Shown in pieces: positions 1 through 64,000 of a stretch of DNA of 64,000 bases. The DNA is from Nocardia mangyaensis (GTDB lineage: Bacteria; Actinomycetota; Actinomycetes; Mycobacteriales; Mycobacteriaceae). Location: contig NZ_CP018082.1 of the NCBI RefSeq assembly GCF_001886715.1, positions 5,270,001 through 5,334,000 of the forward strand. Direction: 5' to 3'. Below the pieces are notes generated by a model that was given only the letters and a program-made list of their open reading frames with translations, was not told where the DNA came from and did not search any database. The position numbers and the translations under genes were made by a program. The stretch's first letter is position 1, and each line of letters begins with the position of its first letter.

Positions 1-2007
1 GGAGTGACCCGAAAAGTGCACAACCGAAGATGTGCGGGCGGCCGTAGTCAGGTCCTGGACGCACGCTTCGTGTTTCGTGTCCGCATGGAGCCCTGCCGTG
101 CGGAGGATTTCCTGCACCGCCGATACCTCAGCGTCGGGGTATCGCAGCTGGGATGCGTGGGGAGGGTTCATGGCGCTCACGCCGTGGTAGGAGAATCTGT
201 CATCGAGAATGAGACGGCTGGTGCTCGATGATGTCGCGTGGCGACTAGAAACCACGCTGATGAATGGATGCCGATAATCGGGATGGTCGAGCACCGCAGC
301 GGAGACTGGTAGCTGAGAGAACAGACCACATGCGACGAGACAGATTCCGGAAGCTGCGGGGGCGAGGCGGCAGATTTGTTCCGCGACCGCACGCAGGCTT
401 TCAAGCGTAGCCACCACGGCCGTTTCGAGGTGCGCGGACATGCCCGTGGTCTGCACTGTCACCAGCCCAGGTGCGCTGTCGGCGAAGGAATTCGTCAGTT
501 GCACCAGATTTCGCCCGGCAAGCGCATTTAGCCGAATTCCTCGTGCACGATCCCATTCCTCGCGGGCCACGGCAATGTAGGTGGCGACGGGAGAATGATT
601 CAGATAGACCCACGATGGACCCCGGTGTGCGGTGGCGTCGTGTGACGGTAAGTCAGGGGTGTCGGTCAGCTCATGGATCAGAGCTCGACTGGCCTCAAGG
701 GTCTCAATGGCTTCGTCCCACAAACCGTACTCGGACAATTGGCCGGCGATGAATCGCATCTGCACCGGCTGCGATCGAAGGAACGGTTCCAGGCGTTCGC
801 TGGAACGTGCCGTGGACACTCTATTGAATGCGGATACCGCGGCTCGCAGCACCGGGACCTCCGTCTCAGGTTCGAAGAGATCCTGCCCGTTCTTGATGAT
901 GAAGTAGGCGCAGCCGAAATATCGCTCAGGGTCGGTGTCGAAGTCGTGGAGTGCGCTGATCAATCCTTGGAGGGTCGTGCGGGATCGGTGCAGCAAGAAT
1001 TCGATTCGCGCCCGATACCACCTCCCGTGGGCGAGTTGATGCCGCTCGGACGACACGTCGAGCAGGCGTTCCAATTCCCGTGCGACCTCTTCGAGCATGG
1101 TGACGTGCTGTGGGCTCAACGATATGCTCGCATCCAAGTCCAGCCAGACAGGAGTCTGGTCGACACCGATCGCCACCGGGTTGCTTTGGAGCAGGCCTGC
1201 GATCGATTCGGGAGCGTTCGAAGCCCTGTTGTACAGCGAAGCCGGCAGGTCATCGATATGCGCCAGGATGAGGGCGCCTGTCTGTGCGTGCCGGTCGGCA
1301 TCGATCAGCTCCAGCACAACTCGACCCAGTTCGGCGATGCCGCCCACCGGAGTATCGCCCTGGTGTGCGCGAAGGAGTCTCAGTCCGTCCAGGATGTTCG
1401 TGACTGCCTCGGCCAACATTCGGACTCGGTCTGCGCCATGCTGACGATAGGCCATCTGGCAACCCAATCGGCCTGCCGTGAACTGGGAATATCCCCAGTC
1501 GAGTGAGTTCTCTTCCTTGTGCTCGAAACTAAAATCCAGGAAGGTCGCTGCGTTCTGGAGGTCGGAGTCACGGATGCGACTTTGGTCGAGGATCACGCTC
1601 GCTGCGTTGGTGTATACGATAGCTGCGGTCCTCATGTTATCGAGTTCTCGGTATTGTCCCGCAGCCTCTTCGAGGAGACTGGCCGCGCGGGCCTTCGCGA
1701 GGTCCGTGTCCTCAGTGACGTAATCGCTGATCGCCTTTCCGAGGCTGGCAAGGATCGAAGCGACCGTAGCTTGGTCGTGACGTGCCAGAGCGATTCGTTG
1801 TGCCGCACCGAGTTTGAAGGCTGCTTTCAGGAGGTCTTGGTTACCTCGCGCACTAGGCAGTAACAAGCTACGGGCCTCATTGCAGTACCTGGCCATCGTC
1901 TCGTAGCCGTGCCTGGACCGCGGGTTGCGGCCTGTTGACTTTCTCGTCCCCCGCTCGAACTCTTGCTCGACCTCGGTCACGTTGATTGCAATACCTCTCT
2001 CCAACAT
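1..2007 (-). CDS. CHAT-domain (caspase-like) protein, 3' end outside window
   Basis: Reading the minus strand from ATG at 2007 gives 669 codons with no stop before the window edge, so the gene is partial at its C-terminus. Residues 1 to about 460 are mostly helical with no recognised motif. From about residue 465 the pattern is that of a CHAT domain: a beta strand WVYLNHSPVATYIAV, then GICLVACGLFSQLPVSAA, an LRYPDAEVSAV segment, and VHFSGHS at 663-669. The last His fits the catalytic His of this caspase-like peptidase family. The catalytic Cys would lie beyond position 1. CHAT proteases act in bacterial conflict and regulated cell-death systems. A stop codon lies upstream at 2085-2083. GTG at 1980, with GGAGAGAGG 13 nt upstream, is an alternative start. 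Confidence 0.75.
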   Translation of the reverse strand, partial: MLERGIAINVTEVEQEFERGTRKSTGRNPRSRHGYETMARYCNEARSLLLPSARGNQDLLKAAFKLGAAQRIALARHDQATVASILASLGKAISDYVTEDTDLAKARAASLLEEAAGQYRELDNMRTAAIVYTNAASVILDQSRIRDSDLQNAATFLDFSFEHKEENSLDWGYSQFTAGRLGCQMAYRQHGADRVRMLAEAVTNILDGLRLLRAHQGDTPVGGIAELGRVVLELIDADRHAQTGALILAHIDDLPASLYNRASNAPESIAGLLQSNPVAIGVDQTPVWLDLDASISLSPQHVTMLEEVARELERLLDVSSERHQLAHGRWYRARIEFLLHRSRTTLQGLISALHDFDTDPERYFGCAYFIIKNGQDLFEPETEVPVLRAAVSAFNRVSTARSSERLEPFLRSQPVQMRFIAGQLSEYGLWDEAIETLEASRALIHELTDTPDLPSHDATAHRGPSWVYLNHSPVATYIAVAREEWDRARGIRLNALAGRNLVQLTNSFADSAPGLVTVQTTGMSAHLETAVVATLESLRAVAEQICRLAPAASGICLVACGLFSQLPVSAAVLDHPDYRHPFISVVSSRHATSSSTSRLILDDRFSYHGVSAMNPPHASQLRYPDAEVSAVQEILRTAGLHADTKHEACVQDLTTAARTSSVVHFSGHS

Positions 2008-2083
2008 CGACGAATAAGTCCGCGGCCTTGTACCCTCCGAGTCGTTGCCACAACGAACGGTCGGGGCATCGGCAAGGGCTGGT

Positions 2084-2386
2084 CAGCCTATCAGGCAGTG
2101 CAGGGTGCCACGCATCCTCAATCCTATTGGTGCGCAACGCTTATGATCGTGGTTCGCAAACTGGCCAGGGCATGCGGTGGGCAAAGGCGCGTATCCTGGC
2201 GACTGGTTCGGGAGCCAGCCTATCGCCTTGGGTTAGCGGCGAGGATCGCGAGGACGCATTGGCCACCGTGTCGCGAACCCGCCTACCGCGCGTTTAAACC
2301 ATCCAGATAGGGAGTGGAAACACCGCGAGGATTTGATCCAAACGAGACTAGGGCCCGGAAAATTTGGGAATGGTTTTTACGTCGCA
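2084..2386. other. intergenic region, no gene seen
   Basis: About 300 bp lie between the HNH gene stop and the CHAT-protein start. No ORF with plausible codon use and no strong hairpin was seen. It may carry the CHAT gene promoter, but no clear -35/-10 pair could be picked. Confidence 0.4.
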
Positions 2387-2917
2387 TCAAAGGATCTCAG
2401 TATTCTTACGCAATTTATTGACTAAGATCTTTCCATCCTCGGTTAGCGCATATCCGCGAGTGATGTGAAAGGTTCGGCCGTCTGCCAATTCCCCGTGCAT
2501 CGCTTCTTCAACTTCCGCACCTGGGAGACCTTCGATCAGGCCATCTTTCAATAGATATCCGAAGAGTACTGATGTTTCCGGAAGGAGGACGTACGGAGCA
2601 GTATCATTTTCGACGAAATGTTCAATTATTCGACGTTCGACGTCATTGTATCGACGATTCACGAGAGCAAGGTTTCGTTTTATGATTCTCAGCGCCTTTT
2701 TGTCGAGATTTCGAGGTCCAATACCTTTCCTGCGATGACAGTTTGCACACAACACGATCATATTGGAAAATTCGTGTTTCTTGACTGCGGCGTATTCTTC
2801 TATGTGTTCGATTTCAAGTGGTTCCGCCGTCCGGCAGGTTGTGACAGCGCAGCGGTATCCAGCCTCGATCATCAGATCACGTTGGAGCTCGGCGGGTACG
2901 GGTTCTCGATCGGTCAT
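2387..2917 (-). CDS. HNH endonuclease-like protein
   Basis: This 176-residue protein has a treble-clef HNH core in its N-terminal half: C23-x4-C28, the EH dyad at 37-38, an Asn at 52 and C57-x2-C60-H61-RRK. The spacing is typical of HNH nucleases of restriction and phage-defence loci. The C-terminal 90 residues look like a compact winged-helix-like region ending in a KILVNKLRK segment, and give no family match. The start ATG at 2917 is preceded by GAGGTGGAGC, and a TATGAT box lies 27 nt upstream. GC content is visibly lower than in the surrounding chromosome, which suggests transfer. It lies on the same strand as, and just upstream of, the CHAT gene, so joint function is possible but unproven. 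Confidence 0.8.
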   Translation of the reverse strand: MTDREPVPAELQRDLMIEAGYRCAVTTCRTAEPLEIEHIEEYAAVKKHEFSNMIVLCANCHRRKGIGPRNLDKKALRIIKRNLALVNRRYNDVERRIIEHFVENDTAPYVLLPETSVLFGYLLKDGLIEGLPGAEVEEAMHGELADGRTFHITRGYALTEDGKILVNKLRKNTEIL

Positions 2918-2943
2918 GCTCCACCTCGCTGCGTTGAACCGTT

Positions 2944-2949
2944 ATCATA
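2944..2949 (-). promoter_or_regulatory. candidate -10 box of the HNH gene
   Basis: On the minus strand the hexamer reads TATGAT, one base off the sigma-70 consensus. It lies 26 bp upstream of the HNH start codon. No convincing -35 box was found at 16-18 bp. Confidence 0.4.
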
Positions 2950-3395
2950 TTGTCCTCACCGCCCAACCGTATGCTCGGTCAGGCGTGTCGCGAGTGCATG
3001 TCTCCGGGAGGATAGGTTCGTACCCGGACAGGACGGCGCGCTCGGAAGTCGAGCTGAGTCGAGATCGGTGACGGCGATGATGTCTATCGACCCAGGCAGA
3101 CATACGCCTCCTACTGCACTGCGCCAAGAGGCGAACCCTCGTGCAGCATCCAAGTCACTGCGGGCGGTTCACCGCCATGCGCATCCGCACCGGCCGCAAC
3201 GTGGCGCAGCACTGCGCTACCGGTCGAACGATGCACCGCCGCTGCGAGCCGAAAGACCCCGAGGCCAATCCGTTGCTGGCGCAGGCGAATCGAGATGCAA
3301 GGTGTATCCTGCGTCAATGCTGGGTTGCGCCTGTATTCGTTGCATTCGTGTCGCCAACACGATTGGCTACTCTATCCCGACTCCGAAATAAGAAC
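2950..3395. other. divergent intergenic region, no gene seen
   Basis: About 450 bp separate the minus-strand HNH gene from the plus-strand RelA/SpoT-like gene. Open frames run through it, including one in frame with the downstream gene, but their predicted peptides are rich in Arg, Cys and His with no domain-like pattern. They are taken as non-coding. Only the HNH -10 box stands out. Confidence 0.4.
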
Positions 3396-4634
3396 ATGGA
3401 CGTAATAGATGAGTTTATCAAACAGTACGAGCGAGAGTTCGACTACTATTCAGAGGTTGCCAGGATAGTTGAAGGCCGCCTCAAAAGCGCTCTACATTCT
3501 GCTGGCATTAGGTGCATTGTTACCAGCAGGGCTAAAAGCATTGACCGCCTCCGTGACAAATGCTTCCAAAGAAGCAAGAAGCGCGACTATGCTTCGGTCG
3601 ATATTTTGCGGGCCGATATTGCCGACCTAGCCGGCGTTCGAGTCGCTCTATACTTTCCGGGAGAGAGGGACGAGGTTGACCGAATCATCGCCCGGCTATT
3701 CGACCAGGTCGGTGCGCGCAAAGAGTTTCCCGAGGAAACAATCAGCCGCAAGGGGAATCGTTTCTCTGGTTATTCCGCAATCCACTATCGTGTCCAGATT
3801 AAATCGGACGATCTAATCGGAGCCGATGTCAGGCTCTCGCTGGCTCGCGTGGAGGTACAAGTCGCATCCGTTCTCATGCATGGATGGTCGGAAGTAGAAC
3901 ACGACCTTGTATACAAACCCCTCAATGGGGACCTATCCGATGAGGAGATTGCCCTACTCGACCAGTTGAACGGCTTAGTGCATGCCGGAGAAATAGCGCT
4001 GGAACAGTTGCAAAAAGCTGAGCGGAAGAGAATTGATGAGGGTGTCAGAGAGTTTGCAATACACTATGAACTCGCGAGTTTCCTTCTCAACCATGCACGA
4101 GAGCTAGGAAAGGGAGAGGTAAGCGAGACGGAACTTGGCCCTGTTGATGTCCTTTACCGATTTGCAAAGCGACTGAACCTCGCGACCCCGAACGAACTGA
4201 AACCCTACTTGAACAAAGTCCACGAACGATTTGACGAAGGAGCCCTCGCTGAGCAGGTCATTAGTCAAATCCTAAACGAAGACCCGGAACGCCGGATCGA
4301 AATACTAAGAAAGGCATCTACGCTCCCACAAAGCGTGCATGATAACTTCATCAGTACCGAGCGTTTGCACCTTTTGGGTAAATTCGTAAGGGAATGGACG
4401 AAGCTTGAACAGCTACTTCTGGATGTAGCACCAGGGTCGAGAAATCCAATTTCGGCAATCAAAGCACTTGACAGTGGTGGGAAAATCAGCCCCGAATTGG
4501 CCGCCGAAATCCGACATCTTAGGCATATGCGAAATAGCATCGTGCACGCTTCGTCAGATCCTGACCCGCAGGTTCTAGCTAGCCAACTGCATCGGATAGA
4601 GAATGTGGCAGAGACGATTTCGAAGCTCGGTTGA
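3396..4634 (+). CDS. RelA/SpoT-type nucleotidyltransferase with C-terminal HEPN-like region
   Basis: This is a 412-residue protein. Residues 30-175 match a RelA/SpoT synthetase domain: TSRAKSIDRLRDK (nucleotide-binding), DLAGVRVALYF (catalytic Asp), GYSAIHYRVQI, and VEVQVASVLMHGWSEVEHD with the catalytic Glu. No HD hydrolase, TGS or ACT domain is present, so it is not a housekeeping Rel. The C-terminal 80 residues are helical and contain RNSIVH at 379-384, an RX4H motif like that of HEPN RNases. Small RelA/SpoT synthetases occur as toxins (pyrophosphokinase, NAD/ADP or tRNA modification) in defence and toxin-antitoxin systems. ATG 3396 was chosen because the upstream in-frame extension lacks protein-like composition. 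The gene is clearly AT-richer than its neighbours. Confidence 0.8.
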   Translation: MDVIDEFIKQYEREFDYYSEVARIVEGRLKSALHSAGIRCIVTSRAKSIDRLRDKCFQRSKKRDYASVDILRADIADLAGVRVALYFPGERDEVDRIIARLFDQVGARKEFPEETISRKGNRFSGYSAIHYRVQIKSDDLIGADVRLSLARVEVQVASVLMHGWSEVEHDLVYKPLNGDLSDEEIALLDQLNGLVHAGEIALEQLQKAERKRIDEGVREFAIHYELASFLLNHARELGKGEVSETELGPVDVLYRFAKRLNLATPNELKPYLNKVHERFDEGALAEQVISQILNEDPERRIEILRKASTLPQSVHDNFISTERLHLLGKFVREWTKLEQLLLDVAPGSRNPISAIKALDSGGKISPELAAEIRHLRHMRNSIVHASSDPDPQVLASQLHRIENVAETISKLG

Positions 4635-4645
4635 CGGCTAAGCGC

Positions 4646-5605
4646 TTATCGGGATGCCATCATCGCCCCCACTGGTCCCGATGTCGTTGTGGGTGCACGG
4701 ATGTAGGCGATCACTGCGGCGTGCAAGCTTCGGCGGCTTGTTTCAAGGCGCAACCCATCGCCAGGGCGCAAGCCCCGGTGCCCACGTAGGCAGGCCAACC
4801 GGTAGTCCGCCTGCTGGCGGGCGTGCTCGGAGACAGCGGCGTGACGTAGCGCGAACAGACACAGCTCGAAGGATCGGACGTCACGAATTGCCGGGTAGCC
4901 GTCCCACCCGGTGACATCGGAGCCGTAGGCGTCGGCGAACTGTTTCCATCGGGCTGGTGGGTCCGAGAGGGTATCGGACTGGAAGGCGACAGTGGCTTGG
5001 TCCCACTGTGGGGGTCCGATGCAGCAGCGTTCCAGGTCCACGACGTGCCCCCCGGTAGGTGCGGCCATCGTGTTGGCCGGGGACGGGTCGCCGTGGATGA
5101 CACACCACGGGCTCGGCCACTCCAGCGCGTCCCACCGTGCCGCGAGGTTGTCGGCGTAGTCACGCAGCCACACCTTTTCCGTTTCGTCGGTGAGGCATTG
5201 GTCGATACGGTCGGTGAAGTCGGGCAAGGTGAAGAGCGGCAGTCCAAGGTGGCTGGGCACGCGCAGGGTGTGCAGCCGTGCGAGCATCGCCCCGGTTTCG
5301 GGGGCCTCGGCCGGGCCGCCCGATCCGAGGTCTTCCCAGAAGGTGACAGGACGTTCAGCCACCACGACCGGGTCGGGCACCAGGGGTTCGGGTGCGCGAA
5401 CGTGGTGGGAACGCAACCAGTCCGCCGCGCGTAGCTCCCGGACCGCCGTCGCGAGTTCCCCGCGCTGATGGACGCGGATGATGGTCGCGGTGTCGGTGCG
5501 CAGCATGGCGTTGTCGCGCAGTCGGATCGGGTCGATCCGGGCAGCGGGGACCTGGGCCTGGGTGCAGGCAGCTCGGGCCAATGCCACGATGTCTTTGCTT
5601 CTCAT
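4646..5605 (-). CDS. aminoglycoside phosphotransferase-like kinase
   Basis: This 319-residue protein belongs to the APH/choline-kinase fold. The catalytic loop is HGDPSPANT at 171-179, with catalytic Asp 173 and metal-binding Asn 178. The DFD-equivalent is VVDLE at 188-192. The N-terminal lobe is short and its ATP-binding region is weakly conserved. The substrate cannot be read from the sequence; antibiotic inactivation is one option, small-molecule phosphorylation another. The gene lies 19 nt downstream of the MurF-like gene on the same strand, so the two are very likely cotranscribed. ATG 5605 was chosen over an upstream in-frame start at 5680 because the latter overlaps murF. Confidence 0.8.
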   Translation of the reverse strand: MRSKDIVALARAACTQAQVPAARIDPIRLRDNAMLRTDTATIIRVHQRGELATAVRELRAADWLRSHHVRAPEPLVPDPVVVAERPVTFWEDLGSGGPAEAPETGAMLARLHTLRVPSHLGLPLFTLPDFTDRIDQCLTDETEKVWLRDYADNLAARWDALEWPSPWCVIHGDPSPANTMAAPTGGHVVDLERCCIGPPQWDQATVAFQSDTLSDPPARWKQFADAYGSDVTGWDGYPAIRDVRSFELCLFALRHAAVSEHARQQADYRLACLRGHRGLRPGDGLRLETSRRSLHAAVIAYIRAPTTTSGPVGAMMASR

Positions 5606-5624
5606 GATGTTTCGTCTCTTCTGG

Positions 5625-7004
5625 TCAATGACCGGTGGCGAGTGTTGCGGCGGTCTCGAACAGGCCAGCGGAGTTGGCACCCTTGATCAGGACGACATCG
5701 CGACCGCGCAAACCTTCATTGAGCAGGTCCAGTACCTGGCCTTTGGTTTCGACGTGGGTGACCTGTACGGAGCCCGCGTCGCGGGCGGCGGTGGCCATGA
5801 GTTCGGCGTGGTGGCCGCCGACGGTGATCAGGGTGCCGATGCCCAGATCGGCGACCTGACGTCCGATCGTTGCGTGCAGGGCCGGTGCGGTGTCGCCGAG
5901 TTCGCGCATCTCTCCGAGCACCGCGACGGTGGGCCGGACGGTGGCCGCGATCGTGGCCAGCGACCGCAAAGCGGCTTCGACACTTTCCGGCGAAGCGTTG
6001 AACGCGTCGTTGATCACGGTGACCCCGTCGGGGCGTTCGGTGACCTCCATTCGGCTGCCCGACACCAACTCCGCGCCATTGAGACCTTCAGCGACAGTGG
6101 CGAATTCGACACCGGAGCTCAACGCCAGTGCAGCTGCGGCGAGTGCGTTGGTCAGATGGTGCTCGCCGACCACGCCGAGGGTGACCGGCGCGGCGTTGTT
6201 ACCGTGGCGCAGGGTGAACTGGGCGCGGGCGTTGGTGTCGAGGTCGATGTCGGTGGCGCGCACGTCGCCATCCGGGTTGGTGCCGAATCGCAGGACTTGG
6301 GCGCGGGTGTGCTCGGCCATGGCGTTTACCAGTGGGTCGTCGGCGTTGAGGATCGCGATACCTGTGGCGTCGAGGGCTTCGACGAGTTCGCGTTTGGCGA
6401 CCGCGATCGCTTCGCGGCTGCCGAACTCGCCGATGTGGGCGGAACCGATGCCCAGAACCGCGCCGATCTGCGGTCGGGCAATTGCTGCGAGGTGGCTGAT
6501 ATGCCCGCGCCCGCGCGCACCCATCTCCAAGACGAGGAAATCGGTGTCGGACTCGACCCGCAGCACTGTGTGCGGAAACCCGATCTCGTTGTTGAACGAA
6601 CGCTCGGTGGCCACGACACTGCCGTGGCGGGCCAAGATCTGGGTGAGTAGATCCTTGGTGGAGGTCTTTCCCGCCGAACCGGTGATCGCCAGTACCCGGC
6701 CGGTGTAGCGGGTGGCAACGGCGTGGGCCAGATCGCTCATCGCGGCCACCACGTCATCAACGATGACCGCCGGGGTGCCAGTCGGTCGGGAGCCTAGAAC
6801 CGCGACCGCACCCTTTTCTATTGCAGCGCTTGCGAAGTCGTGGCCGTCGACACGGTTGCCGCCCAGCGCGGCGAACAGTCCACCGGCTTCTACCTGGCGG
6901 GAGTCGAACGCGGTCGGCGCGGTGACGGTGGCTTGGTCGTCGCTGACGGTGTCGAGCCGACCGCTGACCGCGTGTGCGATCTCGGCGAGGGTCATGGGGA
7001 TCAT
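5625..7004 (-). CDS. MurF-type Mur ligase paralogue
   Basis: This 459-residue protein has the Mur-ligase architecture. It comprises an N-terminal substrate domain (residues 1-100, with TAFDSRQVEAGGLFAAL), a central ATPase with P-loop GSAGKTSTK at 109-117, the NNEIGFPHT segment typical of MurF, and a C-terminal domain starting near NDAFNASPES. MurF joins D-Ala-D-Ala to UDP-MurNAc-tripeptide in the cytoplasm. The genuine murF of actinomycetes lies in the dcw cluster, so this copy inside a mobile region is probably accessory; extra murF copies are known next to some glycopeptide-resistance genes. ATG 7004 has GAAAGG 9 nt upstream; a TTG at 7013 is less likely. Confidence 0.85.
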   Translation of the reverse strand: MIPMTLAEIAHAVSGRLDTVSDDQATVTAPTAFDSRQVEAGGLFAALGGNRVDGHDFASAAIEKGAVAVLGSRPTGTPAVIVDDVVAAMSDLAHAVATRYTGRVLAITGSAGKTSTKDLLTQILARHGSVVATERSFNNEIGFPHTVLRVESDTDFLVLEMGARGRGHISHLAAIARPQIGAVLGIGSAHIGEFGSREAIAVAKRELVEALDATGIAILNADDPLVNAMAEHTRAQVLRFGTNPDGDVRATDIDLDTNARAQFTLRHGNNAAPVTLGVVGEHHLTNALAAAALALSSGVEFATVAEGLNGAELVSGSRMEVTERPDGVTVINDAFNASPESVEAALRSLATIAATVRPTVAVLGEMRELGDTAPALHATIGRQVADLGIGTLITVGGHHAELMATAARDAGSVQVTHVETKGQVLDLLNEGLRGRDVVLIKGANSAGLFETAATLATGH

Positions 7005-7128
7005 GTGTTCCAACCTTTCGATTTCACTGTGGTGCTGGGTGTTTGGGACTGACCTTGTGCGGGCGTCGAGATCGTTTGTGCGCCACGATCATGCTCGCCG
7101 CCGGTCCGGCCTGATAGCCCGGATCGGC

Positions 7129-7989
7129 TCAGGTCCGGCACCGTTGGCCGATCGCTGCGTAGGCGCTCAGATCCCACGCCGCGCGATGGCGGGGCGCGGT
7201 AACCGACACCCGCCGAACTCCATACCCGTCACCGCCGTCGTCGCCATGGTCGTTGTCGTTGTCGTCGTGGTTGGGGGTGGGTGCCCATCGGTGCGGGGCG
7301 ATCAGACCGGGTGCGAGGAGCTTGTACCCGGCGAGCATGGTCGTTATCTCGTCTCGGCCGCGTGGGTGATAGGGGATGCCCGCTCGACGCAGGGTCTCGG
7401 CGGCGGCGTGGATGTGCTGGGGGTATGCGTTGTCGGTGACGTGGGTGAGCACCAGCCATGTCCCGACCGGGAGTCGGTCGGTCAACGCCGCGAGTACGAC
7501 TGGGGCGTCGCTGATCCATTCCGCGGTGCCCGACACACACACCGCGAACGGCGCGGCCATGTCCATCACCGTGGTGATATCGGCCAAAATCGCGTCGGCG
7601 TCGGTGAAGTCGGTATCGGTGAAGAACCGGGTAGGCGGGTCGTTCAACATCGCGCGACCATAAGTAGCCGCGACGATGTCGGAGTCGACATACAACGTCC
7701 GCGCGGTGTCGCTGCGTTGTTCGGCGATGTCGTGGATGTTCGGGACGTGAGGCAGGCCGCACCCGAGTTCGACGAACTGGGACACCCCGTGATGGTCGGA
7801 CAGGTATTCGACCGCGCGCCGGGTGAAACGACGGGATTCGGTGATCGCGGACCTGATCGTGCTGCTCGACAATTCCTCGGCTAGCGCCTCGTCGGGTTCG
7901 TAGTGGTCTTTCCCGCCGAGGAACGCGCTGTGCAGGCGTGCGGGGGTGGGCTGGTAAGGGTCGATCAGGTTTCGTGAGCGGGTGGTCAT
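7129..7989 (-). CDS. SAM-dependent methyltransferase, PF04672-type
   Basis: This 286-residue protein starts with the family hallmark ARLHSAFLGGKDHYEPD. It then has FVELGCGLPHVPNIHDIAE near residues 72-90, which holds the glycine-rich SAM-binding loop, and YVDSDIVA as the acidic end of strand 2. This actinomycete family is common next to XRE-type regulators; its substrate is unknown. A run of Asp/Asn/His (HDDNDNDHGDD) near residue 245 is a low-complexity insertion close to the C-terminus. The gene stands alone, with hairpins upstream that isolate it from the small-ORF operon. Confidence 0.8.
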   Translation of the reverse strand: MTTRSRNLIDPYQPTPARLHSAFLGGKDHYEPDEALAEELSSSTIRSAITESRRFTRRAVEYLSDHHGVSQFVELGCGLPHVPNIHDIAEQRSDTARTLYVDSDIVAATYGRAMLNDPPTRFFTDTDFTDADAILADITTVMDMAAPFAVCVSGTAEWISDAPVVLAALTDRLPVGTWLVLTHVTDNAYPQHIHAAAETLRRAGIPYHPRGRDEITTMLAGYKLLAPGLIAPHRWAPTPNHDDNDNDHGDDGGDGYGVRRVSVTAPRHRAAWDLSAYAAIGQRCRT

Positions 7990-8023
7990 AGTCGGGGCTC
8001 CTGCCGCATCTGCGACGGAAAGC

Positions 8024-8080
8024 CCCCGACCAACTTAAGGGCCCGTGGCGAGGGGCGCACGGTGTGGGCGTTGGTCGGGG
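8024..8080 (-). terminator. hairpin between small-ORF operon and methyltransferase gene
   Basis: CCCCGACCAAC at 8024-8034 pairs perfectly with GTTGGTCGGGG at 8070-8080, an 11-bp stem with a 35-nt loop. It lies downstream of the minus-strand operon ending at 8321 and just upstream of the methyltransferase start. It could be a terminator or a regulatory dyad; no U-tract is present. Confidence 0.4.
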
Positions 8081-8119
8081 CCTTCCAGTGTTACCAGTCA
8101 TGTGGGTGGTGTGGGTGCC

Positions 8120-8148
8120 CCCGGAGGCCGGGTTGGGCGGCCTCCGGG
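8120..8148 (-). terminator. second GC-rich hairpin after the small-ORF operon
   Basis: CCCGGAGGCC at 8120-8129 pairs with GGCCTCCGGG at 8139-8148, a 10-bp perfect stem with a 9-nt loop. No U-tract follows on either strand, which is common for actinomycete terminators. The 8149-8320 stretch shows nothing else. Confidence 0.4.
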
Positions 8149-8320
8149 AGCGTTCCCCACCCTCGAACCGGCGCGGCTCGGGGTCGCCGGTGTGGTTCGA
8201 GGTATTCAGGTGGTCTTGTGGCGTCGCGACCGCGCTCGTAACGGATGGCGTAACGCATTGTGGCGCAACGGGATTAGTGGTCCAGGAGTTCGTATCCGGC
8301 ATCGAGGGTTGTTCACACGG

Positions 8321-8539
8321 TCAGGGTTGGAGGTAAAGCCGTTCGTTGGGGAGCCTCGACAGTCCCGCGCAGTAGCTGGGATCGACGGTGACGGTGCCGG
8401 GTCGGCGGGCGGTCACCTCGCAAACGAATACGAGTGCGGCCGTCAAGCAGGCGACGAAATCCATTCGGACACTGGTGAATTGGATTGTGAGGTGGACGTC
8501 GGGTTCGTCGGGACAGGGTGAGCGACTGCCGTGGTTCAT
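8321..8539 (-). CDS. small hypothetical protein, last gene of coupled operon
   Basis: This 72-residue ORF has no recognised family. Its start ATG overlaps the stop of the preceding gene as ATGA (8539-8536), and the three upstream junctions of the operon show the same overlap; that is the main evidence it is real. The middle, FVACLTAALVFVCEV, is hydrophobic enough for one short membrane segment but also contains two Cys. Confidence 0.55.
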   Translation of the reverse strand: MNHGSRSPCPDEPDVHLTIQFTSVRMDFVACLTAALVFVCEVTARRPGTVTVDPSYCAGLSRLPNERLYLQP

Positions 8540-9063
8540 CGCAGGTTCCGCCCCGGCAAGTGCCCGAGGGCGCAATGAACGACTACCGACCCTGCTGGTC
8601 GGAACGCGCTGATCGCCGGAGATACCCATGTGCGGACCATCAGCGGGTCCGGGTCCGGGTCCGGGACCGGGACCGGGACCGGGACCGGGACCGGGACCGG
8701 GACCGGGGACGGCAACGCGATATCGCCTTCACGGATCACCACCACTCGCGCTTCCCACAACCGGGCCACGTTTTCGGGCTCACCGATCGGCTTGATATCG
8801 CAGCGAACCAAGAAGGTCCACATGTTGGATCGGGGGTGGCCGATGATCGGCAACGGCGTGACCCCTCGAACGTCGAGATCGGTTTTCACGCGTCGGGCGA
8901 GGTCGGTGGGCATCATCACTGCCCCGACCATCCCGGCCTTCATCGTGATCCGCCCGGTTGCCGGGTCGATCACCGTGGGTAGCGAGCATGTGCGGCGGTA
9001 GAACTCGCACCGCGATCGGGGGGTTTCGGTGTAGGCGGTGGCGGGTGGGCTTGCCTGGGTCAT
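8536..9063 (-). CDS. conserved actinomycete protein with Pro-Val/Pro-Asp repeat
   Basis: This 175-residue protein resembles short Nocardia proteins often mislabelled as RNA polymerase beta subunit. The core CEFYRRTCSLPTVIDPATGRI, MVGAVMMPTDLARRV and PLPIIGHPRSNMWTFLVRCD is recognisable, but no polymerase domain is present. Between the core and the C-terminal segment is a stretch of about seven Pro-Val and three Pro-Asp dipeptides encoded by a hexanucleotide array. Start and stop both form ATGA overlaps with neighbours, so translation is probably coupled. Function is unknown. Confidence 0.7.
   Translation of the reverse strand: MTQASPPATAYTETPRSRCEFYRRTCSLPTVIDPATGRITMKAGMVGAVMMPTDLARRVKTDLDVRGVTPLPIIGHPRSNMWTFLVRCDIKPIGEPENVARLWEARVVVIREGDIALPSPVPVPVPVPVPVPVPDPDPDPLMVRTWVSPAISAFRPAGSVVVHCALGHLPGRNLR
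8645..8704 (+). repeat. hexanucleotide tandem repeat inside a coding sequence
   Basis: Three copies of GGGTCC (8645-8662) are followed by seven perfect copies of GGGACC (8663-8704). On the coding (minus) strand these give Pro-Asp and Pro-Val dipeptides. Length changes of the unit stay in frame. Confidence 0.95.
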
Positions 9064-9227
9064 GAGAACTCCTCGAGCGACCCGGTAGCGGGGTCGGACG
9101 ACTCGGGCGCGTCGAACGTGGGTGTCGCGGGCGTCGTGGTGATGAAACCGGCTTCGCGCATGGCGTCGAGTGCTCGGGTGAGGTCGGCAAGTGTGTGTTC
9201 GAGGGTGACGGGGACGAGGTGTGTCAT
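9060..9227 (-). CDS. small hypothetical protein (55 aa)
   Basis: The ORF is joined to its neighbours on both sides by ATGA overlaps (9227-9224 and 9063-9060). The first 30 residues (LEHTLADLTRALDAMREAGF) predict an amphipathic helix; the rest is Pro/Thr/Asp-rich. No family is recognised. Confidence 0.6.
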   Translation of the reverse strand: MTHLVPVTLEHTLADLTRALDAMREAGFITTTPATPTFDAPESSDPATGSLEEFS

Positions 9228-9439
9228 CGCGCGGCCTGCCTTGGCGGGCGGCGCTGTCCGGCCGTGATTTGCCATTCCGCCTGCTGGTTCCGGAAGGCGT
9301 CGCCGTTGCGGCGCAGCGAGTGCAAGGCGCGCACCACACGCCATTTCGGTGCGTTCAAGTTGCGGGCGATGGTGTCGGTAGTGAGCTTCCCGCCGGGTGT
9401 GAGGACGGCGAGAACATCGGCTTCCAGGATGGATGTCAT
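9224..9439 (-). CDS. small winged-helix-like protein
   Basis: This 71-residue protein reads as a winged helix: EADVLAVLTPGGKLTTDTIARNLNAPKWRVVRALHSLRRNGD fits helix 1, helix 2, a recognition helix and the start of a wing. The tail is basic (RRPPRQAAR). It probably binds DNA. ATG 9439 overlaps the stop of a 25-codon leader ORF; in-frame starts at 9529 and 9577 are possible but would overlap that leader. Confidence 0.6.
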   Translation of the reverse strand: MTSILEADVLAVLTPGGKLTTDTIARNLNAPKWRVVRALHSLRRNGDAFRNQQAEWQITAGQRRPPRQAAR

Positions 9440-9513
9440 CGGGCCACCGATGAAGTAGGCCGCCCAACCATGACCACTCTTGTCTGACCTCTTGACGGGT
9501 CGGGCTCGTTCAT
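9436..9513 (-). CDS. 25-aa leader ORF with strong RBS
   Basis: ATG at 9513 is preceded directly by GGAGGAACG, the best Shine-Dalgarno sequence in this operon. The ORF ends in a TGA that overlaps the next start as ATGA. The peptide begins MNEPDPSRGQ and has no recognised motif. It may exist to load ribosomes for the coupled downstream chain. Confidence 0.5.
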   Translation of the reverse strand: MNEPDPSRGQTRVVMVGRPTSSVAR

Positions 9514-9709
9514 CGTTCCTCCGTGTCATCCATCGCAGGATGTCCGTTTCGTGTGGCGAGACGGGTAACCACCACAAGTCGAGTAGCCCTACGAGATCAA
9601 CAGTGACTCAATACAAAGGTCGAAAGAAGGACAAATAAGAGGACATAAGGCGGCCACCTGCAACATGCTTCCTCGTCAAATGTCCCGATAGCGGACTACG
9701 CTCGCCCGC

Positions 9710-10984
9710 ATGGCAAACACCGGGAATGCGGCTCTTCGCGCGGCCCGCCAGGCGCTGGGATATCGATCCCAAGCGGCTTTGGCCGACGCGTTGACTGACG
9801 CCGCGCGCGCGATCGGACTCCGTATCGAAGTAGCCGCCCGCACCGTACGGCGCTGGGAGTCGACCGATCCGCCTTGGCCGCATCCAGAACATGCCGCTGC
9901 CCTGGAAGCGCTGTTCAAACGCCCCATTGCCGAACTCGGGTTTACACCTCCCTGGCCGAACGGCCCAGAAGGGCGAGGTTCCAGAGAAGTATTGGGCACC
10001 AGCGGGATTCAGAAGACAGGTCGGTATCGGCGCGTCATGGGTGGAGCGGAACTGCCCGCGACGGTCGCGAAGAACTTTGTGGCGATCACGGTCGCTCATC
10101 GCGGGATGTACTGGTCACTGCCAGCAAAGCAACTCCACCGATCCGTCTCTTATCACGCCCGGCTGGGGTCCGACCTCATCTCGCAGATCGACGTTCGGGC
10201 CACAGTGCCCTTGGCAAGGGCAGTCTCGGAATCGGCGCTGCTGGCGGGCCGTCTCGAGTTCTTCGATCTTCAGCAGCCCGACGATGCCCAGACAAGTTTC
10301 GTCCTCGCGCTACAGGCGGCACACGAAGCAGCAGACGCCCTACTCGGCTGTGCAGTCCTCGCGCACATGGCCTTCATCCCTGCATTCTCCGGCGAAGCGA
10401 AAAGGGCTGAGGAAGCGAGAGAGAGGGTACGGGCGGCTCGGGCATTCGCGCGACGAGGCAACGGAAACCACGAACTGACGGCCTGGCTCGATGCCGTCGA
10501 GGCCGAAGTCGAGACGCGGTTCGGCAATACGCGACAGGCACTGAGCCTCATCCGGCACGCCGAACAGTCCTACGCGCTGCACGATCCGCAGGAGCAACCG
10601 TCGCCGCAGTGGCTGGACTGGTTCTCCCCGACACGGCTCGCGGGTTTCAAGGCCAACACTCTGATCTCCGCAGGAGACGGCCGTGAGGCCCTGACGACCC
10701 TGCGCCACGTCCTCGACGAACTCCCCGCGGAATCGGTGAAACAACGATCGGTATACCTTGCCGACGCTGCGGCTGCATGCGTGCTGGAGAAGCTACCCGA
10801 GCAAGCGTGCGGTTTCCTCGAGGATGCATTGGACGGGATCAGCGAGCACTGGTACGCAACGACTTTGGATCGGATCAAAGTGGTTCGGCAGGACCTGCGT
10901 AAATGGGACTCGATCCCCGAGGTGCGCGCGTTGGACGAGCGGTTGTACGACTGGCATACAACCGTCAATTCGCTTTCTGGCTAG
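9710..10984 (+). CDS. XRE-type regulator with TPR-like body
   Basis: This 424-residue protein starts with a helix-turn-helix region (residues 5-75: ALRAARQALGYRSQAALADAL, then ARTVRRWE), followed by a long helical region with pairs typical of TPR-like repeats (for example LRHVLDELPAESVKQRSVYLADAAAACVLEKLPEQACGFLEDAL). Proteins of this layout are common regulators in Nocardia and Streptomyces. It is transcribed divergently from the five-ORF chain ending at 8321 and may control it. Its stop codon overlaps that of the convergent HAD gene by 3-4 bp (CTAG). Confidence 0.75.
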   Translation: MANTGNAALRAARQALGYRSQAALADALTDAARAIGLRIEVAARTVRRWESTDPPWPHPEHAAALEALFKRPIAELGFTPPWPNGPEGRGSREVLGTSGIQKTGRYRRVMGGAELPATVAKNFVAITVAHRGMYWSLPAKQLHRSVSYHARLGSDLISQIDVRATVPLARAVSESALLAGRLEFFDLQQPDDAQTSFVLALQAAHEAADALLGCAVLAHMAFIPAFSGEAKRAEEARERVRAARAFARRGNGNHELTAWLDAVEAEVETRFGNTRQALSLIRHAEQSYALHDPQEQPSPQWLDWFSPTRLAGFKANTLISAGDGREALTTLRHVLDELPAESVKQRSVYLADAAAACVLEKLPEQACGFLEDALDGISEHWYATTLDRIKVVRQDLRKWDSIPEVRALDERLYDWHTTVNSLSG

Positions 10985-11631
10985 CGCTCAGCCTTCACGA
11001 TGTCGGGGAGTTCCGACAGGTTGAGGATTCGCCAATCCGACAGCTCCTTCACGTCCTGCCGGTCTTTGTGAATCCACCCCCATGGTCCGCGCTGGATGTA
11101 GGCGGTTCGCATCCCGACCTTTTTGGCCGGGGTGATGTCGTTGTCGATGCGGTCACCGACGTAGATGATCTGTTCTGCCGGGCATCCGGCGACCTCGACA
11201 ACCTTGTCGAAGAACGCGACGTCAGGCTTTGCCACCCCCCAATCATCGGAGGTCGCGATGAAGTCGGTCGGCAAATCGAGCCCACGCAGCAGGCCACCCG
11301 CGCGTACGGTCTGGTTCCCGACGATGCCCACCCAGACACCCAACTCGCGCAGGGCCGACAAAGCTGGACGGACATCCGGGTAGAGGTCTTCCTCGCCGAA
11401 CCACTCCGGCTTGCCTGCATCCGCGCGAGCTTGGCGCTGCTGGTCCAAGTCAAACCCTGGCTTGAACACCTGGAACGTCTCTCGGTAGTCCAGACCTTGG
11501 GCGATCACAGCGCCGAACACCGAGACGAAGGTATGGCGAGGTACGCCCAACCAGTCTGCCCAGGTGCCGTACTCCCGAGTCTCGTCCACAAGGGTCTCGC
11601 CGACATCGAACACAACAGCCCGGATCACCAC
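10981..11631 (-). CDS. HAD-superfamily hydrolase
   Basis: This 216-residue protein has the HAD motifs. Motif I is VVFDVGETL (Asp 9; the second Asp is replaced by Gly, as in several HAD-IA members). Motif II is GIVGNQT, motif III a Lys in AKPDVAFF, and motif IV YVGDRIDNDI. A cap lies between motifs I and II. It probably acts as a phosphatase on a small metabolite; lack of the second Asp could lower phosphatase activity. It is convergent with the XRE/TPR gene, with a 4-bp overlap. Confidence 0.8.
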   Translation of the reverse strand: MVIRAVVFDVGETLVDETREYGTWADWLGVPRHTFVSVFGAVIAQGLDYRETFQVFKPGFDLDQQRQARADAGKPEWFGEEDLYPDVRPALSALRELGVWVGIVGNQTVRAGGLLRGLDLPTDFIATSDDWGVAKPDVAFFDKVVEVAGCPAEQIIYVGDRIDNDITPAKKVGMRTAYIQRGPWGWIHKDRQDVKELSDWRILNLSELPDIVKAER

Positions 11632-11766
11632 ACAACTCCTACTTCGACCGCCCTACGGAGCGGTGCCAACCTTGCCGGGGACAGTCTAGGGAGCGCAATG
11701 CGAACAGGCTGTTCCTAGCTACGCTCGCTGTCGCCGGATGTGCCGACGGTCGAGACCGACGATGGC

Positions 11767-14700
11767 CTACCAGCCGAATCCGTGACCAGCGTCGCGTTCC
11801 CGGTGGCTGTAGGAGTCGAACTTTTCAATGCCGTCGTTATCACCGGCGTATTCGGTGTAGCCGCCAGGTGTAGCGGCATCGATCGCGCTGGCGATGACCG
11901 ATCCGACCGGGTCCGGTTCGTCGCCCGGTTCGACTGCATCGGAGGGTAGGGGTTCGGTCGCGCTGTACCGGTCAGGCTCGGGAGCGCTGAGGTCAGTGTC
12001 GGTGATTTCCAGGCGTGCCCAGAGCGCGGCAGCGGGCATTTCATCGGGGAGCGGGCGGGCGCCGGCGGCATCGGTGAGCTGGTCTTCTATGTCGAGGCCG
12101 GCTGCTGCGGCGGCGTCGATGTTGGTGGCGATGATCGGCCATGTGGGATCGGCGCTGATGCGGGGGTCGATGCGGTCGACGGTCGCGGCCCACCGGTGCT
12201 GCGGTAGGCGGGTGTTGCCGTCTACCTCAAGGATGCGGCGGTGCAACTGTTGTTGGTGCGCGCGTTCGATCGCGATGTATCGTGCGGGTCCGGTCGGGCG
12301 GGGGTCGGACTCCGCGACGTGCAATCCCGCACGCCAAATGGCTAGGTCGGCAACGAGTTCGGGATCGGTACCGAGCAAGGGGCGCGCCCATTTCGGGGCT
12401 GTAGCAGTGGTCCAGGCGCGGGCGGTATCGCTGATCTGCCTAGCGAGTTCGGCCACGATCCGTTCGCGCGCCTGCACGGGGGCGGTCTCTGTGTCGGCGG
12501 TGGGGGCCTCGGTAGGTAGTCCTGGTGTCCATGCCAACGGTCCGGATCCGGCCGAATGGTTGCCGGTGGGGTCCAGTCGCCAGTCCAGCACGGCGGCGGG
12601 ATCTGTCACGGTGTCGAGTTCATGCGCGGCGATGGCGGTGCGCAGTTCGGTGACGGGGTCTGCCCCGGACAGGGCGAGCATGGCGAGGTGTTGGCGTAGG
12701 ACCGAGTAGGCGGGGCTGTCGGTCAATCCTGGTAGGAGTTGTTCGGCGATGCGGTCGATGGTGTCGAGTCGTGGTGTTCCGATGGCATTTTCGGCGGTCA
12801 TGCCGAGTGTGTCGAGGTAGATGTCTACCGCGCGTCCGATCCGGCGTGCGGGGTCGAGCGCGTCACGGAGTTCGGTGTGGGCGGAGGTACGCACCCCGTC
12901 GCGGTCCAACACGTGGTGCAGGTGTTCGACGGCGGTACGCGGGTAGTGCGCGGGCACGGTGTAGATATCGCCCTCGTCGCCGTCGAGCGCGGTCGCGATG
13001 TAGGCGTGGTTGGCCTGGCGTCCGCGTGTCATCGCGACATAGAACTGTTGGCGCGACTCGCGCCCGGACAGCGCGACGTGGCAGGAATCCGCGGTGATAC
13101 CTTGCGCGGAATCGATGGTCGCGGCATAGCCCAGGTGCAAATGTTCGTGCACGTAGTCCCCCGGCAACCGCACCACCGCGTCGGTATCGCGACCCTGCAC
13201 GCGCCGTGCGACGGTGACCGCGCCGTCGGAATGCACTTGCCGGATGGTCCAGGAGTAGCCGTTGCGCACCCAATCACGGGCACCGACGCGTAACCGGGGG
13301 TCGTTGCGGCGGGTACGCACGATGTCACCGGCTGAGGCCACCAACCTGTCAGCAAGGAACACATGCGGGTCGGGTACACCGGCAGCGGTGATCGCGGGAG
13401 CGGTGCGCGCGATCCTGTCCGCACGCGCGCGCACGTTCAACGCGGACACGATGTCGTGAGTCGGGGCCAACATCACCGCATCCCATCCGTGGGCGATGTC
13501 GGCGGCCCACGCTCGGTAGGCGTCGGCGTAGATAGTGCCGAGGTGTCCGGCGTGGATGCGGCCGTTGTCCAGATACCAGGCCAATGCGAGCGGGTCGCCC
13601 TGGCGTAGCCCTGTTGACGCCAACGCTTCGCCGCGATGAGCGAACCGCACAACCTCGGTCAAGGTCGGTGCTTGCTCGGGTGCGGCATGGGCCATGTCAG
13701 CATGGATGCCACCGGCATCGATCGCCGAGAGCTGCCGATCGTCACCGATGCACCGCACGGTCGCACCGCGTCCGCTCAGATACCGCAGCAATTGCAGGCG
13801 TTTGGTGGTCGGCAGGGTGACGTGTTCATCGACGATGACCAGCGTTGTCGCGTCGATGTCGAGGACCCATTGCGGCAGAAACGGCAGGTTCTCGCTGGCG
13901 TTGTCGGGGCGGTGGGCGTCGATGACGTGCAACAGTTTGTCCACGGTTTCGGCGCGGGTGCCGATCGAGTCGCCCAGCACGGACGCGGCGGCGGCTGTGG
14001 GTGCCATTCCGAGTACGGTTCCACCACCGGATTCCCACGCGGTGGCCAGGACTTGCATGGCGGTGGTTTTGCCGGTTCCGGCGGGGGCGTTGGCGGTGTG
14101 GACACGCATTCCGGCGCTGGCGAACGATTCGATCACCCGAATCTGGCCGGGGTTCAAGGGTCGGTCGGGGTGGGCGGTGTTGTATTCGTAGACCGCGCGC
14201 GAGACGAATCCGGGGTTCAGGATGACTCCGCCGGGCTCGACCGACAGCGCGATCAGTTCGGCTTCGGCGGCCAAGGTGGATTCGGTGGTGTAGATCTGGG
14301 AGTTCGCGCGGGTGTGGATCGGGGTGCCGTCGCGGCGACGTAACCACGCCGGGACCGCGCGTAGGTCGGGTTGCTCGGTGACGTCGGGGTCACCGCGTGC
14401 GACCGATGATGACGGCGATAATGCTTGTGTCAGTACTTTTTCGGTGGCGTCGGCCCATTCGGTGGGGGCGATGTTCCCGCGGATCTGGCGTTCCACTTCG
14501 GCCCGGAGGTTGAACTCACGCCAGGTCGCGCGCTTGTCCGAGACTGCCGCTAACGCTTGGTCGGCGAGGTGGGTGACGAACGCGCGATCTGGTGCCGGAC
14601 GCGGCACGCGCGGGACACCGACGACACGGGCTTCGATGTTGTCCACCACGTCGATCCCGCCGAGCGCTGCGGCGGCATCGGCACGCCAGCTCGCCCGTTG

Positions 14701-15927
14701 TTCGGTGCGTGAACCCGGAGCGTGCTTGCGGGGACGGGTTTCCAGGGTCGCGCGTTGGCCGAGGTCGTGGACTTCGCTGGGGGTGGGTTCGCGCCCGAAC
14801 GTGGTTTGAAACGCGGCGGTGAGAGTGTCGAGTCGGTCAGCGATCACGGCAGTACGCCGGGACCAATGGTGGATCAACGGCAGTGGGAAACCGACGATTT
14901 CGCGGACCCGGACTTGGTCGGGGGTTCGGTCGGTGCGGGTTTCGAACTGCACGTTCAGCGCGGTTTCTAGGTGGTGTTCGAGTCGGGTGTCATAGATTTC
15001 TGACACCGTGACCACCGCTTCATGGATCACGGTGCCGTTGACTGTGCGCCATTTGCCATCCGGTGTGCGGACCCGATTAGCGACCAGAACATGGGTGTGC
15101 AGGTCCGGGTCACCGGCGCGGGAATCACGGTGGTCGAACGTCGCGGCGATCGCGCCCTGCACGTCGACGTGTCGAACCCCGTTGCGACCCAACCGGGTGA
15201 ACAGCGCATTGTTCTCCAACCACGACAACGCGTCGGCAATCGCGGCACGGTGGGCGGTCTCGATCGTACGCGCCAACTCGGGGGTCACGACTGCCCACAA
15301 CCCCGACACACTCTTGACGGGACTGAACGTGAAGTCGAAACCGGCGACCGCTGTGCGGTCGGGGCGCGAATTCTTCGCGACCCATCCCGACAGTTCGCGC
15401 GGGTCCAACGGGGCACGTCCGTACTCGGTGGTGAACATTTCGGTTGCGATATCGGTGCGGATCTGCGCGCGAATCTGGTCGGGAATATGGGCGGTGACGC
15501 ACTCGTCCACGCTGGTGTTGTAGTCGCGGTATGCCTGCGCGGTGGCAGCGGGGAACTCCGAAGTAGTCGAATAGACGGCGAACTTGTTGCCGAGTTTGGT
15601 TGCCTTCTCTGCCAACCGGGCGGCATAGGCGGGACGCACCCCTGCCGCAAGGTGGTGCGCTTTCACACGTTCGCGGACCTGGTCGGCGTTCGGGTGCATC
15701 CCGGCACCGAACAGAAACTTCATCTGATCTTCGGCGACTTCCGCACCGGGGGTGATCTCGAGGGCGGAAAGTCCGCTGCCGTGCCAGGTTCCGGGGGCTT
15801 CGCCGTGTTCGTTGTAATAGTCGGACAGCGATGCTCGCCCGCGCGCTGTGGTGTCGTTGGCGGCGGTGTTGCGCAGGTAGTACTCGTAGCCGTTGCCTGC
15901 GGCGACCTTGTGCATGGTCGCGACCAT
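11767..15927 (-). CDS. MobF-family relaxase-helicase (TrwC/TraA type)
   Basis: This protein of about 1,386 residues carries both halves of a MobF relaxase. The N-terminal TrwC domain has the early Tyr cluster (NGYEYYLRN) and the three-His metal site DPDLHTHV near residue 276. The C-terminal helicase has Walker A APAGTGKTT near residue 617, Walker B TLVIVDEH, and late motifs YAATIDSAQGITAD and FYVAMTRGRQANH. It would nick oriT, stay bound to the strand and unwind it during conjugation. ATG 15927 fits other family N-termini; GTG 15942 and ATG 15915 are alternatives. No type IV coupling protein is visible in the window. Confidence 0.9.
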   Translation of the reverse strand: MVATMHKVAAGNGYEYYLRNTAANDTTARGRASLSDYYNEHGEAPGTWHGSGLSALEITPGAEVAEDQMKFLFGAGMHPNADQVRERVKAHHLAAGVRPAYAARLAEKATKLGNKFAVYSTTSEFPAATAQAYRDYNTSVDECVTAHIPDQIRAQIRTDIATEMFTTEYGRAPLDPRELSGWVAKNSRPDRTAVAGFDFTFSPVKSVSGLWAVVTPELARTIETAHRAAIADALSWLENNALFTRLGRNGVRHVDVQGAIAATFDHRDSRAGDPDLHTHVLVANRVRTPDGKWRTVNGTVIHEAVVTVSEIYDTRLEHHLETALNVQFETRTDRTPDQVRVREIVGFPLPLIHHWSRRTAVIADRLDTLTAAFQTTFGREPTPSEVHDLGQRATLETRPRKHAPGSRTEQRASWRADAAAALGGIDVVDNIEARVVGVPRVPRPAPDRAFVTHLADQALAAVSDKRATWREFNLRAEVERQIRGNIAPTEWADATEKVLTQALSPSSSVARGDPDVTEQPDLRAVPAWLRRRDGTPIHTRANSQIYTTESTLAAEAELIALSVEPGGVILNPGFVSRAVYEYNTAHPDRPLNPGQIRVIESFASAGMRVHTANAPAGTGKTTAMQVLATAWESGGGTVLGMAPTAAAASVLGDSIGTRAETVDKLLHVIDAHRPDNASENLPFLPQWVLDIDATTLVIVDEHVTLPTTKRLQLLRYLSGRGATVRCIGDDRQLSAIDAGGIHADMAHAAPEQAPTLTEVVRFAHRGEALASTGLRQGDPLALAWYLDNGRIHAGHLGTIYADAYRAWAADIAHGWDAVMLAPTHDIVSALNVRARADRIARTAPAITAAGVPDPHVFLADRLVASAGDIVRTRRNDPRLRVGARDWVRNGYSWTIRQVHSDGAVTVARRVQGRDTDAVVRLPGDYVHEHLHLGYAATIDSAQGITADSCHVALSGRESRQQFYVAMTRGRQANHAYIATALDGDEGDIYTVPAHYPRTAVEHLHHVLDRDGVRTSAHTELRDALDPARRIGRAVDIYLDTLGMTAENAIGTPRLDTIDRIAEQLLPGLTDSPAYSVLRQHLAMLALSGADPVTELRTAIAAHELDTVTDPAAVLDWRLDPTGNHSAGSGPLAWTPGLPTEAPTADTETAPVQARERIVAELARQISDTARAWTTATAPKWARPLLGTDPELVADLAIWRAGLHVAESDPRPTGPARYIAIERAHQQQLHRRILEVDGNTRLPQHRWAATVDRIDPRISADPTWPIIATNIDAAAAAGLDIEDQLTDAAGARPLPDEMPAAALWARLEITDTDLSAPEPDRYSATEPLPSDAVEPGDEPDPVGSVIASAIDAATPGGYTEYAGDNDGIEKFDSYSHRERDAGHGFGW

Positions 15928-15942
15928 GCCTCCATGAGACAC

Positions 15943-16337
15943 CCAAAACGAGCGAATTCAAGGCGATCTGGTCTGTGAATCCTTGCCGCAGATAGCGTTT
16001 CCGCAGGACGTTATTAACTCGTTACCCTGAGATGAAAGATGTCTGAATGTGAAGGAGGGGAAAATAGGGGTAGGGGGTATATGTGGGTGAGGGTGAGTTT
16101 AGTTGTGTGGGTGCGGCATTGATGGGGTGGGGGTGGGATGTGTTGCGGGGGTATGGGTGTGAGTGAGATGCGTTGAGTACCGATGGGATGGGGTCGGTAG
16201 GGGTGAGGTGATGAATCCGGCGCGCCGCTGGGACCAGCGCGCCGGGCGACCGTGAACGCGTCGGCCGGGACACCGTTGATCAACAGGCACTCAATGTGGC
16301 GGGCCGCCGACGATCCACACGCAAATTTCCCGGTCGC
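15943..16337. other. G-rich region upstream of the relaxase, candidate oriT
   Basis: This 395-bp gap holds no convincing gene. From about 16050 to 16210 the plus strand is strongly G/T-rich, with many GGG and GGGG runs (for example GGAGGGGAAAATAGGGG), able to form G-quadruplexes. Next to it are the first copy of an 18-bp direct repeat (16204-16221) and a GC-rich palindromic stretch GGCGCGCCGCTGGGACCAGC. Its position next to the relaxase gene makes it the best oriT candidate. Confidence 0.4.
16204..16221 (+). repeat. 18-bp direct repeat, copy 1
   Basis: TGAGGTGATGAATCCGGC occurs here and at 16968-16985. Both copies lie upstream of minus-strand genes (relaxase and hemQ remnant), which suggests a shared operator or att-like site. 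Confidence 0.8.
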
Positions 16338-16851
16338 CTAGGCGAGGTCTGCGACCAGTTCGGTGATGGACTTTCGGCGACCTGTGAAGAAGGGCGTTTC
16401 CTCACGAACGTGCATGCGGGTTTCCGAGCCACGCAGATCGCGCATGAGGTCGACGGGCGAGGAACGCCGGGATGTGGGAGCGGTTGAACTCTGCGGGGCG
16501 GTGTATCGCCATGTTGGACCAGACCGGGACCAGTGCGCGGCCGAGCTTGGTGCGGCGGAACAGGTTGTAGGCATCCTGGAGTTGGTCGCTGTTTGCAGCG
16601 TGCCACCAGATCATGAGGTCAGCGTCGGCACGTAGACCGGACACGTCGTAGGTGCCGCGAATGGTCACGTCCTTGGAGGCGAGCTCGTCGAACAGCGTTT
16701 GGACTTCTTCGGCGTAACCTGCGCGGTGCTCGGGGAGTACATCTCGTAGCTTGAACACAGACCACAGGGCGTATCGGATCACCTCGTTGAGGTTCTTTGC
16801 GACCTTGCCCTTGTTGGGAATCCTGCCGGGGGTAGCGGCGTCGTCACTCAT
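16338..16851 (-). pseudogene. hemQ: hemQ remnant with internal deletion and frameshift
   Basis: The first 130 codons match coproheme decarboxylase HemQ closely: LNEVIRYALWSVFKLRD, VRGTYDVSGLRADADLMIWWHA-like sequence, and VWSNMAIHRPAEFNRSHIPAFLA. Right after this the HemQ C-terminus continues in another frame as DLMRDLRGSETRMHVREETPF to the end at 16338. About 60-65 residues of the middle, including the segment with the catalytic Tyr and haem-ligand region, are gone. HemQ makes haem b from coproheme in actinobacteria, so this copy cannot do that. The frame-shifted ORF (16402-16851, 149 aa) still has a good RBS (AGGAACG). The host should carry an intact hemQ elsewhere. Confidence 0.8.
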
Positions 16852-16967
16852 CGTTCCTATTCTGGTGGCACGGATGGTGGACTATCCACTGGGGTAGGCG
16901 GATTCGATCCCGGACGGGCACAGACCACAGCGACAGCGTGCGCTACGACAAAGCGACACCTTCAGCC

Positions 16968-16985
16968 TGAGGTGATGAATCCGGC
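16968..16985 (+). repeat. 18-bp direct repeat, copy 2
   Basis: This is a second perfect copy of TGAGGTGATGAATCCGGC, 116 bp upstream of the hemQ-remnant start. Confidence 0.8.
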
Positions 16986-17136
16986 ACCGGGCGGACCCGC
17001 GCGCGAGCGGCGGCACCGACCGGGTGAACCACCGGTACCGCGATTTGCATACTTGCCGCCCTCCGACCACCAGGCACACTGGAAGGTGGAAGAGCCACAA
17101 GATCAGGGGACACACCGACAACCGAAAAGGAACGCG

Positions 17137-17568
17137 ATGTCCCACAACAGAAAAGTTCGTCCACACACCGGCCGGTCCGGTGTCTCTCAGTCCGGCCGAT
17201 CTGACGAGCAGGCCACGCCGGTCTCCGACTCCGACCCCGTCACATCCACAGCGCGGGGCAACGGCAACAGCCCACGCGAACAAACATCATCGCCCGCCGA
17301 CAATCCGGCACCCCCGGCACCGGCCGACAGTGCGGCCACCGATGGCACCGACTCCGGTACCGCAGCGCACAACAACACCGATAGGCGCGGACCCGCGCTG
17401 ATCGGACCGACCAGCGAAGCCACCCGCCGCTGGGTCGCCGAAAGCCGAATGCGGCAAGGGCTATCGCCTCGCATCACAGATCCCGTCGTGCTCGATTCAC
17501 TGGCGCTGTTCCTGCGCAACGCGATCGACTCCCTCGACCGCGACCGGCGACGCCGCGACGACACCTGA
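17137..17568 (+). CDS. hypothetical protein next to the recombinase
   Basis: This 143-residue protein has a disordered Ser/Thr/Asp/Pro-rich N-terminal two thirds. The conserved-looking helical C-terminus (TRRWVAESRMRQGLSP, then LFLRNAIDSLDRDRRRRDDT) could bind DNA or a partner. ATG 17137 follows AAAAGG with 6-nt spacing; an in-frame extension to 16972 is rejected as it covers the 18-bp repeat. It converges on the recombinase gene with 6 bp between them. No family is recognised. Confidence 0.6.
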   Translation: MSHNRKVRPHTGRSGVSQSGRSDEQATPVSDSDPVTSTARGNGNSPREQTSSPADNPAPPAPADSAATDGTDSGTAAHNNTDRRGPALIGPTSEATRRWVAESRMRQGLSPRITDPVVLDSLALFLRNAIDSLDRDRRRRDDT

Positions 17569-17574
17569 GGCCGG

Positions 17575-19314
17575 TCACAACGGACGCCACACGATTTCGA
17601 CTGAGGACTTGTCGAACCGCCACACGCGTCCGTTCTGGTCTTCCCACTTCGCGGCGTAGATGTTCGCGGGCCGCACGATCACTTTCTCGATCACGCGGGC
17701 GGCGGCTTCGTGCCGCCAGCGCGACCCTTTGGTGGTCCATGCCTTGCGCAGCTCGCCCGGTGTGGAACCGATGTCGGCCAACACCGCCAGCGCCTGACTC
17801 GAGCGCAACGAATCCTGCTCGGCCCGCAAGGTCTTCAAGCTGGCTTTGAGTCCGGTGATCGTGCGGTCGATGACGCGCAAGTCGAACTCGTCACCGGCAC
17901 CGGTCAATACCTCGGTGCGGCGGTCGGCCTCGGCGTCCAAGTTTCCTGCGGTAGTTTCGATCCGTTTCTGTAGTGCGGCGATCTGTTCGGCGTTGTCGTT
18001 GCCGCGATCCAACCGGGCGAGGATGTCGGGGTTCTCGTATTCAGCGATCACCGCTTGCCCGACGAACGTTTCCAACGCGTCCGCGTCGCGGAACACCCGC
18101 CCGCACGCGCACGCGACGTTGAACCCGTCCTTGGAACGGCACCCGTAGCGGCGCTGAACCGCCGGGGGCCCGGTCTTACGCTTGCGTTCCAATGCTGAGC
18201 CGACCAACCATCCCCCGCAGTACTGCCCCGGCCGGTCAGTGCCTTCTTTCCACGTGCCGCCGCATTCGGCCAACCCGGTCATCCAATACTCACCGTTGCG
18301 TTGGCGTGGCCGCTCGGGGTTCTTGGACCGGCGGTGCGCGGTCACTGCCGCGCGCATCGCGTCATGCTCGGCGCGAGTGAAGATCGCGGGCCACTGCCCA
18401 CGATGACGGGTACCGCTGCGCTCGTGGAAGCGAATGCCGTTGCCTTCGGGGTTGTTCAGGCACTCGCAACGATCACCGTTGGCGTCGGTGTGCTCGCCCA
18501 GGTCGTAAGCCACATACGCTTCCAACAGCAGCAAGTGAGACAACTTGCCCACCCGCCACCGATCACCCTCCGACGTTGTCACCCCGCGCGCGTTCCAGTC
18601 GGTAATGATCGCGGTCTGCGTCTCACCGTTGATCAGCCGGTCACGGCCTTCGCGCAACACCGCGACTTCCTCGTCACGCAATGCGCACCGGTCCAGGATC
18701 TCGTCCCCGGTGATCGGGTGCGTGCCCGCGACTTTCCCGTAGCCGAAACGGCGCGAGCCGCCCTGCATGACACCTTTGGCGGCTTCCTCGCTCATCCGCT
18801 CCAACAAATTTTCGGTGTTGACTTCGCGGTACTCGACCGCCTCGGCGACGGCGACCATGAAATTCTTGCGGCCCGCACCAGTGGTCAGGTCATAGTCGGT
18901 GGCGTTGACGAAGCAGTACCGCACACCCTCATCACGTCCGAGCTTCATCAACTCGTTGCCCAGGTCGTAGTCACGGGTCAACCGGGACACATCACGAGCA
19001 AGAACAACTTTGGCCGGTCCACCGGCCACCAACCCCAGCACTTCCCGCAAGGCAGGCCGGTCCGCGTCGGCACCGGACATGTCGTTGTCACAGAAGATCC
19101 GCGCCAACGGCAGCTTCTTGCGCTTGGCGTGCTTGACCTGATTTTTGGCCTGTAGGTGCACGCCTTCGGCGCGGTCCTTCTCGTCACGGGAGATACGCAC
19201 GTAGCCATACACCCATTGAGCAGGGTCGATGTCGGCAACAGCGACGGCTAGAGCCGCATTGATCTCGGTAAGCCAAACGGGCTCTACCTGGGTCTTTGTC
19301 TTCGATCGCGTCAT
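17575..19314 (-). CDS. large serine recombinase (integrase)
   Basis: This 579-residue protein has an N-terminal resolvase domain with YGYVRISRDEK (nucleophile Ser 42), RPALREVL and DVSRLTRD. It then has a recombinase domain (about 200-330), a zinc-ribbon region with Cys pairs (CGGTWKEG, CGCRSKDGF-like, ACACGRVF) and a coiled-coil part near 440-530. This is the layout of phage and ICE integrases that join attP and attB without duplication of long repeats. GGGAG lies 9 nt before ATG 19314. It sits at the junction with a broken host gene, as expected for an integrase at the element end. Confidence 0.9.
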   Translation of the reverse strand: MTRSKTKTQVEPVWLTEINAALAVAVADIDPAQWVYGYVRISRDEKDRAEGVHLQAKNQVKHAKRKKLPLARIFCDNDMSGADADRPALREVLGLVAGGPAKVVLARDVSRLTRDYDLGNELMKLGRDEGVRYCFVNATDYDLTTGAGRKNFMVAVAEAVEYREVNTENLLERMSEEAAKGVMQGGSRRFGYGKVAGTHPITGDEILDRCALRDEEVAVLREGRDRLINGETQTAIITDWNARGVTTSEGDRWRVGKLSHLLLLEAYVAYDLGEHTDANGDRCECLNNPEGNGIRFHERSGTRHRGQWPAIFTRAEHDAMRAAVTAHRRSKNPERPRQRNGEYWMTGLAECGGTWKEGTDRPGQYCGGWLVGSALERKRKTGPPAVQRRYGCRSKDGFNVACACGRVFRDADALETFVGQAVIAEYENPDILARLDRGNDNAEQIAALQKRIETTAGNLDAEADRRTEVLTGAGDEFDLRVIDRTITGLKASLKTLRAEQDSLRSSQALAVLADIGSTPGELRKAWTTKGSRWRHEAAARVIEKVIVRPANIYAAKWEDQNGRVWRFDKSSVEIVWRPL

Positions 19315-19375
19315 GACTCAATTCTCCCAAGAGGAGTGCATAAGCACTACCTTTCGGGGGTCAGCGTCGAGTACC
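19315..19375. other. probable right attachment junction of the serine-integrase element
   Basis: Element sequence gives way to the XRE regulator coding sequence around 19352-19360 (CGGGGGTCAGCGTCGAGTAC). An inverted repeat AGTGC-ATAA-GCACT lies at 19335-19348, close to the predicted crossover. The exact core cannot be set without the left junction. Confidence 0.55.
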
Positions 19376-20079
19376 TCACCCGGCTCGAACAAGGCCGCGA
19401 TCGCAGGCCCTCACCGCCGGTGCTGTCCGCGCTGGCCGAGGCCCTGCGGCTGGCCTCGAGCGAACGAATCCACCTGCACCGGTTGACCAAGTCCGCCGAC
19501 AGCGGGTTCAGCTGTATGGGTGGCGCGCAGCCCAACCGCACCGTGCGGCCCACCGTGCGGGCCATGCTCGATCGGTTCGAGCCCGGCGCCGCGCTGGTGG
19601 TCAACAACATCCGCGAGGTGCTGGCCTACACCGACGGCTACCACCGGTTGATGGCGGATTCGGGGCTCTTCGACGAACCGGAACCCGACCTGGCCACCTA
19701 TCTGCTCACCGATCCGCGGGCACGCACCGTGTTCCCCGACTGGTCGCACGTCGCCGACGAACTGGTCGCGGCATTCAAGCAGGGCCCTTTTCGCGCCGAT
19801 CCCTACATCGCCCACCGCGCCGACGAGCTGACCGTGGTGGCCGGGGCCGAGTTCACCGAGCGGGTCGAGCGGGTGCCGAGCCTGCCCGCCGCGACCGGCA
19901 TCGTCCGGCTGGCCCATCCCAGCGCCGGTCCGTTGCGGCTGGCGTTCGAAACACTCGACCTGCCCGCCGACGACGACCAGCAGCTCATCGTCTACCTGCC
20001 CGCCGACGACGCCACCGCGGCCGCGCTGGACGGCCTGGCCGGTCGTCGTCGCGGCGGGCTCCGGTCGATCACCGGCTGA
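19336..20079 (+). pseudogene. XRE/MmyB-like regulator, N-terminus removed by integration
   Basis: From GVSVEYLTRLEQGRDRRPSP onward the protein reads as the second half of an XRE HTH domain. It is followed by an MmyB-like ligand-binding region (VLAYTDGYHRLM, YLLTDPRARTVFPDW, HPSAGPLRLAFETLDLP, DDQQLIVYLP). Family members begin about 35-40 residues earlier with an LRRRR...[12 protein letters not shown] first helix pair; this part is absent, and the first codons (from GTG 19336) derive from the integrated element. DNA binding is probably lost. The missing 5' part should lie at the far-left end of the element. The intact family member at 58953-59795 shows the expected layout. Confidence 0.75.
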
Positions 20080-20133
20080 GTTCGCGTCGCGCGGTTTCAC
20101 CGCCGCCGAGCCCGACCGGTAACCTAGGACATC

Positions 20134-21252
20134 GTGCATCCTGACGTTATCGCCGACCTCGCCGAACTCGACACCACGCTCAAGACGGTCGAGTCGGTCC
20201 TCGATGTCGAGGAGTTACGCCGACGCATCGACGAGCTCGAGCATCAGGCCGCCGACCCCGAGCTCTGGAACAACCAGGACCACGCCCAGCAGGTGACCAG
20301 CGAGCTCTCGCACGCACAGAGCGAACTGCGCCGGGTGGAGGAACTGCGCCAGCGGCTCGAGGACCTGCCGGTGCTCTACGAACTGGCCGAGGCCGAAGAG
20401 GGCGCCGCCGAGGCGGAGGCCACCGCCGACGCCGATGCCGAGCGGGCCGCGCTGCGCATCGACATCGAGGCGATGGAAGTGCGCACCCTGCTCTCCGGTG
20501 AGTACGACAAGCGTGACGCGCTGGTCAACATTCGTTCCGGCGCCGGTGGCGTCGACGCCGCCGACTGGGCGATGATGCTGATGCGCATGTACATCCGCTG
20601 GGCCGAGCGGCACAAGTACTCCGTGGAGGTCTACGACACCTCCTACGCCGAGGAGGCGGGCATCAAGAGCGCCACCTTCGCGGTGAAGTCGCCCTATGCC
20701 TACGGCACCCTCTCGGTCGAGATGGGCACCCATCGCCTGGTGCGGATCAGCCCGTTCGACAACCAGGGCCGCCGCCAGACCTCCTTCGCCGAGGTGGAGG
20801 TGCTGCCGGTGGTGGAGACCACCGACCACATCGAGATCCCCGACGGCGATGTCCGCGTCGACGTGTACCGCTCCTCGGGCCCCGGTGGCCAGTCGGTCAA
20901 CACCACCGACTCGGCGGTGCGCCTGACCCACATCCCCACCGGCATCGTGGTGACCTGCCAGAACGAGAAGTCGCAGCTGCAGAACAAGATCTCGGCCATG
21001 CGCGTGCTGCAGGCCAAGCTGCTCGAGCGCAAGCGCCAGGAGGAGCGCGCTCAGATGGACGCGCTCAAGACCAACGAGGGCGCGTCGTGGGGCAATCAGA
21101 TGCGTTCCTACGTGCTGCATCCGTACCAGATGGTCAAGGATCTGCGCACCAACCATGAGGTCAACAACCCCTCGGCGGTGCTCGACGGCGACATCGACGG
21201 CTTCATCGAATCCGGAATCCGTTGGCGCATGCGGGATCAGGCCGAGGCGTAG
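20134..21252 (+). CDS. prfB: peptide chain release factor 2
   Basis: This 372-residue class-I release factor recognises UGA/UAA and triggers peptide release on the ribosome. It has the GGQ motif in [19 protein letters not shown], the codon-recognition region around SPF ([16 protein letters not shown]), and the typical C-terminus [14 protein letters not shown]. The frame is continuous, so the programmed +1 frameshift found in many other bacteria is absent, as usual for this group. Start is GTG 20134. It opens a conserved series with the MscS-type gene, a small ORF and ftsEX. Confidence 0.95.
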
Positions 21253-21392
21253 CCACCTGTTCGCTCCTCCCGGAGCGTTCCGGGCACGTTTGACCTGGCA
21301 CTGTGACCGCGCTGTAACCTTTCTGGTGTGTGTTCGAACGAACCGGAACAGTGCCACCGCCAGCCCCGACCCCGCTCTGCCGGGTCGGCGCG

Positions 21393-22250
21393 GTGAACGA
21401 CGTCCTCGCGATCAGCGCCGGGTCCGAGGTCACCGCCTGGCTTCGCTCGAGCGGCCTGGAAATCGTCCTGCTGGTGATCGGCGCGATGCTGTTCGGCCGG
21501 TTGGCCGCGTTCATCCGCGACCGGGTGACCAGCAAGATCGACTCGGGTTTCCAGTCCAGCGACGCCCTGGTCCGCACCGAGGCGGCCAAGCATCGGCACG
21601 CGCTGGCGCAGGTGGTCACCTGGGTGGTGTTGACCATCGTCTACGTGCTGGTCGGCATGGAGGTGCTGCAGCGGCTCGGCTTCGCGGTAACGGGGCTGGT
21701 GGCGCCCGCGGCGGTGCTCGGCGCCGCCCTCGGTTTCGGCGCGCAGCGCATCGTCCAGGACATCCTGGCCGGGTTCTTCCTGATCACCGAGCGGCAGTAC
21801 GGCTTCGGTGACGTGGTGCAGATCGCGGTCGTCGGCGGCGGCGACCCGGCCGAGGGCACCGTCGAGGATGTGACCCTGCGCATCACCACGCTGCGCAATT
21901 CCGACGGTGAGGTGATCACCGTCCCCAACGGGCAGATCGTGAAGGTCATCAACCTGTCCAAGGACTGGGCGCGCGCCGCGATCGACGTACCGGTCTCGGC
22001 GCAGGCCGACATCACCAGGATCAACGAGGTCCTGCACCAGGTGTGCACCGAGGCATATCAGGACCCCCGGCTCGAACCGCTGCTGCTCGACGAGCCTTCG
22101 GTGATGGGTGTGGAAGGTCTCTCGCTTGCCGAGATGAACATCCGGATGGTTGCCCGCACATTGCCGGGCAAGCAATTCGAGGTGGGCCGTGAGCTGCGAG
22201 TCCGGGTGGCCGCGGCCCTGCGGAAGGAAGGAATCAGTGAAACCACGTAA
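21393..22250 (+). CDS. MscS-family mechanosensitive channel
   Basis: Transmembrane helices near the N-terminus (SGLEIVLLVIGAMLFG and VVTWVVLTIVYVLVG) lead to the pore-lining helix LVAPAAVLGAALGFGAQRIVQDILAGFFLI, the MscS signature. The beta domain (QYGFGDVVQI, TVEDVTLRITTLRNSDGEVITVPNGQI) follows. It releases solutes across the plasma membrane during osmotic downshock. GTG 21393 gives a protein of 285 residues that starts MNDVLAIS; GTG 21330 would add 21 residues, and neither has a strong RBS. Confidence 0.85.
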   Translation: MNDVLAISAGSEVTAWLRSSGLEIVLLVIGAMLFGRLAAFIRDRVTSKIDSGFQSSDALVRTEAAKHRHALAQVVTWVVLTIVYVLVGMEVLQRLGFAVTGLVAPAAVLGAALGFGAQRIVQDILAGFFLITERQYGFGDVVQIAVVGGGDPAEGTVEDVTLRITTLRNSDGEVITVPNGQIVKVINLSKDWARAAIDVPVSAQADITRINEVLHQVCTEAYQDPRLEPLLLDEPSVMGVEGLSLAEMNIRMVARTLPGKQFEVGRELRVRVAAALRKEGISETT

Positions 22251-22386
22251 GTCCACAGCGATCCTGATGGCTGCCTGGGTGTCCACGTTCGTCGTCTACG
22301 TGTTCGTCAAGCCCGCCGATCCGGCGGCCACCGGGCCCTCGACGCTACTCAATGCCGTGCCCACCTGGGTCGATCCCCAACCGTAG
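22237..22386 (+). CDS. small single-span membrane protein
   Basis: This 49-residue ORF starts with GTG after GGAAGGAAGG and overlaps the end of the channel gene by 14 bp. It has one transmembrane helix ([17 protein letters not shown]) followed by a Pro-rich extracytoplasmic tail. A small ORF occupies the same place upstream of ftsE in related genomes. Function unknown. Confidence 0.6.
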
Positions 22387-22457
22387 GTCCGGTCCGCGCC
22401 TCGCCGGTGTGCTCGGGGCCCGCTGAGCGGCCTGGTCGCTGGCTAGACTGGCTCCCC

Positions 22458-23147
22458 GTGATCACCATGCGCAACGTCACCAAGTCGTACAAGACGTCGA
22501 CGAGGCCGGCGCTGGACAATGTTTCCGTCGAGGTGGACAAGGGCGAGTTCGTCTTCATCATCGGTCCGTCCGGCTCGGGCAAGTCGACGTTCATGCGACT
22601 GCTGCTCAAGGAGGAGGCGCCGACCTCCGGGGAGATCCGGGTGGCCGATTTCCGGGTCGACCGGTTGCCGGGGCGCAAGGTGCCGAAGTTGCGGCAGCGG
22701 ATCGGCTGCGTGTTCCAGGACTTCCGGTTGCTGCAGCAGAAGACCGTGGAGCAGAACGTGGCGTTCGCGCTGGAGGTGATCGGCAAGCGACGCCAGTTCA
22801 TCGAGCGCACGGTGCCCGAGGTACTCGACATGGTCGGGCTCGGCGGCAAAGGCAATCGGTTGCCCTCGGAGCTGTCCGGTGGTGAGCAGCAGCGGGTGGC
22901 GATCGCGCGCGCGTTCGTCAACCGGCCGCTGGTGCTGCTGGCCGACGAACCGACCGGCAACCTCGATCCCGAGACCAGCGCCGACATCATGGCGCTGCTC
23001 GAACGCATCAACCGTGTCGGCACCACGGTGCTGATGGCCACCCACGACAACCACATCGTCGACTCGATGCGCAGGCGGGTGGTGGAACTCGACCACGGCA
23101 GACTCGTGCGCGACGAGGCGACCGGGGTCTACGGGGTGGGGCGATAA
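22458..23147 (+). CDS. ftsE: cell-division ABC transporter ATPase FtsE
   Basis: This 229-residue ATPase has Walker [10 protein letters not shown], signature [14 protein letters not shown], and Walker [15 protein letters not shown]. With FtsX it forms a membrane complex that controls peptidoglycan hydrolases at the septum. GTG 22458 matches family N-termini ([15 protein letters not shown]). It overlaps ftsX by one base (TAATG), indicating coupled translation. Confidence 0.95.
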
Positions 23148-24049
23148 TGCGACTGAGTTTCCTGTTCACCGAGGTCGTCGACGGCCTGCGCCGCAATCTC
23201 ACGATGACCATCGCGATGATCCTGACCACCGCGGTCTCGCTGATGATGCTCGGCGGCGGCATGCTGTCGGTGCGGATGGCCGACAAGACCGAGAACTTCT
23301 TCATCGGTCGCCTCGAGGTGCGTTTCTACCTCGACGAGTCCGTCTCCACCACCGATCCCGACTGCGCCGCCGAGCCGTGCGCGGGTCTGCTGGCCGACCT
23401 CAAGCAGACCTCGGGCGTGGAGAGCGTGCAGTTCCTCAACCGCGCCGACGCGCTGGAAGAAGCCAAGGAACTGTTCGCCGACCAGCCGGAGATGGTGCAG
23501 TACATCGCCGATTCGCCGCTGCCCGCCTCGCTGCGGGTGAAGATGACCGATGCCGATCAGTACCAGCACATCTACGACAGTTTCGCGACGCGCGACGGGG
23601 TGCGGATCGTCGCCAACGACAAGGAGTTCGTGGATCGGTTGGTGAGCCTGTTCGACGGGTTGCGCAATGCCGCGTTCGGCCTGGCGTTGGTGATGGCGCT
23701 CGCGGCGATGCTGCTGGTGTTGAACATGGTGCAGATCGCCGCCTTCACCCGGCGCACGGAAGTCGGGATCATGCGCCTGGTCGGCGCGACGCGCTGGTAT
23801 ACCCAGCTGCCGTTCCTGCTCGAGGCGGTGGCGGCGGCGTTCGTCGGATCGGTGCTGGCGGTGCTCGGCCTGGTGATCGCGCGTCCGCTGGTGATCGACC
23901 GGGCGCTGGGCCCGCTGTTCGACAGCAACGTGTTCCCGCGAATCACCGGTGACGACATCGCGGTGGTGGCATTGACGATCGCGCCCATCGGCGTCGTCTT
24001 CGCGGCGGTCACCGCCTATCTCACGTTGCGGTTCTACGTGCGGGAGTGA
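23147..24049 (+). CDS. ftsX: cell-division membrane protein FtsX
   Basis: This 300-residue protein has four membrane segments: one near the N-terminus and three after residue 170. A large extracytoplasmic loop contains the Cys pair CAAEPC, as in mycobacterial FtsX, where the loop binds the hydrolase RipC. It is cotranscribed with ftsE. In mycobacteria smpB follows directly; here no smpB is found before the fadE genes. Confidence 0.95.
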   Translation: MRLSFLFTEVVDGLRRNLTMTIAMILTTAVSLMMLGGGMLSVRMADKTENFFIGRLEVRFYLDESVSTTDPDCAAEPCAGLLADLKQTSGVESVQFLNRADALEEAKELFADQPEMVQYIADSPLPASLRVKMTDADQYQHIYDSFATRDGVRIVANDKEFVDRLVSLFDGLRNAAFGLALVMALAAMLLVLNMVQIAAFTRRTEVGIMRLVGATRWYTQLPFLLEAVAAAFVGSVLAVLGLVIARPLVIDRALGPLFDSNVFPRITGDDIAVVALTIAPIGVVFAAVTAYLTLRFYVRE

Positions 24050-24437
24050 CGGGCTTCTGGCCGGGTCGTCATCCCACGCCTCGACTTGGACCGTTGACCA
24101 CCACGCTCTGGCGGCGTTCGCTTCTCGGGCGATGCCGCCGCTGGTGCGTGGTGATCAACGGTCCATTCGGCGATCCGGTGGGTTCCGGGGCACCCTCGAG
24201 TCCTGGCAGCCATAACGAATCGGGATCGATCGCCGCCCGTCGATCGGGCGAGCGCGATGGCTGATCGGGCCAACCCCAGTCCAGTCGACGACCAGCTGTG
24301 AGGAAGTACAGCTCATCGCGGTGACAGCCGTACCGGGCCGAGGTCACCAGCAGAATGAGGGGCGGCGACCGGTGCGAAGATGGTCGCTTGTCCAGCGCGA
24401 CACGGTTTCGACGATTATGCTGGCGATCATTGCACTT
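24050..24437. other. intergenic region with long imperfect hairpin
   Basis: No gene is seen. GGACCGTTGACCACCACGC at 24088-24106 pairs with 24146-24164 (18 of 19 positions), with inner GGCGGC/GCCGCC pairs, giving a foldback of about 77 nt. It may act as the ftsX terminator or be a relic of a small mobile repeat. Confidence 0.6.
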
Positions 24438-24474
24438 CTTACTCCAGAGTAAGATAGTCTTACCGAGGAGTAAG
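24438..24474 (+). promoter_or_regulatory. tandem palindromic operator before the fadE pair
   Basis: CTTACTCCAGAGTAAG (24438-24453) is a perfect 7+2+7 palindrome. CTTACCGAGGAGTAAG (24459-24474) repeats it with CTTAC/GTAAG arms. The centres are 21 bp apart, two helical turns, so two repressor dimers could bind on one DNA face. A TetR-type regulator is the likely ligand. Confidence 0.65.
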
Positions 24475-24515
24475 ATAGCTGGGGACGCAACCGCCCCGAC
24501 AGCCGAGGAAATCAG

Positions 24516-25913
24516 GTGATGATGAGCACTCGAGACAGCGCGACGAAGCGACGTCCGAACGACACGTCCGCGGTCGGCCTCAGCCAGCCCAAGCGGGACT
24601 GGATGGGCGCCGCCATGCGCGCTTTGACGACCATTACCGGGTCGGAGCTCGCCGAGAAGTACAACTTGCGCAAGCCGATCGAGCGAGTCACCTACGAGGG
24701 CACCAAGACCGGGTTCCGCACGCTGGGCGCGGCCACCCGGACCTTCGCCAAGGTGACCGGCGGCGGTCAGCCCAAGCGGCTGCCCGACAACGAGGCCAAG
24801 ACCAAGGACTTCTTCGACCTCACCCCGTCGGACGAGCAGCAGATGATCGTCGAGACGGTGAAGGACTTCGCGGGTGAGATCCTGCGTCCGGCCGCCTACG
24901 ACGCCGACAATGCCGCCAAGGCTCCGCGCGATCTGCTCGAACGTGCCGCCGAGCTCGGCATCACGTTGATCAATGTGCCCGAGGAGCTCGAAGGCGCGGC
25001 GTCCGAGCGTGGCGCCGTCACCAACGCCCTGGTGGCCGAGGCTCTTTCCTACGGTGACATGGGTCTGGCGCTGCCGATCCTGGCGCCCAGCGGCGTGGCC
25101 GTCGCGCTCTCGCAGTGGGGCACCGACGCCCAGCAGAAGACCTATCTGCCCGCCTTCACCGGCGAGAACGTGCCGCAGGCGTCCGTGGTGATCAACGAAC
25201 CGCGCGCCCTGTTCGACCCGTTCGCCCTGCAGACCAAGGCCACCCGCTCCCCCAGTGGCTACCGCCTCAGCGGCGTGAAGAGCCTGGTCCCGGCCGCCGC
25301 CGACGCCGAGCTGTTCGTCGTGGCCGCCGAACTCGACGGTCGTCCGGCGCTGTTCCTGGTCGAATCCGATACCGCCGGGCTGTCGGTGGAAGCCGATCCG
25401 AGCATGGGCCTGCGTGCCGCGGGCCTGGGCCGGCTGATTCTGGACAACGTGGCCGTCGGCACCGACGCCGTGCTCGGCGACGGTGACGCCAAGGCGCGCG
25501 CCGCCGAGTACGCCGACGCCGTGCAGCTGGCCCGCCTCGGCTGGGCCTCGCTGGCGATCGGCACCGGCCAGTCGGTGCTCGACTACGTGATCCCCTACGT
25601 CAACGAGCGCGAGGCGTTCGGCGAGCCCATCTCGCACCGCCAGGCGGTGGCGTTCATGGTCGCCAACATCGCCATCGAGCTCGACGGTCTCCGCCTCGTG
25701 ACCCTGCGGGGCGCCTCACGCGCGGAGCAGGGTCTGTCGTTCGCCCGCGAGGCGGCACTGGCGCGCAAGCTGGCCACCGACAAGGGCATGCAGATCGGCC
25801 TGGACGGCGTGCAGCTGCTCGGCGGCCACGGCTTCACCAAGGAACACCCGGTCGAGCGCTGGTACCGCGACCTTCGTGCCATCGGCGTCGCCGAGGGCAT
25901 CGTGCTCGTGTAA
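24516..25913 (+). CDS. fadE24: acyl-CoA dehydrogenase, FadE24-like
   Basis: This 465-residue protein has an N-terminal extension of about 110 residues (LAEKYNLRKPIERVTYEGTK) before the acyl-CoA dehydrogenase fold, a layout typical of mycobacterial FadE24. The central beta domain has weak FAD motifs, and the C-terminal helical domain holds FGEPISHRQAVAFMVA and VQLLGGHGFTKEHPVERWYRD. It would oxidise acyl-CoA with the adjacent FadE23-like protein; such pairs may work as heteromers, which is inference here. Start is GTG 24516 or the ATGs at 24519 and 24522, all close to GAGGA. Confidence 0.85.
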   Translation: MMMSTRDSATKRRPNDTSAVGLSQPKRDWMGAAMRALTTITGSELAEKYNLRKPIERVTYEGTKTGFRTLGAATRTFAKVTGGGQPKRLPDNEAKTKDFFDLTPSDEQQMIVETVKDFAGEILRPAAYDADNAAKAPRDLLERAAELGITLINVPEELEGAASERGAVTNALVAEALSYGDMGLALPILAPSGVAVALSQWGTDAQQKTYLPAFTGENVPQASVVINEPRALFDPFALQTKATRSPSGYRLSGVKSLVPAAADAELFVVAAELDGRPALFLVESDTAGLSVEADPSMGLRAAGLGRLILDNVAVGTDAVLGDGDAKARAAEYADAVQLARLGWASLAIGTGQSVLDYVIPYVNEREAFGEPISHRQAVAFMVANIAIELDGLRLVTLRGASRAEQGLSFAREAALARKLATDKGMQIGLDGVQLLGGHGFTKEHPVERWYRDLRAIGVAEGIVLV

Positions 25914-25933
25914 TTGGCGCGCTGGCGCGCGCG

Positions 25934-26029
25934 GATTCGCGGCCCTGACGGGCCTTGATTCTTCCCTCCTCCGCTCAGTCGCTTCGCTCCATCGCTCCGT
26001 CAGTCCAGAATCAAGGCGGGCCGCGAATC
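25934..26029. repeat. long hairpin between the two fadE genes
   Basis: The arms at 25934-25962 and 26007-26029 pair as GATTCGCGGCCC plus CCTTGATTCT, with a 5-nt bulge, around a loop rich in CGCT/CTTCGCTCC motifs. It resembles intergenic repeat elements. It could stabilise or attenuate the mRNA between the two genes. Confidence 0.6.
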
Positions 26030-26056
26030 GGCTATCTCTCCTAGGAGAACCCTTAC

Positions 26057-27271
26057 ATGATCAATCTCGAACTCCCCAAGAAGCTGAAGGCGAGCGCCAA
26101 CCAGGCCCACCAGGTCGCCGCCCAGATCTTCCGTCCCATCTCCCGCAAGTACGACCTCGCCGAACACGCCTACCCGGTCGAGCTCGACACCATGGCCGCC
26201 ATGGTGGAGGGCCTGGCCGATTCCGGCACGCAGAAGATCGGCGGCGCCGCGGGTGGCCGCAATGACGAGGCGGGCACCGACCTGCTCGCCAATGCCAACG
26301 GCGGCAACATGTCCGCGCTGCTCAACGCACTGGAGACCTCCTGGGGCGATGTCGGCCTGATGCTGACCATCCCCTACCAGGGTCTGGGCAATGCGGCGAT
26401 CGCCGCGGTCGCCACCGACGAGCAGCTCGAGCGCTTCGGCAAGGTGTGGGCCGCGATGGCCATCACCGAGCCGTCCTTCGGTTCGGACTCCGCCGCCGTC
26501 ACCACCACCGCCGTGCTCGACGGCGACGAGTGGGTCCTCAACGGCGAGAAGATCTTCGTCACCTGTGGTGAGCGCGCCACCCACATCGTGGTGTGGGCCT
26601 CGGTCGACAAGAAGCTCGGTCGCGCGGCGATCAAGTCCTTCGTCGTTCCGCGCGACGCTCCGGGTCTGTCGGTGGCGCGGCTCGAGCACAAGCTCGGCAT
26701 CAAGGCCTCCGACACCGCGGTGCTGCTGCTGCAGGACTGCCGGATTCCCGCCGACAACATTCTCGGTTCGCCGGAAGTCAACGTGGAGAAGGGCTTTGCC
26801 GGGGTCATGCAGACCTTCGACAACACCCGTCCCCTCGTCGCGGCCATGGCCGTCGGTGTCGCTCGTGCGGCGCTCGAGGAACTGCGCACCATCCTCACCG
26901 ACGCCGGTGTCGAGATCTCCTACGACACCCCCGCGATCAACCAGCACGCCGCGGCCGCGGAATTCCTGCGCCTGGAAGCCGATTACGAGTCGGCCTACCT
27001 GCTGTCGCTGCGCGCCGCGTGGATGGCCGACAACAAGAAGCCCAACTCGCTCGAGGCTTCCATGTCCAAGGCCAAGGCGGGCCGCACCGGCACCGACGTC
27101 ACCCTCAAGGCCGTCGAACTCGCCGGCACCGTGGGCTATTCCCAGCGCCTGCTCCTGGAGAAGTGGGGCCGCGACTCCAAGATCCTCGACATCTTCGAGG
27201 GCACCCAGCAGATCCAGCAGCTGATCGTGGCTCGCCGTGTGCTCGGAAAGTCCAGCGCTGAACTGAAGTGA
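26057..27271 (+). CDS. fadE23: acyl-CoA dehydrogenase, FadE23-like; 3' end is an attachment site
   Basis: This 404-residue protein starts INLELPKKLKASANQ with ARKYDL-like KYDLAEHAYPVELDT, as in mycobacterial FadE23. ITEPSFGSDSAA is the FAD/substrate loop and WGRDSKILDIFEGTQQIQ the C-terminal signature. RBS AGGAGAACCC precedes ATG 26057. The last 94 bp (27178-27271) are repeated at 32836-32929, so an element has integrated into the gene end and rebuilt it with one silent change (CGT for CGC, Arg). The protein should be intact. Confidence 0.9.
   Translation: MINLELPKKLKASANQAHQVAAQIFRPISRKYDLAEHAYPVELDTMAAMVEGLADSGTQKIGGAAGGRNDEAGTDLLANANGGNMSALLNALETSWGDVGLMLTIPYQGLGNAAIAAVATDEQLERFGKVWAAMAITEPSFGSDSAAVTTTAVLDGDEWVLNGEKIFVTCGERATHIVVWASVDKKLGRAAIKSFVVPRDAPGLSVARLEHKLGIKASDTAVLLLQDCRIPADNILGSPEVNVEKGFAGVMQTFDNTRPLVAAMAVGVARAALEELRTILTDAGVEISYDTPAINQHAAAAEFLRLEADYESAYLLSLRAAWMADNKKPNSLEASMSKAKAGRTGTDVTLKAVELAGTVGYSQRLLLEKWGRDSKILDIFEGTQQIQQLIVARRVLGKSSAELK
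27178..27271 (+). repeat. 94-bp direct repeat, left copy (att)
   Basis: This copy is identical at 93 of 94 positions to 32836-32929; the one difference is T at 27238 versus C at 32896. It forms the left boundary of a 5,658-bp insertion. Confidence 0.95.
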
Positions 27272-27285
27272 GCTGGTAGACAACG

Positions 27286-27323
27286 AATCCGGTGCGAGTC
27301 GACCTTCTGACTCGCACCGGATT
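27286..27323 (+). terminator. rho-independent-type terminator after fadE23
   Basis: AATCCGGTGCGAGTC (27286-27300) pairs perfectly over 15 bp with 27309-27323, with an 8-nt loop, followed by TCTTGTTT. As it lies inside the element boundary, it was probably supplied by the element. Confidence 0.8.
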
Positions 27324-27363
27324 TCTTGTTTCCGAGAACCTTCCGATTCGGATTCGCGGTCAC

Positions 27364-27648
27364 TCAGGCCGCTTCCAGGCCGTCTTCGGAGGGAAGCTCC
27401 CAGAGGTGGGCCGAATCGTCGACGGCCTGGCGGGCGCGCTCGTGGCTCGACGACAGCAGGTGCGTATACACCCGCAGGGTGAAGCCGGGGTCTTCGTGAC
27501 CGAGGTAGTCGGCGAGCTCCTTCACCGAGACACCGCGCGCGAGCAGTTTCGAGGCATAGAGATGACGGAGGCCCGTGTGCATGCCGTCTGCCCGATTGAC
27601 GTACACAAGATCCGCTTTGCTGAACGCTGGCCTCCACACGATCTTGTC
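27364..27648 (-). pseudogene. tyrosine integrase, only C-terminal catalytic part left
   Basis: Ninety-four C-terminal residues match a phage-type tyrosine recombinase: HTGLRHLYASKLLARGVSVKELADYLGH and DPGFTLRVYTHL (catalytic Arg, His and Tyr). One extra residue separates H from LRH compared with the usual HxLRH. Upstream of 27648 the frame stays open to 27915, but the sequence (low-complexity Arg/Ala) does not look like the missing core-binding and N-terminal domains. The fragment sits directly next to the left att repeat, as expected of the integrase of this element. It is probably inactive. Confidence 0.75.
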
Positions 27649-28304
27649 AAGGGCGCCTGCGGCGGCGCGTGCGCGCCGCCGCCGCGCTACGACGCGCACC
27701 CCACGCTGGTAAGGCGCCGCCTGGGCGCGTCGGCACGTCGGCGACGAGCACGCGCTATCGGCAGACGTCGGAGCTCCTGACAGCTCGGACAGCATCGACC
27801 CGAGCGCGTTGACGAGGGCCAGGAGCATCCCCGTCAGAATTGCTGAACGGAATTCCCGAGCCCGAATCGGCAAACACCCTGCCCGGTCGACGGCCACCAG
27901 CGCACCGAGTCGCATACGTACTGCCGCACGACTTCGTCGCTTGCCTCGTAGGACCAGCCTGCCGAACCCGTGCAGGTGGTTATCGTGCCGTCACCGGTCC
28001 CAGCCGAAAAGGCCGGCATAGTTCCCGATCGCCTTGGCCGGTCACCGGGTGCGAGTGAATTGCTGAACGGAATCCGCGGTGAGGTCGGTGGTATCGCGAC
28101 CGGTGGCCGCGTGGCCCTGTTCTGGGTTGGCCTGCATTGTGATCCCGCGCCCCTCACACCTCAAGGGCGCCGATGGCGTCAGCTTCGCTGATTGCTGAGC
28201 AACCCTTGACCTGTGAGCCTCTGCGCGTGAACGGCAGGCCGTATCGGGCAGGCGGTGAGCCAGCCCCGAGGTGTGCACCCCAACCCAGAGCAGGGCCAGA
28301 AAGG
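27649..28304. other. eroded region behind the integrase remnant
   Basis: Several open frames overlap here without domain-like content. A 17-bp repeat GAATTGCTGAACGGAAT occurs at 27837-27853 and 28057-28073. The stretch may be what is left of the integrase N-terminus and excision genes. Confidence 0.4.
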
Positions 28305-28341
28305 CCAGGACCCCCAGCGCGATTGCGTCCGGGGGTCCTGG
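28305..28341. terminator. hairpin after small basic-peptide genes
   Basis: CCAGGACCCCC (28305-28315) pairs perfectly with GGGGGTCCTGG (28331-28341), an 11-bp stem with a 15-nt loop. It lies just downstream of the minus-strand small genes; the plus-strand side is followed by TTT. Confidence 0.6.
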
Positions 28342-28362
28342 TTTGTGAATGCGCTACTTGCG

Positions 28363-28476
28363 CTACTTGCGCTTCTTACCGGCGTCATTGCGCTTTTCAC
28401 GCCACCGGCCGTCGTTGTTGCGGTCGCGTTCTTTCTCGCCGCCGCCCTGCTTGGGGACCTGAGGTGGCTTGCTCAT
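28363..28476 (-). CDS. 37-aa basic hydrophilic peptide
   Basis: The minus-strand ORF begins MSKPPQVPKQGGGEKERD and ends GKKRK. It is highly charged, with no hydrophobic core, and follows the RTV-repeat peptide gene by 9 bp. Similar small basic proteins are common in mobile elements of actinomycetes. The RBS is weak (AGGGGC). No function can be assigned. Confidence 0.45.
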   Translation of the reverse strand: MSKPPQVPKQGGGEKERDRNNDGRWREKRNDAGKKRK

Positions 28477-28485
28477 TGCCTGCCC

Positions 28486-28593
28486 CTACCGCGCGGGCTT
28501 CACGGTAACCGTGCGGACCACTCGTGTGATCCGAACGGGAACGCGAACAGTGCGGGTAGTGCGGGTGGTACGAACCGTCTTGCGCAAAGGCAT
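28486..28593 (-). CDS. 35-aa Arg/Thr/Val-repeat peptide
   Basis: ATG 28593 has a strong RBS (AAGGGAG, 6-nt spacing). After MPLRK the peptide is almost only Arg, Thr and Val in a near-regular pattern (TVRTTRTTRTVRV, then RITRVVRTVTV). Alternating basic and beta-branched residues suggest a strand that binds nucleic acid or membrane. The plus-strand frame opposite codes a hydrophobic peptide but lacks an RBS. Confidence 0.5.
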   Translation of the reverse strand: MPLRKTVRTTRTTRTVRVPVRITRVVRTVTVKPAR

Positions 28594-28668
28594 GATCGGC
28601 TCCCTTCTTGCAGGCCAGACCATCCGACAGGCGGCGTCGCATATGACGAAACAGCCCTCAAGGTGTAT

Positions 28669-28708
28669 GGTCTCGCTTGCATGCCCTGTCAAAGTATGCA
28701 GCGAGACC
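28669..28708 (-). promoter_or_regulatory. dyad enclosing a TTGACA box
   Basis: GGTCTCGCTTGCAT (28669-28682) pairs with ATGCAGCGAGACC (28696-28708) with one bulged base. On the minus strand the loop contains a perfect TTGACA at 28692-28687, oriented towards the small-peptide genes. A weak -10 (CATACA) follows at 17 bp. It may be an operator around the -35 box. Confidence 0.45.
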
Positions 28709-28751
28709 AGCCTTACGTCGGATACTCATCCATGTGAGGCTGGTCGTTTTT
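28705..28751 (+). terminator. intrinsic terminator-like hairpin
   Basis: GACCAGCCT (28705-28713) pairs with AGGCTGGTC (28737-28745), followed by GTTTTT. Its left arm shares GACC with the neighbouring dyad, so the two folds exclude each other on the plus strand. Confidence 0.5.
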
Positions 28752-29763
28752 GTGCGACCATGCCTGGCTTCGTCACAGACACTACTCCTAGTGGCGGACA
28801 CTTCGGCTGACCACAACCCGTGGTAATCACTCGGTGTACTTCATATCGGAAAGATTTCCGACAAAGTCCCAGCTAGATCGTTTGCCGGTGTATCACAGAT
28901 ATGATCTTAGTCACATCTTCTGACCTGGGGGGATTCGGGTACGAGTTGCTGTCTTGACCTCTGGCGGACCATTTTTAAAACTGGCCCCCGATTCCCGCTC
29001 GAGTCAAAATAATCCACCAGAAGCCCATATGGGCATCGTTACCCCGCTGCGGGCTAAGGTCGAGTATTTGCGGACTGTTAGCTAGATCGAGACGTTGAAA
29101 CTGGTAGTTGTATATTCACGAAATACGTGGTATTAGCGGTCGGTTTCTGGTTGATCGACGCGGTGCCGTCAGCGCATCGCCGGAGGGCTGTTAGGTGGAC
29201 AAAGGTTGTCACGCCGTTGTCACAAGTGGTGCGGACGACCCCGGACGCGACGAGACCCCCGGCGGAAGTATTTCGCCACTTCGCATAGGGGTGCGGACGT
29301 CAGCAGATCGTCAGCGGACACGAGCTTTTCGACTCGTAATCTAGCGGGCACAGTGTCACGACGTCGCCCAGACACTCTCCTGCTGGGGCGGCCTGATGGA
29401 TCCAGGGCAAGTACCACTGCGGCGAGCATCAAGGCCAGGCAGGTTGCTGAACGAAAATTCTCTCCGCGGTCGCGATCGAGCCGTCGGCTAACGGCCGAGC
29501 TAGATCGCTGTGGTCCGGTCCAACACGCTGACACTCAGCAGCCGACCAGAGGAGGGAACACCCCCGCTCTTTCGGCGTTCAGCCGGACCAGTTGGTTGGC
29601 CAGCCGCTAATGTGCTGCAAGACAACCTAACCGAGATAGATTCATGGCGACATACGCCGACTCACTGACTTGCATCGACAGCAGGGCAGGACGACTTCAT
29701 CCGTTGCATAGCCACCATCACATAGTTCGTCAACCTTCGAAACTATACGACCACCCGGGGGCC
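28752..29763. other. 1-kb stretch without recognisable gene
   Basis: Open frames on both strands between 29206 and 29610 give Arg/Ser-rich peptides without a domain or an RBS. The base composition is lower in GC than the chromosome. It is read as eroded element DNA. Confidence 0.4.
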
Positions 29764-30955
29764 TAGTGCCTCGTCAAGCAACCTTCGGTAGGTAATCCGG
29801 TCGCCGGATCTTGGAGTTGACGGCGAAGTCCCGCTTGGGTCGGGCGTGCTGGTTGTACCAGCGGATGTAGGCACCGATCGCGGCGTCCTGTTCACCATGG
29901 CTGCGGTGATCGGTGCCGTTGAGCGCGAAGTAGCGCAGCGCCGCGAACTCGGACTCGATCCAGTTCAACCACGATGAATACGTCGGCAAGAACACCAACT
30001 CCACATCATGATCGGCGGCCCAGTCCCGGACCTCGGCCCGCTTGTGCGGGGAGAAGTTGTCGGCGATGACGTAGAGCCTCTCACCTGGCCACCGGGCTCG
30101 CAGCGACTTCAGCAACCCGAGAAACTCCTGCCACCGCTTCCGGTCCCGGATCCGGTAATGGATCTTCCCCGTCGCCAGATCCAGGGCACCGAGCAGGTGC
30201 CGAACACCCTGAGTGCGGTGATATGTCGCCCGCAACCGTCTCGGCTTACGCCGCGGAAACCAGCCTCGACCAGCACGAGGTTGCAGGTTCAACGGCCCGA
30301 ACTCATCGACACAGACCACCCGCCCGTCAGCAGGCCGGTGGTCGTAGAGGTCGAGGATGCGGTCCATCTTGGTGGCGAACTCGGGATCGGTGCCGGCTTT
30401 CCAGGTCTTGACCGCCTGCCACGACACACCCTCGGCCTTCAAGAGCTTGCGCAGAGTCTCACGACTGATCTCAGCGATGTTGTTGGTGGCCAACACTTCT
30501 CGGAGTTTCGACAAGCTCCAGGCCGAGAACGGCCAGCCGAGGTCTCGCGGGCAGCACCGGGCGATACAGGCAATGCGTTCACGCGTTGCCCGGTCCACCT
30601 TGCTCGGTCTGCCCGCGCTCCATTTTGGGTCCAACGCGTCGAACCCCCGCTCGTTGAAGTCGTGGATCACTTGCCGCACATAGGCTTCGCTGACCTGCAT
30701 CAACCTCGCGATCGCGGGGACCGGCTGGCGGTGCGCCGAGGCCATCACCACGATCGCACGCCGCATCCTGATCGGTTGTTTGCTCGTCTTCGTGATCTTC
30801 TGCAGTCGGCGGCCCTCGTCCGGGGTCACTTCTCGCACAAACACTTCCGGTTTCCTGGCCACCGGCACCACCTCCACCGGGGAGCATCACCGGTCACAGG
30901 CGCGCGATCAACTCGACACCCGGTTACCAGGGCAACCTTCCTGGACGAGGCACTA
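29764..30955 (-). mobile_element. IS630-family insertion sequence
   Basis: The ends carry imperfect terminal inverted repeats starting TAGTGCCTCGTC at both sides (left from 29764, right ending 30955). A TA sits at each boundary, as expected for TA-target duplication by this family. The total is 1,192 bp with one transposase gene on the minus strand. The right end lies 1 bp from the ATG of the membrane-protein gene. Confidence 0.85.
29774..30877 (-). CDS. IS630-family transposase
   Basis: The transposase has 367 residues. An N-terminal winged helix-turn-helix (residues 40-110: IARLMQVSEAYVRQVIHDFNERGFDAL) precedes the DDE domain with VVCVDEFGPL (first Asp), YVIADNFSPHK (second Asp) and SWLNWIESEFAAL (Glu). 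It is full length and in one frame, unlike many IS630 members split in two frames, so it may be active. Translation likely starts near 30877 or at a Met/Val a few codons in. Confidence 0.9.
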   Translation of the reverse strand: MEVVPVARKPEVFVREVTPDEGRRLQKITKTSKQPIRMRRAIVVMASAHRQPVPAIARLMQVSEAYVRQVIHDFNERGFDALDPKWSAGRPSKVDRATRERIACIARCCPRDLGWPFSAWSLSKLREVLATNNIAEISRETLRKLLKAEGVSWQAVKTWKAGTDPEFATKMDRILDLYDHRPADGRVVCVDEFGPLNLQPRAGRGWFPRRKPRRLRATYHRTQGVRHLLGALDLATGKIHYRIRDRKRWQEFLGLLKSLRARWPGERLYVIADNFSPHKRAEVRDWAADHDVELVFLPTYSSWLNWIESEFAALRYFALNGTDHRSHGEQDAAIGAYIRWYNQHARPKRDFAVNSKIRRPDYLPKVA

Positions 30956-30956
30956 G

Positions 30957-31736
30957 ATGCCAGACCAAGAGATCCCGCCAACTGAAGATGCTACCGAGGC
31001 AAACGATGAGCTAAGACCGCCAACGTCAGAGATCGCTCGAAGCGATGGACCGCGCACCTCGGTCGAGCAGTCTGAAGGCGGTCGCCGTAACCGTCCAGCG
31101 CTTTGGAGATCCCGAAGGTCTCGACAAATCCTCAGCAGAAGGCAACGGGCGGGCACCATGACACAAAGTGTGGATGGCACCAGCATCGGCGGCAGCCTGA
31201 CAATAATCAACGACAACTCGGGCACCCTGAACATAATCAATGGCCCGGACGGCGAAGCTGCCGAAATTAAGCGAATATTCGTTGATGCGCTTCGCGACCG
31301 CAGTATTTTCATTGAGAAGATGCACCGACAAGCCCTTCAACAGGCCAATTTGAACTATGTCATCTATACCATTTTCGCCGTATTTGGTGGTGTGGCTGTA
31401 CTTGCGGCTGCAGCGTTGGCGCTCGTCGATAGAACTAATACCGTGCAATCAATTTCCTTAGTCTCCGGCCTCGGGGGTATCCTTGTGGGAACCTGCGGTG
31501 CCGCATTGGCGTACCGGGCAGACCAGGCCCGCAAGCATTTAGCGGCACAGGGCGAAAAGGTTCACGAAGAGATTCGAATGGAACGGCGATTGGCCGAGGC
31601 CGCAGGCCTAGTTGCCGGTATAAAAAATCCGGAGCTAGGCGACCAGGCCCGCATTTCACTAGCGTTGCGTATCCTGAACGAGGGAAACGCCCCTGGAGAT
31701 ACCGCCGAAACGCAGCGCGATACCGATCCGACGTGA
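30957..31736 (+). CDS. membrane protein resembling TRADD-N-associated family
   Basis: This is a 259-residue protein. Residues 1-67 are charged and disordered. Residues 68-105 (SIGGSLTIINDNSGTLNIING) look like a short beta-rich segment, followed by a helix and two membrane spans (YTIFAVFGGVAVLAAAALALV and SISLVSGLGGILVGTCGAALAY). A long charged cytoplasmic helix (RADQARKHLAAQGEKVHEEIRMERRLAEAAGLV) and KNPELGDQARISLALRILN follow. This layout resembles proteins with the TRADD-N-associated membrane domain predicted in bacterial conflict systems; the match is from memory. ATG 31158 is an alternative start. The IS insertion has replaced its upstream region, so expression may depend on IS sequence. 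Confidence 0.55.
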   Translation: MPDQEIPPTEDATEANDELRPPTSEIARSDGPRTSVEQSEGGRRNRPALWRSRRSRQILSRRQRAGTMTQSVDGTSIGGSLTIINDNSGTLNIINGPDGEAAEIKRIFVDALRDRSIFIEKMHRQALQQANLNYVIYTIFAVFGGVAVLAAAALALVDRTNTVQSISLVSGLGGILVGTCGAALAYRADQARKHLAAQGEKVHEEIRMERRLAEAAGLVAGIKNPELGDQARISLALRILNEGNAPGDTAETQRDTDPT

Positions 31737-31965
31737 ATCCTCACGACGTATAGCACCCCAGCATCCTCGTGGCCCGATTATCTGATCTCACTCGGCCGTG
31801 TCAAGGGAAAGGACGCCTGAAGGACCTTCGACCGCAGGACCGCAGCGAGACCAGAACGGGACCACCCGCTACGAACGATGCCGAACAACCCCATGTCACC
31901 GTCGATCGACGCACAACCGAAAATCACTCGTGGCTTGGGGTTTCGGCCACCGGCTGAACTGGGGG

Positions 31966-32805
31966 TCAGGTGACATTGCTCGCGGTTGGACCTACATTGC
32001 CCAGTTCGATCATCGCCGGACTTCCATCGTCATCGTTGCAGCCCCAAGCGAACCCGTGGATCTCCTCAGCGCTAGCCTCCATCGCCCTCCGCTGAATCAG
32101 CCGAAACTCAGCTTCGCGGGCCTCATCGAACTTGTCCTCGTACGCAATGACCCATACGGCGCCGCCTGTTGCCAACGAGATGCGCCCGACGTCGCCGATG
32201 TGTTCTTTCACCGTGAGTGTTTCCCGATCCGGCGCACCGATCAAGACAACAAACCGGAGGGACCTTCCTGCTCCCGGAGTCGGAAACCACCGAACCAAGT
32301 TCAGGCGTCGTTCGCCAAACGATGCAACTAGCGAGCAATGCGGAACGGTGATCGTCGCCCCTAGTCGCCACCCGAGAGCGCACTCATCAGTGTGATCCCA
32401 CCTTGAGATGACGCGGTCCTCACCAGCCGGAAGGCGCGTCGCGGCTGCTTCTTTCGTCAACGCCATCCGCCACTTCGCTGGATGCAGGCTTAGCTTCAGA
32501 TCTTTCATTCCCATTCGTGGCGCGATGTAGACGTCACCTGACTTTTCGCCTACTACAGTCCACGACCGCGAGCGCAGGCCATCAGGGCTGCCCACTGCCC
32601 ACCGGATTGCTCCACTGCCCTCTATGACCTGAACTTCGGGTGGAATCAGCACGGCAGGCACACTATCGGCGGGACGCTTGACCCGGACGTCCTGGTCCGG
32701 ACTCCCGCCTTGCCAGGCCGCCCACAGGCCGTCAGAGGTCAAAAATCCACCAGAAACGCCGAGAAGCATCGAGATGGATACGGGCAGCCCAAGGCCGTTG
32801 TTCAA
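31966..32805 (-). CDS. hypothetical protein with SGDVYI...KLSLHP motif
   Basis: The protein has about 279 residues from TTG 32805 (GGAG 6 nt upstream); ATG 32769 is an alternative. The segment GDVYIAPRMGMKDLKLSLH, then WRMALTKEAA, recalls a group of uncharacterised actinomycete proteins found near integrases. The rest (LVRWFPTPGAGRSLRFVVLIGAPD, GGAVWVIAYEDKFDEAREAEFR) suggests a beta-rich fold. The reading frame stays open upstream through the right att repeat, but that part is antisense to fadE23 and is not believed. Function unknown. Confidence 0.6.
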   Translation of the reverse strand: MNNGLGLPVSISMLLGVSGGFLTSDGLWAAWQGGSPDQDVRVKRPADSVPAVLIPPEVQVIEGSGAIRWAVGSPDGLRSRSWTVVGEKSGDVYIAPRMGMKDLKLSLHPAKWRMALTKEAAATRLPAGEDRVISRWDHTDECALGWRLGATITVPHCSLVASFGERRLNLVRWFPTPGAGRSLRFVVLIGAPDRETLTVKEHIGDVGRISLATGGAVWVIAYEDKFDEAREAEFRLIQRRAMEASAEEIHGFAWGCNDDDGSPAMIELGNVGPTASNVT

Positions 32806-32835
32806 CCGTTTCTCCAGGTTGCCGGCACCTCGCCG

Positions 32836-32929
32836 CAAGATCCTCGACATCTTCGAGGGCACCCAGCAGATCCAGCAGCTGATCGTGGCTCGCCGCGTGC
32901 TCGGAAAGTCCAGCGCTGAACTGAAGTGA
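32836..32929 (+). repeat. 94-bp direct repeat, right copy (displaced fadE23 end)
   Basis: This carries the original last 30 codons of fadE23 and its stop, now separated from the gene by 5.6 kb. It marks the right end of the element. Confidence 0.95.
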
Positions 32930-32949
32930 CCGCTCTGCGGCAGAACGCG

Positions 32950-32981
32950 CCGCCCCGATCGCCGTACAGCGATCGGGGCGG
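32950..32981 (+). terminator. original fadE23 terminator
   Basis: CCGCCCCGATCGC (32950-32962) pairs perfectly with 32969-32981 over 13 bp, with a 6-nt loop, followed by TTGTGTGT. It lies 20 bp after the displaced stop codon, as expected for the pre-integration gene. Confidence 0.8.
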
Positions 32982-33105
32982 TTGTGTGTCCGGGGTCGTT
33001 GCCTCCGCTCTCGGGGAGGGACACGACCTTTCGCTTCGCGGCGACGCGTTCAGCCGAGCGTGAAAAATCGCCCGTGGCACCATCGCGGCTGACAAGCTGA
33101 GGCGC

Positions 33106-33462
33106 ATGGAAGATCTACGGGATGCCGAGCATCGGCTACAGGCCGCACAGCTCGCCGGCGATGTCGATGCGTTGGATCAGCTGTTGGACGATCGCCTGCT
33201 CTTCACCCTCGGCGGTGATGTCTACACCAAGGCCGACGACTTGGCGCTCCATCGCTCAGGGGCACAGGTGTTGACGAAGCTGGTCGAGGAGGACCTGACC
33301 GTGCTCGCCGACGGATCCACCGGGGTGACCTGGTTCCTCGGCACCGTCGAGGGCAGCGCGCAGGGCACGCCGTTCGCTGCCAGGATGCGCTACACCCGGA
33401 CCTGGCTGCACGATGAGGTCCATGGCTGGCGGATCATCGCCGCGCACGCGGGCGTCGCCTGA
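33106..33462 (+). CDS. NTF2-like (DUF4440-type) protein
   Basis: This 118-residue cone-fold protein begins with the helix MEDLRDAEHRLQAAQLAGDVDALDQLLDDRL. It continues with the strand-turn LLFTLGGDVYTKADDLALHRSG and ends with YTRTWLHDEVHGWRIIAAHAGVA, the standard end of this family. It may be an enzyme or a small ligand-binding protein. It is monocistronic. Confidence 0.7.
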   Translation: MEDLRDAEHRLQAAQLAGDVDALDQLLDDRLLFTLGGDVYTKADDLALHRSGAQVLTKLVEEDLTVLADGSTGVTWFLGTVEGSAQGTPFAARMRYTRTWLHDEVHGWRIIAAHAGVA

Positions 33463-33643
33463 CGCGGGCCGTCCACGCCGGTCACGGTCCCGACGGTCCG
33501 TTCCGGGGGTCGAACAGGCCAGCAGTCATGTGGCGGTGGTGTTCGGTGCGTCACGGTGCTCACCCAGACCGGTCCGGTCTGTCATCACCTGCACGACGCG
33601 TGGGAGGCCGTCGTGGCCTCGCTGTCGGCGGCCGAGCAGTAGG

Positions 33644-34618
33644 TCAGAGGCGGGTGTGGTCGTCGGCGTCGAGCCGGCGGTCGAGTCGGTGCGGGTCGAC
33701 ATCGAGCAGCTTGCGGTCCCAGTGGGCGAGGTCGGCGGCCGCGGCGTAGGTGGACTGCAGGAACTCGAGCAACGTCGCGTCGGGGTCGTCGGCGGCACGG
33801 ACCACCTCGTAGGGCAGCACGAATTCGCCCAGATCAGCGTCCCAGTGGGCGCTCTCGGGGGTGACCGGGTGCTCGGAATACCCTTCGGGGGCGGGGTAGC
33901 TGTAGGCGTAGAAGGTTCCTTCGGCCCCGCCAGGCCAGAAGCCCGCGCTGGCGCATTCGCGCGAATACCCTTCCTCCATCACCCAATTCGCGCAGTTCGG
34001 TGCGCCGCCGGGGTGCGGTGGCGCGGTGCGGCCGGAGAAGCGGGTGCAGGCGAGGTCGAACGCGCCCCAGAACACGTGCACCGGACTGGATTTCCCGGCG
34101 AAGCCCGCGCGCCAGAGCTGGAAGACCCGATTGATCTGCACGAGCTGCTGCCAGAACTGCGCGGCGGCCTGCGCGTCATAGGAGTGATGAGTGGTGTCGC
34201 GGGCGAACGGGATCGCCGTTTCGACCTCGTTGGGCGTGGCCTCGATGTCGAGGACGATGTCGAGCCGGCCGAGCGTCTCGCCGACCGCGGCGTAGAAATC
34301 GGCGACCGTGCGCGGTCGCAACGCCACTGTGGCGCGACGGCCGTCGCTGGTGCGCAGGACGAGTTCGTGGTCGACGAAGTCGAATTCGATGTCGAGCAGG
34401 CGCCCGTCGACGGGGATGGCGCCGGTGCTCAGCCCGCGTGCGCTCACCGCGAATGTCACGTTCCACCAGTGGTTGACCAGCGGCGTCCCCGCCATCTTCA
34501 GCTTGCCGACGATCTGGGTCCACATGTGCAGGGTGTCGCGGGTATCGGTCCAGGAATCGACGGTCAGTGCGGGCCAGATCGCCTTGGCGGGGGTCAGTCG
34601 GGTCATCGCAACGCTCAC
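33644..34618 (-). CDS. DUF5996-family protein
   Basis: This 324-residue protein matches DUF5996: WPALTVDSWTDTRDTLHMWTQIVGKLK, NHWWNVTFAVSARGLSTG, IEFDFVDHEL, KSSPVHVFWGAFDLACTRFSGR, then SAGFWPGGAEGTFYAYSYP. No activity is known for the family. GTG 34618 overlaps the stop of the FMN reductase gene (GTGA), so it is translated as the third gene of that operon; ATG 34606 is an alternative. Confidence 0.8.
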   Translation of the reverse strand: MSVAMTRLTPAKAIWPALTVDSWTDTRDTLHMWTQIVGKLKMAGTPLVNHWWNVTFAVSARGLSTGAIPVDGRLLDIEFDFVDHELVLRTSDGRRATVALRPRTVADFYAAVGETLGRLDIVLDIEATPNEVETAIPFARDTTHHSYDAQAAAQFWQQLVQINRVFQLWRAGFAGKSSPVHVFWGAFDLACTRFSGRTAPPHPGGAPNCANWVMEEGYSRECASAGFWPGGAEGTFYAYSYPAPEGYSEHPVTPESAHWDADLGEFVLPYEVVRAADDPDATLLEFLQSTYAAAADLAHWDRKLLDVDPHRLDRRLDADDHTRL

Positions 34619-35244
34619 TCTCTCGGCGCGGGGCCGGTTCGGTCGGGTCCGTTGAGCAACCGGGACATGGCATCGATGCCCTCGGTGAACACGTCGCGGC
34701 GATCTCGCTGCCCGCAGGAGGTGAGCAGCCGGACGTAGTCGGCGGCGGCCTTGTCGATGCGCGCGGCCAGGCCACCCGATTCCCAGGCGCCGAAGTCGTC
34801 GGTGGCGGCGTAGACACCGGTGGGCGAGATGATCGCGTGCAGGTACGAGAACATCGGGCGCATCGCGTGTTCGAGCACCAGCGAGTGCCGGTCGGTGCCG
34901 CCGGTGGCCGCGATGAGCACGGGCATGTCGGTCAGCGATTCCTCGGGCAGCACGTCGAAGAAGGATTTGAACAGTCCGCTGTAGGAGGCGTTGAAGGCGG
35001 GGGTCACCGCGATCAGCCCGTCGGCGCCGGCGACCGCGTCGAAGGCCGCCTCGAGGTCGGTGCTCGGGAATCCGGTGAGCATCGCGTCCATGATCGCGCG
35101 GCCGTGGCGGCGCAGGTCGACCATCGTCACCTCGACCGGCCGCTCCCTCAGCGCGGCCTCGACGCCCGCGGTGAGCCGGTCGGCGAGCAGCCGGGTCGAG
35201 GATGGTTCACGCAGGCCACCGCTGACCACGGCGAGTCTCGTCAC
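34615..35244 (-). CDS. NADPH-dependent FMN reductase
   Basis: This 209-residue flavodoxin-like protein has GLREPSSTRLLADRL (phosphate-binding loop), TPAFNASYSGLFKSFFD and a GGTDRH loop. It fits the CE1759-type partner that supplies reduced FMN to the adjacent luciferase-like monooxygenase. It overlaps the upstream gene by 4 bp and the downstream one by 4 bp. Confidence 0.85.
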   Translation of the reverse strand: MTRLAVVSGGLREPSSTRLLADRLTAGVEAALRERPVEVTMVDLRRHGRAIMDAMLTGFPSTDLEAAFDAVAGADGLIAVTPAFNASYSGLFKSFFDVLPEESLTDMPVLIAATGGTDRHSLVLEHAMRPMFSYLHAIISPTGVYAATDDFGAWESGGLAARIDKAAADYVRLLTSCGQRDRRDVFTEGIDAMSRLLNGPDRTGPAPRE

Positions 35245-36350
35245 GACTGTGCCTCCTCGGTCTCGGCCCGCCGCGCCGCGGCGACCTGGGTGGCGTGGGT
35301 GGGCGCGTCGGGCACATCGACGGGTCTGCCGACCGCGAACTCCTTGCGCAGCACCGGAATCACGTGCTCGCCGAGCAGGTCGAGCTGTTCGAGCACGGTT
35401 TTCAGCGGCAACCCAGCATGGTCGACGAGGAACAGTTGACGCTGATAGTCGCCCACGTAGTCACGGAAGCTCAGCGTCTTGTCGATCACCTCTTGGGGCG
35501 AACCGACTGTCAGCGGCGTCTGCGCGGTGAACTCCTCGAGCGAGGGCCCGTGCCCGTAGACCGGCGCGTTGTCGAAGTAGGGCCGGAACTCGCGGACCGC
35601 GTCCTGACTGTTGGGCCGCACGAACACCTGTCCACCGAGGCCGACGATGGCCTGCTCCGGGGTGCCGTGCCCGTAGTGGGTGAAGCGCTCCCGGAACAGC
35701 GCGACCATGCGCTCGGTGTGCGAGGACGGCCAGAAGATGTGATTGGCGAAGAAGCCGTCGCCGTAGAAGGCGGCCAGCTCGGCAACCTCGGGGGTGCGGA
35801 TGGCGGCGTGCCAGACGAACGGCGCGACCTCGTCGAGCGGTCGCGGCGCCAGGGTGAAGCCCTGCAGGGGCGTGCGGTACTTGCCGCTCCAGTCCACGAC
35901 CTCCGAATCCCACAGCGCGCGCAGCAATTCGTAGTTCTCCACCGTCAGCGAAATGGCCGCGCGGATGTCCTTGCCGAACCACGGGTAGACCGGGCCGGTG
36001 TTGCCGCGGCCGAGCATGATGTCGACCCGGCCCTCGGCCAGATGCTGCAGCACGCTGAAGTCCTCGGCGATCTTGACCGGGTCGTTGGTGGTGATCAGCG
36101 TGGTCGAGGTCGACAGGATCAGCCGCTCGGTGCGGCCCGCGAGGAAGCCGAGCAGCGTGGTCGGTGAGGACGGCACGAACGGCGGATTGTGGTGCTCGCC
36201 GGTGGCGAAGACGTCCAAGCCGACCTCTTCGGCCTTCTGCGCGATCGCGACGGTCGCGATGATCCGCTCGTGTTCGGTGGGATCGCGACCGGTGGTGGGA
36301 TCCGACGTGACATCACCGACGGTGAATATTCCGAACTGCATCCCGCTCAT
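35241..36350 (-). CDS. LLM-class flavin-dependent oxidoreductase
   Basis: This 369-residue TIM-barrel enzyme of the luciferase family, CE1758-type, has MQFGIFTVGDVT, AEEVGLDVFATGEHHNPPF, LSTSTTLITTNDPVKIAEDF and GRVDIMLGRGNTGPVYPWFG. With its own FMN reductase next door it would form a two-component monooxygenase; the substrate is unknown. It heads a three-gene operon and is divergent from the diiron oxygenase gene. Confidence 0.9.
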   Translation of the reverse strand: MSGMQFGIFTVGDVTSDPTTGRDPTEHERIIATVAIAQKAEEVGLDVFATGEHHNPPFVPSSPTTLLGFLAGRTERLILSTSTTLITTNDPVKIAEDFSVLQHLAEGRVDIMLGRGNTGPVYPWFGKDIRAAISLTVENYELLRALWDSEVVDWSGKYRTPLQGFTLAPRPLDEVAPFVWHAAIRTPEVAELAAFYGDGFFANHIFWPSSHTERMVALFRERFTHYGHGTPEQAIVGLGGQVFVRPNSQDAVREFRPYFDNAPVYGHGPSLEEFTAQTPLTVGSPQEVIDKTLSFRDYVGDYQRQLFLVDHAGLPLKTVLEQLDLLGEHVIPVLRKEFAVGRPVDVPDAPTHATQVAAARRAETEEAQS

Positions 36351-36478
36351 GCGTTGCCCCGCTCACTCAGAGCCAGTGGACCCGGCTGACTGGTCGATCG
36401 TTCGGAGTGTCCCGCGACGACCCATCGTACGTCGGGGCAGCTCACTCCCGCAGCACGCGAGTCGGGACCACTGTACAG

Positions 36479-36506
36479 TTGTCTGGGACCGCGAGTCTCA
36501 TATAAT
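36479..36506 (+). promoter_or_regulatory. promoter of the AurF-like gene
   Basis: TTGTCT (36479-36484) and a perfect TATAAT (36501-36506) are separated by 16 bp. The start codon is at 36541 after AAGGAG. The motif CCACTGTACAG at 36468-36478, just upstream, matches the arm of the phd operator at 37537-37564. Confidence 0.75.
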
Positions 36507-36540
36507 GTGCGACGCGCGCCACACGAAGGAGACATCGCCG

Positions 36541-37527
36541 ATGCTGTCGACAGCCCCCAAGAACACCGCCACCGATCCCGAGTACCACGAGATCCTGCGC
36601 AGCCTGTCCGAAGGCTCGGTGAACCGCCACTTCGATCCCTACGTCGACATCGACTGGGACGCCCCCGAATTCGCCGTGCACTCCGACGATCCGCGCTGGA
36701 TCATGCCCGACGAGGACCCACTGGGCCGGCACCCTTGGTACAAGGCCCAGTCGATCGACCGCCAGATCGCGATCGGCATGTGGCGCCAGGCCGGCATCGC
36801 CAAGGTGGGCCTGGACTTCGAACAGCTGCTCATCCGCGGTCTCATGCAGTACCTGATCTCGGTGCCCAACGGCGATCCGGAATTCCGCTACATCACCCAC
36901 GAGGCTGCCGAAGAGTGCAACCACACGATGATGTTCCAGGAGATGATCAACCGCATCGGCTACCACGATGTCGTGGGCATGGGCACCATCGATCGCAAGC
37001 TGACGATGATCATCTGGCCGGCGGTGAAGTATTTCCCCGAGTTGTTCTTCACGATGATCCTGGGCGGTGAGGAGCCGATCGACCACCTGCAGAAGTCGCT
37101 GCTGCGCGGCGGGGTCGACCTGCATCCGATGGTGCAGCGCGTGATGCAGATCCACGTGGCCGAGGAGGCCCGCCACATCTCCTTCGCGCACGAGTACCTG
37201 CGGCGCAACGTGCCGGGGATGAACGTGGTCACCAAAACCGCGCTGTCGGTGCTGTTCCCGATCGCGATGCGGATCATGCTCGACATGATCATGACCCCGC
37301 CCAAGGAATTCGTGGCGAAGTTCGACATCCCCGCCGAGGTCATGCGCGACGCCTACTGGCGCAGCCCGCAATCGCAGCTCACCATGCGCAACATCTTCGG
37401 TGACGTGCGCGCGCTGGCCACCACCAGCGGGATGATTAACCCGGTCGCCAAGCTCACCTGGCGCCTGCTCGGCATCGATGGTCCGGTCACCCGGTACCGC
37501 AGCGAACCGGCTCGCAAGGCCGCCTGA
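36541..37527 (+). CDS. AurF-like diiron oxygenase
   Basis: This 328-residue all-helical protein has the ligand pattern of the AurF (p-aminobenzoate N-oxygenase) family: EAAEECNHTMMFQE and HVAEEARHISFAHEYLR, plus an earlier Glu in LDFEQLLIRG. Members hydroxylate or N-oxygenate substrates at a carboxylate-bridged diiron site. The substrate here is unknown and no biosynthetic genes adjoin. It has a strong promoter, and ATG 36541 is preceded by GAAGGAGAC. Confidence 0.85.
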   Translation: MLSTAPKNTATDPEYHEILRSLSEGSVNRHFDPYVDIDWDAPEFAVHSDDPRWIMPDEDPLGRHPWYKAQSIDRQIAIGMWRQAGIAKVGLDFEQLLIRGLMQYLISVPNGDPEFRYITHEAAEECNHTMMFQEMINRIGYHDVVGMGTIDRKLTMIIWPAVKYFPELFFTMILGGEEPIDHLQKSLLRGGVDLHPMVQRVMQIHVAEEARHISFAHEYLRRNVPGMNVVTKTALSVLFPIAMRIMLDMIMTPPKEFVAKFDIPAEVMRDAYWRSPQSQLTMRNIFGDVRALATTSGMINPVAKLTWRLLGIDGPVTRYRSEPARKAA

Positions 37528-37536
37528 TCCAGCGAG

Positions 37537-37564
37537 CCCACTGTACACAGCGGTGTACAGTGGG
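37537..37564 (+). promoter_or_regulatory. palindromic operator overlapping the antitoxin promoter
   Basis: CCCACTGTACAC (37537-37548) and GTGTACAGTGGG (37553-37564) form a perfect dyad with a 4-nt spacer. It contains TACAGT as a likely -10, and ends 2 bp before the antitoxin ATG. No Shine-Dalgarno fits, so the mRNA is probably leaderless. Confidence 0.7.
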
Positions 37565-37566
37565 CT

Positions 37567-37881
37567 ATGGCCGATTATGAGACTGTGCCGTTGACCGAGT
37601 TGCGGGGGCAGCTCGGCAGCGTTTTCGACGGCGTGTCCGCGAGCGGACGACCGGTGATCGTGACGCGGGAGGGGAAGGAGCTGGTCGCGGTGGTACCCGC
37701 CGAGGTCCTACGGCACGGGGCATTGCCCCCCGCCTACTTCAACGACGATCTGCGTGAGCAGATCCTCGGCGGTCTCGACGACCGGATCAAACAGCATTCC
37801 GCGGCCGAGATCGCCGACGCGGAAGCGAAACTGAGTGCCCTGATGGCAGCGTTGAACGGCACCGGCGTGAGCCCACGGTGA
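37567..37881 (+). CDS. Phd/YefM-type antitoxin
   Basis: This 104-residue protein has a Phd N-terminal DNA-binding domain (VPLTELRGQLGSVFDGVSASGRPVIVTREGKELVAVVPAEVL) and a helical C-terminal toxin-binding part. It should repress its own promoter through the palindrome just upstream. The stop overlaps the next start (GTGA). Confidence 0.85.
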   Translation: MADYETVPLTELRGQLGSVFDGVSASGRPVIVTREGKELVAVVPAEVLRHGALPPAYFNDDLREQILGGLDDRIKQHSAAEIADAEAKLSALMAALNGTGVSPR

Positions 37882-38255
37882 GCGTCGCCGACCACACCGC
37901 CCTCACCTCACTGGCCCGCTCGCCACTGTTCGGGCAGGTGATCATGCGCCAGTTCACCCAGCAGCGCCGGATCCTGGTGGTGCCCTCGGTGAGCCTGATG
38001 GCCGCCATGCGCGCGGTCGACAACATCGACGAACTCGGCCGCCTGCTCGACAATCGCGTCGCCGTGCGCTGGGCCGAGCTGGACGCGGCCACCGCGATCC
38101 GCGTCGGCACCACGGTGGCGATGGTCGACGACCACACCGACTGGCCGCTCATCGCGCCCGTCGTGTTCACCGCGCTGCACCTCGACATGCCGGTGCTCAC
38201 CGCCAAACCCGAGCTCTATCGCGGCTACAAGGTGCAGATCGCCCCCATGCCGTGA
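37878..38255 (+). CDS. PIN-like toxin partner
   Basis: This 125-residue protein lies in the toxin position with a 4-bp overlap. The N-terminus VADHTALTSLAR fits the first PIN strand with its Asp, ELDAATAIRVG the middle helix, and MPVLTAKPELYRGYKVQIAPMP the last PIN strand (usually LLTAD). The usual acidic cluster is incomplete, so RNase activity is uncertain. Confidence 0.6.
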   Translation: MSVADHTALTSLARSPLFGQVIMRQFTQQRRILVVPSVSLMAAMRAVDNIDELGRLLDNRVAVRWAELDAATAIRVGTTVAMVDDHTDWPLIAPVVFTALHLDMPVLTAKPELYRGYKVQIAPMP

Positions 38256-38442
38256 GCCCGCAGCGAGGAGGCCGACCTCGGCTTTTCCAGGGCAGTAAGT
38301 ACGGCGAATGTGATGTCCGTTACGGTGCGTTGGTGGCCGGGGAGCCCGCCGGGGGATGATCCGCGGCGGCCCGCGTCCGACATGCTCAGCGAACGATTCA
38401 CCCAGGGAAAGCTGTACCAGGAACACTCGAGGAGAGCTGGTT

Positions 38443-39081
38443 ATGCATCATCTGAGTTTCACGCGTCGCTTCACCACCGTCGTCGCCGCCGCCTCGGCCG
38501 CGGTCGCCATCGTCTTCGCCGGTCCCGCGGTCGCCGATCCGGCGACCGCGCCCACCACCGTGGACGTGGCCGAGGCCGTCACCCAGCTGCGCACCTCCGT
38601 GGCCGACAACCCCGGCGCGCTGGCCGCGCTGGACAAGCTCGCCACCGAGGGCACGGTCGAGGTCGCGCTGCCCGCACAGCCGTTCCAGATCCCCGCGACC
38701 TCCGACATCGGCCAGAGCGGCGGTGGTCCCGGCGTGTACGGCTCGGGCATCGCCCTCGACGTCGACGGCTTCCGCTTCGGCTTCTTCGGCGGACCGGGCA
38801 CCATCTCGCCGAATCAGGGCGAGGCCAAGCTCGAGGTCATGTGGCTGAACCTGTCGAACGGACAGAGCGGCACCGCGGTCCTGACCGAACACCAGGACAT
38901 TCCGGTCGACACCACCATCCGCACCGGGGTGCTCAGTCCCGGCGGCGGCCTGATCGTGGCCGCGGTGTACGGCCAGCTGTGGCACCGCTGGTCGGTGCCG
39001 GTCAGCGAGCAGCACCCGGACGGCTACGCCTACCAGCTCGCCACCATCCAGCAGCCGTCGTTCGGCGCTGTCCAGGGCTGA
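38443..39081 (+). CDS. secreted protein, actinomycete-specific
   Basis: This 212-residue protein has a Sec signal peptide (RRFTTVVAAASAAVAIVFAGPAVADP, cleavage after AVA). The mature part is beta-rich and Gly-rich (GGGPGVYGSGIALDVDGFRFGFFGGPG). It looks like small secreted proteins common in Nocardia and Rhodococcus, with unknown function. GGAG lies 10 nt before ATG 38443. Confidence 0.7.
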   Translation: MHHLSFTRRFTTVVAAASAAVAIVFAGPAVADPATAPTTVDVAEAVTQLRTSVADNPGALAALDKLATEGTVEVALPAQPFQIPATSDIGQSGGGPGVYGSGIALDVDGFRFGFFGGPGTISPNQGEAKLEVMWLNLSNGQSGTAVLTEHQDIPVDTTIRTGVLSPGGGLIVAAVYGQLWHRWSVPVSEQHPDGYAYQLATIQQPSFGAVQG

Positions 39082-39095
39082 TCTCCGATACACAC

Positions 39096-39128
39096 GCACC
39101 CCCGACGCGGATGTTCGCGCGGGGGTGC
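39096..39128 (+). terminator. terminator after secreted-protein gene
   Basis: GCACCCCC (39096-39103) pairs with GGGGGTGC (39121-39128), with a 17-nt loop. Confidence 0.5.
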
Positions 39129-39201
39129 GCGCGGGTGCGGCACAGGCCGATCCGGACCGTTCGACCCGCTCACGACCGAGTGGGTGGCGTAGGTTGACCG
39201 C

Positions 39202-39699
39202 GTGGAACTGGTCGACCGAATCGAAGAGTTGGAACGGCGGGTGGCGGCACTGGAGAGCGCGCGCCCCGAGCACGAGGACGCGCGGCTACCCTGGGCGGTG
39301 ACCCGGCTGCGGCACGAATTCGACGAGGCGGGCGAACGCAACGGCGGCGTCCTGCTGGCCGGCGCGCTGCAACTGCCGACCGGTGAGCGGGTCGACTGGC
39401 AGGCCCAATACGCCACCGATGCCATCGTCGGCGACATCTGGACCATCGAGGCCGCCAACTGCCTGGCCGTGCTGGCCAACCCGGTGCGGCTGCGGCTGCT
39501 GCGCGAGATCGTCTACGGCCGTCGCACCGCGGCCGACCTCGCCGCCATCGAAGAACTGGGCACCTCCGCCGACATCTACCAGCACCTGCGCCAGCTCGCC
39601 GCTGTCGGCTGGCTGCAAACCGCAGGTCTGGGCCGTTTCGAGGTTCCCGAGGGCAGATTGGTGCCGCTACTCGCGGCACTGGCCAGCGCACAGCGCTGA
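39202..39699 (+). CDS. ArsR-like winged-helix regulator
   Basis: This 165-residue protein begins with a coiled coil (RIEELERRVAALES). Residues 90-160 form a winged helix: CLAVLANPVRLRLLREIVYGRRTAADLAAI, then TSADIYQHLRQLAAVGWLQ. No metal-binding Cys are present, so it senses something other than metals or acts through protein contacts. Confidence 0.75.
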   Translation: MELVDRIEELERRVAALESARPEHEDARLPWAVTRLRHEFDEAGERNGGVLLAGALQLPTGERVDWQAQYATDAIVGDIWTIEAANCLAVLANPVRLRLLREIVYGRRTAADLAAIEELGTSADIYQHLRQLAAVGWLQTAGLGRFEVPEGRLVPLLAALASAQR

Positions 39700-39766
39700 T
39701 TTGGGAATATGTCCCAAATGCCCGTTTAGATCGCTGTGATGCAGGGCACATATCCTGCTACCGTAA

Positions 39767-39784
39767 GCATCGATACATCGATGC
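39767..39784 (+). promoter_or_regulatory. palindrome before the fadD genes
   Basis: GCATCGATACATCGATGC is a perfect 8+2+8 palindrome 16 bp before the GTG start and next to the RBS GGAGG. It is a probable operator for a TetR- or GntR-type repressor. Confidence 0.6.
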
Positions 39785-39799
39785 TGTGGAGGTAGACGA

Positions 39800-41425
39800 G
39801 TGAGCATGGCCCATCTTCTCGAAACTGTGAAAGGCCTCGGTGTCCTGCGCAAGCGCGGTGTCTCCGATCCCACCAAGCCGCTCGAGACCCTGCGGACCAT
39901 GAAGGAATCCAAGATCTACGGCCCGCAGGCCACTCTGGTCCGGCACTCCGCGCGCGTGGCCCCCGACCAGGTCGCCCTCGCGGATGAGCGCGGCGAGCTG
40001 ACCTATCGGGAACTCGACGAGCAGTCCACCGCCATCGCCCGCGGCCTGCACGACGCGGGCATCACCCAGGGCACCGTCGTCGCCGTGCTCGCCCGCGATC
40101 ATCGCGGCCTGATCATGTCGATGATCGCGGCGGGCAAGCTGGGCGCGCGGATCGCGCTGATGAACACCGGCTTCGCCAAGCCGCAGTTCGCCGAGGTGTG
40201 CCAGCGCGAGAACGTGCGCGCCGTGCTGCACGACAGCGAGTTCCTCGACCTGCTCGACGCCCTGCCGCCCGAGCTGCCGCGCTACCTCACCTGGGTCGAC
40301 GAGGGCACCACCCTGCCCGAGGGCGCGGTCACCTTCGACGACCTGATCGCGGGCAACTCCGTCGAGCCGCTGCCCGCGCCCAGTAAGCCGGGCGGGTTCA
40401 TCATCCTCACCAGCGGTACCACCGGTCTGCCCAAGGGCGCGCCGCGCACCAAGGTGACCCCGCTGGCGACCGCGCAGTTCGTCGACCGGGTGCCGTTCCC
40501 CAAGAACGGCACGATGATGATCGTCTCGCCGATCTTCCACAGCACCGGTCTGGGCACCTGGCTGGTCGGCACGATCTTGTCGAACAAGATCGTCATGCGC
40601 CGCCGGTTCGACGCCGAGGCCACCCTGGCCGCGATTTCCGAGCACAAGGTCGAGATGCTGGTCTGCGTGCCGACCATGCTGCACCGGCTCACCGAATTGC
40701 CCGCCGAGGTCCGCGCGAAGTACGACCTGTCCTCGCTGAAGGTGATCCTGTTCGCCGGGTCCGCGCTCACCCCCGAGCTGTGCATCCGGGCCACCGAGAC
40801 CTTCGGCCCGGTGCTCTACAACCTCTACGGCTCGACCGAGGTGGCCATCGCGACGATCGCCACCCCCGCCGAGCTGGCCGAGGCGCCGGGCACGGTCGGG
40901 CGCTCGCCGATCACCTGCGAGGTCCGCCTCTATGACGACAACGACCAGCGGATCGAGACGCCCGATACCACGGGCCGGATCTTCGTGCGCAGCGGCGCGC
41001 CCTTCGAGGGCTACACCGACGGCCGGAACAAGCAGATCATCGACGGCTACATGTCCAGCGGCGATCTCGGCCGGTTCACCGAGAGCGGGCTGCTCATGGT
41101 CGAAGGCCGCGACGACGACATGATCGTCTCCGGCGGCGAGAACGTCTTCCCGCAGGAGGTGGAGAACCTGCTCGTCGAGCGGCCCGACGTCTTCGACGTG
41201 GCGGTCATCGGCGTCGACGACGTGGAGTTCGGCAAGCGGCTGCGCGCGTTCGTGGTGCTCGAGGAGGGCCACAGCCCCGACCCGGCCGAACTCCAGGCCC
41301 ACGTCAAAGCCAATCTGGCCCGGTTCAAGGTGCCCCGCGAAGTGATCTTCGTCGACGAGCTGCCCCGCAACGCCACCGGCAAGATCCTGCGGCGCGTGCT
41401 GGTCGACTATGAGATCTCCCAGTGA
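39800..41425 (+). CDS. fatty-acyl-CoA/AMP ligase, FadD type (copy 1)
   Basis: This 541-residue ANL-superfamily enzyme has the P-loop LTSGTTGLPKGAPR, NLYGSTEVAIATIATP, YMSSGDLGRF, GRDDDMIVSGGENVFPQEVE and catalytic Lys in PRNATGKILRR. It activates a carboxylic acid with ATP and CoA. Similar enzymes in mycobacteria are FadD12-like. It is the first of two tandem paralogues. Start is GTG 39800 (GGAGG upstream) or ATG 39806. Confidence 0.9.
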   Translation: MSMAHLLETVKGLGVLRKRGVSDPTKPLETLRTMKESKIYGPQATLVRHSARVAPDQVALADERGELTYRELDEQSTAIARGLHDAGITQGTVVAVLARDHRGLIMSMIAAGKLGARIALMNTGFAKPQFAEVCQRENVRAVLHDSEFLDLLDALPPELPRYLTWVDEGTTLPEGAVTFDDLIAGNSVEPLPAPSKPGGFIILTSGTTGLPKGAPRTKVTPLATAQFVDRVPFPKNGTMMIVSPIFHSTGLGTWLVGTILSNKIVMRRRFDAEATLAAISEHKVEMLVCVPTMLHRLTELPAEVRAKYDLSSLKVILFAGSALTPELCIRATETFGPVLYNLYGSTEVAIATIATPAELAEAPGTVGRSPITCEVRLYDDNDQRIETPDTTGRIFVRSGAPFEGYTDGRNKQIIDGYMSSGDLGRFTESGLLMVEGRDDDMIVSGGENVFPQEVENLLVERPDVFDVAVIGVDDVEFGKRLRAFVVLEEGHSPDPAELQAHVKANLARFKVPREVIFVDELPRNATGKILRRVLVDYEISQ

Positions 41426-41555
41426 TCGCCACCTTCTGAGACGGACCCCACAGCGCGGCCGGATCGCTTGCTATTGTTAGCACCAGCACTGGATCTCGAT
41501 GACGCGGTCCGGCCCCGCGTCTACCACCGGGATCGGTCTGCCGAAAGGCTGTTCG

Positions 41556-43214
41556 ATGTCTCTGTCTCTGCCCGCGCTCGGTGGGACCGCTCGGCGCGCA
41601 GGTGATTTCGCGCTCGGCGTCAAGGTCATGGTCGACCGCAAGCTGTTCAATCCGCTGCGTCTCGACCATGCCGCCCGCTCGTTCCGCAATGTCTCGAGGT
41701 TCGGCCCGTTCGCCGGCGTCGTCATGCACGCCGCCCAGACCAGGCCGGACGCGGGCGCGATCGTCGACGAACTCGGCGAGCTCACCTTCGGCGTGCTCGA
41801 CGAGCAGTCCAACGCCTTCGCCCGCGGCCTGCGCGCGAACGGGATCGGTGAGGGCGACGTGATCGCCATCCTCGCCCGCGATCACCGCGGCATGGTGCTG
41901 AGCATGCTCGCGGCGGGCAAGCTCGGCGCCCGCGCGGTGTTGATGAACACCGGTTTCGCCAAGCCGCAATTCGCCGATGTGGCCGCGCGCGAGAAGGTCA
42001 AGGCGGTGCTGCACGACAGCGAGTTCCTCGACCTGATGAGCGCCATCCCGGCCGAGATCCCGCGCGTGCTCACCTGGGTCGACGAGGCGCACGAGGTGGA
42101 TCCGTCGATCCCGACCGTGACCTCGCTGGCGTCGGGCCGTTCGGTCACCCCGCTCAGCCCGCCGAGCAAGCCGGGCGGCATGGTCATCCTGACCAGCGGC
42201 ACCACCGGCACGCCGAAGGGCGCCCCGCGCGACAAGGTGAGCCCGTTCGCCTCGGCCCAGTTCGTCGACCGGGTGCCGCTGCCCAACAACGGCACCATGA
42301 TCATGGCGGCGCCGATCTTCCACGGCACCGGTCTGTCACAGTTCACCCTCGGGCTGGCGCTGGGCAACCGGGTGATCTTCCAGCAGCGGCGCTTCGATCC
42401 GGAGAGGACACTCGCCAATATCGTGAAGTACCGGGCGAATTCGCTGGTCGTGGTACCGACGATGCTGCAGCGCATCCTCGACCTGGACGAGCAGGTGCTG
42501 GCGAAATACGACCCGCGCACCATCGACGTGATCTTCGCCGCGGGCTCGGCCATCGCCCCCGACGTGGTGACCCGCGCGCTGGACTACTTCGGCGACAGCC
42601 TCTACAACCTCTACGGCTCCACCGAGTGCGCGGTGATGACGGTGGCGACCCCGGCCGATCTGCGCAAGGCGCCGACCACCGCGGGCAAAGCGCCGGTCGG
42701 CATCCGGATCGTGCTGCTCGACGAGAACCGCAAGCCGATCACGGCACCGAACGTCACCGGGACCATCTTCGTCGACAACGGTTTCGCCTTCACCGGCTAC
42801 ACCGACGGTCGCACCAAGGAGATCGTCGACGGGATGATGTCGTCCGGCGATGTCGGCCACTTCGACGAAGACGGGCTGCTCTACATCGACGGCCGTGACG
42901 ACGACATGATCGTCTCCGGCGGTGAGAACGTCTTCCCACTGGAAGTGGAGAATCTCATCGCGGGCCGTCCCGATGTGTTCGAGGCCGCCGTGGTCGGCGT
43001 CGACGACAAGGACTACGGCAAGCGGCTGCGCGCGATCGTCGTCCCCGGCCCCGATTCGGCGCGCGACGCCAAGGAGATCAAGGACTTCGTGCGCGACAAC
43101 CTGGCCCGCTACAAGGTGCCGCGCGAGGTGATCTTCATCGACGAGCTGCCGCGCAATGCCACCGGCAAGCTGCTGCGCAAGCCGCTGGTCGAGCTGGCGT
43201 TCGACGCCGACTGA
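41556..43214 (+). CDS. fatty-acyl-CoA/AMP ligase, FadD type (copy 2)
   Basis: This 552-residue paralogue of the preceding gene has the same motifs: LTSGTTGTPKGAPR, NLYGSTECAVMTVATP, GRDDDMIVSGGENVFPLEVE and PRNATGKLLRK. The two share long identical stretches such as LMNTGFAKPQFA and LHDSEFLDL, so they arose by tandem duplication. ATG 41556 has AAAGG 9 nt upstream. The 130-bp gap may hold its own promoter. Confidence 0.9.
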   Translation: MSLSLPALGGTARRAGDFALGVKVMVDRKLFNPLRLDHAARSFRNVSRFGPFAGVVMHAAQTRPDAGAIVDELGELTFGVLDEQSNAFARGLRANGIGEGDVIAILARDHRGMVLSMLAAGKLGARAVLMNTGFAKPQFADVAAREKVKAVLHDSEFLDLMSAIPAEIPRVLTWVDEAHEVDPSIPTVTSLASGRSVTPLSPPSKPGGMVILTSGTTGTPKGAPRDKVSPFASAQFVDRVPLPNNGTMIMAAPIFHGTGLSQFTLGLALGNRVIFQQRRFDPERTLANIVKYRANSLVVVPTMLQRILDLDEQVLAKYDPRTIDVIFAAGSAIAPDVVTRALDYFGDSLYNLYGSTECAVMTVATPADLRKAPTTAGKAPVGIRIVLLDENRKPITAPNVTGTIFVDNGFAFTGYTDGRTKEIVDGMMSSGDVGHFDEDGLLYIDGRDDDMIVSGGENVFPLEVENLIAGRPDVFEAAVVGVDDKDYGKRLRAIVVPGPDSARDAKEIKDFVRDNLARYKVPREVIFIDELPRNATGKLLRKPLVELAFDAD

Positions 43215-43264
43215 GTGCGATTGTTCGCGCCGGGCGGCCGAAACCGGTCGTCTATCATCAGCGG

Positions 43265-43825
43265 GTGATCATCGAGTTCGCGCGGGTTCCCGCGCCGTCA
43301 CGTGCCATCGGCGCGCGGCTGCGTGGCGCCTGCGCGGGCTCGATGTCGGGCGCGCTCTCGCTGGCCGCGCACGGACTCGCTTCCGGTGGCGTGCTCCCGG
43401 GCAGCACCACCGTCGTTCTGCTGGCAGCCGCCTCGGCGATCGTCGGCGCTGTCGTGGCCGGGCTGCCCGCGCTGCGTAGCGGCGCTCTGGGATTGGCCAC
43501 TGTGCTGCTGGGCGGTCAGCTGCTCGGGCACACCACGATGAGCTGGTCCGGGCACGGCCACCACGGTGCCGACACCCTCGGGCTCGGGATGCTCACCGCG
43601 CACATCGTCGCCGCGCTGCTCGCGGCGGTGGTGATCATCGGCGTCGAGGCGGCCTATCGGATCGGTGCCGCCGCCCTGGCGCGCATCCTGCCGCGGCGCT
43701 GTCGCGCGCCCCGCATCCCCGATCCGGCGCCGCTGCGCCTGATCCATCGTGACCGCGTCATCCTTCGGATCTTCGCCGCGCAATCGCTGCGAACGCGTGC
43801 TCCGCCGCTCGCGATTCCTTTCTGA
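43265..43825 (+). CDS. integral membrane protein with His-rich loop
   Basis: This 186-residue protein has about four membrane helices (ALSLAAHGLASGGVL, VVLLAAASAIVGAVVAGL, GLATVLLGGQLLG, MLTAHIVAALLAAVVIIGV). The loop HTTMSWSGHGHHG between helices could bind copper or another metal. It precedes a PepSY gene, a pairing often seen in metal uptake loci. The start is GTG 43265. No family name can be given with confidence. Confidence 0.65.
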   Translation: MIIEFARVPAPSRAIGARLRGACAGSMSGALSLAAHGLASGGVLPGSTTVVLLAAASAIVGAVVAGLPALRSGALGLATVLLGGQLLGHTTMSWSGHGHHGADTLGLGMLTAHIVAALLAAVVIIGVEAAYRIGAAALARILPRRCRAPRIPDPAPLRLIHRDRVILRIFAAQSLRTRAPPLAIPF

Positions 43826-44310
43826 AACCTTTCCCTCGCCCGGTGCACGGACTTCGTCGTGCGCTGTCCTTCCGTCGCGACAAGTGAGCTCGTCGGTTCG
43901 AACCGCTCGGCGCACTCGCGCTGATCGACTCGGCCACGTGGCTACCGCACTGTCACGCCGCGGCCGGCCATCGCGCCGTAGCAAGCCCGTCACGCCATCG
44001 ACGACATCGCGCTGCGGCCGGATCGTCACGCTGCGGCCGGATCGTCACGCTGCGGCCGGATCGTCACGCTGCGGCCGGATCGTCACGCTGCGGCCGGATC
44101 GTCACGCTGCGGCCGGATCGTCACGCTGCGGCCGGATGGTCGCGCCATGGCCGAGCCCGCGGACGGCGCCCGAACTCCAGGGCGGCCCGTCCACACCGGC
44201 TCACCGCCCGCTTCCTTCGACCGCTACAGCCGGGCCGAAGGGCGCACGGTCGACCGCGTGCGACCCTGTCCGCGCGCACCGGGTATCCAGTACTCCAGAA
44301 AAGAAGCACG
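43826..44310. other. 485-bp intergenic region carrying a tandem array
   Basis: It holds the 19-bp tandem array (44022-44135) and otherwise no gene; frames that run through it read the repeat in three phases. It likely contains the PepSY gene promoter. Confidence 0.5.
44022..44135 (+). repeat. six perfect 19-bp tandem repeats
   Basis: The unit GATCGTCACGCTGCGGCCG is repeated six times head to tail without spacers, with a partial unit before (from about 44011) and a degenerate one after. It lies 175 bp upstream of the PepSY gene. Confidence 0.95.
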
Positions 44311-45786
44311 ATGAGCATCACGGACACCCGCCCGGCCGAGGATCAGCCCACCTCGGCACCACCGGTCTCCGGTGGACGTCCCCGCCCCGGCGCGCGCCGG
44401 GGTCTGCCCCTCCATCCGCTCGCCCTGCGCCTGCACTTCTACGCGGGTTTCTTCGTTGCCCCGTTCATCCTGATCGCGGCGCTCACCGGCGCGCTCTACG
44501 CGATCGCGCCGACCATCGAGGGTTTCGTCTCCCGCGACCTGCTGCGCGTCGAGACCACCGGACCCGATCAGTCCCTGGCAGCCCAGGTCGACGCTGCCGT
44601 CGCGACGCGTCCCGACCTGGCGCTGGCCGCGGTCGCCCCCGCGCCCGCCGACGGCGACACCACCCGGGTGCTGTTCAACGACCCGACCCTCGGCGCATCC
44701 GAGCGCCTGTCGGTGTTCGTCGACCCGCACACGGCCCAGCCGGTGGGTGAGTCGGTGGTCTACGGCAGTGGCGGCGCCCTGCCGCTGCGGGCCTGGCTCA
44801 GCGAATTCCATCGCAACCTGCATCTGGGCGAGCCCGGCCGCCTCTACAGCGAGCTGGCCGCGTCGTGGCTGTGGGTGATCGCACTGTTCGGCCTGGTCCT
44901 GTGGGTGCACCGGGTACGCAAACGGCGCGCGCGTTCGGCCGCGCCGTGGTTGCTCGCACCCGATCTGTCCCAGCCGCGGCGTCGGAAGATGAACTGGCAC
45001 GGCGCGATCGGGATCTGGATCCTGCCGGTGGTGCTTCTGCTCTCGGCGACGGGCATGACCTGGTCGACTTACGCGGGCGAGAACGTCACGATGCTGCGCC
45101 AGGAACTGAGCTGGACCACCCCCGCGGTGAGCGCCACCCTGCCCGGTGCGGCGGCACCCGCCCAGCCCGCGGGCGGTGACCACCACGCCGCCGGGCACAG
45201 CACGCCGGCCCCGGTCGATCCGGCGGCCCGGATCGCCCAGCTCGATCGCGTGTACGCGGCGGCCAGGGTCCAGGGTGTCACCCACGGTGCCGAGATCGCC
45301 ATCCCGGCCACGCCGGAACAGGCGTTCGTGGTCAAGGAGATCCGGCTGCCCGGCACCTACACCATCGACGCCGTCGCGGTCGACGGTGAGACCGGCGCGA
45401 TCACCGACCGGCTTTCCTACGCCGACTGGCCGCTGATGGCCAAACTCACCAACTGGGGCATCGCCTTCCACATGGGCCTGCTGTTCGGCCTGCCGAATCA
45501 GCTGCTGCTGCTGGCGATCATGGTCGGCCTGATCACCGTGCTGGTACTCGGCTACCTGATGTGGTGGCAGCGCCGCCCGACCCGCAAGGCCACCCGGCTC
45601 GCACTGGCCGCTCCACCACGGCGCGGAGTACTGCGGCGGACCTCGCCGTGGCTCACCGTCGCGCTGGTCCTCGCCGCGATCGCGGTGGGCTGGTTCATCC
45701 CGCTGGTCGGCCTGAGCCTGCTGGGATTCCTGATCATCGACGTGGCGCTCGGCCTGGCCGCGCGCGCCCAGCCCTCGACCCGTTGA
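44311..45786 (+). CDS. PepSY-domain membrane protein
   Basis: This 491-residue protein has four main membrane spans. The first span is LHFYAGFFVAPFILIAALTGALYAI, followed by an extracytoplasmic PepSY region and SEFHRNLHLGEPGRLYSELAASW. Later come MNWHGAIGIWILPVVLLLSATGMTW and GIAFHMGLLFGLPNQLLLLAIM. The conserved His pairs resemble those of PiuB-like ferric reductase/iron-uptake proteins. A His-rich stretch (GGDHHAAGHS) lies in the second loop. Probably linked with metal or siderophore reduction. Confidence 0.8.
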   Translation: MSITDTRPAEDQPTSAPPVSGGRPRPGARRGLPLHPLALRLHFYAGFFVAPFILIAALTGALYAIAPTIEGFVSRDLLRVETTGPDQSLAAQVDAAVATRPDLALAAVAPAPADGDTTRVLFNDPTLGASERLSVFVDPHTAQPVGESVVYGSGGALPLRAWLSEFHRNLHLGEPGRLYSELAASWLWVIALFGLVLWVHRVRKRRARSAAPWLLAPDLSQPRRRKMNWHGAIGIWILPVVLLLSATGMTWSTYAGENVTMLRQELSWTTPAVSATLPGAAAPAQPAGGDHHAAGHSTPAPVDPAARIAQLDRVYAAARVQGVTHGAEIAIPATPEQAFVVKEIRLPGTYTIDAVAVDGETGAITDRLSYADWPLMAKLTNWGIAFHMGLLFGLPNQLLLLAIMVGLITVLVLGYLMWWQRRPTRKATRLALAAPPRRGVLRRTSPWLTVALVLAAIAVGWFIPLVGLSLLGFLIIDVALGLAARAQPSTR

Positions 45787-46023
45787 CCGGGTGCGCCGCG
45801 TTCGGCCAAGCTCTCGCGAACGTCGAGCCTGGTCGGATGCGGCCACGCCGATTCGGCCCGCACACCGACGAGAGCTCGCTCGGGGCCGGGCAGGTGACCG
45901 CGCTGCCGCACCGCCCTCGCCGATCCGGCCCTCGGAAACGAGACCGTAGCTCGTGTCCGGTGTGGCCGCCGCGCGCAATCGGACAGAATCGAGGGAGAAC
46001 CCCCGGTCGGTCGCGGCGAAAGG

Positions 46024-47613
46024 ATGACGAGGATGACGCTCTCGCGTCGCGAACTCCTGCGCTACGGCGTGGCTGGGTCGGTCGCGGCGGCAGTGGGGGT
46101 GTCGGCGGTGAGCAGCGCCCGGTTCGCCGCACCGCGACGGCTCGGCGATCCGTTCTCCCTCGGAGTCGCCTCCGGCGAACCGACCTCTGACGGCGTCGTG
46201 TTGTGGACGCGGCTCGCACCCGATCCGCTCGCACCGGATGGCTACGGCGGCATGGCGATCGACCCGGTGACCGTGGACTACGAGGTCGCCGAGGACGAAC
46301 GCTTCGCGCGGGTGGTGGCACGCGGGTCGGCCGTGGCCACCCGCGCGCTCGGGCACAGCGTGCATCCGGAGGTCGGCGGGCTCGCGCCGGATCGGTGGTA
46401 CTACTACCGATTCCGCGCGGGCTCGGCGATCTCCCCGGTCGGGCGCACTCGCACCGCGCCGGTACCGGGGGCGCCGACCGACCGGATGCGGTTCGCCTTC
46501 GCCTCGTGTCAGGCGTGGGCCTCGGGCTACTACACCGCCTACGACCACCTCGCCGCCGAGGATCTCGACCTGGTGGTGCACCTGGGCGACTACATCTACG
46601 AATCGTCCTGGACGCTGGGCCGCCGGGGCGCGACCATGCCGCCGCACCTCACCGACGAGGCGGTCAACCTGACCGGCTACCGGCTCCGCTACGCCCAGGC
46701 CAAGGCCGAAGCGCCGCTGCGGGCCGCGCACGCGGCGTTCCCCTGGCTGGTCACCTTCGACGACCACGAGCTCGACAACAACTGGGCGGGCACCAATCCC
46801 GGGCTCGGCATCGACGTGTATCTGCTGCCGCCGCTGTACCGGCGCCGCAAGGCCGCCGCCTTCCAGGCCATGTACGAGAACCAGCCGATGCGGTTGGCCC
46901 AGCTACCGGTGGGCCCCTCGGTGCGGATGCATCGCCGCTACGGCTTCGGCGATCTGGCCGAGTTCACCATGATCGACACCCGGCAGTACCGCACCGCGCA
47001 GGCCTGCGGCGACGGTTCCGCGGTGGTCGGCTGCGACGATCGTTTCGACCCAGATCGCACCATTCTCGGTGCGGCACAACGGGACTGGCTCATCGATGGC
47101 TTCGCAGCCTCGACCGCGCGCTGGCAGGTACTCGGCAACCAGGTCGCCATGGCCCAGTCCGACTACGACCCCGGCCCCGACCTGCTGCTGGGCACCGACG
47201 CCTGGGATGGCTACATCGCCGACCGCAACACAGTGCTGGGCGCGGCCACCGATCACGACGTCGCCAACCTGGTGGTGATCACCGGCGACCGGCACGAGAA
47301 CTACGTCGCCGACCTGCGCCGCGACTACCGCGACCCCGAATCCCCCGTCGTCGCCACCGAATTCACCGGTACCTCGATCACCACCGGCGGCGACGGCACC
47401 GACATGTCCGACACCGGTCGCGTGCTGCTCGCCGCCAATCCGGATCTGAAGTTCTACAACCGCCAGCGTGGCTATGTCCGCGTCGACCTGGATCATCAGC
47501 AGTGGCGCAACGACTTCCGCGTCGTCCCCTATGTCAGCCGCGAGGGCGCCCCGATCACCACCCGCGCGAGTTTCGTCGTCCAGGACGGCATTCCGGGCGC
47601 GCTGGAAGCCTAG
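46024..47613 (+). CDS. phoD: PhoD-like alkaline phosphatase
   Basis: This 529-residue secreted phosphodiesterase/phosphatase has a Tat signal at the N-terminus (SRRELLRYGVAGSVAAAVG). The PhoD N-domain (DPFSLGVASGEPTSDGVVLWTRL) follows, and then the metal-binding motifs FASCQAW, HLGDYIYE, TFDDHELDNNWAG and VITGDRHENYVADL. It would use Fe/Ca to release phosphate from organic esters outside the cell. It starts at ATG 46024 or 46033. Confidence 0.9.
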   Translation: MTRMTLSRRELLRYGVAGSVAAAVGVSAVSSARFAAPRRLGDPFSLGVASGEPTSDGVVLWTRLAPDPLAPDGYGGMAIDPVTVDYEVAEDERFARVVARGSAVATRALGHSVHPEVGGLAPDRWYYYRFRAGSAISPVGRTRTAPVPGAPTDRMRFAFASCQAWASGYYTAYDHLAAEDLDLVVHLGDYIYESSWTLGRRGATMPPHLTDEAVNLTGYRLRYAQAKAEAPLRAAHAAFPWLVTFDDHELDNNWAGTNPGLGIDVYLLPPLYRRRKAAAFQAMYENQPMRLAQLPVGPSVRMHRRYGFGDLAEFTMIDTRQYRTAQACGDGSAVVGCDDRFDPDRTILGAAQRDWLIDGFAASTARWQVLGNQVAMAQSDYDPGPDLLLGTDAWDGYIADRNTVLGAATDHDVANLVVITGDRHENYVADLRRDYRDPESPVVATEFTGTSITTGGDGTDMSDTGRVLLAANPDLKFYNRQRGYVRVDLDHQQWRNDFRVVPYVSREGAPITTRASFVVQDGIPGALEA

Positions 47614-47700
47614 GTCAGGGTCAGCACGACCTTGCCCTGCGCCGCACCGCCACGCAGCCGTTCTCGCGCGGCCGCGGCGTGAACCGGGTACGCACAACAC
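47610..47700 (-). pseudogene. C-terminal fragment of a quinone reductase-like enzyme
   Basis: The last 25 or so codons (YPVHAAAARERLRGGAAQGKVVLTL) are the typical end of zinc-independent MDR NADPH:quinone reductases. Upstream sequence on the same strand does not continue the fold. Only a tail is left. Confidence 0.55.
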
Positions 47701-48014
47701 CAGTTGACGAGGTTGTCCCCGGCGATCACCCGGCCCTGGTCTCCGCACAGGAGGTGCAACACCCACCTGACGAGCACAACCACGACTTTGCTGAGCACGA
47801 AGCCGAAACGCCGGGCGACCAGCGCGCCGTCGAGCGGGCCCGCCGTCCAGCCACTGCATCTCGGACACGTCAAGGGTGCTGGGCGAGAGGACAAGCGCCC
47901 GGGTGTCCCTCCTGGTCTGGCAAACCGCGCAGGGTATGAACCGCTTCTGGTCGTCCTGCCGCGTGATGGCGCACTGCTGCTCCGACGACTGCGCGCGACA
48001 CGAACGGCGACCGG
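47701..48014. other. degenerate stretch between quinone reductase tail and galK
   Basis: Open frames exist on both strands, but none gives a domain. One minus-strand frame holds CAVCQTRRDTRAL-like sequence next to fragments similar in phase to the tail. Probably further decay of the same or another lost gene. Confidence 0.4.
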
Positions 48015-49136
48015 TCAGCCGAGTCTGCGTGCTCCGTCGGCGGGCTCGACGGCGAACACCCGTGGGGTGGGTAGGGACGCTGCCGCGAATCGCTCCAGGA
48101 TCCGCGTGGTGACGCGCTCGGTGACGTCATCGGCGACCAATGCGAGGACGCTGCCACCGAATCCCCCACCGACCATCCGCGCTCCGTGCGCCCCACCGTC
48201 CATGGCCGCGGCGACCGCGAGCTCCAGTGCGGGCGTCGACACCTCGAAATCCTCCCGGAGTGAACGGTGGGACGCGGTGAGCAGCCCACCGACGATCTTC
48301 GGGTCCGTGCCGACGCGCAACTGCTCGACCATCGCGAGGACCCTGGCATTCTCGGTGACGACGTGGGTGGCGCGGCGGCGCAGCAGTGGGTCGGCCAGGC
48401 GCGCCAGGTCGGTCCTGGTGGCATCGCGGAGGGCACCGACACCCAGCGCGACCGCGGCGGCTTCGCACTGCGCTCTGCGTTCGGCGTAGGCGCCATCGGC
48501 GAGGTCGTGGGGGTGACCGGTGTCGGCGACGAGCAGCGTCAATCCCGCGGCGCGCAGGTCGAACGGAATCTGTTCGGCAGCAACGGGTTCGGAACCATCG
48601 ACGGCGAGGAAGGCGCGGACGTCGAGGAACAACGCGTGGCCCGCGGTGCACAGGATCGACGCCGACTGATCGAGCACGCCGGTGGGTACGCCGGCGAAAC
48701 CGTTCTCCGCCGCCCTGGCGATCTCGACCAGCGCGCGCTGGGAGAGGGCGGGCGCGAACAGATCGCGCAGCGCCACGGTCACCGCGCAGCACAGCGCCGC
48801 GGAGGAGGACAGCCCGGCACCGATCGGCACGGCGCCGTCGACGGCCAGCGTCACCCCGGTGACCGGATGCCCACCGCGGACGAACTCGTGCACGACCCCG
48901 AGCGGGTACCGAGCCCAGCCGGGCACCCGATCACGCTGTACCGCGAGGTCGTCGACGGCCACCTCGACGACCTCTCCCGGCCGCTGCGCCGAGGTCACCC
49001 GCACCGACCGGTCCGCGCGCGGCTCGACGGCGCAGACGACACCGAGCGACAGCGCGATGGGCAAGACGAACCCGTCGTTGTAGTCAGTGTGCTCACCGAT
49101 GAGATTGACCCGTCCCGGCGCGATCCACCTGTCCAC
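48015..49136 (-). CDS. galK: galactokinase
   Basis: This 373-residue GHMP kinase carries the galactokinase signature GRVNLIGEHTDYNDGFVLP, the ATP loop PIGAGLSSSAAL and GARMVGGGFGGSVLAL. It phosphorylates galactose to galactose-1-phosphate in the Leloir pathway. GTG 49136 has AAGGAG 5 nt upstream and is preferred over a start at 49184. No galT or galE lies nearby in the window. Confidence 0.9.
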   Translation of the reverse strand: MDRWIAPGRVNLIGEHTDYNDGFVLPIALSLGVVCAVEPRADRSVRVTSAQRPGEVVEVAVDDLAVQRDRVPGWARYPLGVVHEFVRGGHPVTGVTLAVDGAVPIGAGLSSSAALCCAVTVALRDLFAPALSQRALVEIARAAENGFAGVPTGVLDQSASILCTAGHALFLDVRAFLAVDGSEPVAAEQIPFDLRAAGLTLLVADTGHPHDLADGAYAERRAQCEAAAVALGVGALRDATRTDLARLADPLLRRRATHVVTENARVLAMVEQLRVGTDPKIVGGLLTASHRSLREDFEVSTPALELAVAAAMDGGAHGARMVGGGFGGSVLALVADDVTERVTTRILERFAAASLPTPRVFAVEPADGARRLG

Positions 49137-49450
49137 CCGCACTCCTTGCGCTCGTCCGGCGGCGGCGCTCCACCCCCGCGACACCTACCGAACACCGCGT
49201 CAAGACCACGCCGGACACCGGGTGCGAAATCGGTATCGACCGAATGCGCCACAACGCGTCGACAGCACGGTGGCGATCGTGTCATGATCGACTGAGTTGT
49301 AAAGGTTTTGAGCGTCGGCACCCGTCGGCTGGGAATTCTGCTCGGACAACAACACTCGGTGCTCCTCGGCCGAACAAAATCCACGAGCGAACTCATCGGC
49401 CTCGCGTTCGATCGGCGCTCGTCGCGTGCGCAGCAGGATCGAGGGGGCTG
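49137..49450. other. divergent intergenic region galK/diguanylate cyclase
   Basis: About 310 bp without a gene. It must carry both promoters; no clear boxes could be picked, although AAAATCCACG and TTGTAAAGG tracts are locally AT-rich. Confidence 0.4.
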
Positions 49451-50950
49451 ATGATCATCAGGGGGACACGCCACGGCAGTTCACGATGGTGGGCGGTGGT
49501 GGGCGGTGCGGCGGGGGCCGTACTGGTCTCGGCGCTACTGGGCGCCCGCACACTGTCGCTGCTGCTGCTCGTGGTGATCGTCGCGGGCAGCCTGGCGATG
49601 ATCGGGATCGGTCTGCGTCGTCATCGGCCCGCCCACCGACTGCCGTGGCACCTGCTCGCCGCCTCGGTGCCGCTGTTCGCCGTCGGCGCCGCACTACGGG
49701 AGACCGGGCTGCACCAGAGCTGGCATCCGGTCGATGATCTGAGCACGCTCGCCGCCTACCTCTGCCTGGGCTCGGCCGCGGTGGGCTGGCTGCAACCGCG
49801 CCGCGTCGTCGGCGCCCGTGATCTGTGGCTGGACTCCACGCTGATCGGGCTCAGTGCCCTGCTGGCCTCCTGGACCTTCCTGATCTCACCGATCCTGCGG
49901 CACGGCAGTGGTTTCGACACCGTGCTGGCGGCGAGCCATCCGGTGATCCACGCGCTGCTGCTCACCGTGCTCGCACACTCGCTGGCGACCACGGCCGGTT
50001 CGCGGACCTCGCTGCGCCTGGTGCAGGCGGCCTTGATCGCCGTTCTCCTCGGCGGTCTGCTCGAAAGTCTCACGGCGGCGGGCACGCTCGTCAACGGCAG
50101 CGAGTTCGCGCTGGTTCCGCATCAGTGGGCGTATCTGCTGGCCGGGCTCGCCGCGCTGCACCCGACCATGAGCACGCTGCCCGAGACCGGCGATGTCCAT
50201 CCGCATCGCTCGCGTCGGCGGGCGGGGGTGATCGCGGTCGCGCTGGTGGCGGCCTCGCTGGTCAGCGTGGTCGGCGCTGACCTCGGCTCCGGCGACCGCG
50301 TGGTGATCTGCCTGCTGCTGACGCTGCTGCTGGTCGGGGTGCTCGTACGCAGTGAGCGCGCCATCGCCCGCAGCGTCCGCAGCGAACGCCGCGCCCAGTA
50401 CCAGGCCGACCACGACCTGCTCACCGGCCTGCTCAATCGGGCCGCCCTGCTGCGCGCCCCGCACCGCTGTCGCGGCCAGTGGGCCGGAAAACCACTGTGC
50501 CTGTTGTTCATCGACCTCGACGGTTTCAAGATGGTCAACGACAGCTACGGCCACGCCGTCGGTGACGAACTCATCGCCAACGCCGCCGCCCGCATTCGCC
50601 GCACCACCGGCAACACCGACGTCACCGCCCGCTACGGCGGTGACGAGTTCGTCGTCCTCGGCGCACGCACCCGCGCCGAGGCGGCCGTCCTCGCCCAGCA
50701 TCTACTCGGCGCCTTCGTCCGTCCCTTCGACCTCAGCTGCGGGGAGATCCCGATCACCGCCAGTATCGGCGTCGCCTGTGTGAGCAGCCGCCCCACCGAA
50801 ACGACGATCTACGACCTGCTCCGCGCCGCCGATGCCGCCATGTACCACGCCAAGGAATACCGGCTCGGCCTGACCTTCCACGACGACCTTCGGAAGGCCC
50901 GGCGCCGCACCATCGTTCACACCACCACACACACGAGCAAGGCCGTATAG
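49451..50950 (+). CDS. membrane-bound diguanylate cyclase (GGDEF)
   Basis: This 499-residue protein has about nine or ten membrane helices in the first 320 residues. A short linker (RSVRSERRAQYQADHDLLTGLLNR) leads to a GGDEF domain with FIDLDGFKMVNDSYGH and an intact RYGGDEFVVL active site. No RxxD inhibitory site precedes the motif, and there is no EAL domain. It should make cyclic di-GMP. ATG 49451 is chosen because the upstream frame is Arg-rich and unlike protein. Confidence 0.85.
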   Translation: MIIRGTRHGSSRWWAVVGGAAGAVLVSALLGARTLSLLLLVVIVAGSLAMIGIGLRRHRPAHRLPWHLLAASVPLFAVGAALRETGLHQSWHPVDDLSTLAAYLCLGSAAVGWLQPRRVVGARDLWLDSTLIGLSALLASWTFLISPILRHGSGFDTVLAASHPVIHALLLTVLAHSLATTAGSRTSLRLVQAALIAVLLGGLLESLTAAGTLVNGSEFALVPHQWAYLLAGLAALHPTMSTLPETGDVHPHRSRRRAGVIAVALVAASLVSVVGADLGSGDRVVICLLLTLLLVGVLVRSERAIARSVRSERRAQYQADHDLLTGLLNRAALLRAPHRCRGQWAGKPLCLLFIDLDGFKMVNDSYGHAVGDELIANAAARIRRTTGNTDVTARYGGDEFVVLGARTRAEAAVLAQHLLGAFVRPFDLSCGEIPITASIGVACVSSRPTETTIYDLLRAADAAMYHAKEYRLGLTFHDDLRKARRRTIVHTTTHTSKAV

Positions 50951-50991
50951 CGGGGCAGGCGCCGTGGCGTTCGCCGCCCCGCCCCGATCAC

Positions 50992-51756
50992 TCAGTCACC
51001 GAGTTCGGCCAAGAGTTTTTTTGCTGCCTCCAGTTCGGCCTGCAACTGGGCGACCTTGGCCTGCTGGGCACCGCGGACGGCCTCGAGCACACCGTCGACC
51101 ACCTCGGCCACCTCCGGGTGCAGGATCTTCGCGGCCTGAGCGACCGCGGCACTGCTCACGGCCATCCCCTTCACACTGCGCTTCTTGCCGTTGACCACAT
51201 CGACGGTCCACTCCCCGTCGGCGGTGCCGGTGAGGGTGACGGTCACCTCGGGCGCCTTGGTCTTGCGCGCGGCAGTGGTTTTCGCCGGACGCGAGGCAGC
51301 CGGTGCCGGCTTGGCCGCGGTCTCCTCGGGCACGGGGGCGAGCGACCGTGGCGCGGGCGACGTCGGTGCGGCGCTCGGCAGGGTCGACGGCTGGGTCACA
51401 GTGGTGTCCTTTCGGTTGCTCGGCTCGGGGACACTCGCGGGGCGGGTCCGAGCGGACCCGCCCGCCGCGACAGTGGTCCCGCGGGCCGGTTTGGTCAGCG
51501 TCACCTCGCTCGGGCCGAACGAGAGCACATCCTTGGAACCGGTGGGCCGCACCTGCAGGAAGTCGCCGTCGGCCGGATTCCCGAGCGCGACGACCTTGCC
51601 CGATTTACCCTCGGCGACACCGACGGCGGCGGCGGTGAACCACACCATCGGCGGTTTGCCCTCGGCGAGCTCACCGGCGATGCGCGCGAGTTCGTCCTCG
51701 GACAGGACCGGTGGGGCGGTTCGACGGGATGCGGACTTGGTGCTCGGCGAGGACAT
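50992..51756 (-). CDS. DUF6319-like protein
   Basis: This 254-residue protein has an N-terminal segment LARIAGELAEGKPPMVWFTAAAVGVAEGKSGKVVALG that matches a family in Nocardia-type genomes (recalled as DUF6319). A Pro/Ala/Thr-rich linker (about 95-165) separates it from a small C-terminal domain, VTVTLTGTADGEWTVDVVNGKK, ending in a coiled coil. It may bind nucleic acid or the cell envelope; function unknown. Confidence 0.65.
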   Translation of the reverse strand: MSSPSTKSASRRTAPPVLSEDELARIAGELAEGKPPMVWFTAAAVGVAEGKSGKVVALGNPADGDFLQVRPTGSKDVLSFGPSEVTLTKPARGTTVAAGGSARTRPASVPEPSNRKDTTVTQPSTLPSAAPTSPAPRSLAPVPEETAAKPAPAASRPAKTTAARKTKAPEVTVTLTGTADGEWTVDVVNGKKRSVKGMAVSSAAVAQAAKILHPEVAEVVDGVLEAVRGAQQAKVAQLQAELEAAKKLLAELGD

Positions 51757-51900
51757 CGTGGACTCCGGGAGGTTGGTGCGTGGCGTGCTTTCAGCGTGGT
51801 GTGCCCACGATGATGCCTCGAGTCACCGACAGGTTCCGCCCGAGGCCGCCGACCCGGCCCGAAAACCCCACCCGTTCCAGGTTTCCGGGCCGTCCCGCGC

Positions 51901-53076
51901 TCAGCCGCGCGAGGCGTTGCCGCGCGTGCTCGGCCGGATGTTCTCGCGGACCGCGGCCACATCGGGATAGCCGTTGACCGCCATCAGCAGATCGGCTTCG
52001 GCGGCGTAGCTGCGCAGCACGTGCACCAGACCGCGCACCCCGCCCAGCGCCAGGCCGTACACATACGGCCTGCCGAGCCCGACCATGCTCGCCCCCAGCC
52101 CGAGGGCCTTGACCACGTCGGAACCCGAGCGCACACCGGAGTCGAACAGCACCGGCACCCGGTCGGCACAGGCGGCGACGACGGCGGGCAGCGTCTCGAG
52201 CGCGCTCAGACCGCCGTTGGCCTGGCGCCCACCGTGATTGGAGCAGTAGATGCCGTCGGCGCCCAGATCGATGGCCCGGCGCGCGTCCTCGGGGTGCGCG
52301 ATGCCCTTGAGGATCAGCGGCAGATCGGTGAGCGAGCGGAGCCAGCCCAGATCGTCCCAGGTCAGCGCATTGCCGAAGGTGGAGATCCAGTGCAGGACAA
52401 TCAGCTTGGGATCATCGGAGCCGACCATCGCCTGGAACACCGGATCGCTGGTGTAGTTCTTCAGCACGTGACCCCGCAGCTGGGGGAAATTGCCGCTGGC
52501 CAGATCGCGTGGACGCCAGCCCGGTACCCAGGTGTCGAGGGTGACGGTGATGCCCGCGTAGCCCGCTGCCTCGGCGCGGCGCACCAAGCTCTCGGCGAGT
52601 TCGCGGTTCTTCGGGGTGTAGAGCTGGAAGAACGACGGCGTGTCACCCGCGTGCGGGCGCACGTCCTCGAGCGGGTCCTCCATCAGCGTCGAGTACATCG
52701 CGGGCACACCGGTTTCCGCCGAGGCCTTGGCCACCGCGATGTCACCGTGGCCGTTCTCGCCGACCAGACCGATCACCCCGACCGGGGCGAGGAACAGCGG
52801 ACTGGCGAAGGTGTGGCCGAACGCGGTGACCGACAGATCGCGTTCGGTCGCGCCGACCAGCATGCGCGGCACCAGGCCCCAGTCGGCGAAGGCCTCGGCA
52901 TTGCGCCGCTGGGTGAGTTCGTCGCCCGCGCCACCGGCGATGTAATTCAGCAGTGGATCCGGCAGCGCGGCGGTCGCTTTGCGCTCCAGCGTGGCGTAAT
53001 CCATCGGAAAATCGGGCTGGATCCCACCGAGCGCGGCCAGGTAGATCTCGTTCTGATAGTCGGCGAACTGACTCAT
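51901..53076 (-). CDS. lactate 2-monooxygenase-like flavoenzyme
   Basis: This 391-residue FMN-dependent alpha-hydroxyacid oxidase-family protein has YIAGGAGDELTQRRN, VGVIGLVGENGHGD, the catalytic SNHGGRQANG (His), and the FMN phosphate loop DSGVRSGSDVVKALGLGA. Length and the Ala/Gly-rich YIAGGAGDE segment fit mycobacterial lactate 2-monooxygenase, which turns lactate into acetate and CO2. ATG 53076 is the natural start. Confidence 0.85.
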   Translation of the reverse strand: MSQFADYQNEIYLAALGGIQPDFPMDYATLERKATAALPDPLLNYIAGGAGDELTQRRNAEAFADWGLVPRMLVGATERDLSVTAFGHTFASPLFLAPVGVIGLVGENGHGDIAVAKASAETGVPAMYSTLMEDPLEDVRPHAGDTPSFFQLYTPKNRELAESLVRRAEAAGYAGITVTLDTWVPGWRPRDLASGNFPQLRGHVLKNYTSDPVFQAMVGSDDPKLIVLHWISTFGNALTWDDLGWLRSLTDLPLILKGIAHPEDARRAIDLGADGIYCSNHGGRQANGGLSALETLPAVVAACADRVPVLFDSGVRSGSDVVKALGLGASMVGLGRPYVYGLALGGVRGLVHVLRSYAAEADLLMAVNGYPDVAAVRENIRPSTRGNASRG

Positions 53077-53183
53077 CGCTGAACTTTCCCATGCCAGCCC
53101 TGGTCCACGGACCGCAGGGGGGATGTAAGGTGCGTCATACTCGAAAATAGGCAGCAGCGTACCCAGCAGCGCGTTCCGAGATT

Positions 53184-53408
53184 GTGAGTGCCCCTGTCGT
53201 GACCGTCGTCGAACACTCGGCCGCACCCGCCGACCCGGACGTCCTCCTCGCCCAGCGCATCAAGTGCGACGCCATCCGTCGGCTCACTCGCCTTGCCCTC
53301 GGCCTGTCGCAGGACTCGATGGATCTGCTCACCTCCGTCACCGATCGGCTGCGCGCCGCCGAGGGCGCCCTGCGCGATCCGCTCACCGCCGATCTCGGCT
53401 TCGACTGA
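53184..53408 (+). CDS. small helical hypothetical protein
   Basis: This 74-residue ORF starts with GTG 53184. Residues 20-65 (DVLLAQRIKCDAIRRLTRLALGLSQDSMDLLTSVTDRLRAAEGAL) predict two amphipathic helices. There is no family match. It lies between the lactate oxidase-like gene (divergent) and the ACT-domain gene (convergent, 3 bp apart). Confidence 0.5.
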   Translation: MSAPVVTVVEHSAAPADPDVLLAQRIKCDAIRRLTRLALGLSQDSMDLLTSVTDRLRAAEGALRDPLTADLGFD

Positions 53409-53411
53409 GCC

Positions 53412-54245
53412 TCACCGCCGTCGCGCCGTCATCGCCGCCAGGTCGGCGAGCCGATGCGCGCGGGCGATCTCGGCCGGGGTGAACGGTTCGTCCGGTCGCA
53501 CGAAACCCCAGTGCCGTTCGTCGCGATCGAGTTCGAGCACCGTCCCCTCCCCCGGATCGATCGCCGCGGGAGTGCCGGGCGCCAGGTAGCGGGCGCCGAG
53601 CAGTTCGGCCACGGCCAAGGGCAGTTCGTCCGGATCGCCGACGATACGCGCGGCGATGGCCAGCGCTTTGGTCTGCCCATCGATCAGTGAGAGCACGGTG
53701 GCGGGCCACACCCGCACCCCGGAACCACCCGCCTGCACCACCGCCGCGGTGATGCCGTGCGCGGTGATCTCGGCGGGCGCGGACACCACCAGTTCGTCGA
53801 GCACCGCGTCCTCGAGCTGGTGCACGTGCACGGTGAGGATGTTGGCCTCCCGGTGCGCCAGCTGGGCGGCGAGCGTCTCGAGCGCGCCAGGCCGGTCGGC
53901 CAGGCGTACCCGGATCCGCCACAGCGTGGGCGCGGCGTCGATGCGGTCGCGGTGGCGCAGTTCCGGGCCGTGCAGCCAGCCGCCGAGCATCCGCATCGCC
54001 GACGGTTCGACCACCCAGATCACCAGGATCGTGGTGGTGACCGTCAGAACCACGACGGTCACCAGGTAGGGCGGGTGCAGGTGGATCACCAGCGCGTGCA
54101 GCGCCAGCTCCACCGGGAACACCGCCGCCAGTTTGGCCAGCGCCAGTCGGGTCCGCCGGGGGTGCGGCAGCCGCCCGCACACCTCGCAGGCCAGCGTCGT
54201 GACACGGGGTCGCACTGCGAATCGCCACATGCGGGTCAGCCTCAC
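53412..54245 (-). CDS. membrane-anchored ACT-domain protein
   Basis: This 277-residue protein has two membrane spans near the N-terminus (LAAVFPVELALHALVIHL and YLVTVVVLTVTTTILVIWVVEP) after a zinc-like C-x2-C. An ACT domain follows (WRIRVRLADRPGALETLAAQLAHREANILTVHVH), with a second beta-alpha region behind. Such proteins probably sense amino acids or related ligands. Confidence 0.65.
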   Translation of the reverse strand: MRLTRMWRFAVRPRVTTLACEVCGRLPHPRRTRLALAKLAAVFPVELALHALVIHLHPPYLVTVVVLTVTTTILVIWVVEPSAMRMLGGWLHGPELRHRDRIDAAPTLWRIRVRLADRPGALETLAAQLAHREANILTVHVHQLEDAVLDELVVSAPAEITAHGITAAVVQAGGSGVRVWPATVLSLIDGQTKALAIAARIVGDPDELPLAVAELLGARYLAPGTPAAIDPGEGTVLELDRDERHWGFVRPDEPFTPAEIARAHRLADLAAMTARRR

Positions 54246-54427
54246 CAGTGTGCGTGTCGATCACCGAAGAGGCGCGTAACAGCGACGTGACGGTTGCCGC
54301 GAAAGTCGTTGACCTGCAGCGCGTTCCCTGGTGATACCCACCACCTGGGCGGGTGTTGTGTGACCACAGGCACCTTTCGGGCCCGATAGGCGAAGGCAAC
54401 GATTGTGACTCGGCTCACCAAAAGCCA

Positions 54428-54456
54428 TTGACAAAGCCACACAAATGGGCATAAAA
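54428..54456 (+). promoter_or_regulatory. promoter of the fructose operon
   Basis: A perfect TTGACA (54428-54433) is followed after 17 bp by ATAAAA (54451-54456), in an AT-rich island before the DeoR-type gene. Repeated ACAAA/AAACA motifs nearby are candidate repressor sites. Confidence 0.55.
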
Positions 54457-54490
54457 CAACATGAGTAAAGATTTGCGAACCGGAGGAACC

Positions 54491-55258
54491 ATGTACGCCG
54501 AGGAACGGCAGCAGGCCATCGCCACCCTCATCGGGCAGCGCGGGCGCGTCTCGGTGGCCGAGCTGGCCGACCAGTACGGGGTCACCACCGAGACCGTGCG
54601 TCGCGACCTCGCCGTGCTGGATCGCCTCGGCCTGATCCGCCGGGTGCACGGCGGCGCGGTCGGCTCCGGCGCGCTCACCACGATCGAACTGGGCACCGTC
54701 GAACGCGACAGCACCCGCGCCGCCGAGAAGGACCGCATCGCCGAGCTCGCCCAGCGGTACCTGCCCGAGTCCGGTGGCAGCGTGCTGTTCGACGCCGGGA
54801 CGACCACCGCGCGGGTGACCGCCGCGATGCCGACCGACCTGGATCTGGTCGCCGTCACCAACTCCCTGCCGATCGCCACCCGGCTCACCGGATACACCGG
54901 GGTGCGAGTGCACCTGCTGGGCGGGCGGGTACGCGGGGTCACCCAGGCCGCTGTGGGCGCCGAGACCCTGCGCCTGCTCGGCGAACTGCGCGTCGATGTC
55001 GCCTTCCTGGGCACCAACGCGCTCACCGTGCGCCACGGCCTGTCCACGCCCGATCCGGAGGAGGCCGCTGTCAAGCGCGCGATGATCGCCGCGGCCGACC
55101 GGGTCGTCGTGGTCGCCGACGCGCGCAAGATCGGCCGCGAGGACTTCGTCCGCTTCGGCGACCCCGCCGACATCGACGTCCTGGTCACCGATACCGACAT
55201 CCCGGCCACCGCGCACGCGGATCTGGTCGCCGAGGGAATCGAGGTGGTGCTCGCATGA
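54491..55258 (+). CDS. fruR: DeoR-family regulator of fructose use
   Basis: This 255-residue protein has an N-terminal HTH (RQQAIATLIGQRGRVSVAELADQYGVTTETVRRDLAVLDRLGLIRRVHGGA) and a DeoR sensor domain with DAGTTTARV and NSLPIATRL. GGAGGAACC precedes ATG 54491. The stop overlaps fruK (ATGA). It likely represses this operon and responds to fructose-1-phosphate, as FruR homologues in corynebacteria do. Confidence 0.85.
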   Translation: MYAEERQQAIATLIGQRGRVSVAELADQYGVTTETVRRDLAVLDRLGLIRRVHGGAVGSGALTTIELGTVERDSTRAAEKDRIAELAQRYLPESGGSVLFDAGTTTARVTAAMPTDLDLVAVTNSLPIATRLTGYTGVRVHLLGGRVRGVTQAAVGAETLRLLGELRVDVAFLGTNALTVRHGLSTPDPEEAAVKRAMIAAADRVVVVADARKIGREDFVRFGDPADIDVLVTDTDIPATAHADLVAEGIEVVLA

Positions 55259-56274
55259 TAGTGACACTGACCGCCAATCCGAGCGTCGACCGCACGGTCA
55301 CGCTCACCGAGCCGCTACGGCGCGGGCAGGTGCACCGCGCCGACAGCGTCACCTCCCATCCGGGCGGCAAAGGCGTCAATGTGGCGCGGGTCGTCGCCGC
55401 CGGGGGTGCGCCGGTGCTGGCTGTGCTGCCGGGCGCCGACGACGATCCCGTGGTGAGCGGACTGCGCGGTGCGGGCATCGGCTACCGCACGGTGCCGGTA
55501 CCGGGCGAACCGCGGACCAACCTGACCATCGCCGAAACCGACGGCACGACAACCAAGATCAACGAACCGGGCCGGCCGCTCACCGGCCGACACCTGGACG
55601 AGCTCACCGCCCAGCTGGTCGAGCTGGCCGCCGAAGCCGACTGGATCGTGCTGTCGGGTTCGCTGCCACCGGGGGTGCCCGTCACCTGGTACGCCCAGCT
55701 CGTCGGTACGCTCTCGGCCCTGGGCGGTGCCGCGTCCGCGCCGCCCAACGGTGCCATCGGCGCCCGCGTGCGCACCCGCGTCGCCGTCGACACCTCCGAT
55801 GCGCCGCTGCTGGCGCTGTTCGCCGAATCCCGGGGCGCCACCCCAGATCTCATCAAGCCCAATGCCGAGGAACTCGCCCAGCTCACCGGCCGCGACCCCC
55901 GTGCCCTCGAAGACCCCACTGCCGCGGCCGAAGCCGCGACCACCCTCGTCGAGCGCGGGGTCGGCGCGGTGCTGGCCACCCTCGGTGCGGCAGGCGCGGT
56001 CCTCGTCACCGCCGAGAACGCCTGGTTCGCCGCGGCCCCGGCGATCGTGCCGCGCAGCACCGTCGGCGCGGGCGACTCGGCCCTGGCGGGTTACCTGCTC
56101 GCCGACCTCGCCGGGGCCGGTCCGGCCGAGCGGCTGGGTTACGCCGTCGCCTACGGCAGCGCCGCCACCGCACTTCCCGGCACCGGACTACCCGGACCTG
56201 CCGACATCTCCCTCGACGCGGTCACCGCCCATCCGCTACCGATCACCGCGATCCGACCACCCACCCCGCTCTGA
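55255..56274 (+). CDS. fruK: 1-phosphofructokinase
   Basis: This 339-residue PfkB-family kinase starts MIVTLTANPSVDRTV, has HPGGKGVNVARVVAAGG for sugar binding, and STVGAGDSALAGYL with the catalytic Asp. It converts fructose-1-phosphate to fructose-1,6-bisphosphate. It sits between the regulator and the PTS transporter; an Ala/Pro-rich insertion (SALGGAASAPPNGAIGARV) is unusual. Confidence 0.9.
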   Translation: MIVTLTANPSVDRTVTLTEPLRRGQVHRADSVTSHPGGKGVNVARVVAAGGAPVLAVLPGADDDPVVSGLRGAGIGYRTVPVPGEPRTNLTIAETDGTTTKINEPGRPLTGRHLDELTAQLVELAAEADWIVLSGSLPPGVPVTWYAQLVGTLSALGGAASAPPNGAIGARVRTRVAVDTSDAPLLALFAESRGATPDLIKPNAEELAQLTGRDPRALEDPTAAAEAATTLVERGVGAVLATLGAAGAVLVTAENAWFAAAPAIVPRSTVGAGDSALAGYLLADLAGAGPAERLGYAVAYGSAATALPGTGLPGPADISLDAVTAHPLPITAIRPPTPL

Positions 56275-56378
56275 TCACCCACCACCCGTCCATCGCCCGA
56301 CCCCAGTCGCCCGCACCGTTCGAACCGCTTCCACCCGACCAACACCCTGCTCCACACCCACTCCGGAAAGACACGACG

Positions 56379-58601
56379 ATGGCCGATTCGATCATCACCC
56401 CCGACCTGATCGCTCTCGATGCCGATCTCGGCACCGACAAGGACTCGGTGATCACCACGCTCGCGCACAAGCTCGCCGCCGCGGGGCGCGCGAGCGACGC
56501 CGCCGCGGTGGCCGAGGCCGCCCTGACCAGGGAGTCGCAATCGGCGACCGGTCTGCCTGGCGGTATCGCCATCCCGCACTGCCGATCGGCGGCCGTCACC
56601 ACCGCGTCGCTGGGGTTCGCCCGCCTGACCCCTGCCGTCGACTTCGGCGCCCCGGACGGCCCGGCCGACCTGGTCTTCCTCATCGCGGCGCCCGAAGGCG
56701 CGGGCGCCGAGCACATGAAGCTGCTCTCGTCGTTGGCCCGCGCCCTGGTCCGCCCGGCTTTCGTCGCCGACCTCCGCGCCGCCGCGACCCCGGCGGACGT
56801 TGTCGCCCTGGTCGAGGGCGTCATCAATCCTCCGGCGCAGGCAGCCGGTCCGACATCGTCAGCTTCCGGGGGCACACCACCCAGCACCGCCGCTGGAGCG
56901 GCTTCCAGTGGTACAGCGGGCAACGCGCCAACCGGTGCCGATACGTCCGCGGATGCCAGAACCTCCGCAGCTGCGGCGGCCGGTACGACGGCAGGCGACG
57001 CGGCGGCCGGCGCTGGTTCAGCCTCCGGTGTCGGTACCGACGCCGGGGATGCGGCGGTCATCGGTGACGCAGCCGCGGGCGGCGCAGCGGCCTCCGGAAC
57101 CTCCACGACACCGCCAGGTTCCAGCACCGGCCCGCGACGCACGATCGTCGCGGTCACCGCCTGTCCGACCGGCATCGCCCACACCTACATGGCCGCCGAT
57201 TCCCTCACCGCCGCAGGCGAACGGGCCGGGATCGACGTGGCGGTGGAGACGCAGGGTTCCAGCGGCGGTGACAAGCTCGATCCGGCCACCATCGCCGCGG
57301 CCGACGCCGTCATCTTCGCCACGGACGTCGGGGTGAAGGACCGCGAGAGATTCGCGGGCAAGCCAGTCGTCGAATCCGGCGTCAAGCGGGCCATCAACGA
57401 GCCCGACACGATGATCGCGGAGGCGCTGACGGCGAGCACCACACCTGGCGCCGCCACGGTCGGCGGCACGGCACCGGCGCCCGGACAGGCAGCGGCCAAG
57501 GGAATCGGCTGGGGCACCCGGCTGCGCCAGATCCTGCTCACCGGCGTCAGCTACATGATCCCGTTCGTCGCCGCGGGTGGTCTGCTGATCGCCCTGAGCT
57601 TCCTGCTCGGCGGCTACACGATCTCCGACAACGCCGCTTCGATCGTGCTCGACAACTCGATCACCGATCTGCCCAGCGGCGGCCTCAAAATCTATCTCGG
57701 CGCGGTGCTCTTCCAGATCGGCGCACTCGCCTTCAGCTTCCTGGTCCCCGCCCTGGCCGGATACATCGCCTTCGCGATCGCCGACCGCCCCGGTCTGGCA
57801 CCGGGTTTCACCGCGGGCGCCATCGCGGTGTTCGTCGGCGCCGGCTTCCTCGGCGGCCTCGTCGGCGGCCTGATCGCCGGATTCGCGGCCCTGTGGGTCA
57901 GCAAGCTGCCGGTGCCGGTCTGGGCGCGCGGACTCATGCCGGTGGTGGTGATCCCGCTGCTGGGGTCGCTGATCGTCGGCGTCGTGATGTTCGTACTGCT
58001 CGGCAAGCCGCTCGCGGCGGTCACCAATGGACTGACCGACTGGCTCAACGGCCTGTCCGGCACCTCCGCGATCGCTCTCGGTGTCATCCTGGGCGTGATG
58101 ATGTGCTTCGACCTGGGCGGGCCCGTCAACAAGGCCGCCTACGCCTTCGCCGTGGCGGGGCTGTCGGTGACCGACCCGGCGACCCTGCGGATCATGGCCG
58201 CGGTGATGGCGGCGGGCATGGTGCCGCCGCTGGCGATGGCCGTGTCGACCCTCGTGCGGCCACGCCTCTACACCGAGGCCGAGCGCGAGAACGGCAAGGC
58301 CGCCTGGCTGCTGGGCGCCTCGTTCATCTCCGAGGGCGCGATCCCGTTCGCCGCGGCCGACCCGCTGCGCGTACTCCCGTCGATGATGATCGGCGGCGCG
58401 GTCACGGGCGGGTTGGTGATGGCCACCGACGTCACCCTGAGCGCACCGCACGGCGGCATCTTCGTCTTCTTCGCGATCGGACACCTCGGCTGGTTCCTCG
58501 TGTCCCTGTTCGCGGGCACCGCCGTGGCCGCCCTCTGCGTCACCGTTGCCAAGGAACTCACCCGCAAGCCGACGCCGGCCCCCGTCCTCACCACCGCGTA
58601 A
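56379..58601 (+). CDS. fruA: fructose PTS transporter, EIIABC fusion
   Basis: This 740-residue protein has EIIA (1-150) with phosphorylated His 67 in GIAIPHCRS. A long Ala/Thr/Gly linker (about 155-250) leads to EIIB with Cys 262 in VTACPTGIAHTYM, and EIIC from about 380 with membrane helices starting LRQILLTGVSYMIPFVAAGG. It imports fructose as fructose-1-phosphate. ATG 56379 follows GGAAAGAC. The linker is unusually long and low in complexity. Confidence 0.95.
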   Translation: MADSIITPDLIALDADLGTDKDSVITTLAHKLAAAGRASDAAAVAEAALTRESQSATGLPGGIAIPHCRSAAVTTASLGFARLTPAVDFGAPDGPADLVFLIAAPEGAGAEHMKLLSSLARALVRPAFVADLRAAATPADVVALVEGVINPPAQAAGPTSSASGGTPPSTAAGAASSGTAGNAPTGADTSADARTSAAAAAGTTAGDAAAGAGSASGVGTDAGDAAVIGDAAAGGAAASGTSTTPPGSSTGPRRTIVAVTACPTGIAHTYMAADSLTAAGERAGIDVAVETQGSSGGDKLDPATIAAADAVIFATDVGVKDRERFAGKPVVESGVKRAINEPDTMIAEALTASTTPGAATVGGTAPAPGQAAAKGIGWGTRLRQILLTGVSYMIPFVAAGGLLIALSFLLGGYTISDNAASIVLDNSITDLPSGGLKIYLGAVLFQIGALAFSFLVPALAGYIAFAIADRPGLAPGFTAGAIAVFVGAGFLGGLVGGLIAGFAALWVSKLPVPVWARGLMPVVVIPLLGSLIVGVVMFVLLGKPLAAVTNGLTDWLNGLSGTSAIALGVILGVMMCFDLGGPVNKAAYAFAVAGLSVTDPATLRIMAAVMAAGMVPPLAMAVSTLVRPRLYTEAERENGKAAWLLGASFISEGAIPFAAADPLRVLPSMMIGGAVTGGLVMATDVTLSAPHGGIFVFFAIGHLGWFLVSLFAGTAVAALCVTVAKELTRKPTPAPVLTTA

Positions 58602-58626
58602 TCCACTCGCACACAAGGAGATATCC

Positions 58627-58884
58627 ATGGCAAGCACCACCGTCACCGTCGGCTCCTCGGTCGGCCTGCACGCCCGCCCCGCCGCCCTGATCGCCGAGGC
58701 CGTCGGCGCGGCCGGCGTCCCGGTCACCATCGCCGTCGTCGGCGGCGACCCCGTAGACGCGGGCTCGGCCCTGATGATCATGACCCTCGGCGCCGCCCAG
58801 GGCGCCGAAGTCGTCATCACCAGCGACGACCAACCCACCCTCGACAAGATCGCCGAACTCGTCGCCAGCGACCTCGACGCCTGA
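58627..58884 (+). CDS. ptsH: PTS phosphocarrier HPr
   Basis: This 85-residue HPr has the phosphorylation site GLHARPAALIAEA (His 15-16) and a regulatory-Ser region around AGSALMIMTLGAAQG. AAGGAGATATCC precedes ATG 58627. It passes phosphate from enzyme I (not in the window) to the fructose transporter. Confidence 0.95.
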   Translation: MASTTVTVGSSVGLHARPAALIAEAVGAAGVPVTIAVVGGDPVDAGSALMIMTLGAAQGAEVVITSDDQPTLDKIAELVASDLDA

Positions 58885-58893
58885 CCGACACCC

Positions 58894-58926
58894 GACGAAG
58901 CCCCCCGTCGCCGCGGGGGCTTCGTC
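58894..58926 (+). terminator. terminator of the fructose operon
   Basis: GACGAAGCCCCC (58894-58905) pairs perfectly with GGGGGCTTCGTC (58915-58926), followed by GTCTTC. Confidence 0.8.
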
Positions 58927-58952
58927 GTCTTCGGTGGCCGATACCGTCCCGC

Positions 58953-59795
58953 TCAGACCGAGGACGCCACGCCGACCGCGGACAGCAGTTGCAGCTTCTC
59001 GTAGCTCTCGCTCCCCGGTACCGCGGTGTAGACGAGCAGCGAGTTCGACTGCGCGGAGTCCTGCAGGATCTGGCAGTTCAGTTCCAGCAGGCCGACGGCG
59101 GGATGGAGGTATCGCTTGACTTCGTGGGGCACGATGCCGACCTCGTGCTCGTTCCACAGCACGCGGAACTGCGCGCTCTCGGCGTTCAGCAGTTCCGCCA
59201 GACGAGCGGCCTTGGACTCCGGACCGCGCCGGGTGAGCACACTCCGGAGGCCGGAAACGTACATGCGCGAATAGAACTGGTGATCCTCCGGTGGGTGTAG
59301 CGCGCGGGCCGCCGGATCGGTGAACCACCGGTAACCGATACTGCGCGATGGTCCGGTGAAGCGGCTCAGATCACCGACGAGCGCGACACCGAGCGGGGTC
59401 TGGCGCAAGGTCTCGCCGAGTTCGGTGACGATCTCGGCAGGAGTGTCGTCGGTGAGCCGGTCGAAGATGCGCAGCATGCCCGGGCTGACATAGTCGCTGT
59501 CCGCCGCCCGTGTCGGCGGTTGGTGGCCGGCGAGCCGGAACAGGTGGTCGCGCTCGTCCCTGGACAGGTGCAGGCCCTGCGCCATCGCGGCGATCATCTG
59601 TTCCGAAGGCCGCGGCCCGCGTTCTCGCTCCAAGCGCGAGTAGTAATCGGTCGACATGTGACACAGCGCCGCGACCTCTTCCCGGCGCAACCCGCTGGTG
59701 CGACGGCGCTGTCCCCGCGGAAGCCCCACGTCCTCCGGCTGCAATGCCTCTCGACGACGGCGGAGGAACTCGGCCAATCCCGCTCGATCGATCAT
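58953..59795 (-). CDS. XRE-family regulator with MmyB-like domain
   Basis: This 280-residue protein has an HTH region ([44 protein letters not shown]) and an MmyB-like ligand domain with [28 protein letters not shown] and [15 protein letters not shown]. It is divergent from an SDR gene, a frequent pairing in which the regulator represses the oxidoreductase. ATG 59795 is the family start. Confidence 0.85.
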
Positions 59796-59929
59796 GCCCA
59801 CATTATCTACCGGGACTGATCGCACAGACACGGATCGTCGAGGCGTGGATAACTCCCGCACCACCAGGAAGGCTCGGTTCAAGGCACCCGGCCGGGTGCG
59901 TCGACAGGTCGACGTCAGGAGTGAACCGC

Positions 59930-60868
59930 ATGCCTCGCAGACAGTACGACATCACGATCCCCGACCTCACCGGGAAACGCGCGGTGGTCACCGGCGCCAG
60001 TGACGGCATCGGACTGGGGATCGCGACGCGGCTCGCCGGCGCGGGCGCCGAAGTGATCATGCCGGTCCGCAACCCGCGCAAAGGGGAAGCCGCCGTCGCG
60101 ACGATTCGCGCACAGCATCCGGCGGCGAAACTCTCGCTCGAAGAGCTCGATCTGTCCTCGCTGGCATCGGTCGCCGCCCTGGGCGAGAAGCTGCGCGCCG
60201 ACAACGCCCCGATCCACCTTCTCGTCAACAACGCGGGCGTGATGACCCCGCCCGAACGACAGACCACCACCGACGGGTTCGAGCTGCAATTCGGTACCAA
60301 CCACCTCGGCCATTTCGCGCTCACCGGCCACCTGCTCCCGCTGCTCGTGGCCGGGCAGGCGCGGGTGACCTCGCAGACCAGCATCGCGGCACGCAGCGGC
60401 ACGATCAACTGGGACGACCTGAACTGGGAGCGCCGATACGACGGCATGGCGTCCTATCGGCAGTCGAAGATCGCGTGTGGGCTGTTCGGGCTCGAACTCG
60501 GTCGCCGCAGTGGCGCGGCGGGATGGGGGATCACGAGCACCATCGCTCATCCCGGTGTCGCGCCGACCAGCCTCCTCGCGGCACGCCCCGAGGTGGGACG
60601 CGCCGAGGACACCCGAGACGTGCGGATGATCCGGTGGCTCTCGGCACGGGGACTCGTCGTGGGCACCGTCGACAGCGCACAACTCCCCGCGCTGATGGCC
60701 GCGACCGAGGCCGAGGACGGCGGCTTCTACGGTCCGCGATGGATCGGGAACCTGGGTGGTCCGCCCGGCGAGCAGAAGCTGTGGGCACCGTTGCGCCGCA
60801 CCGAGGACGCGGCACGGCTGTGGACGGTGTCCGAGGAGCTGACCGGCGTCACCTTCGCACACCCCTGA
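59930..60868 (+). CDS. short-chain dehydrogenase/reductase
   Basis: This 312-residue Rossmann protein has cofactor loop [23 protein letters not shown], and the catalytic Ser region TSIAARSG with YRQSK. It resembles WW-oxidoreductase/retinol dehydrogenase-like SDRs. Arg after the first strand (VRNPRKGE) suggests NADP(H). AGGAG precedes ATG 59930 by 9 nt. Probable target of the divergent XRE regulator. Confidence 0.85.
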
Positions 60869-60872
60869 GCCG

Positions 60873-60919
60873 AATCTATTTGTACGATAGTTCTACTTGT
60901 ACTATCGTACAAATAGATT
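60873..60919 (+). promoter_or_regulatory. long dyad operator before the exporter gene
   Basis: AATCTATTTGTACGATAGT (60873-60891) is repeated as a perfect inverted copy at 60901-60919, with a 9-nt spacer. It lies between the SDR stop and the MFS start and is the likely site of the TetR protein encoded two genes on. Confidence 0.8.
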
Positions 60920-60943
60920 GTTCTGGCGAGGCGGGAGTTGTCG

Positions 60944-62446
60944 ATGCGTGCAGGAGCGAGACAGTGGGCGGGACTGGGACTGTTGGCATTGCCGACGGTG
61001 CTGCTGGGGCTCGACGTGACGGTGCTCTATCTCGTGGCACCGAGCATGGCGCGCGACCTCGACCCCTCGGGAACCCAGCTGCTGTGGATCATGGACGCCT
61101 ACGGCTTCTTCATCGCCGGCCTGCTGATCACCATGGGCACCCTCGGCGACCGGATCGGTAGACGCCGTCTACTGATGATCGGCATGGTCGCCTTCGCGGC
61201 CGCCTCGGTTCTCGCCGCGTTCGCGCCCACGGCCGAGTTGCTGATCCTCGCGCGCGCCCTGCTCGGCGTCGCCGGTGCGACGCTGATGCCGTCCACGCTG
61301 TCGCTGATCTCGAACATGTTCCCCGATGCCCGCGAGCGCGCGGTGGCGATCGGGGTGTGGGCGACGATGTTCGCCCTCGGCATGGCGGCCGGGCCGATCG
61401 TGGGCGGACTGCTGGTCGACGCCTTCTGGTGGGGCGCCGCGTTCCTGCTGGCAGTGCCCATCGCGGTCGTCGTTCTCGTCGGCGCTCGCGCCCTGCTGCC
61501 GGAGTACGCCGACCGCACGGCGGGCCGGCTCGACCTGGTCAGCGTGGGCTTGTCGCTGGCGTCGATCCTGCCGGTGATCTACGCGGTCAAGCATCTCGCC
61601 GTCGATGGGGTCAGCGCGCAATCGGTCCTGTTCGTCGTAGTGGGCATCGTGGCCGGAGCGGCGTTCGTGCGCCGTCAGCGTCACCTGATCGACCCACTGC
61701 TGGACATGTCACTGTTCGGAAGCAGGGCTTTCACCGTCGCTCTTCTCGTACTACTGATCGGGCTGGTCGGCGTCGGCGGTTCGATGTACCTGGTCACCCA
61801 GTACCTCCAGCTCGTCGAAGGCCTCACTCCCTTCACAGCAGGTCTGTGGATGGGCCCACCGGCGTTGGCGATGTTCGCCGCCGCGGTCGGCGCGCCGGTG
61901 CTGGCCCGGCGCATCCGCCCCGGCTACCTCATGGGCGCCACGCTCGGGCTCTCGCTGGTCGGCTACGGACTGCTCGCGACAGCCGGACTCGACGACGAGA
62001 CGGCGGTGGCGATCGGCTTCGCCTTCATCTACCTGGGCCTGGGGGCGATCGCGGCGCTGGGTACCGACATCGTCGTCGGTGCGGCGCCTGCGTCGAAGTC
62101 GGGTTCGGCGGCGTCGATGTCGGAGACCGTTCAGGAACTGGGCATCGCCGTCGGCGTCGCGTTGCTCGGCAGCCTCACCACCGCGATCTATCGCAACCAG
62201 GTCAGCGTGCCCGAGGGGCTCTCGCCGGAATCGGCGGCCGCGCTCGAGGACAGCCTCGGCGCGGCGCTGGCCGGTGATCTACCTGCCGGAACCGTGGAGT
62301 CGGCGCGGGTGGCCTTCACCACCGGCCTGAACGCGGCCGCCCTGGTCGCGGGTCTCGCCATCGCCGCCGCTACCGTGCTGTGCTTGCGCATGCTTCGCAG
62401 CGTCCCCCGGCTCGGCCAGGATCAGGGCGACAAGGTCAACGTTTGA
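60944..62446 (+). CDS. MFS drug exporter, DHA2 (14-span) family
   Basis: This 500-residue transporter begins GLGLLALPTVLLGLDVTVLYLVAPSMARDL. It carries the DHA2 motif C region (GVAGATLMPSTLSLISNMFPD) and GTLGDRIGRRRLLMIG between helices 2 and 3, and is close to QacA/LfrA/SmvA types that export cationic drugs. GGGAG lies 6 nt before ATG 60944. A TetR gene follows at 14 bp. Confidence 0.9.
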   Translation: MRAGARQWAGLGLLALPTVLLGLDVTVLYLVAPSMARDLDPSGTQLLWIMDAYGFFIAGLLITMGTLGDRIGRRRLLMIGMVAFAAASVLAAFAPTAELLILARALLGVAGATLMPSTLSLISNMFPDARERAVAIGVWATMFALGMAAGPIVGGLLVDAFWWGAAFLLAVPIAVVVLVGARALLPEYADRTAGRLDLVSVGLSLASILPVIYAVKHLAVDGVSAQSVLFVVVGIVAGAAFVRRQRHLIDPLLDMSLFGSRAFTVALLVLLIGLVGVGGSMYLVTQYLQLVEGLTPFTAGLWMGPPALAMFAAAVGAPVLARRIRPGYLMGATLGLSLVGYGLLATAGLDDETAVAIGFAFIYLGLGAIAALGTDIVVGAAPASKSGSAASMSETVQELGIAVGVALLGSLTTAIYRNQVSVPEGLSPESAAALEDSLGAALAGDLPAGTVESARVAFTTGLNAAALVAGLAIAAATVLCLRMLRSVPRLGQDQGDKVNV

Positions 62447-62460
62447 GCAAGGAGGGGCGC

Positions 62461-63027
62461 ATGGTCGACGACGACCTCGATGAGCACGTCGACGGACGCC
62501 GGGTACGCGGTGAGAAGCGGCGGGCGGAGATCATCGACGCGACCCTCGCCGTGGTCACGCGCGATGGCGCGGCGGGCGTCACCCATCGCACCGTCGCGAA
62601 GCAGGCGGGCATCACCACGTCGCTGAGCACCTACTACTTCACCACGCTCGACGATCTGCTGATCGCCGCCCTGACCAGCGTCGCCGATGGGTACACCGCC
62701 CGAATCCGGGGCCTCATCGACGGCGACGGCGACAAGCTGACCGGCCTGGCCGAACTGATCGCCGAGAGCGGTGGGCCCGGCCGGGATCGCGCCCTCGCCG
62801 AACGTGAACTGGCGACCATGGCGGCCCGCCGACCCGCCCTGCGCCCGGTCGCGCGGCGCTGGCGCGACAACATCGCCGAGCTGGGGGCCACCCTCACCGA
62901 CGACCCGCAGGCGGTCGCGGCGCTGGTCGCCGCCTCCGATGGCCTGTGCACCGCGATCCTGCTCGACAACGGTCCCGCCGGTATCGACCATCTGCGCGCG
63001 GTTCTGCACCGGGCCATCGCGAGCTGA
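62461..63027 (+). CDS. TetR-family repressor
   Basis: This 188-residue protein has N-terminal HTH RAEIIDATLAVVTRDGAAGVTHRTVAKQAGITTSLSTYYFTTLDDLLIAAL, with a ligand-binding C-domain. It is encoded with the exporter and should repress it through the 60873-60919 dyad. RBS AAGGAGG precedes ATG 62461. Confidence 0.9.
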   Translation: MVDDDLDEHVDGRRVRGEKRRAEIIDATLAVVTRDGAAGVTHRTVAKQAGITTSLSTYYFTTLDDLLIAALTSVADGYTARIRGLIDGDGDKLTGLAELIAESGGPGRDRALAERELATMAARRPALRPVARRWRDNIAELGATLTDDPQAVAALVAASDGLCTAILLDNGPAGIDHLRAVLHRAIAS

Positions 63028-63045
63028 TCGGACCAGACAACGCGA

Positions 63046-63075
63046 AAGGCCCGGAACCTGATGGTTCCGGGCCTT
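63046..63075. terminator. bidirectional terminator between tetR and tRNA
   Basis: AAGGCCCGGAACC (63046-63058) pairs perfectly with 63063-63075 around a TGAT loop, with T-rich sequence on one side. It serves the plus-strand TetR gene and the minus-strand tRNA. Confidence 0.85.
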
Positions 63076-63081
63076 CGTTTG

Positions 63082-63155
63082 TAGCGGGGACAGGATTTGA
63101 ACCTGCGACCTCTGGGTTATGAGCCCAGCGAGCTACCGAGCTGCTCCACCCCGCG
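63082..63155 (-). tRNA. tRNA-fMet (CAT), initiator
   Basis: The cloverleaf reads cleanly on the minus strand: acceptor CGCGGGG, D-loop AGCAGCTCGGTAGCT, anticodon loop CTCATAA, and T-arm GGTTCAAATCC. Three G-C pairs in the anticodon stem (GGG/CCC) and an unpaired first base are initiator hallmarks. No CCA is encoded. Confidence 0.95.

Positions 63156-64000
<845 letters not shown>

Follow-up and report, generated by a model that had tools for sequence, protein, structure and literature searches.

The fadE23 locus and its duplicated tail

The window, that is, the whole 64,000-nucleotide stretch of the Nocardia mangyaensis genome analysed here (contig NZ_CP018082.1, positions 5,270,001 to 5,334,000), carries on its forward strand an intact 404-aa acyl-CoA dehydrogenase (ACAD) open reading frame (26057-27271; PF00441, 1.4e-34; PF02770, 7.8e-24), called fadE23 after the label given by a sequence-only reading of the same DNA. 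The frame ends in the left of two 94-nt direct repeats (27178-27271); the right copy (32836-32929, also on the forward strand) is a bare tail without a gene. The copies are 99% identical at a spacing of 5,658 bp and differ by a single, synonymous T/C mismatch (CGT/CGC, Arg in both). Of the places scored as candidates in the genome (7.31 Mb), no others match the 94-mer at E<=1e-8, and a chance origin of the repeat is therefore very unlikely; no tandem repeats scoring at least 50 were found within 27000-33200. The tails differ at one base, which is C, G or T in relatives, so that their sequence cannot say which copy is native.

The in-gene copy is accompanied by a terminator-like hairpin (27273-27336, forward strand; -39.4 kcal/mol, z -7.45), with similar ones following fadE23 in relatives; it would re-establish the transcript end of fadE23. 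Next to it, on the reverse strand, lies the C-terminal remnant of a tyrosine integrase (27364-27651): about 94 residues (about 27367-27651) correspond to residues 327-420 of a 420-aa relative, with 81% identity and a Pfam match (PF00589, 1.7e-6). The sequence-only reading had described just this arrangement: a second copy of the last 94 bp of fadE23, 5,658 bp further on and with one silent base change, an integrase fragment adjoining the left copy, and an intact gene. All of this is confirmed, and its interpretation, that integration rebuilt the reading frame, is supported.

The remainder of the interval is heterogeneous. The stretch 27646-28298 is 88% identical to a segment elsewhere in the same genome (G000:C1:1145700-1146352), about 1 kb from which there is a tRNA-Cys gene. 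An insertion sequence with terminal inverted repeats (29763-30956, reverse strand; transposase 29774-30877, PF13358, 2.6e-20), which we take to be IS630-like from its DDE_3 transposase and its ends, has two further copies in the genome at 100% identity. Two cargo reading frames follow: one of 259 aa with a CyanoTRADDas_TM domain (30957-31736, forward strand; PF20712, 1.6e-8), whose listed frame starts at the edge of the insertion sequence, and one (31966-32832, reverse strand) for which Pfam, NCBIfam and PADLOC gave no match at the cut-offs applied. A known defence system was considered and set aside: neither frame has a PADLOC match. Beyond the right repeat copy lie a DUF4440 gene (33106-33462, forward strand) and a DUF5996 gene (33647-34618, reverse strand).

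A probable core site in the gene tail

Paired tails of this kind, at three ACAD gene types and in several genera, have one thing in common: in 34 of 34 pairs identity starts at the same codon, and the 30 bases preceding that start match only 1-11 times between the paired copies. (On the counting: the pairs omit L084, L085, L092, L095 and L099 as well as the contig-split G102 and G107; L047, whose pair consists of the complete tail and a middle copy that is truncated, is excluded from a 33-pair count; L096 is counted as an intact pair with an integrase frame of 351 aa. A right copy was absent, within the sequence in hand, from eight of the 42 ACAD loci examined.)

By comparison, the core would be AGAT-N7-ATCT. 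In the window it reads AGAT-CCTCGAC-ATCT (27180-27194, forward strand), with arms at 27180-27183 and 27191-27194 and a putative 7-bp overlap at 27184-27190; a core search finds it again in the right copy (32838-32852, forward strand). The extended core occurs at four places in the 7.31 Mb, namely three ACAD genes and the duplicate only. As at the core of a tyrosine recombinase, the sequence comparison shows attL and attR sharing the same putative overlap of about 7 bp, flanked by inverted arms. The arms lie in codons common to the targeted ACADs; the 7-bp centre falls in variable codons.

Might the common start reflect a conserved ACAD motif and nothing else, with the real crossover elsewhere in the tail? 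This is unlikely, though of the alternatives weighed it keeps the most life. In the 23 pairs classed as intact the copies are identical over 18 columns (5-22), so that the crossover is bracketed rather than fixed; but mismatches appear on the left at columns 0, 1, 2 and 4 and again from column 23, and the N7 centre is identical in 23 of 23 intact pairs (it differs in four of the 11 decayed ones).

An integrase clade and its targets

The related integrases form a well-supported clade (100/98), and every one of its 30 members lies at the end of an ACAD gene, at a distance of up to 640 bp in 28 cases and up to 2 kb in the other two. Five loci that at first had no adjacent ACAD (L100, L103, L205, L209, L210) have one 1.1-2 kb further on, and in L100 and L225 another integrase fragment lies between integrase and ACAD. 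All three core-bearing ACAD types of the genus are represented among the clade's sites, and 18 of the 24 genus genomes with an integrase match have the integrase at an ACAD of these types. The other six are excluded from the claim: around the integrase relatives of G005, G059, G076 and G134 the nearest 700 bp contain no ACAD tail, in G138 there is a tail-like piece only, and the integrase of G073 (29% identical) lies beside an ACAD without core or right copy. Outside the genus, a search of 401 genomes from 31 genera of the family, with four candidates scored in each genome, gave no match at E<=1e-90; an order search gave matches in 15 of 397 genomes at E<=1e-110.

Has each lineage simply inherited one fixed gene as its target, so that ACAD sites reflect shared ancestry and no paralogue was ever exchanged for another? 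The target is mostly uniform within sub-clades, as this would have it. However, users of the FadE23 type stand in three separate places on the tree (three changes), and placing them in one clade is rejected (AU p = 0.0009; also p = 0.015; the test was chosen after the tree had been seen); FadE23 targeting is, on this phylogeny, polyphyletic. In addition, within the genus an integrase that falls among SCAD users occupies a third paralogue (L067, G116; L067 is accordingly labelled a third-paralogue user, not SCAD). Of the 70 places listed where this gene type matches the core pattern, 66 show the SCAD-type overlap CACSCAG, the window genome being among the four that differ. Descent without switching is thus improbable. 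(The careful tree contains 41 of 108 rows, chosen by hand; the trees omit L084 and L092, which are the same loci as others, L100 and L205, with integrases shorter than 340 aa, and L213 and L221, which are identical rows.)

The clade appears instead to specialise in ACAD gene ends and to shift between paralogues as other elements do between tRNA genes. We consider it likely that an AICE integrase clade uses the ACAD family as tRNA-like targets, with half-sites in the shared K-I-x-x-I-[YF]-E-G-T codons and the overlap in two variable codons, and that a changed or already shared overlap would be enough to switch genes.

Occupied and empty sites, and the origin of the insert

The duplicated fadE23 tail is found in 14 of 150 genomes of the genus, this one included: in 12 the copies are on one contig, 1.7-18.4 kb apart, and in two (G102, G107) they are split between contigs. 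The sequence-only reading had proposed an element integrated at the 3' end of fadE23 and had suggested looking for other elements at the same site and for an uninterrupted locus in sister strains. Both turned up, and the proposal stands on them and on intact relatives with a full integrase: 13 further genomes carry elements or remnants marked by the duplicated tail, and sister genomes have an uninterrupted fadE23 followed by the same downstream genes as in the window. (Second 94-mer matches occur in G068, G086, G113, G126 and G143; those checked, in G086, G126 and G143, are not near copies.) In the empty site of G112, DUF4440 directly follows fadE23, about 125 bp from its stop, versus 176 bp from the right copy in the window; in G078 and G095 about 0.63 kb separates fadE23 from the match to DUF5996, the conserved right-hand neighbour. 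Empty site, intact gene and tail duplicated at the far end are together the marks of site-specific integration that restores the 3' end of a protein gene. About 115 bp directly past the right copy are not homologous to the G112 site, and the right junction has thus changed since, or differs in this lineage.

Intact relatives have a full integrase with its stop about 190 bp from the core. The element of G122 encodes the integrase, RepSA (PF20199, 1.2e-99), an FtsK protein (PF01580, 1.3e-11) and a GntR regulator, without reaching the stricter NCBIfam equivalog cut-offs for RepSA and TraB; by similarity to its proteins, integrase, RepSA and FtsK are present in 22 of the 34 paired spans, which places these relatives among the pSAM2-type AICEs and derives the insert from one. 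Between its att repeats the window element has neither the complete integrase nor the Rep and FtsK-type Tra that define an AICE (a similarity search with the G122 proteins found no RepSA or FtsK match inside its span); judged by its gene content, it is an AICE-derived remnant, set apart from AICEs proper.

The alternative, that the end of fadE23 was duplicated in tandem or as a segment and that the insertion sequence and cargo came between the copies afterwards as unrelated insertions, would fit a right copy that is a bare gene tail and an interval with an insertion sequence inside it, but has next to no chance given the identity that starts from one codon in every pair, the integrase, RepSA and FtsK held in most spans, and the empty sites; an old tandem duplication of fadE23 without the insert did not turn up.

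Other origins were rejected in turn. 1) A tRNA att site: the sole tRNA gene of the window is at 63081, there is none in the short loci of thirteen relatives, and among 60 named loci scanned no ACAD locus has one (four non-ACAD loci do). 2) A phage: identity is at most 29.6% among the 20 phage records listed of 695. 3) A plasmid: the best whole-length matches are 39-44%. The 18 matched plasmid records, listed by accession and organism only, include none that could be recognised as pSLS.

A proposed mechanism

The insert is very probably a decayed, AICE-derived one at the 3' end of fadE23, its tail swapped in through the core by a member of an integrase clade that uses ACAD 3' ends generally. 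The tyrosine integrase would have acted on a core common to element and gene, which in fadE23 lies in the Lys-Ile-x-x-Ile-Phe codons, 30 codons before the stop. Since the element brings its own copy of the gene tail and the hairpin, integration would replace the host tail with a synonymous one, supplying the last 30 codons of fadE23 in the window, and would leave the native tail, putatively the right copy, at the far end; the anatomy is there to be read, the reaction deduced from it. Decay would have followed: replication and transfer genes lost, about 94 residues of integrase kept, an insertion sequence gained. With its integrase decayed the element is probably no longer self-mobile, and since a search of the genome at E<=1e-30 turned up no second integrase of the family, the island has probably become fixed at this site. 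With arms in shared codons and the overlap in variable ones, arm binding could be common to the paralogues and overlap identity would choose the gene.

Relation to known systems

Conservation and symmetry are the usual explanation for the preference of integrases for tRNA genes. A second, protein-coding family used in the same way would make that explanation testable: from conserved half-sites around an overlap that varies, one could predict the genes that come to serve as att sites and when an element is able to switch, and actinomycetes offer a natural attB/attP series. A further suggestion is that mobile elements pass the C-terminal tails of enzymes from one species to another. With ACAD genes as tRNA-like targets, each integration would replace the final 23-30 codons of an enzyme of beta-oxidation with foreign DNA, under constraint at the protein level, and, homologous tails being interchangeable at that level, the enzyme would still work after a first hop, though perhaps as a chimera. 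Integration at protein-gene ends is already known; tropism for a protein family, with switching between its paralogues, looks like a new variation on it.

Like the relatives described here, pSAM2-type AICEs have a tyrosine integrase beside one att site, a RepSA-family initiator, an FtsK/SpoIIIE translocase and a GntR regulator. Decay of Streptomyces AICEs to a partial integrase and cargo between direct repeats is described in the part of PMC9513070 drawn on here, and the window element resembles those. According to the relevant passages of Ghinet et al. 2011 (PMC3218068), the vast majority of tyrosine-integrase AICEs reside at tRNA 3' ends, the pSLS subfamily excepted; the targets here are, in contrast, ACAD genes. 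Where islands and prophages integrate into icd or other protein genes, as presented in the sections of PMC10111431 consulted, a replacement sequence in attP keeps the gene functional, and the element likewise brings a replacement tail; unlike them, it has a terminator-like hairpin as well, and while single genes such as icd are named there, here a single integrase clade reaches several paralogues within one enzyme family by way of a common core. A parallel in tropism is offered by the helper-embedded PICIs, of which the same sections say that one integrase clade repeatedly targets prophage late genes as new sites evolve: there too a single clade returns to one class of target, but those elements disrupt their targets without replacement (PMC10111431), whereas the ACAD targets are paralogues homologous to one another, and integration restores the gene.

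A decayed element at the end of fadE23

The window (G000:C1:5270001-5334000, from a 7.31-Mb genome in a single contig) had been read from its sequence as carrying, at 27178..32929, an element integrated at the 3' end of the acyl-CoA dehydrogenase (ACAD) gene fadE23, and that reading is right. The last 94 bp of the gene (27178-27271, the left copy) recur as a bare tail, the right copy, at 32836-32929, with a spacing of 5,658 bp and a single, synonymous mismatch (CGT/CGC, both Arg). The gene is intact, as had been proposed, the left copy forming the end of a 404-aa ACAD ORF (26057-27271), and the fragment recognized beside it is indeed that of a tyrosine integrase: it corresponds to residues 327-420 of a 420-aa relative (81% identity) and ends in a stop at 27364. 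Each tail copy has a hairpin behind it: a strong one at the left copy (-39.4 kcal/mol, z -7.45), a different one at the right (-42.0, z -4.06). The insert also holds an insertion sequence (29763-30956; its two other genome copies are printed as 100% identical), a cargo ORF with a CyanoTRADDas_TM domain (PF20712, 1.6e-8) and a cargo ORF to which family searches, including PADLOC, assign no family. Beyond the integrase end, no genes of an actinomycete integrative and conjugative element (AICE; RepSA, FtsK/SpoIIIE) remain in it. By itself the insert is an ordinary decayed element; the interesting part is the integrase family behind it.

A side observation: 27646-28298 recurs at G000:C1:1145700-1146352 (653 bp, 88% identity; locus L005), with a tRNA-Cys gene ~1 kb away; that 3.65-kb locus yielded no integrase of this family.

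Occupied and empty sites in the genus

By sequence search the 94-mer is present in 149 of 150 genus genomes, with two or more matches in 19. In 12 of the 19, the window's own included, a full fadE23 and a bare tail share a contig at a distance of 1.7-18.4 kb; in G102 and G107 the two copies are split over two contigs, and 14 of 150 genomes, own included, are therefore counted as occupied by elements at this site, which the sequence-only reading had proposed to look for (G086, G126 and G143, whose fetched regions lack a second copy, and G068 and G113 stand outside the count). Little or no integrase is left in three of the 14 (G028, G083, G118). The tail copies of G118, which has three (L047 2270-5290), hint at elements stacked at one ACAD end; at loci L100 and L225 the ACAD and the main integrase are separated by integrase fragments, a sign of the same. 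In G147, the cargo of the decayed fadE23-site element (L042 3844-5625) gives weak PADLOC matches to LmuA (1.7e-5) and PDC-M58A (3.5e-4).

The uninterrupted fadE23 locus envisaged by that reading exists as well. A search of the 150 genomes with the DNA that follows the window's right copy showed, among single-copy genomes with matches listed on the fadE23 contig, at least ten (G078, G095, G096, G065, G035, G006, G020, G043, G057, G097) whose DUF5996 match lies 0.6-2.3 kb after fadE23; in the window this match starts ~0.7 kb after the right copy, 6.4 kb after fadE23. DUF4440 lies 176 bp after the right copy in the window and ~125 bp after fadE23 in G112, and the DNA of the two genomes aligns once the first 128 bases of the stretch compared are passed (77% over 106 bp); the first ~115 bp after the window's right copy do not align to G112, which counts against a perfect fit. 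The base by which the two window tails differ is C, G or T in relatives and does not tell which copy is native. In G112 (L226) the DUF5996 match is 10.9 kb from fadE23: its fadE23 site is empty, yet a ~10-kb gap (about 1.8 to 12.2 kb) separates DUF4440 from DUF5996, possibly another insertion beside the same hot spot.

An integrase clade at ACAD gene ends

Open integrases of 417-420 aa stand at the fadE23 site in five genomes (G115, G122, G128, G101, G102). Beside the integrase G122 carries RepSA (PF20199, 1.2e-99), FtsK/SpoIIIE (PF01580, 1.3e-11), DUF2637 and GntR; this is the gene set of an AICE, although its proteins do not reach the NCBIfam RepSA and TraB equivalog cut-offs, which counts against a strict assignment. 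Integrase matches at E<=1e-30 occur in 24 of the 150 genomes: at fadE23 in ten (G000, G071, G077, G101, G102, G107, G115, G122, G128, G147), at a SCAD-type ACAD in seven (G010, G018, G029, G068, G082, G110, G145) and at a third ACAD type in one (G116). Six genomes depart from this pattern: no ACAD tail is seen within 700 bp in G005, G059, G076 and G134, G138 has only a tail-like piece, and the distant integrase of G073 (L174; 29% identical) lies at the end of another ACAD, one without the core AGAT-N7-ATCT and for which no right copy was found, perhaps an independent use of this gene family. In the family outside the genus, a search scoring four candidates per genome gave no integrase match at 1e-90.

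Scanning named genomes with a 13-integrase alignment gave at least 593 matching stretches, of which the best 80 loci were kept. A quick tree of 108 integrases contains a 30-row clade (SH-aLRT 99), which a careful tree of 41 of those rows also supports (100/98). In 28 of the 30 an ACAD gene end lies convergently within 640 bp of the integrase; in L209 and L210 the ACAD is 1.3-2 kb off, and another integrase fragment lying between the two in L209 suggests stacked elements. The clade's immediate neighbours on the tree are three MCAD-like users (87/89, not starred; the labels SCAD and MCAD come from nearest solved structures and are loose). Among the hosts are Nocardia, Amycolatopsis, Prauserella, Actinophytocola, Crossiella, Lentzea, Pseudonocardia and Jiangella.

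The core motif and probable switching between paralogues

Within the sequence covered, 34 of 42 ACAD loci examined have a right copy and eight have none. In each of the 34 pairs identity sets in no later than the fifth base counted from the motif's Lys codon; among the 30 bases ahead of it, 1-11 match. Thirty-three pairs show 186 nucleotide against 18 amino-acid differences (L047, a truncated copy with 35 and 15, is outside this count). Columns 5-22 are identical in all 23 pairs classed as intact, a class we assigned from the state of the integrase and which includes L096 with its 351-aa frame; mismatches fall at 0-2, at 4 and from 23 on. The motif is AGAT-N7-ATCT, N7 being CCTSGAC in FadE23-type genes (variants CTTGGAC, TCTSGAC, CCTCGAT, CCTGGAT, TATGGAC), CACSCAG, once TACCCAG, in SCAD-type genes and CTTCACC in the MCAD-like gene. 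Tyrosine integrases typically have a 7-bp strand-exchange segment whose identity is enforced (PMC10111431). N7 is unlike between the copies in four of 11 decayed pairs (L039, L042, L054, G602).

AAGATC-N6-ATCTWCGA occurs four times in the window's whole genome (its backward control, zero times): at the fadE23 core, at its duplicate and in two other ACAD genes. Among the 30 ACAD loci compared, these two are the best matches of genus genes that the clade occupies (SCAD type, L164-L166 and L168-L171; third type, L167). The genome has 68 PF00441 matches (matches, not a gene count); in 30 ACAD loci of the 68, the loose motif matches in 13 and the core in three. Places with the third-type core pattern number at least 70, spread over 68 of 148 genomes (pattern matches, gene identity being assumed), and 66 of the 70 carry the overlap CACSCAG; the window's own genome is among the four places without it. 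Third-type and SCAD genes share the overlap CACSCAG, and a switch between those two would therefore be easy. On the careful tree FadE23 and SCAD users require three changes; constraining the FadE23 users to one clade lowers the log-likelihood by 63 units (AU p 0.0009; p 0.015 on the quick tree), both tests being somewhat weakened by having been picked after the tree was seen.

More distant relatives

Integrases ~42-51% identical lie at genes other than ACADs: those for type I glutamine synthetase, NusG, TrhA/hemolysin III, a YkwD-family protein, dihydrolipoyl dehydrogenase and an aldehyde dehydrogenase (family search checked one or two examples per gene). Duplicated gene ends were found at L104, L109, L111, L112, L108 and L121; in the scan for them, 20 of the 80 named loci had a match at E<=1e-6, nine of them ACAD loci, and some non-ACAD matches fall outside any recognised gene end. 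Two kinds of type I glutamine synthetase gene (recognised by motif, with L114 and L120 checked) have related integrases of Streptomyces and Pseudonocardiaceae at their ends (L120, L121, L127, L128, L131, L134, L138, L147, L149, L150, L154, L155; and L114-L117, L219); this may be a second protein family exploited by way of its paralogues.

A complete gene for the RNase P RNA (RF00010; L110 2157-2559, L214 11885-12306, L215 9610-10009) is present at three loci with related integrases 48-49% identical. At L110 and L215 the segment repeated next to the integrase resembles, by eye, the end of that RNA, which suggests rnpB as an attachment site.

Comparison with known systems

Our literature search, which most subscription papers lay outside, found no paper joining an AICE with an acyl-CoA dehydrogenase. 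The vast majority of tyrosine-integrase AICEs are placed at tRNA genes, the pSLS subfamily excepted (Ghinet et al., PMC3218068), and sites in a Streptomyces population are 36 tRNA, 14 protein-coding and one intergenic (PMC9513070). Replacement tails of the icd type, and an integrase clade of repeated tropism, have been described (PMC10111431), and genes entered by many islands are reported to be reconstituted (PMC12884075). A different thing from the present case is reported in PMC9934374 and PMC7890619, where a serine-integrase prophage and a PhiC31 pseudo-site lie within ACAD genes: there the gene is likely damaged by inactivation or disruption.
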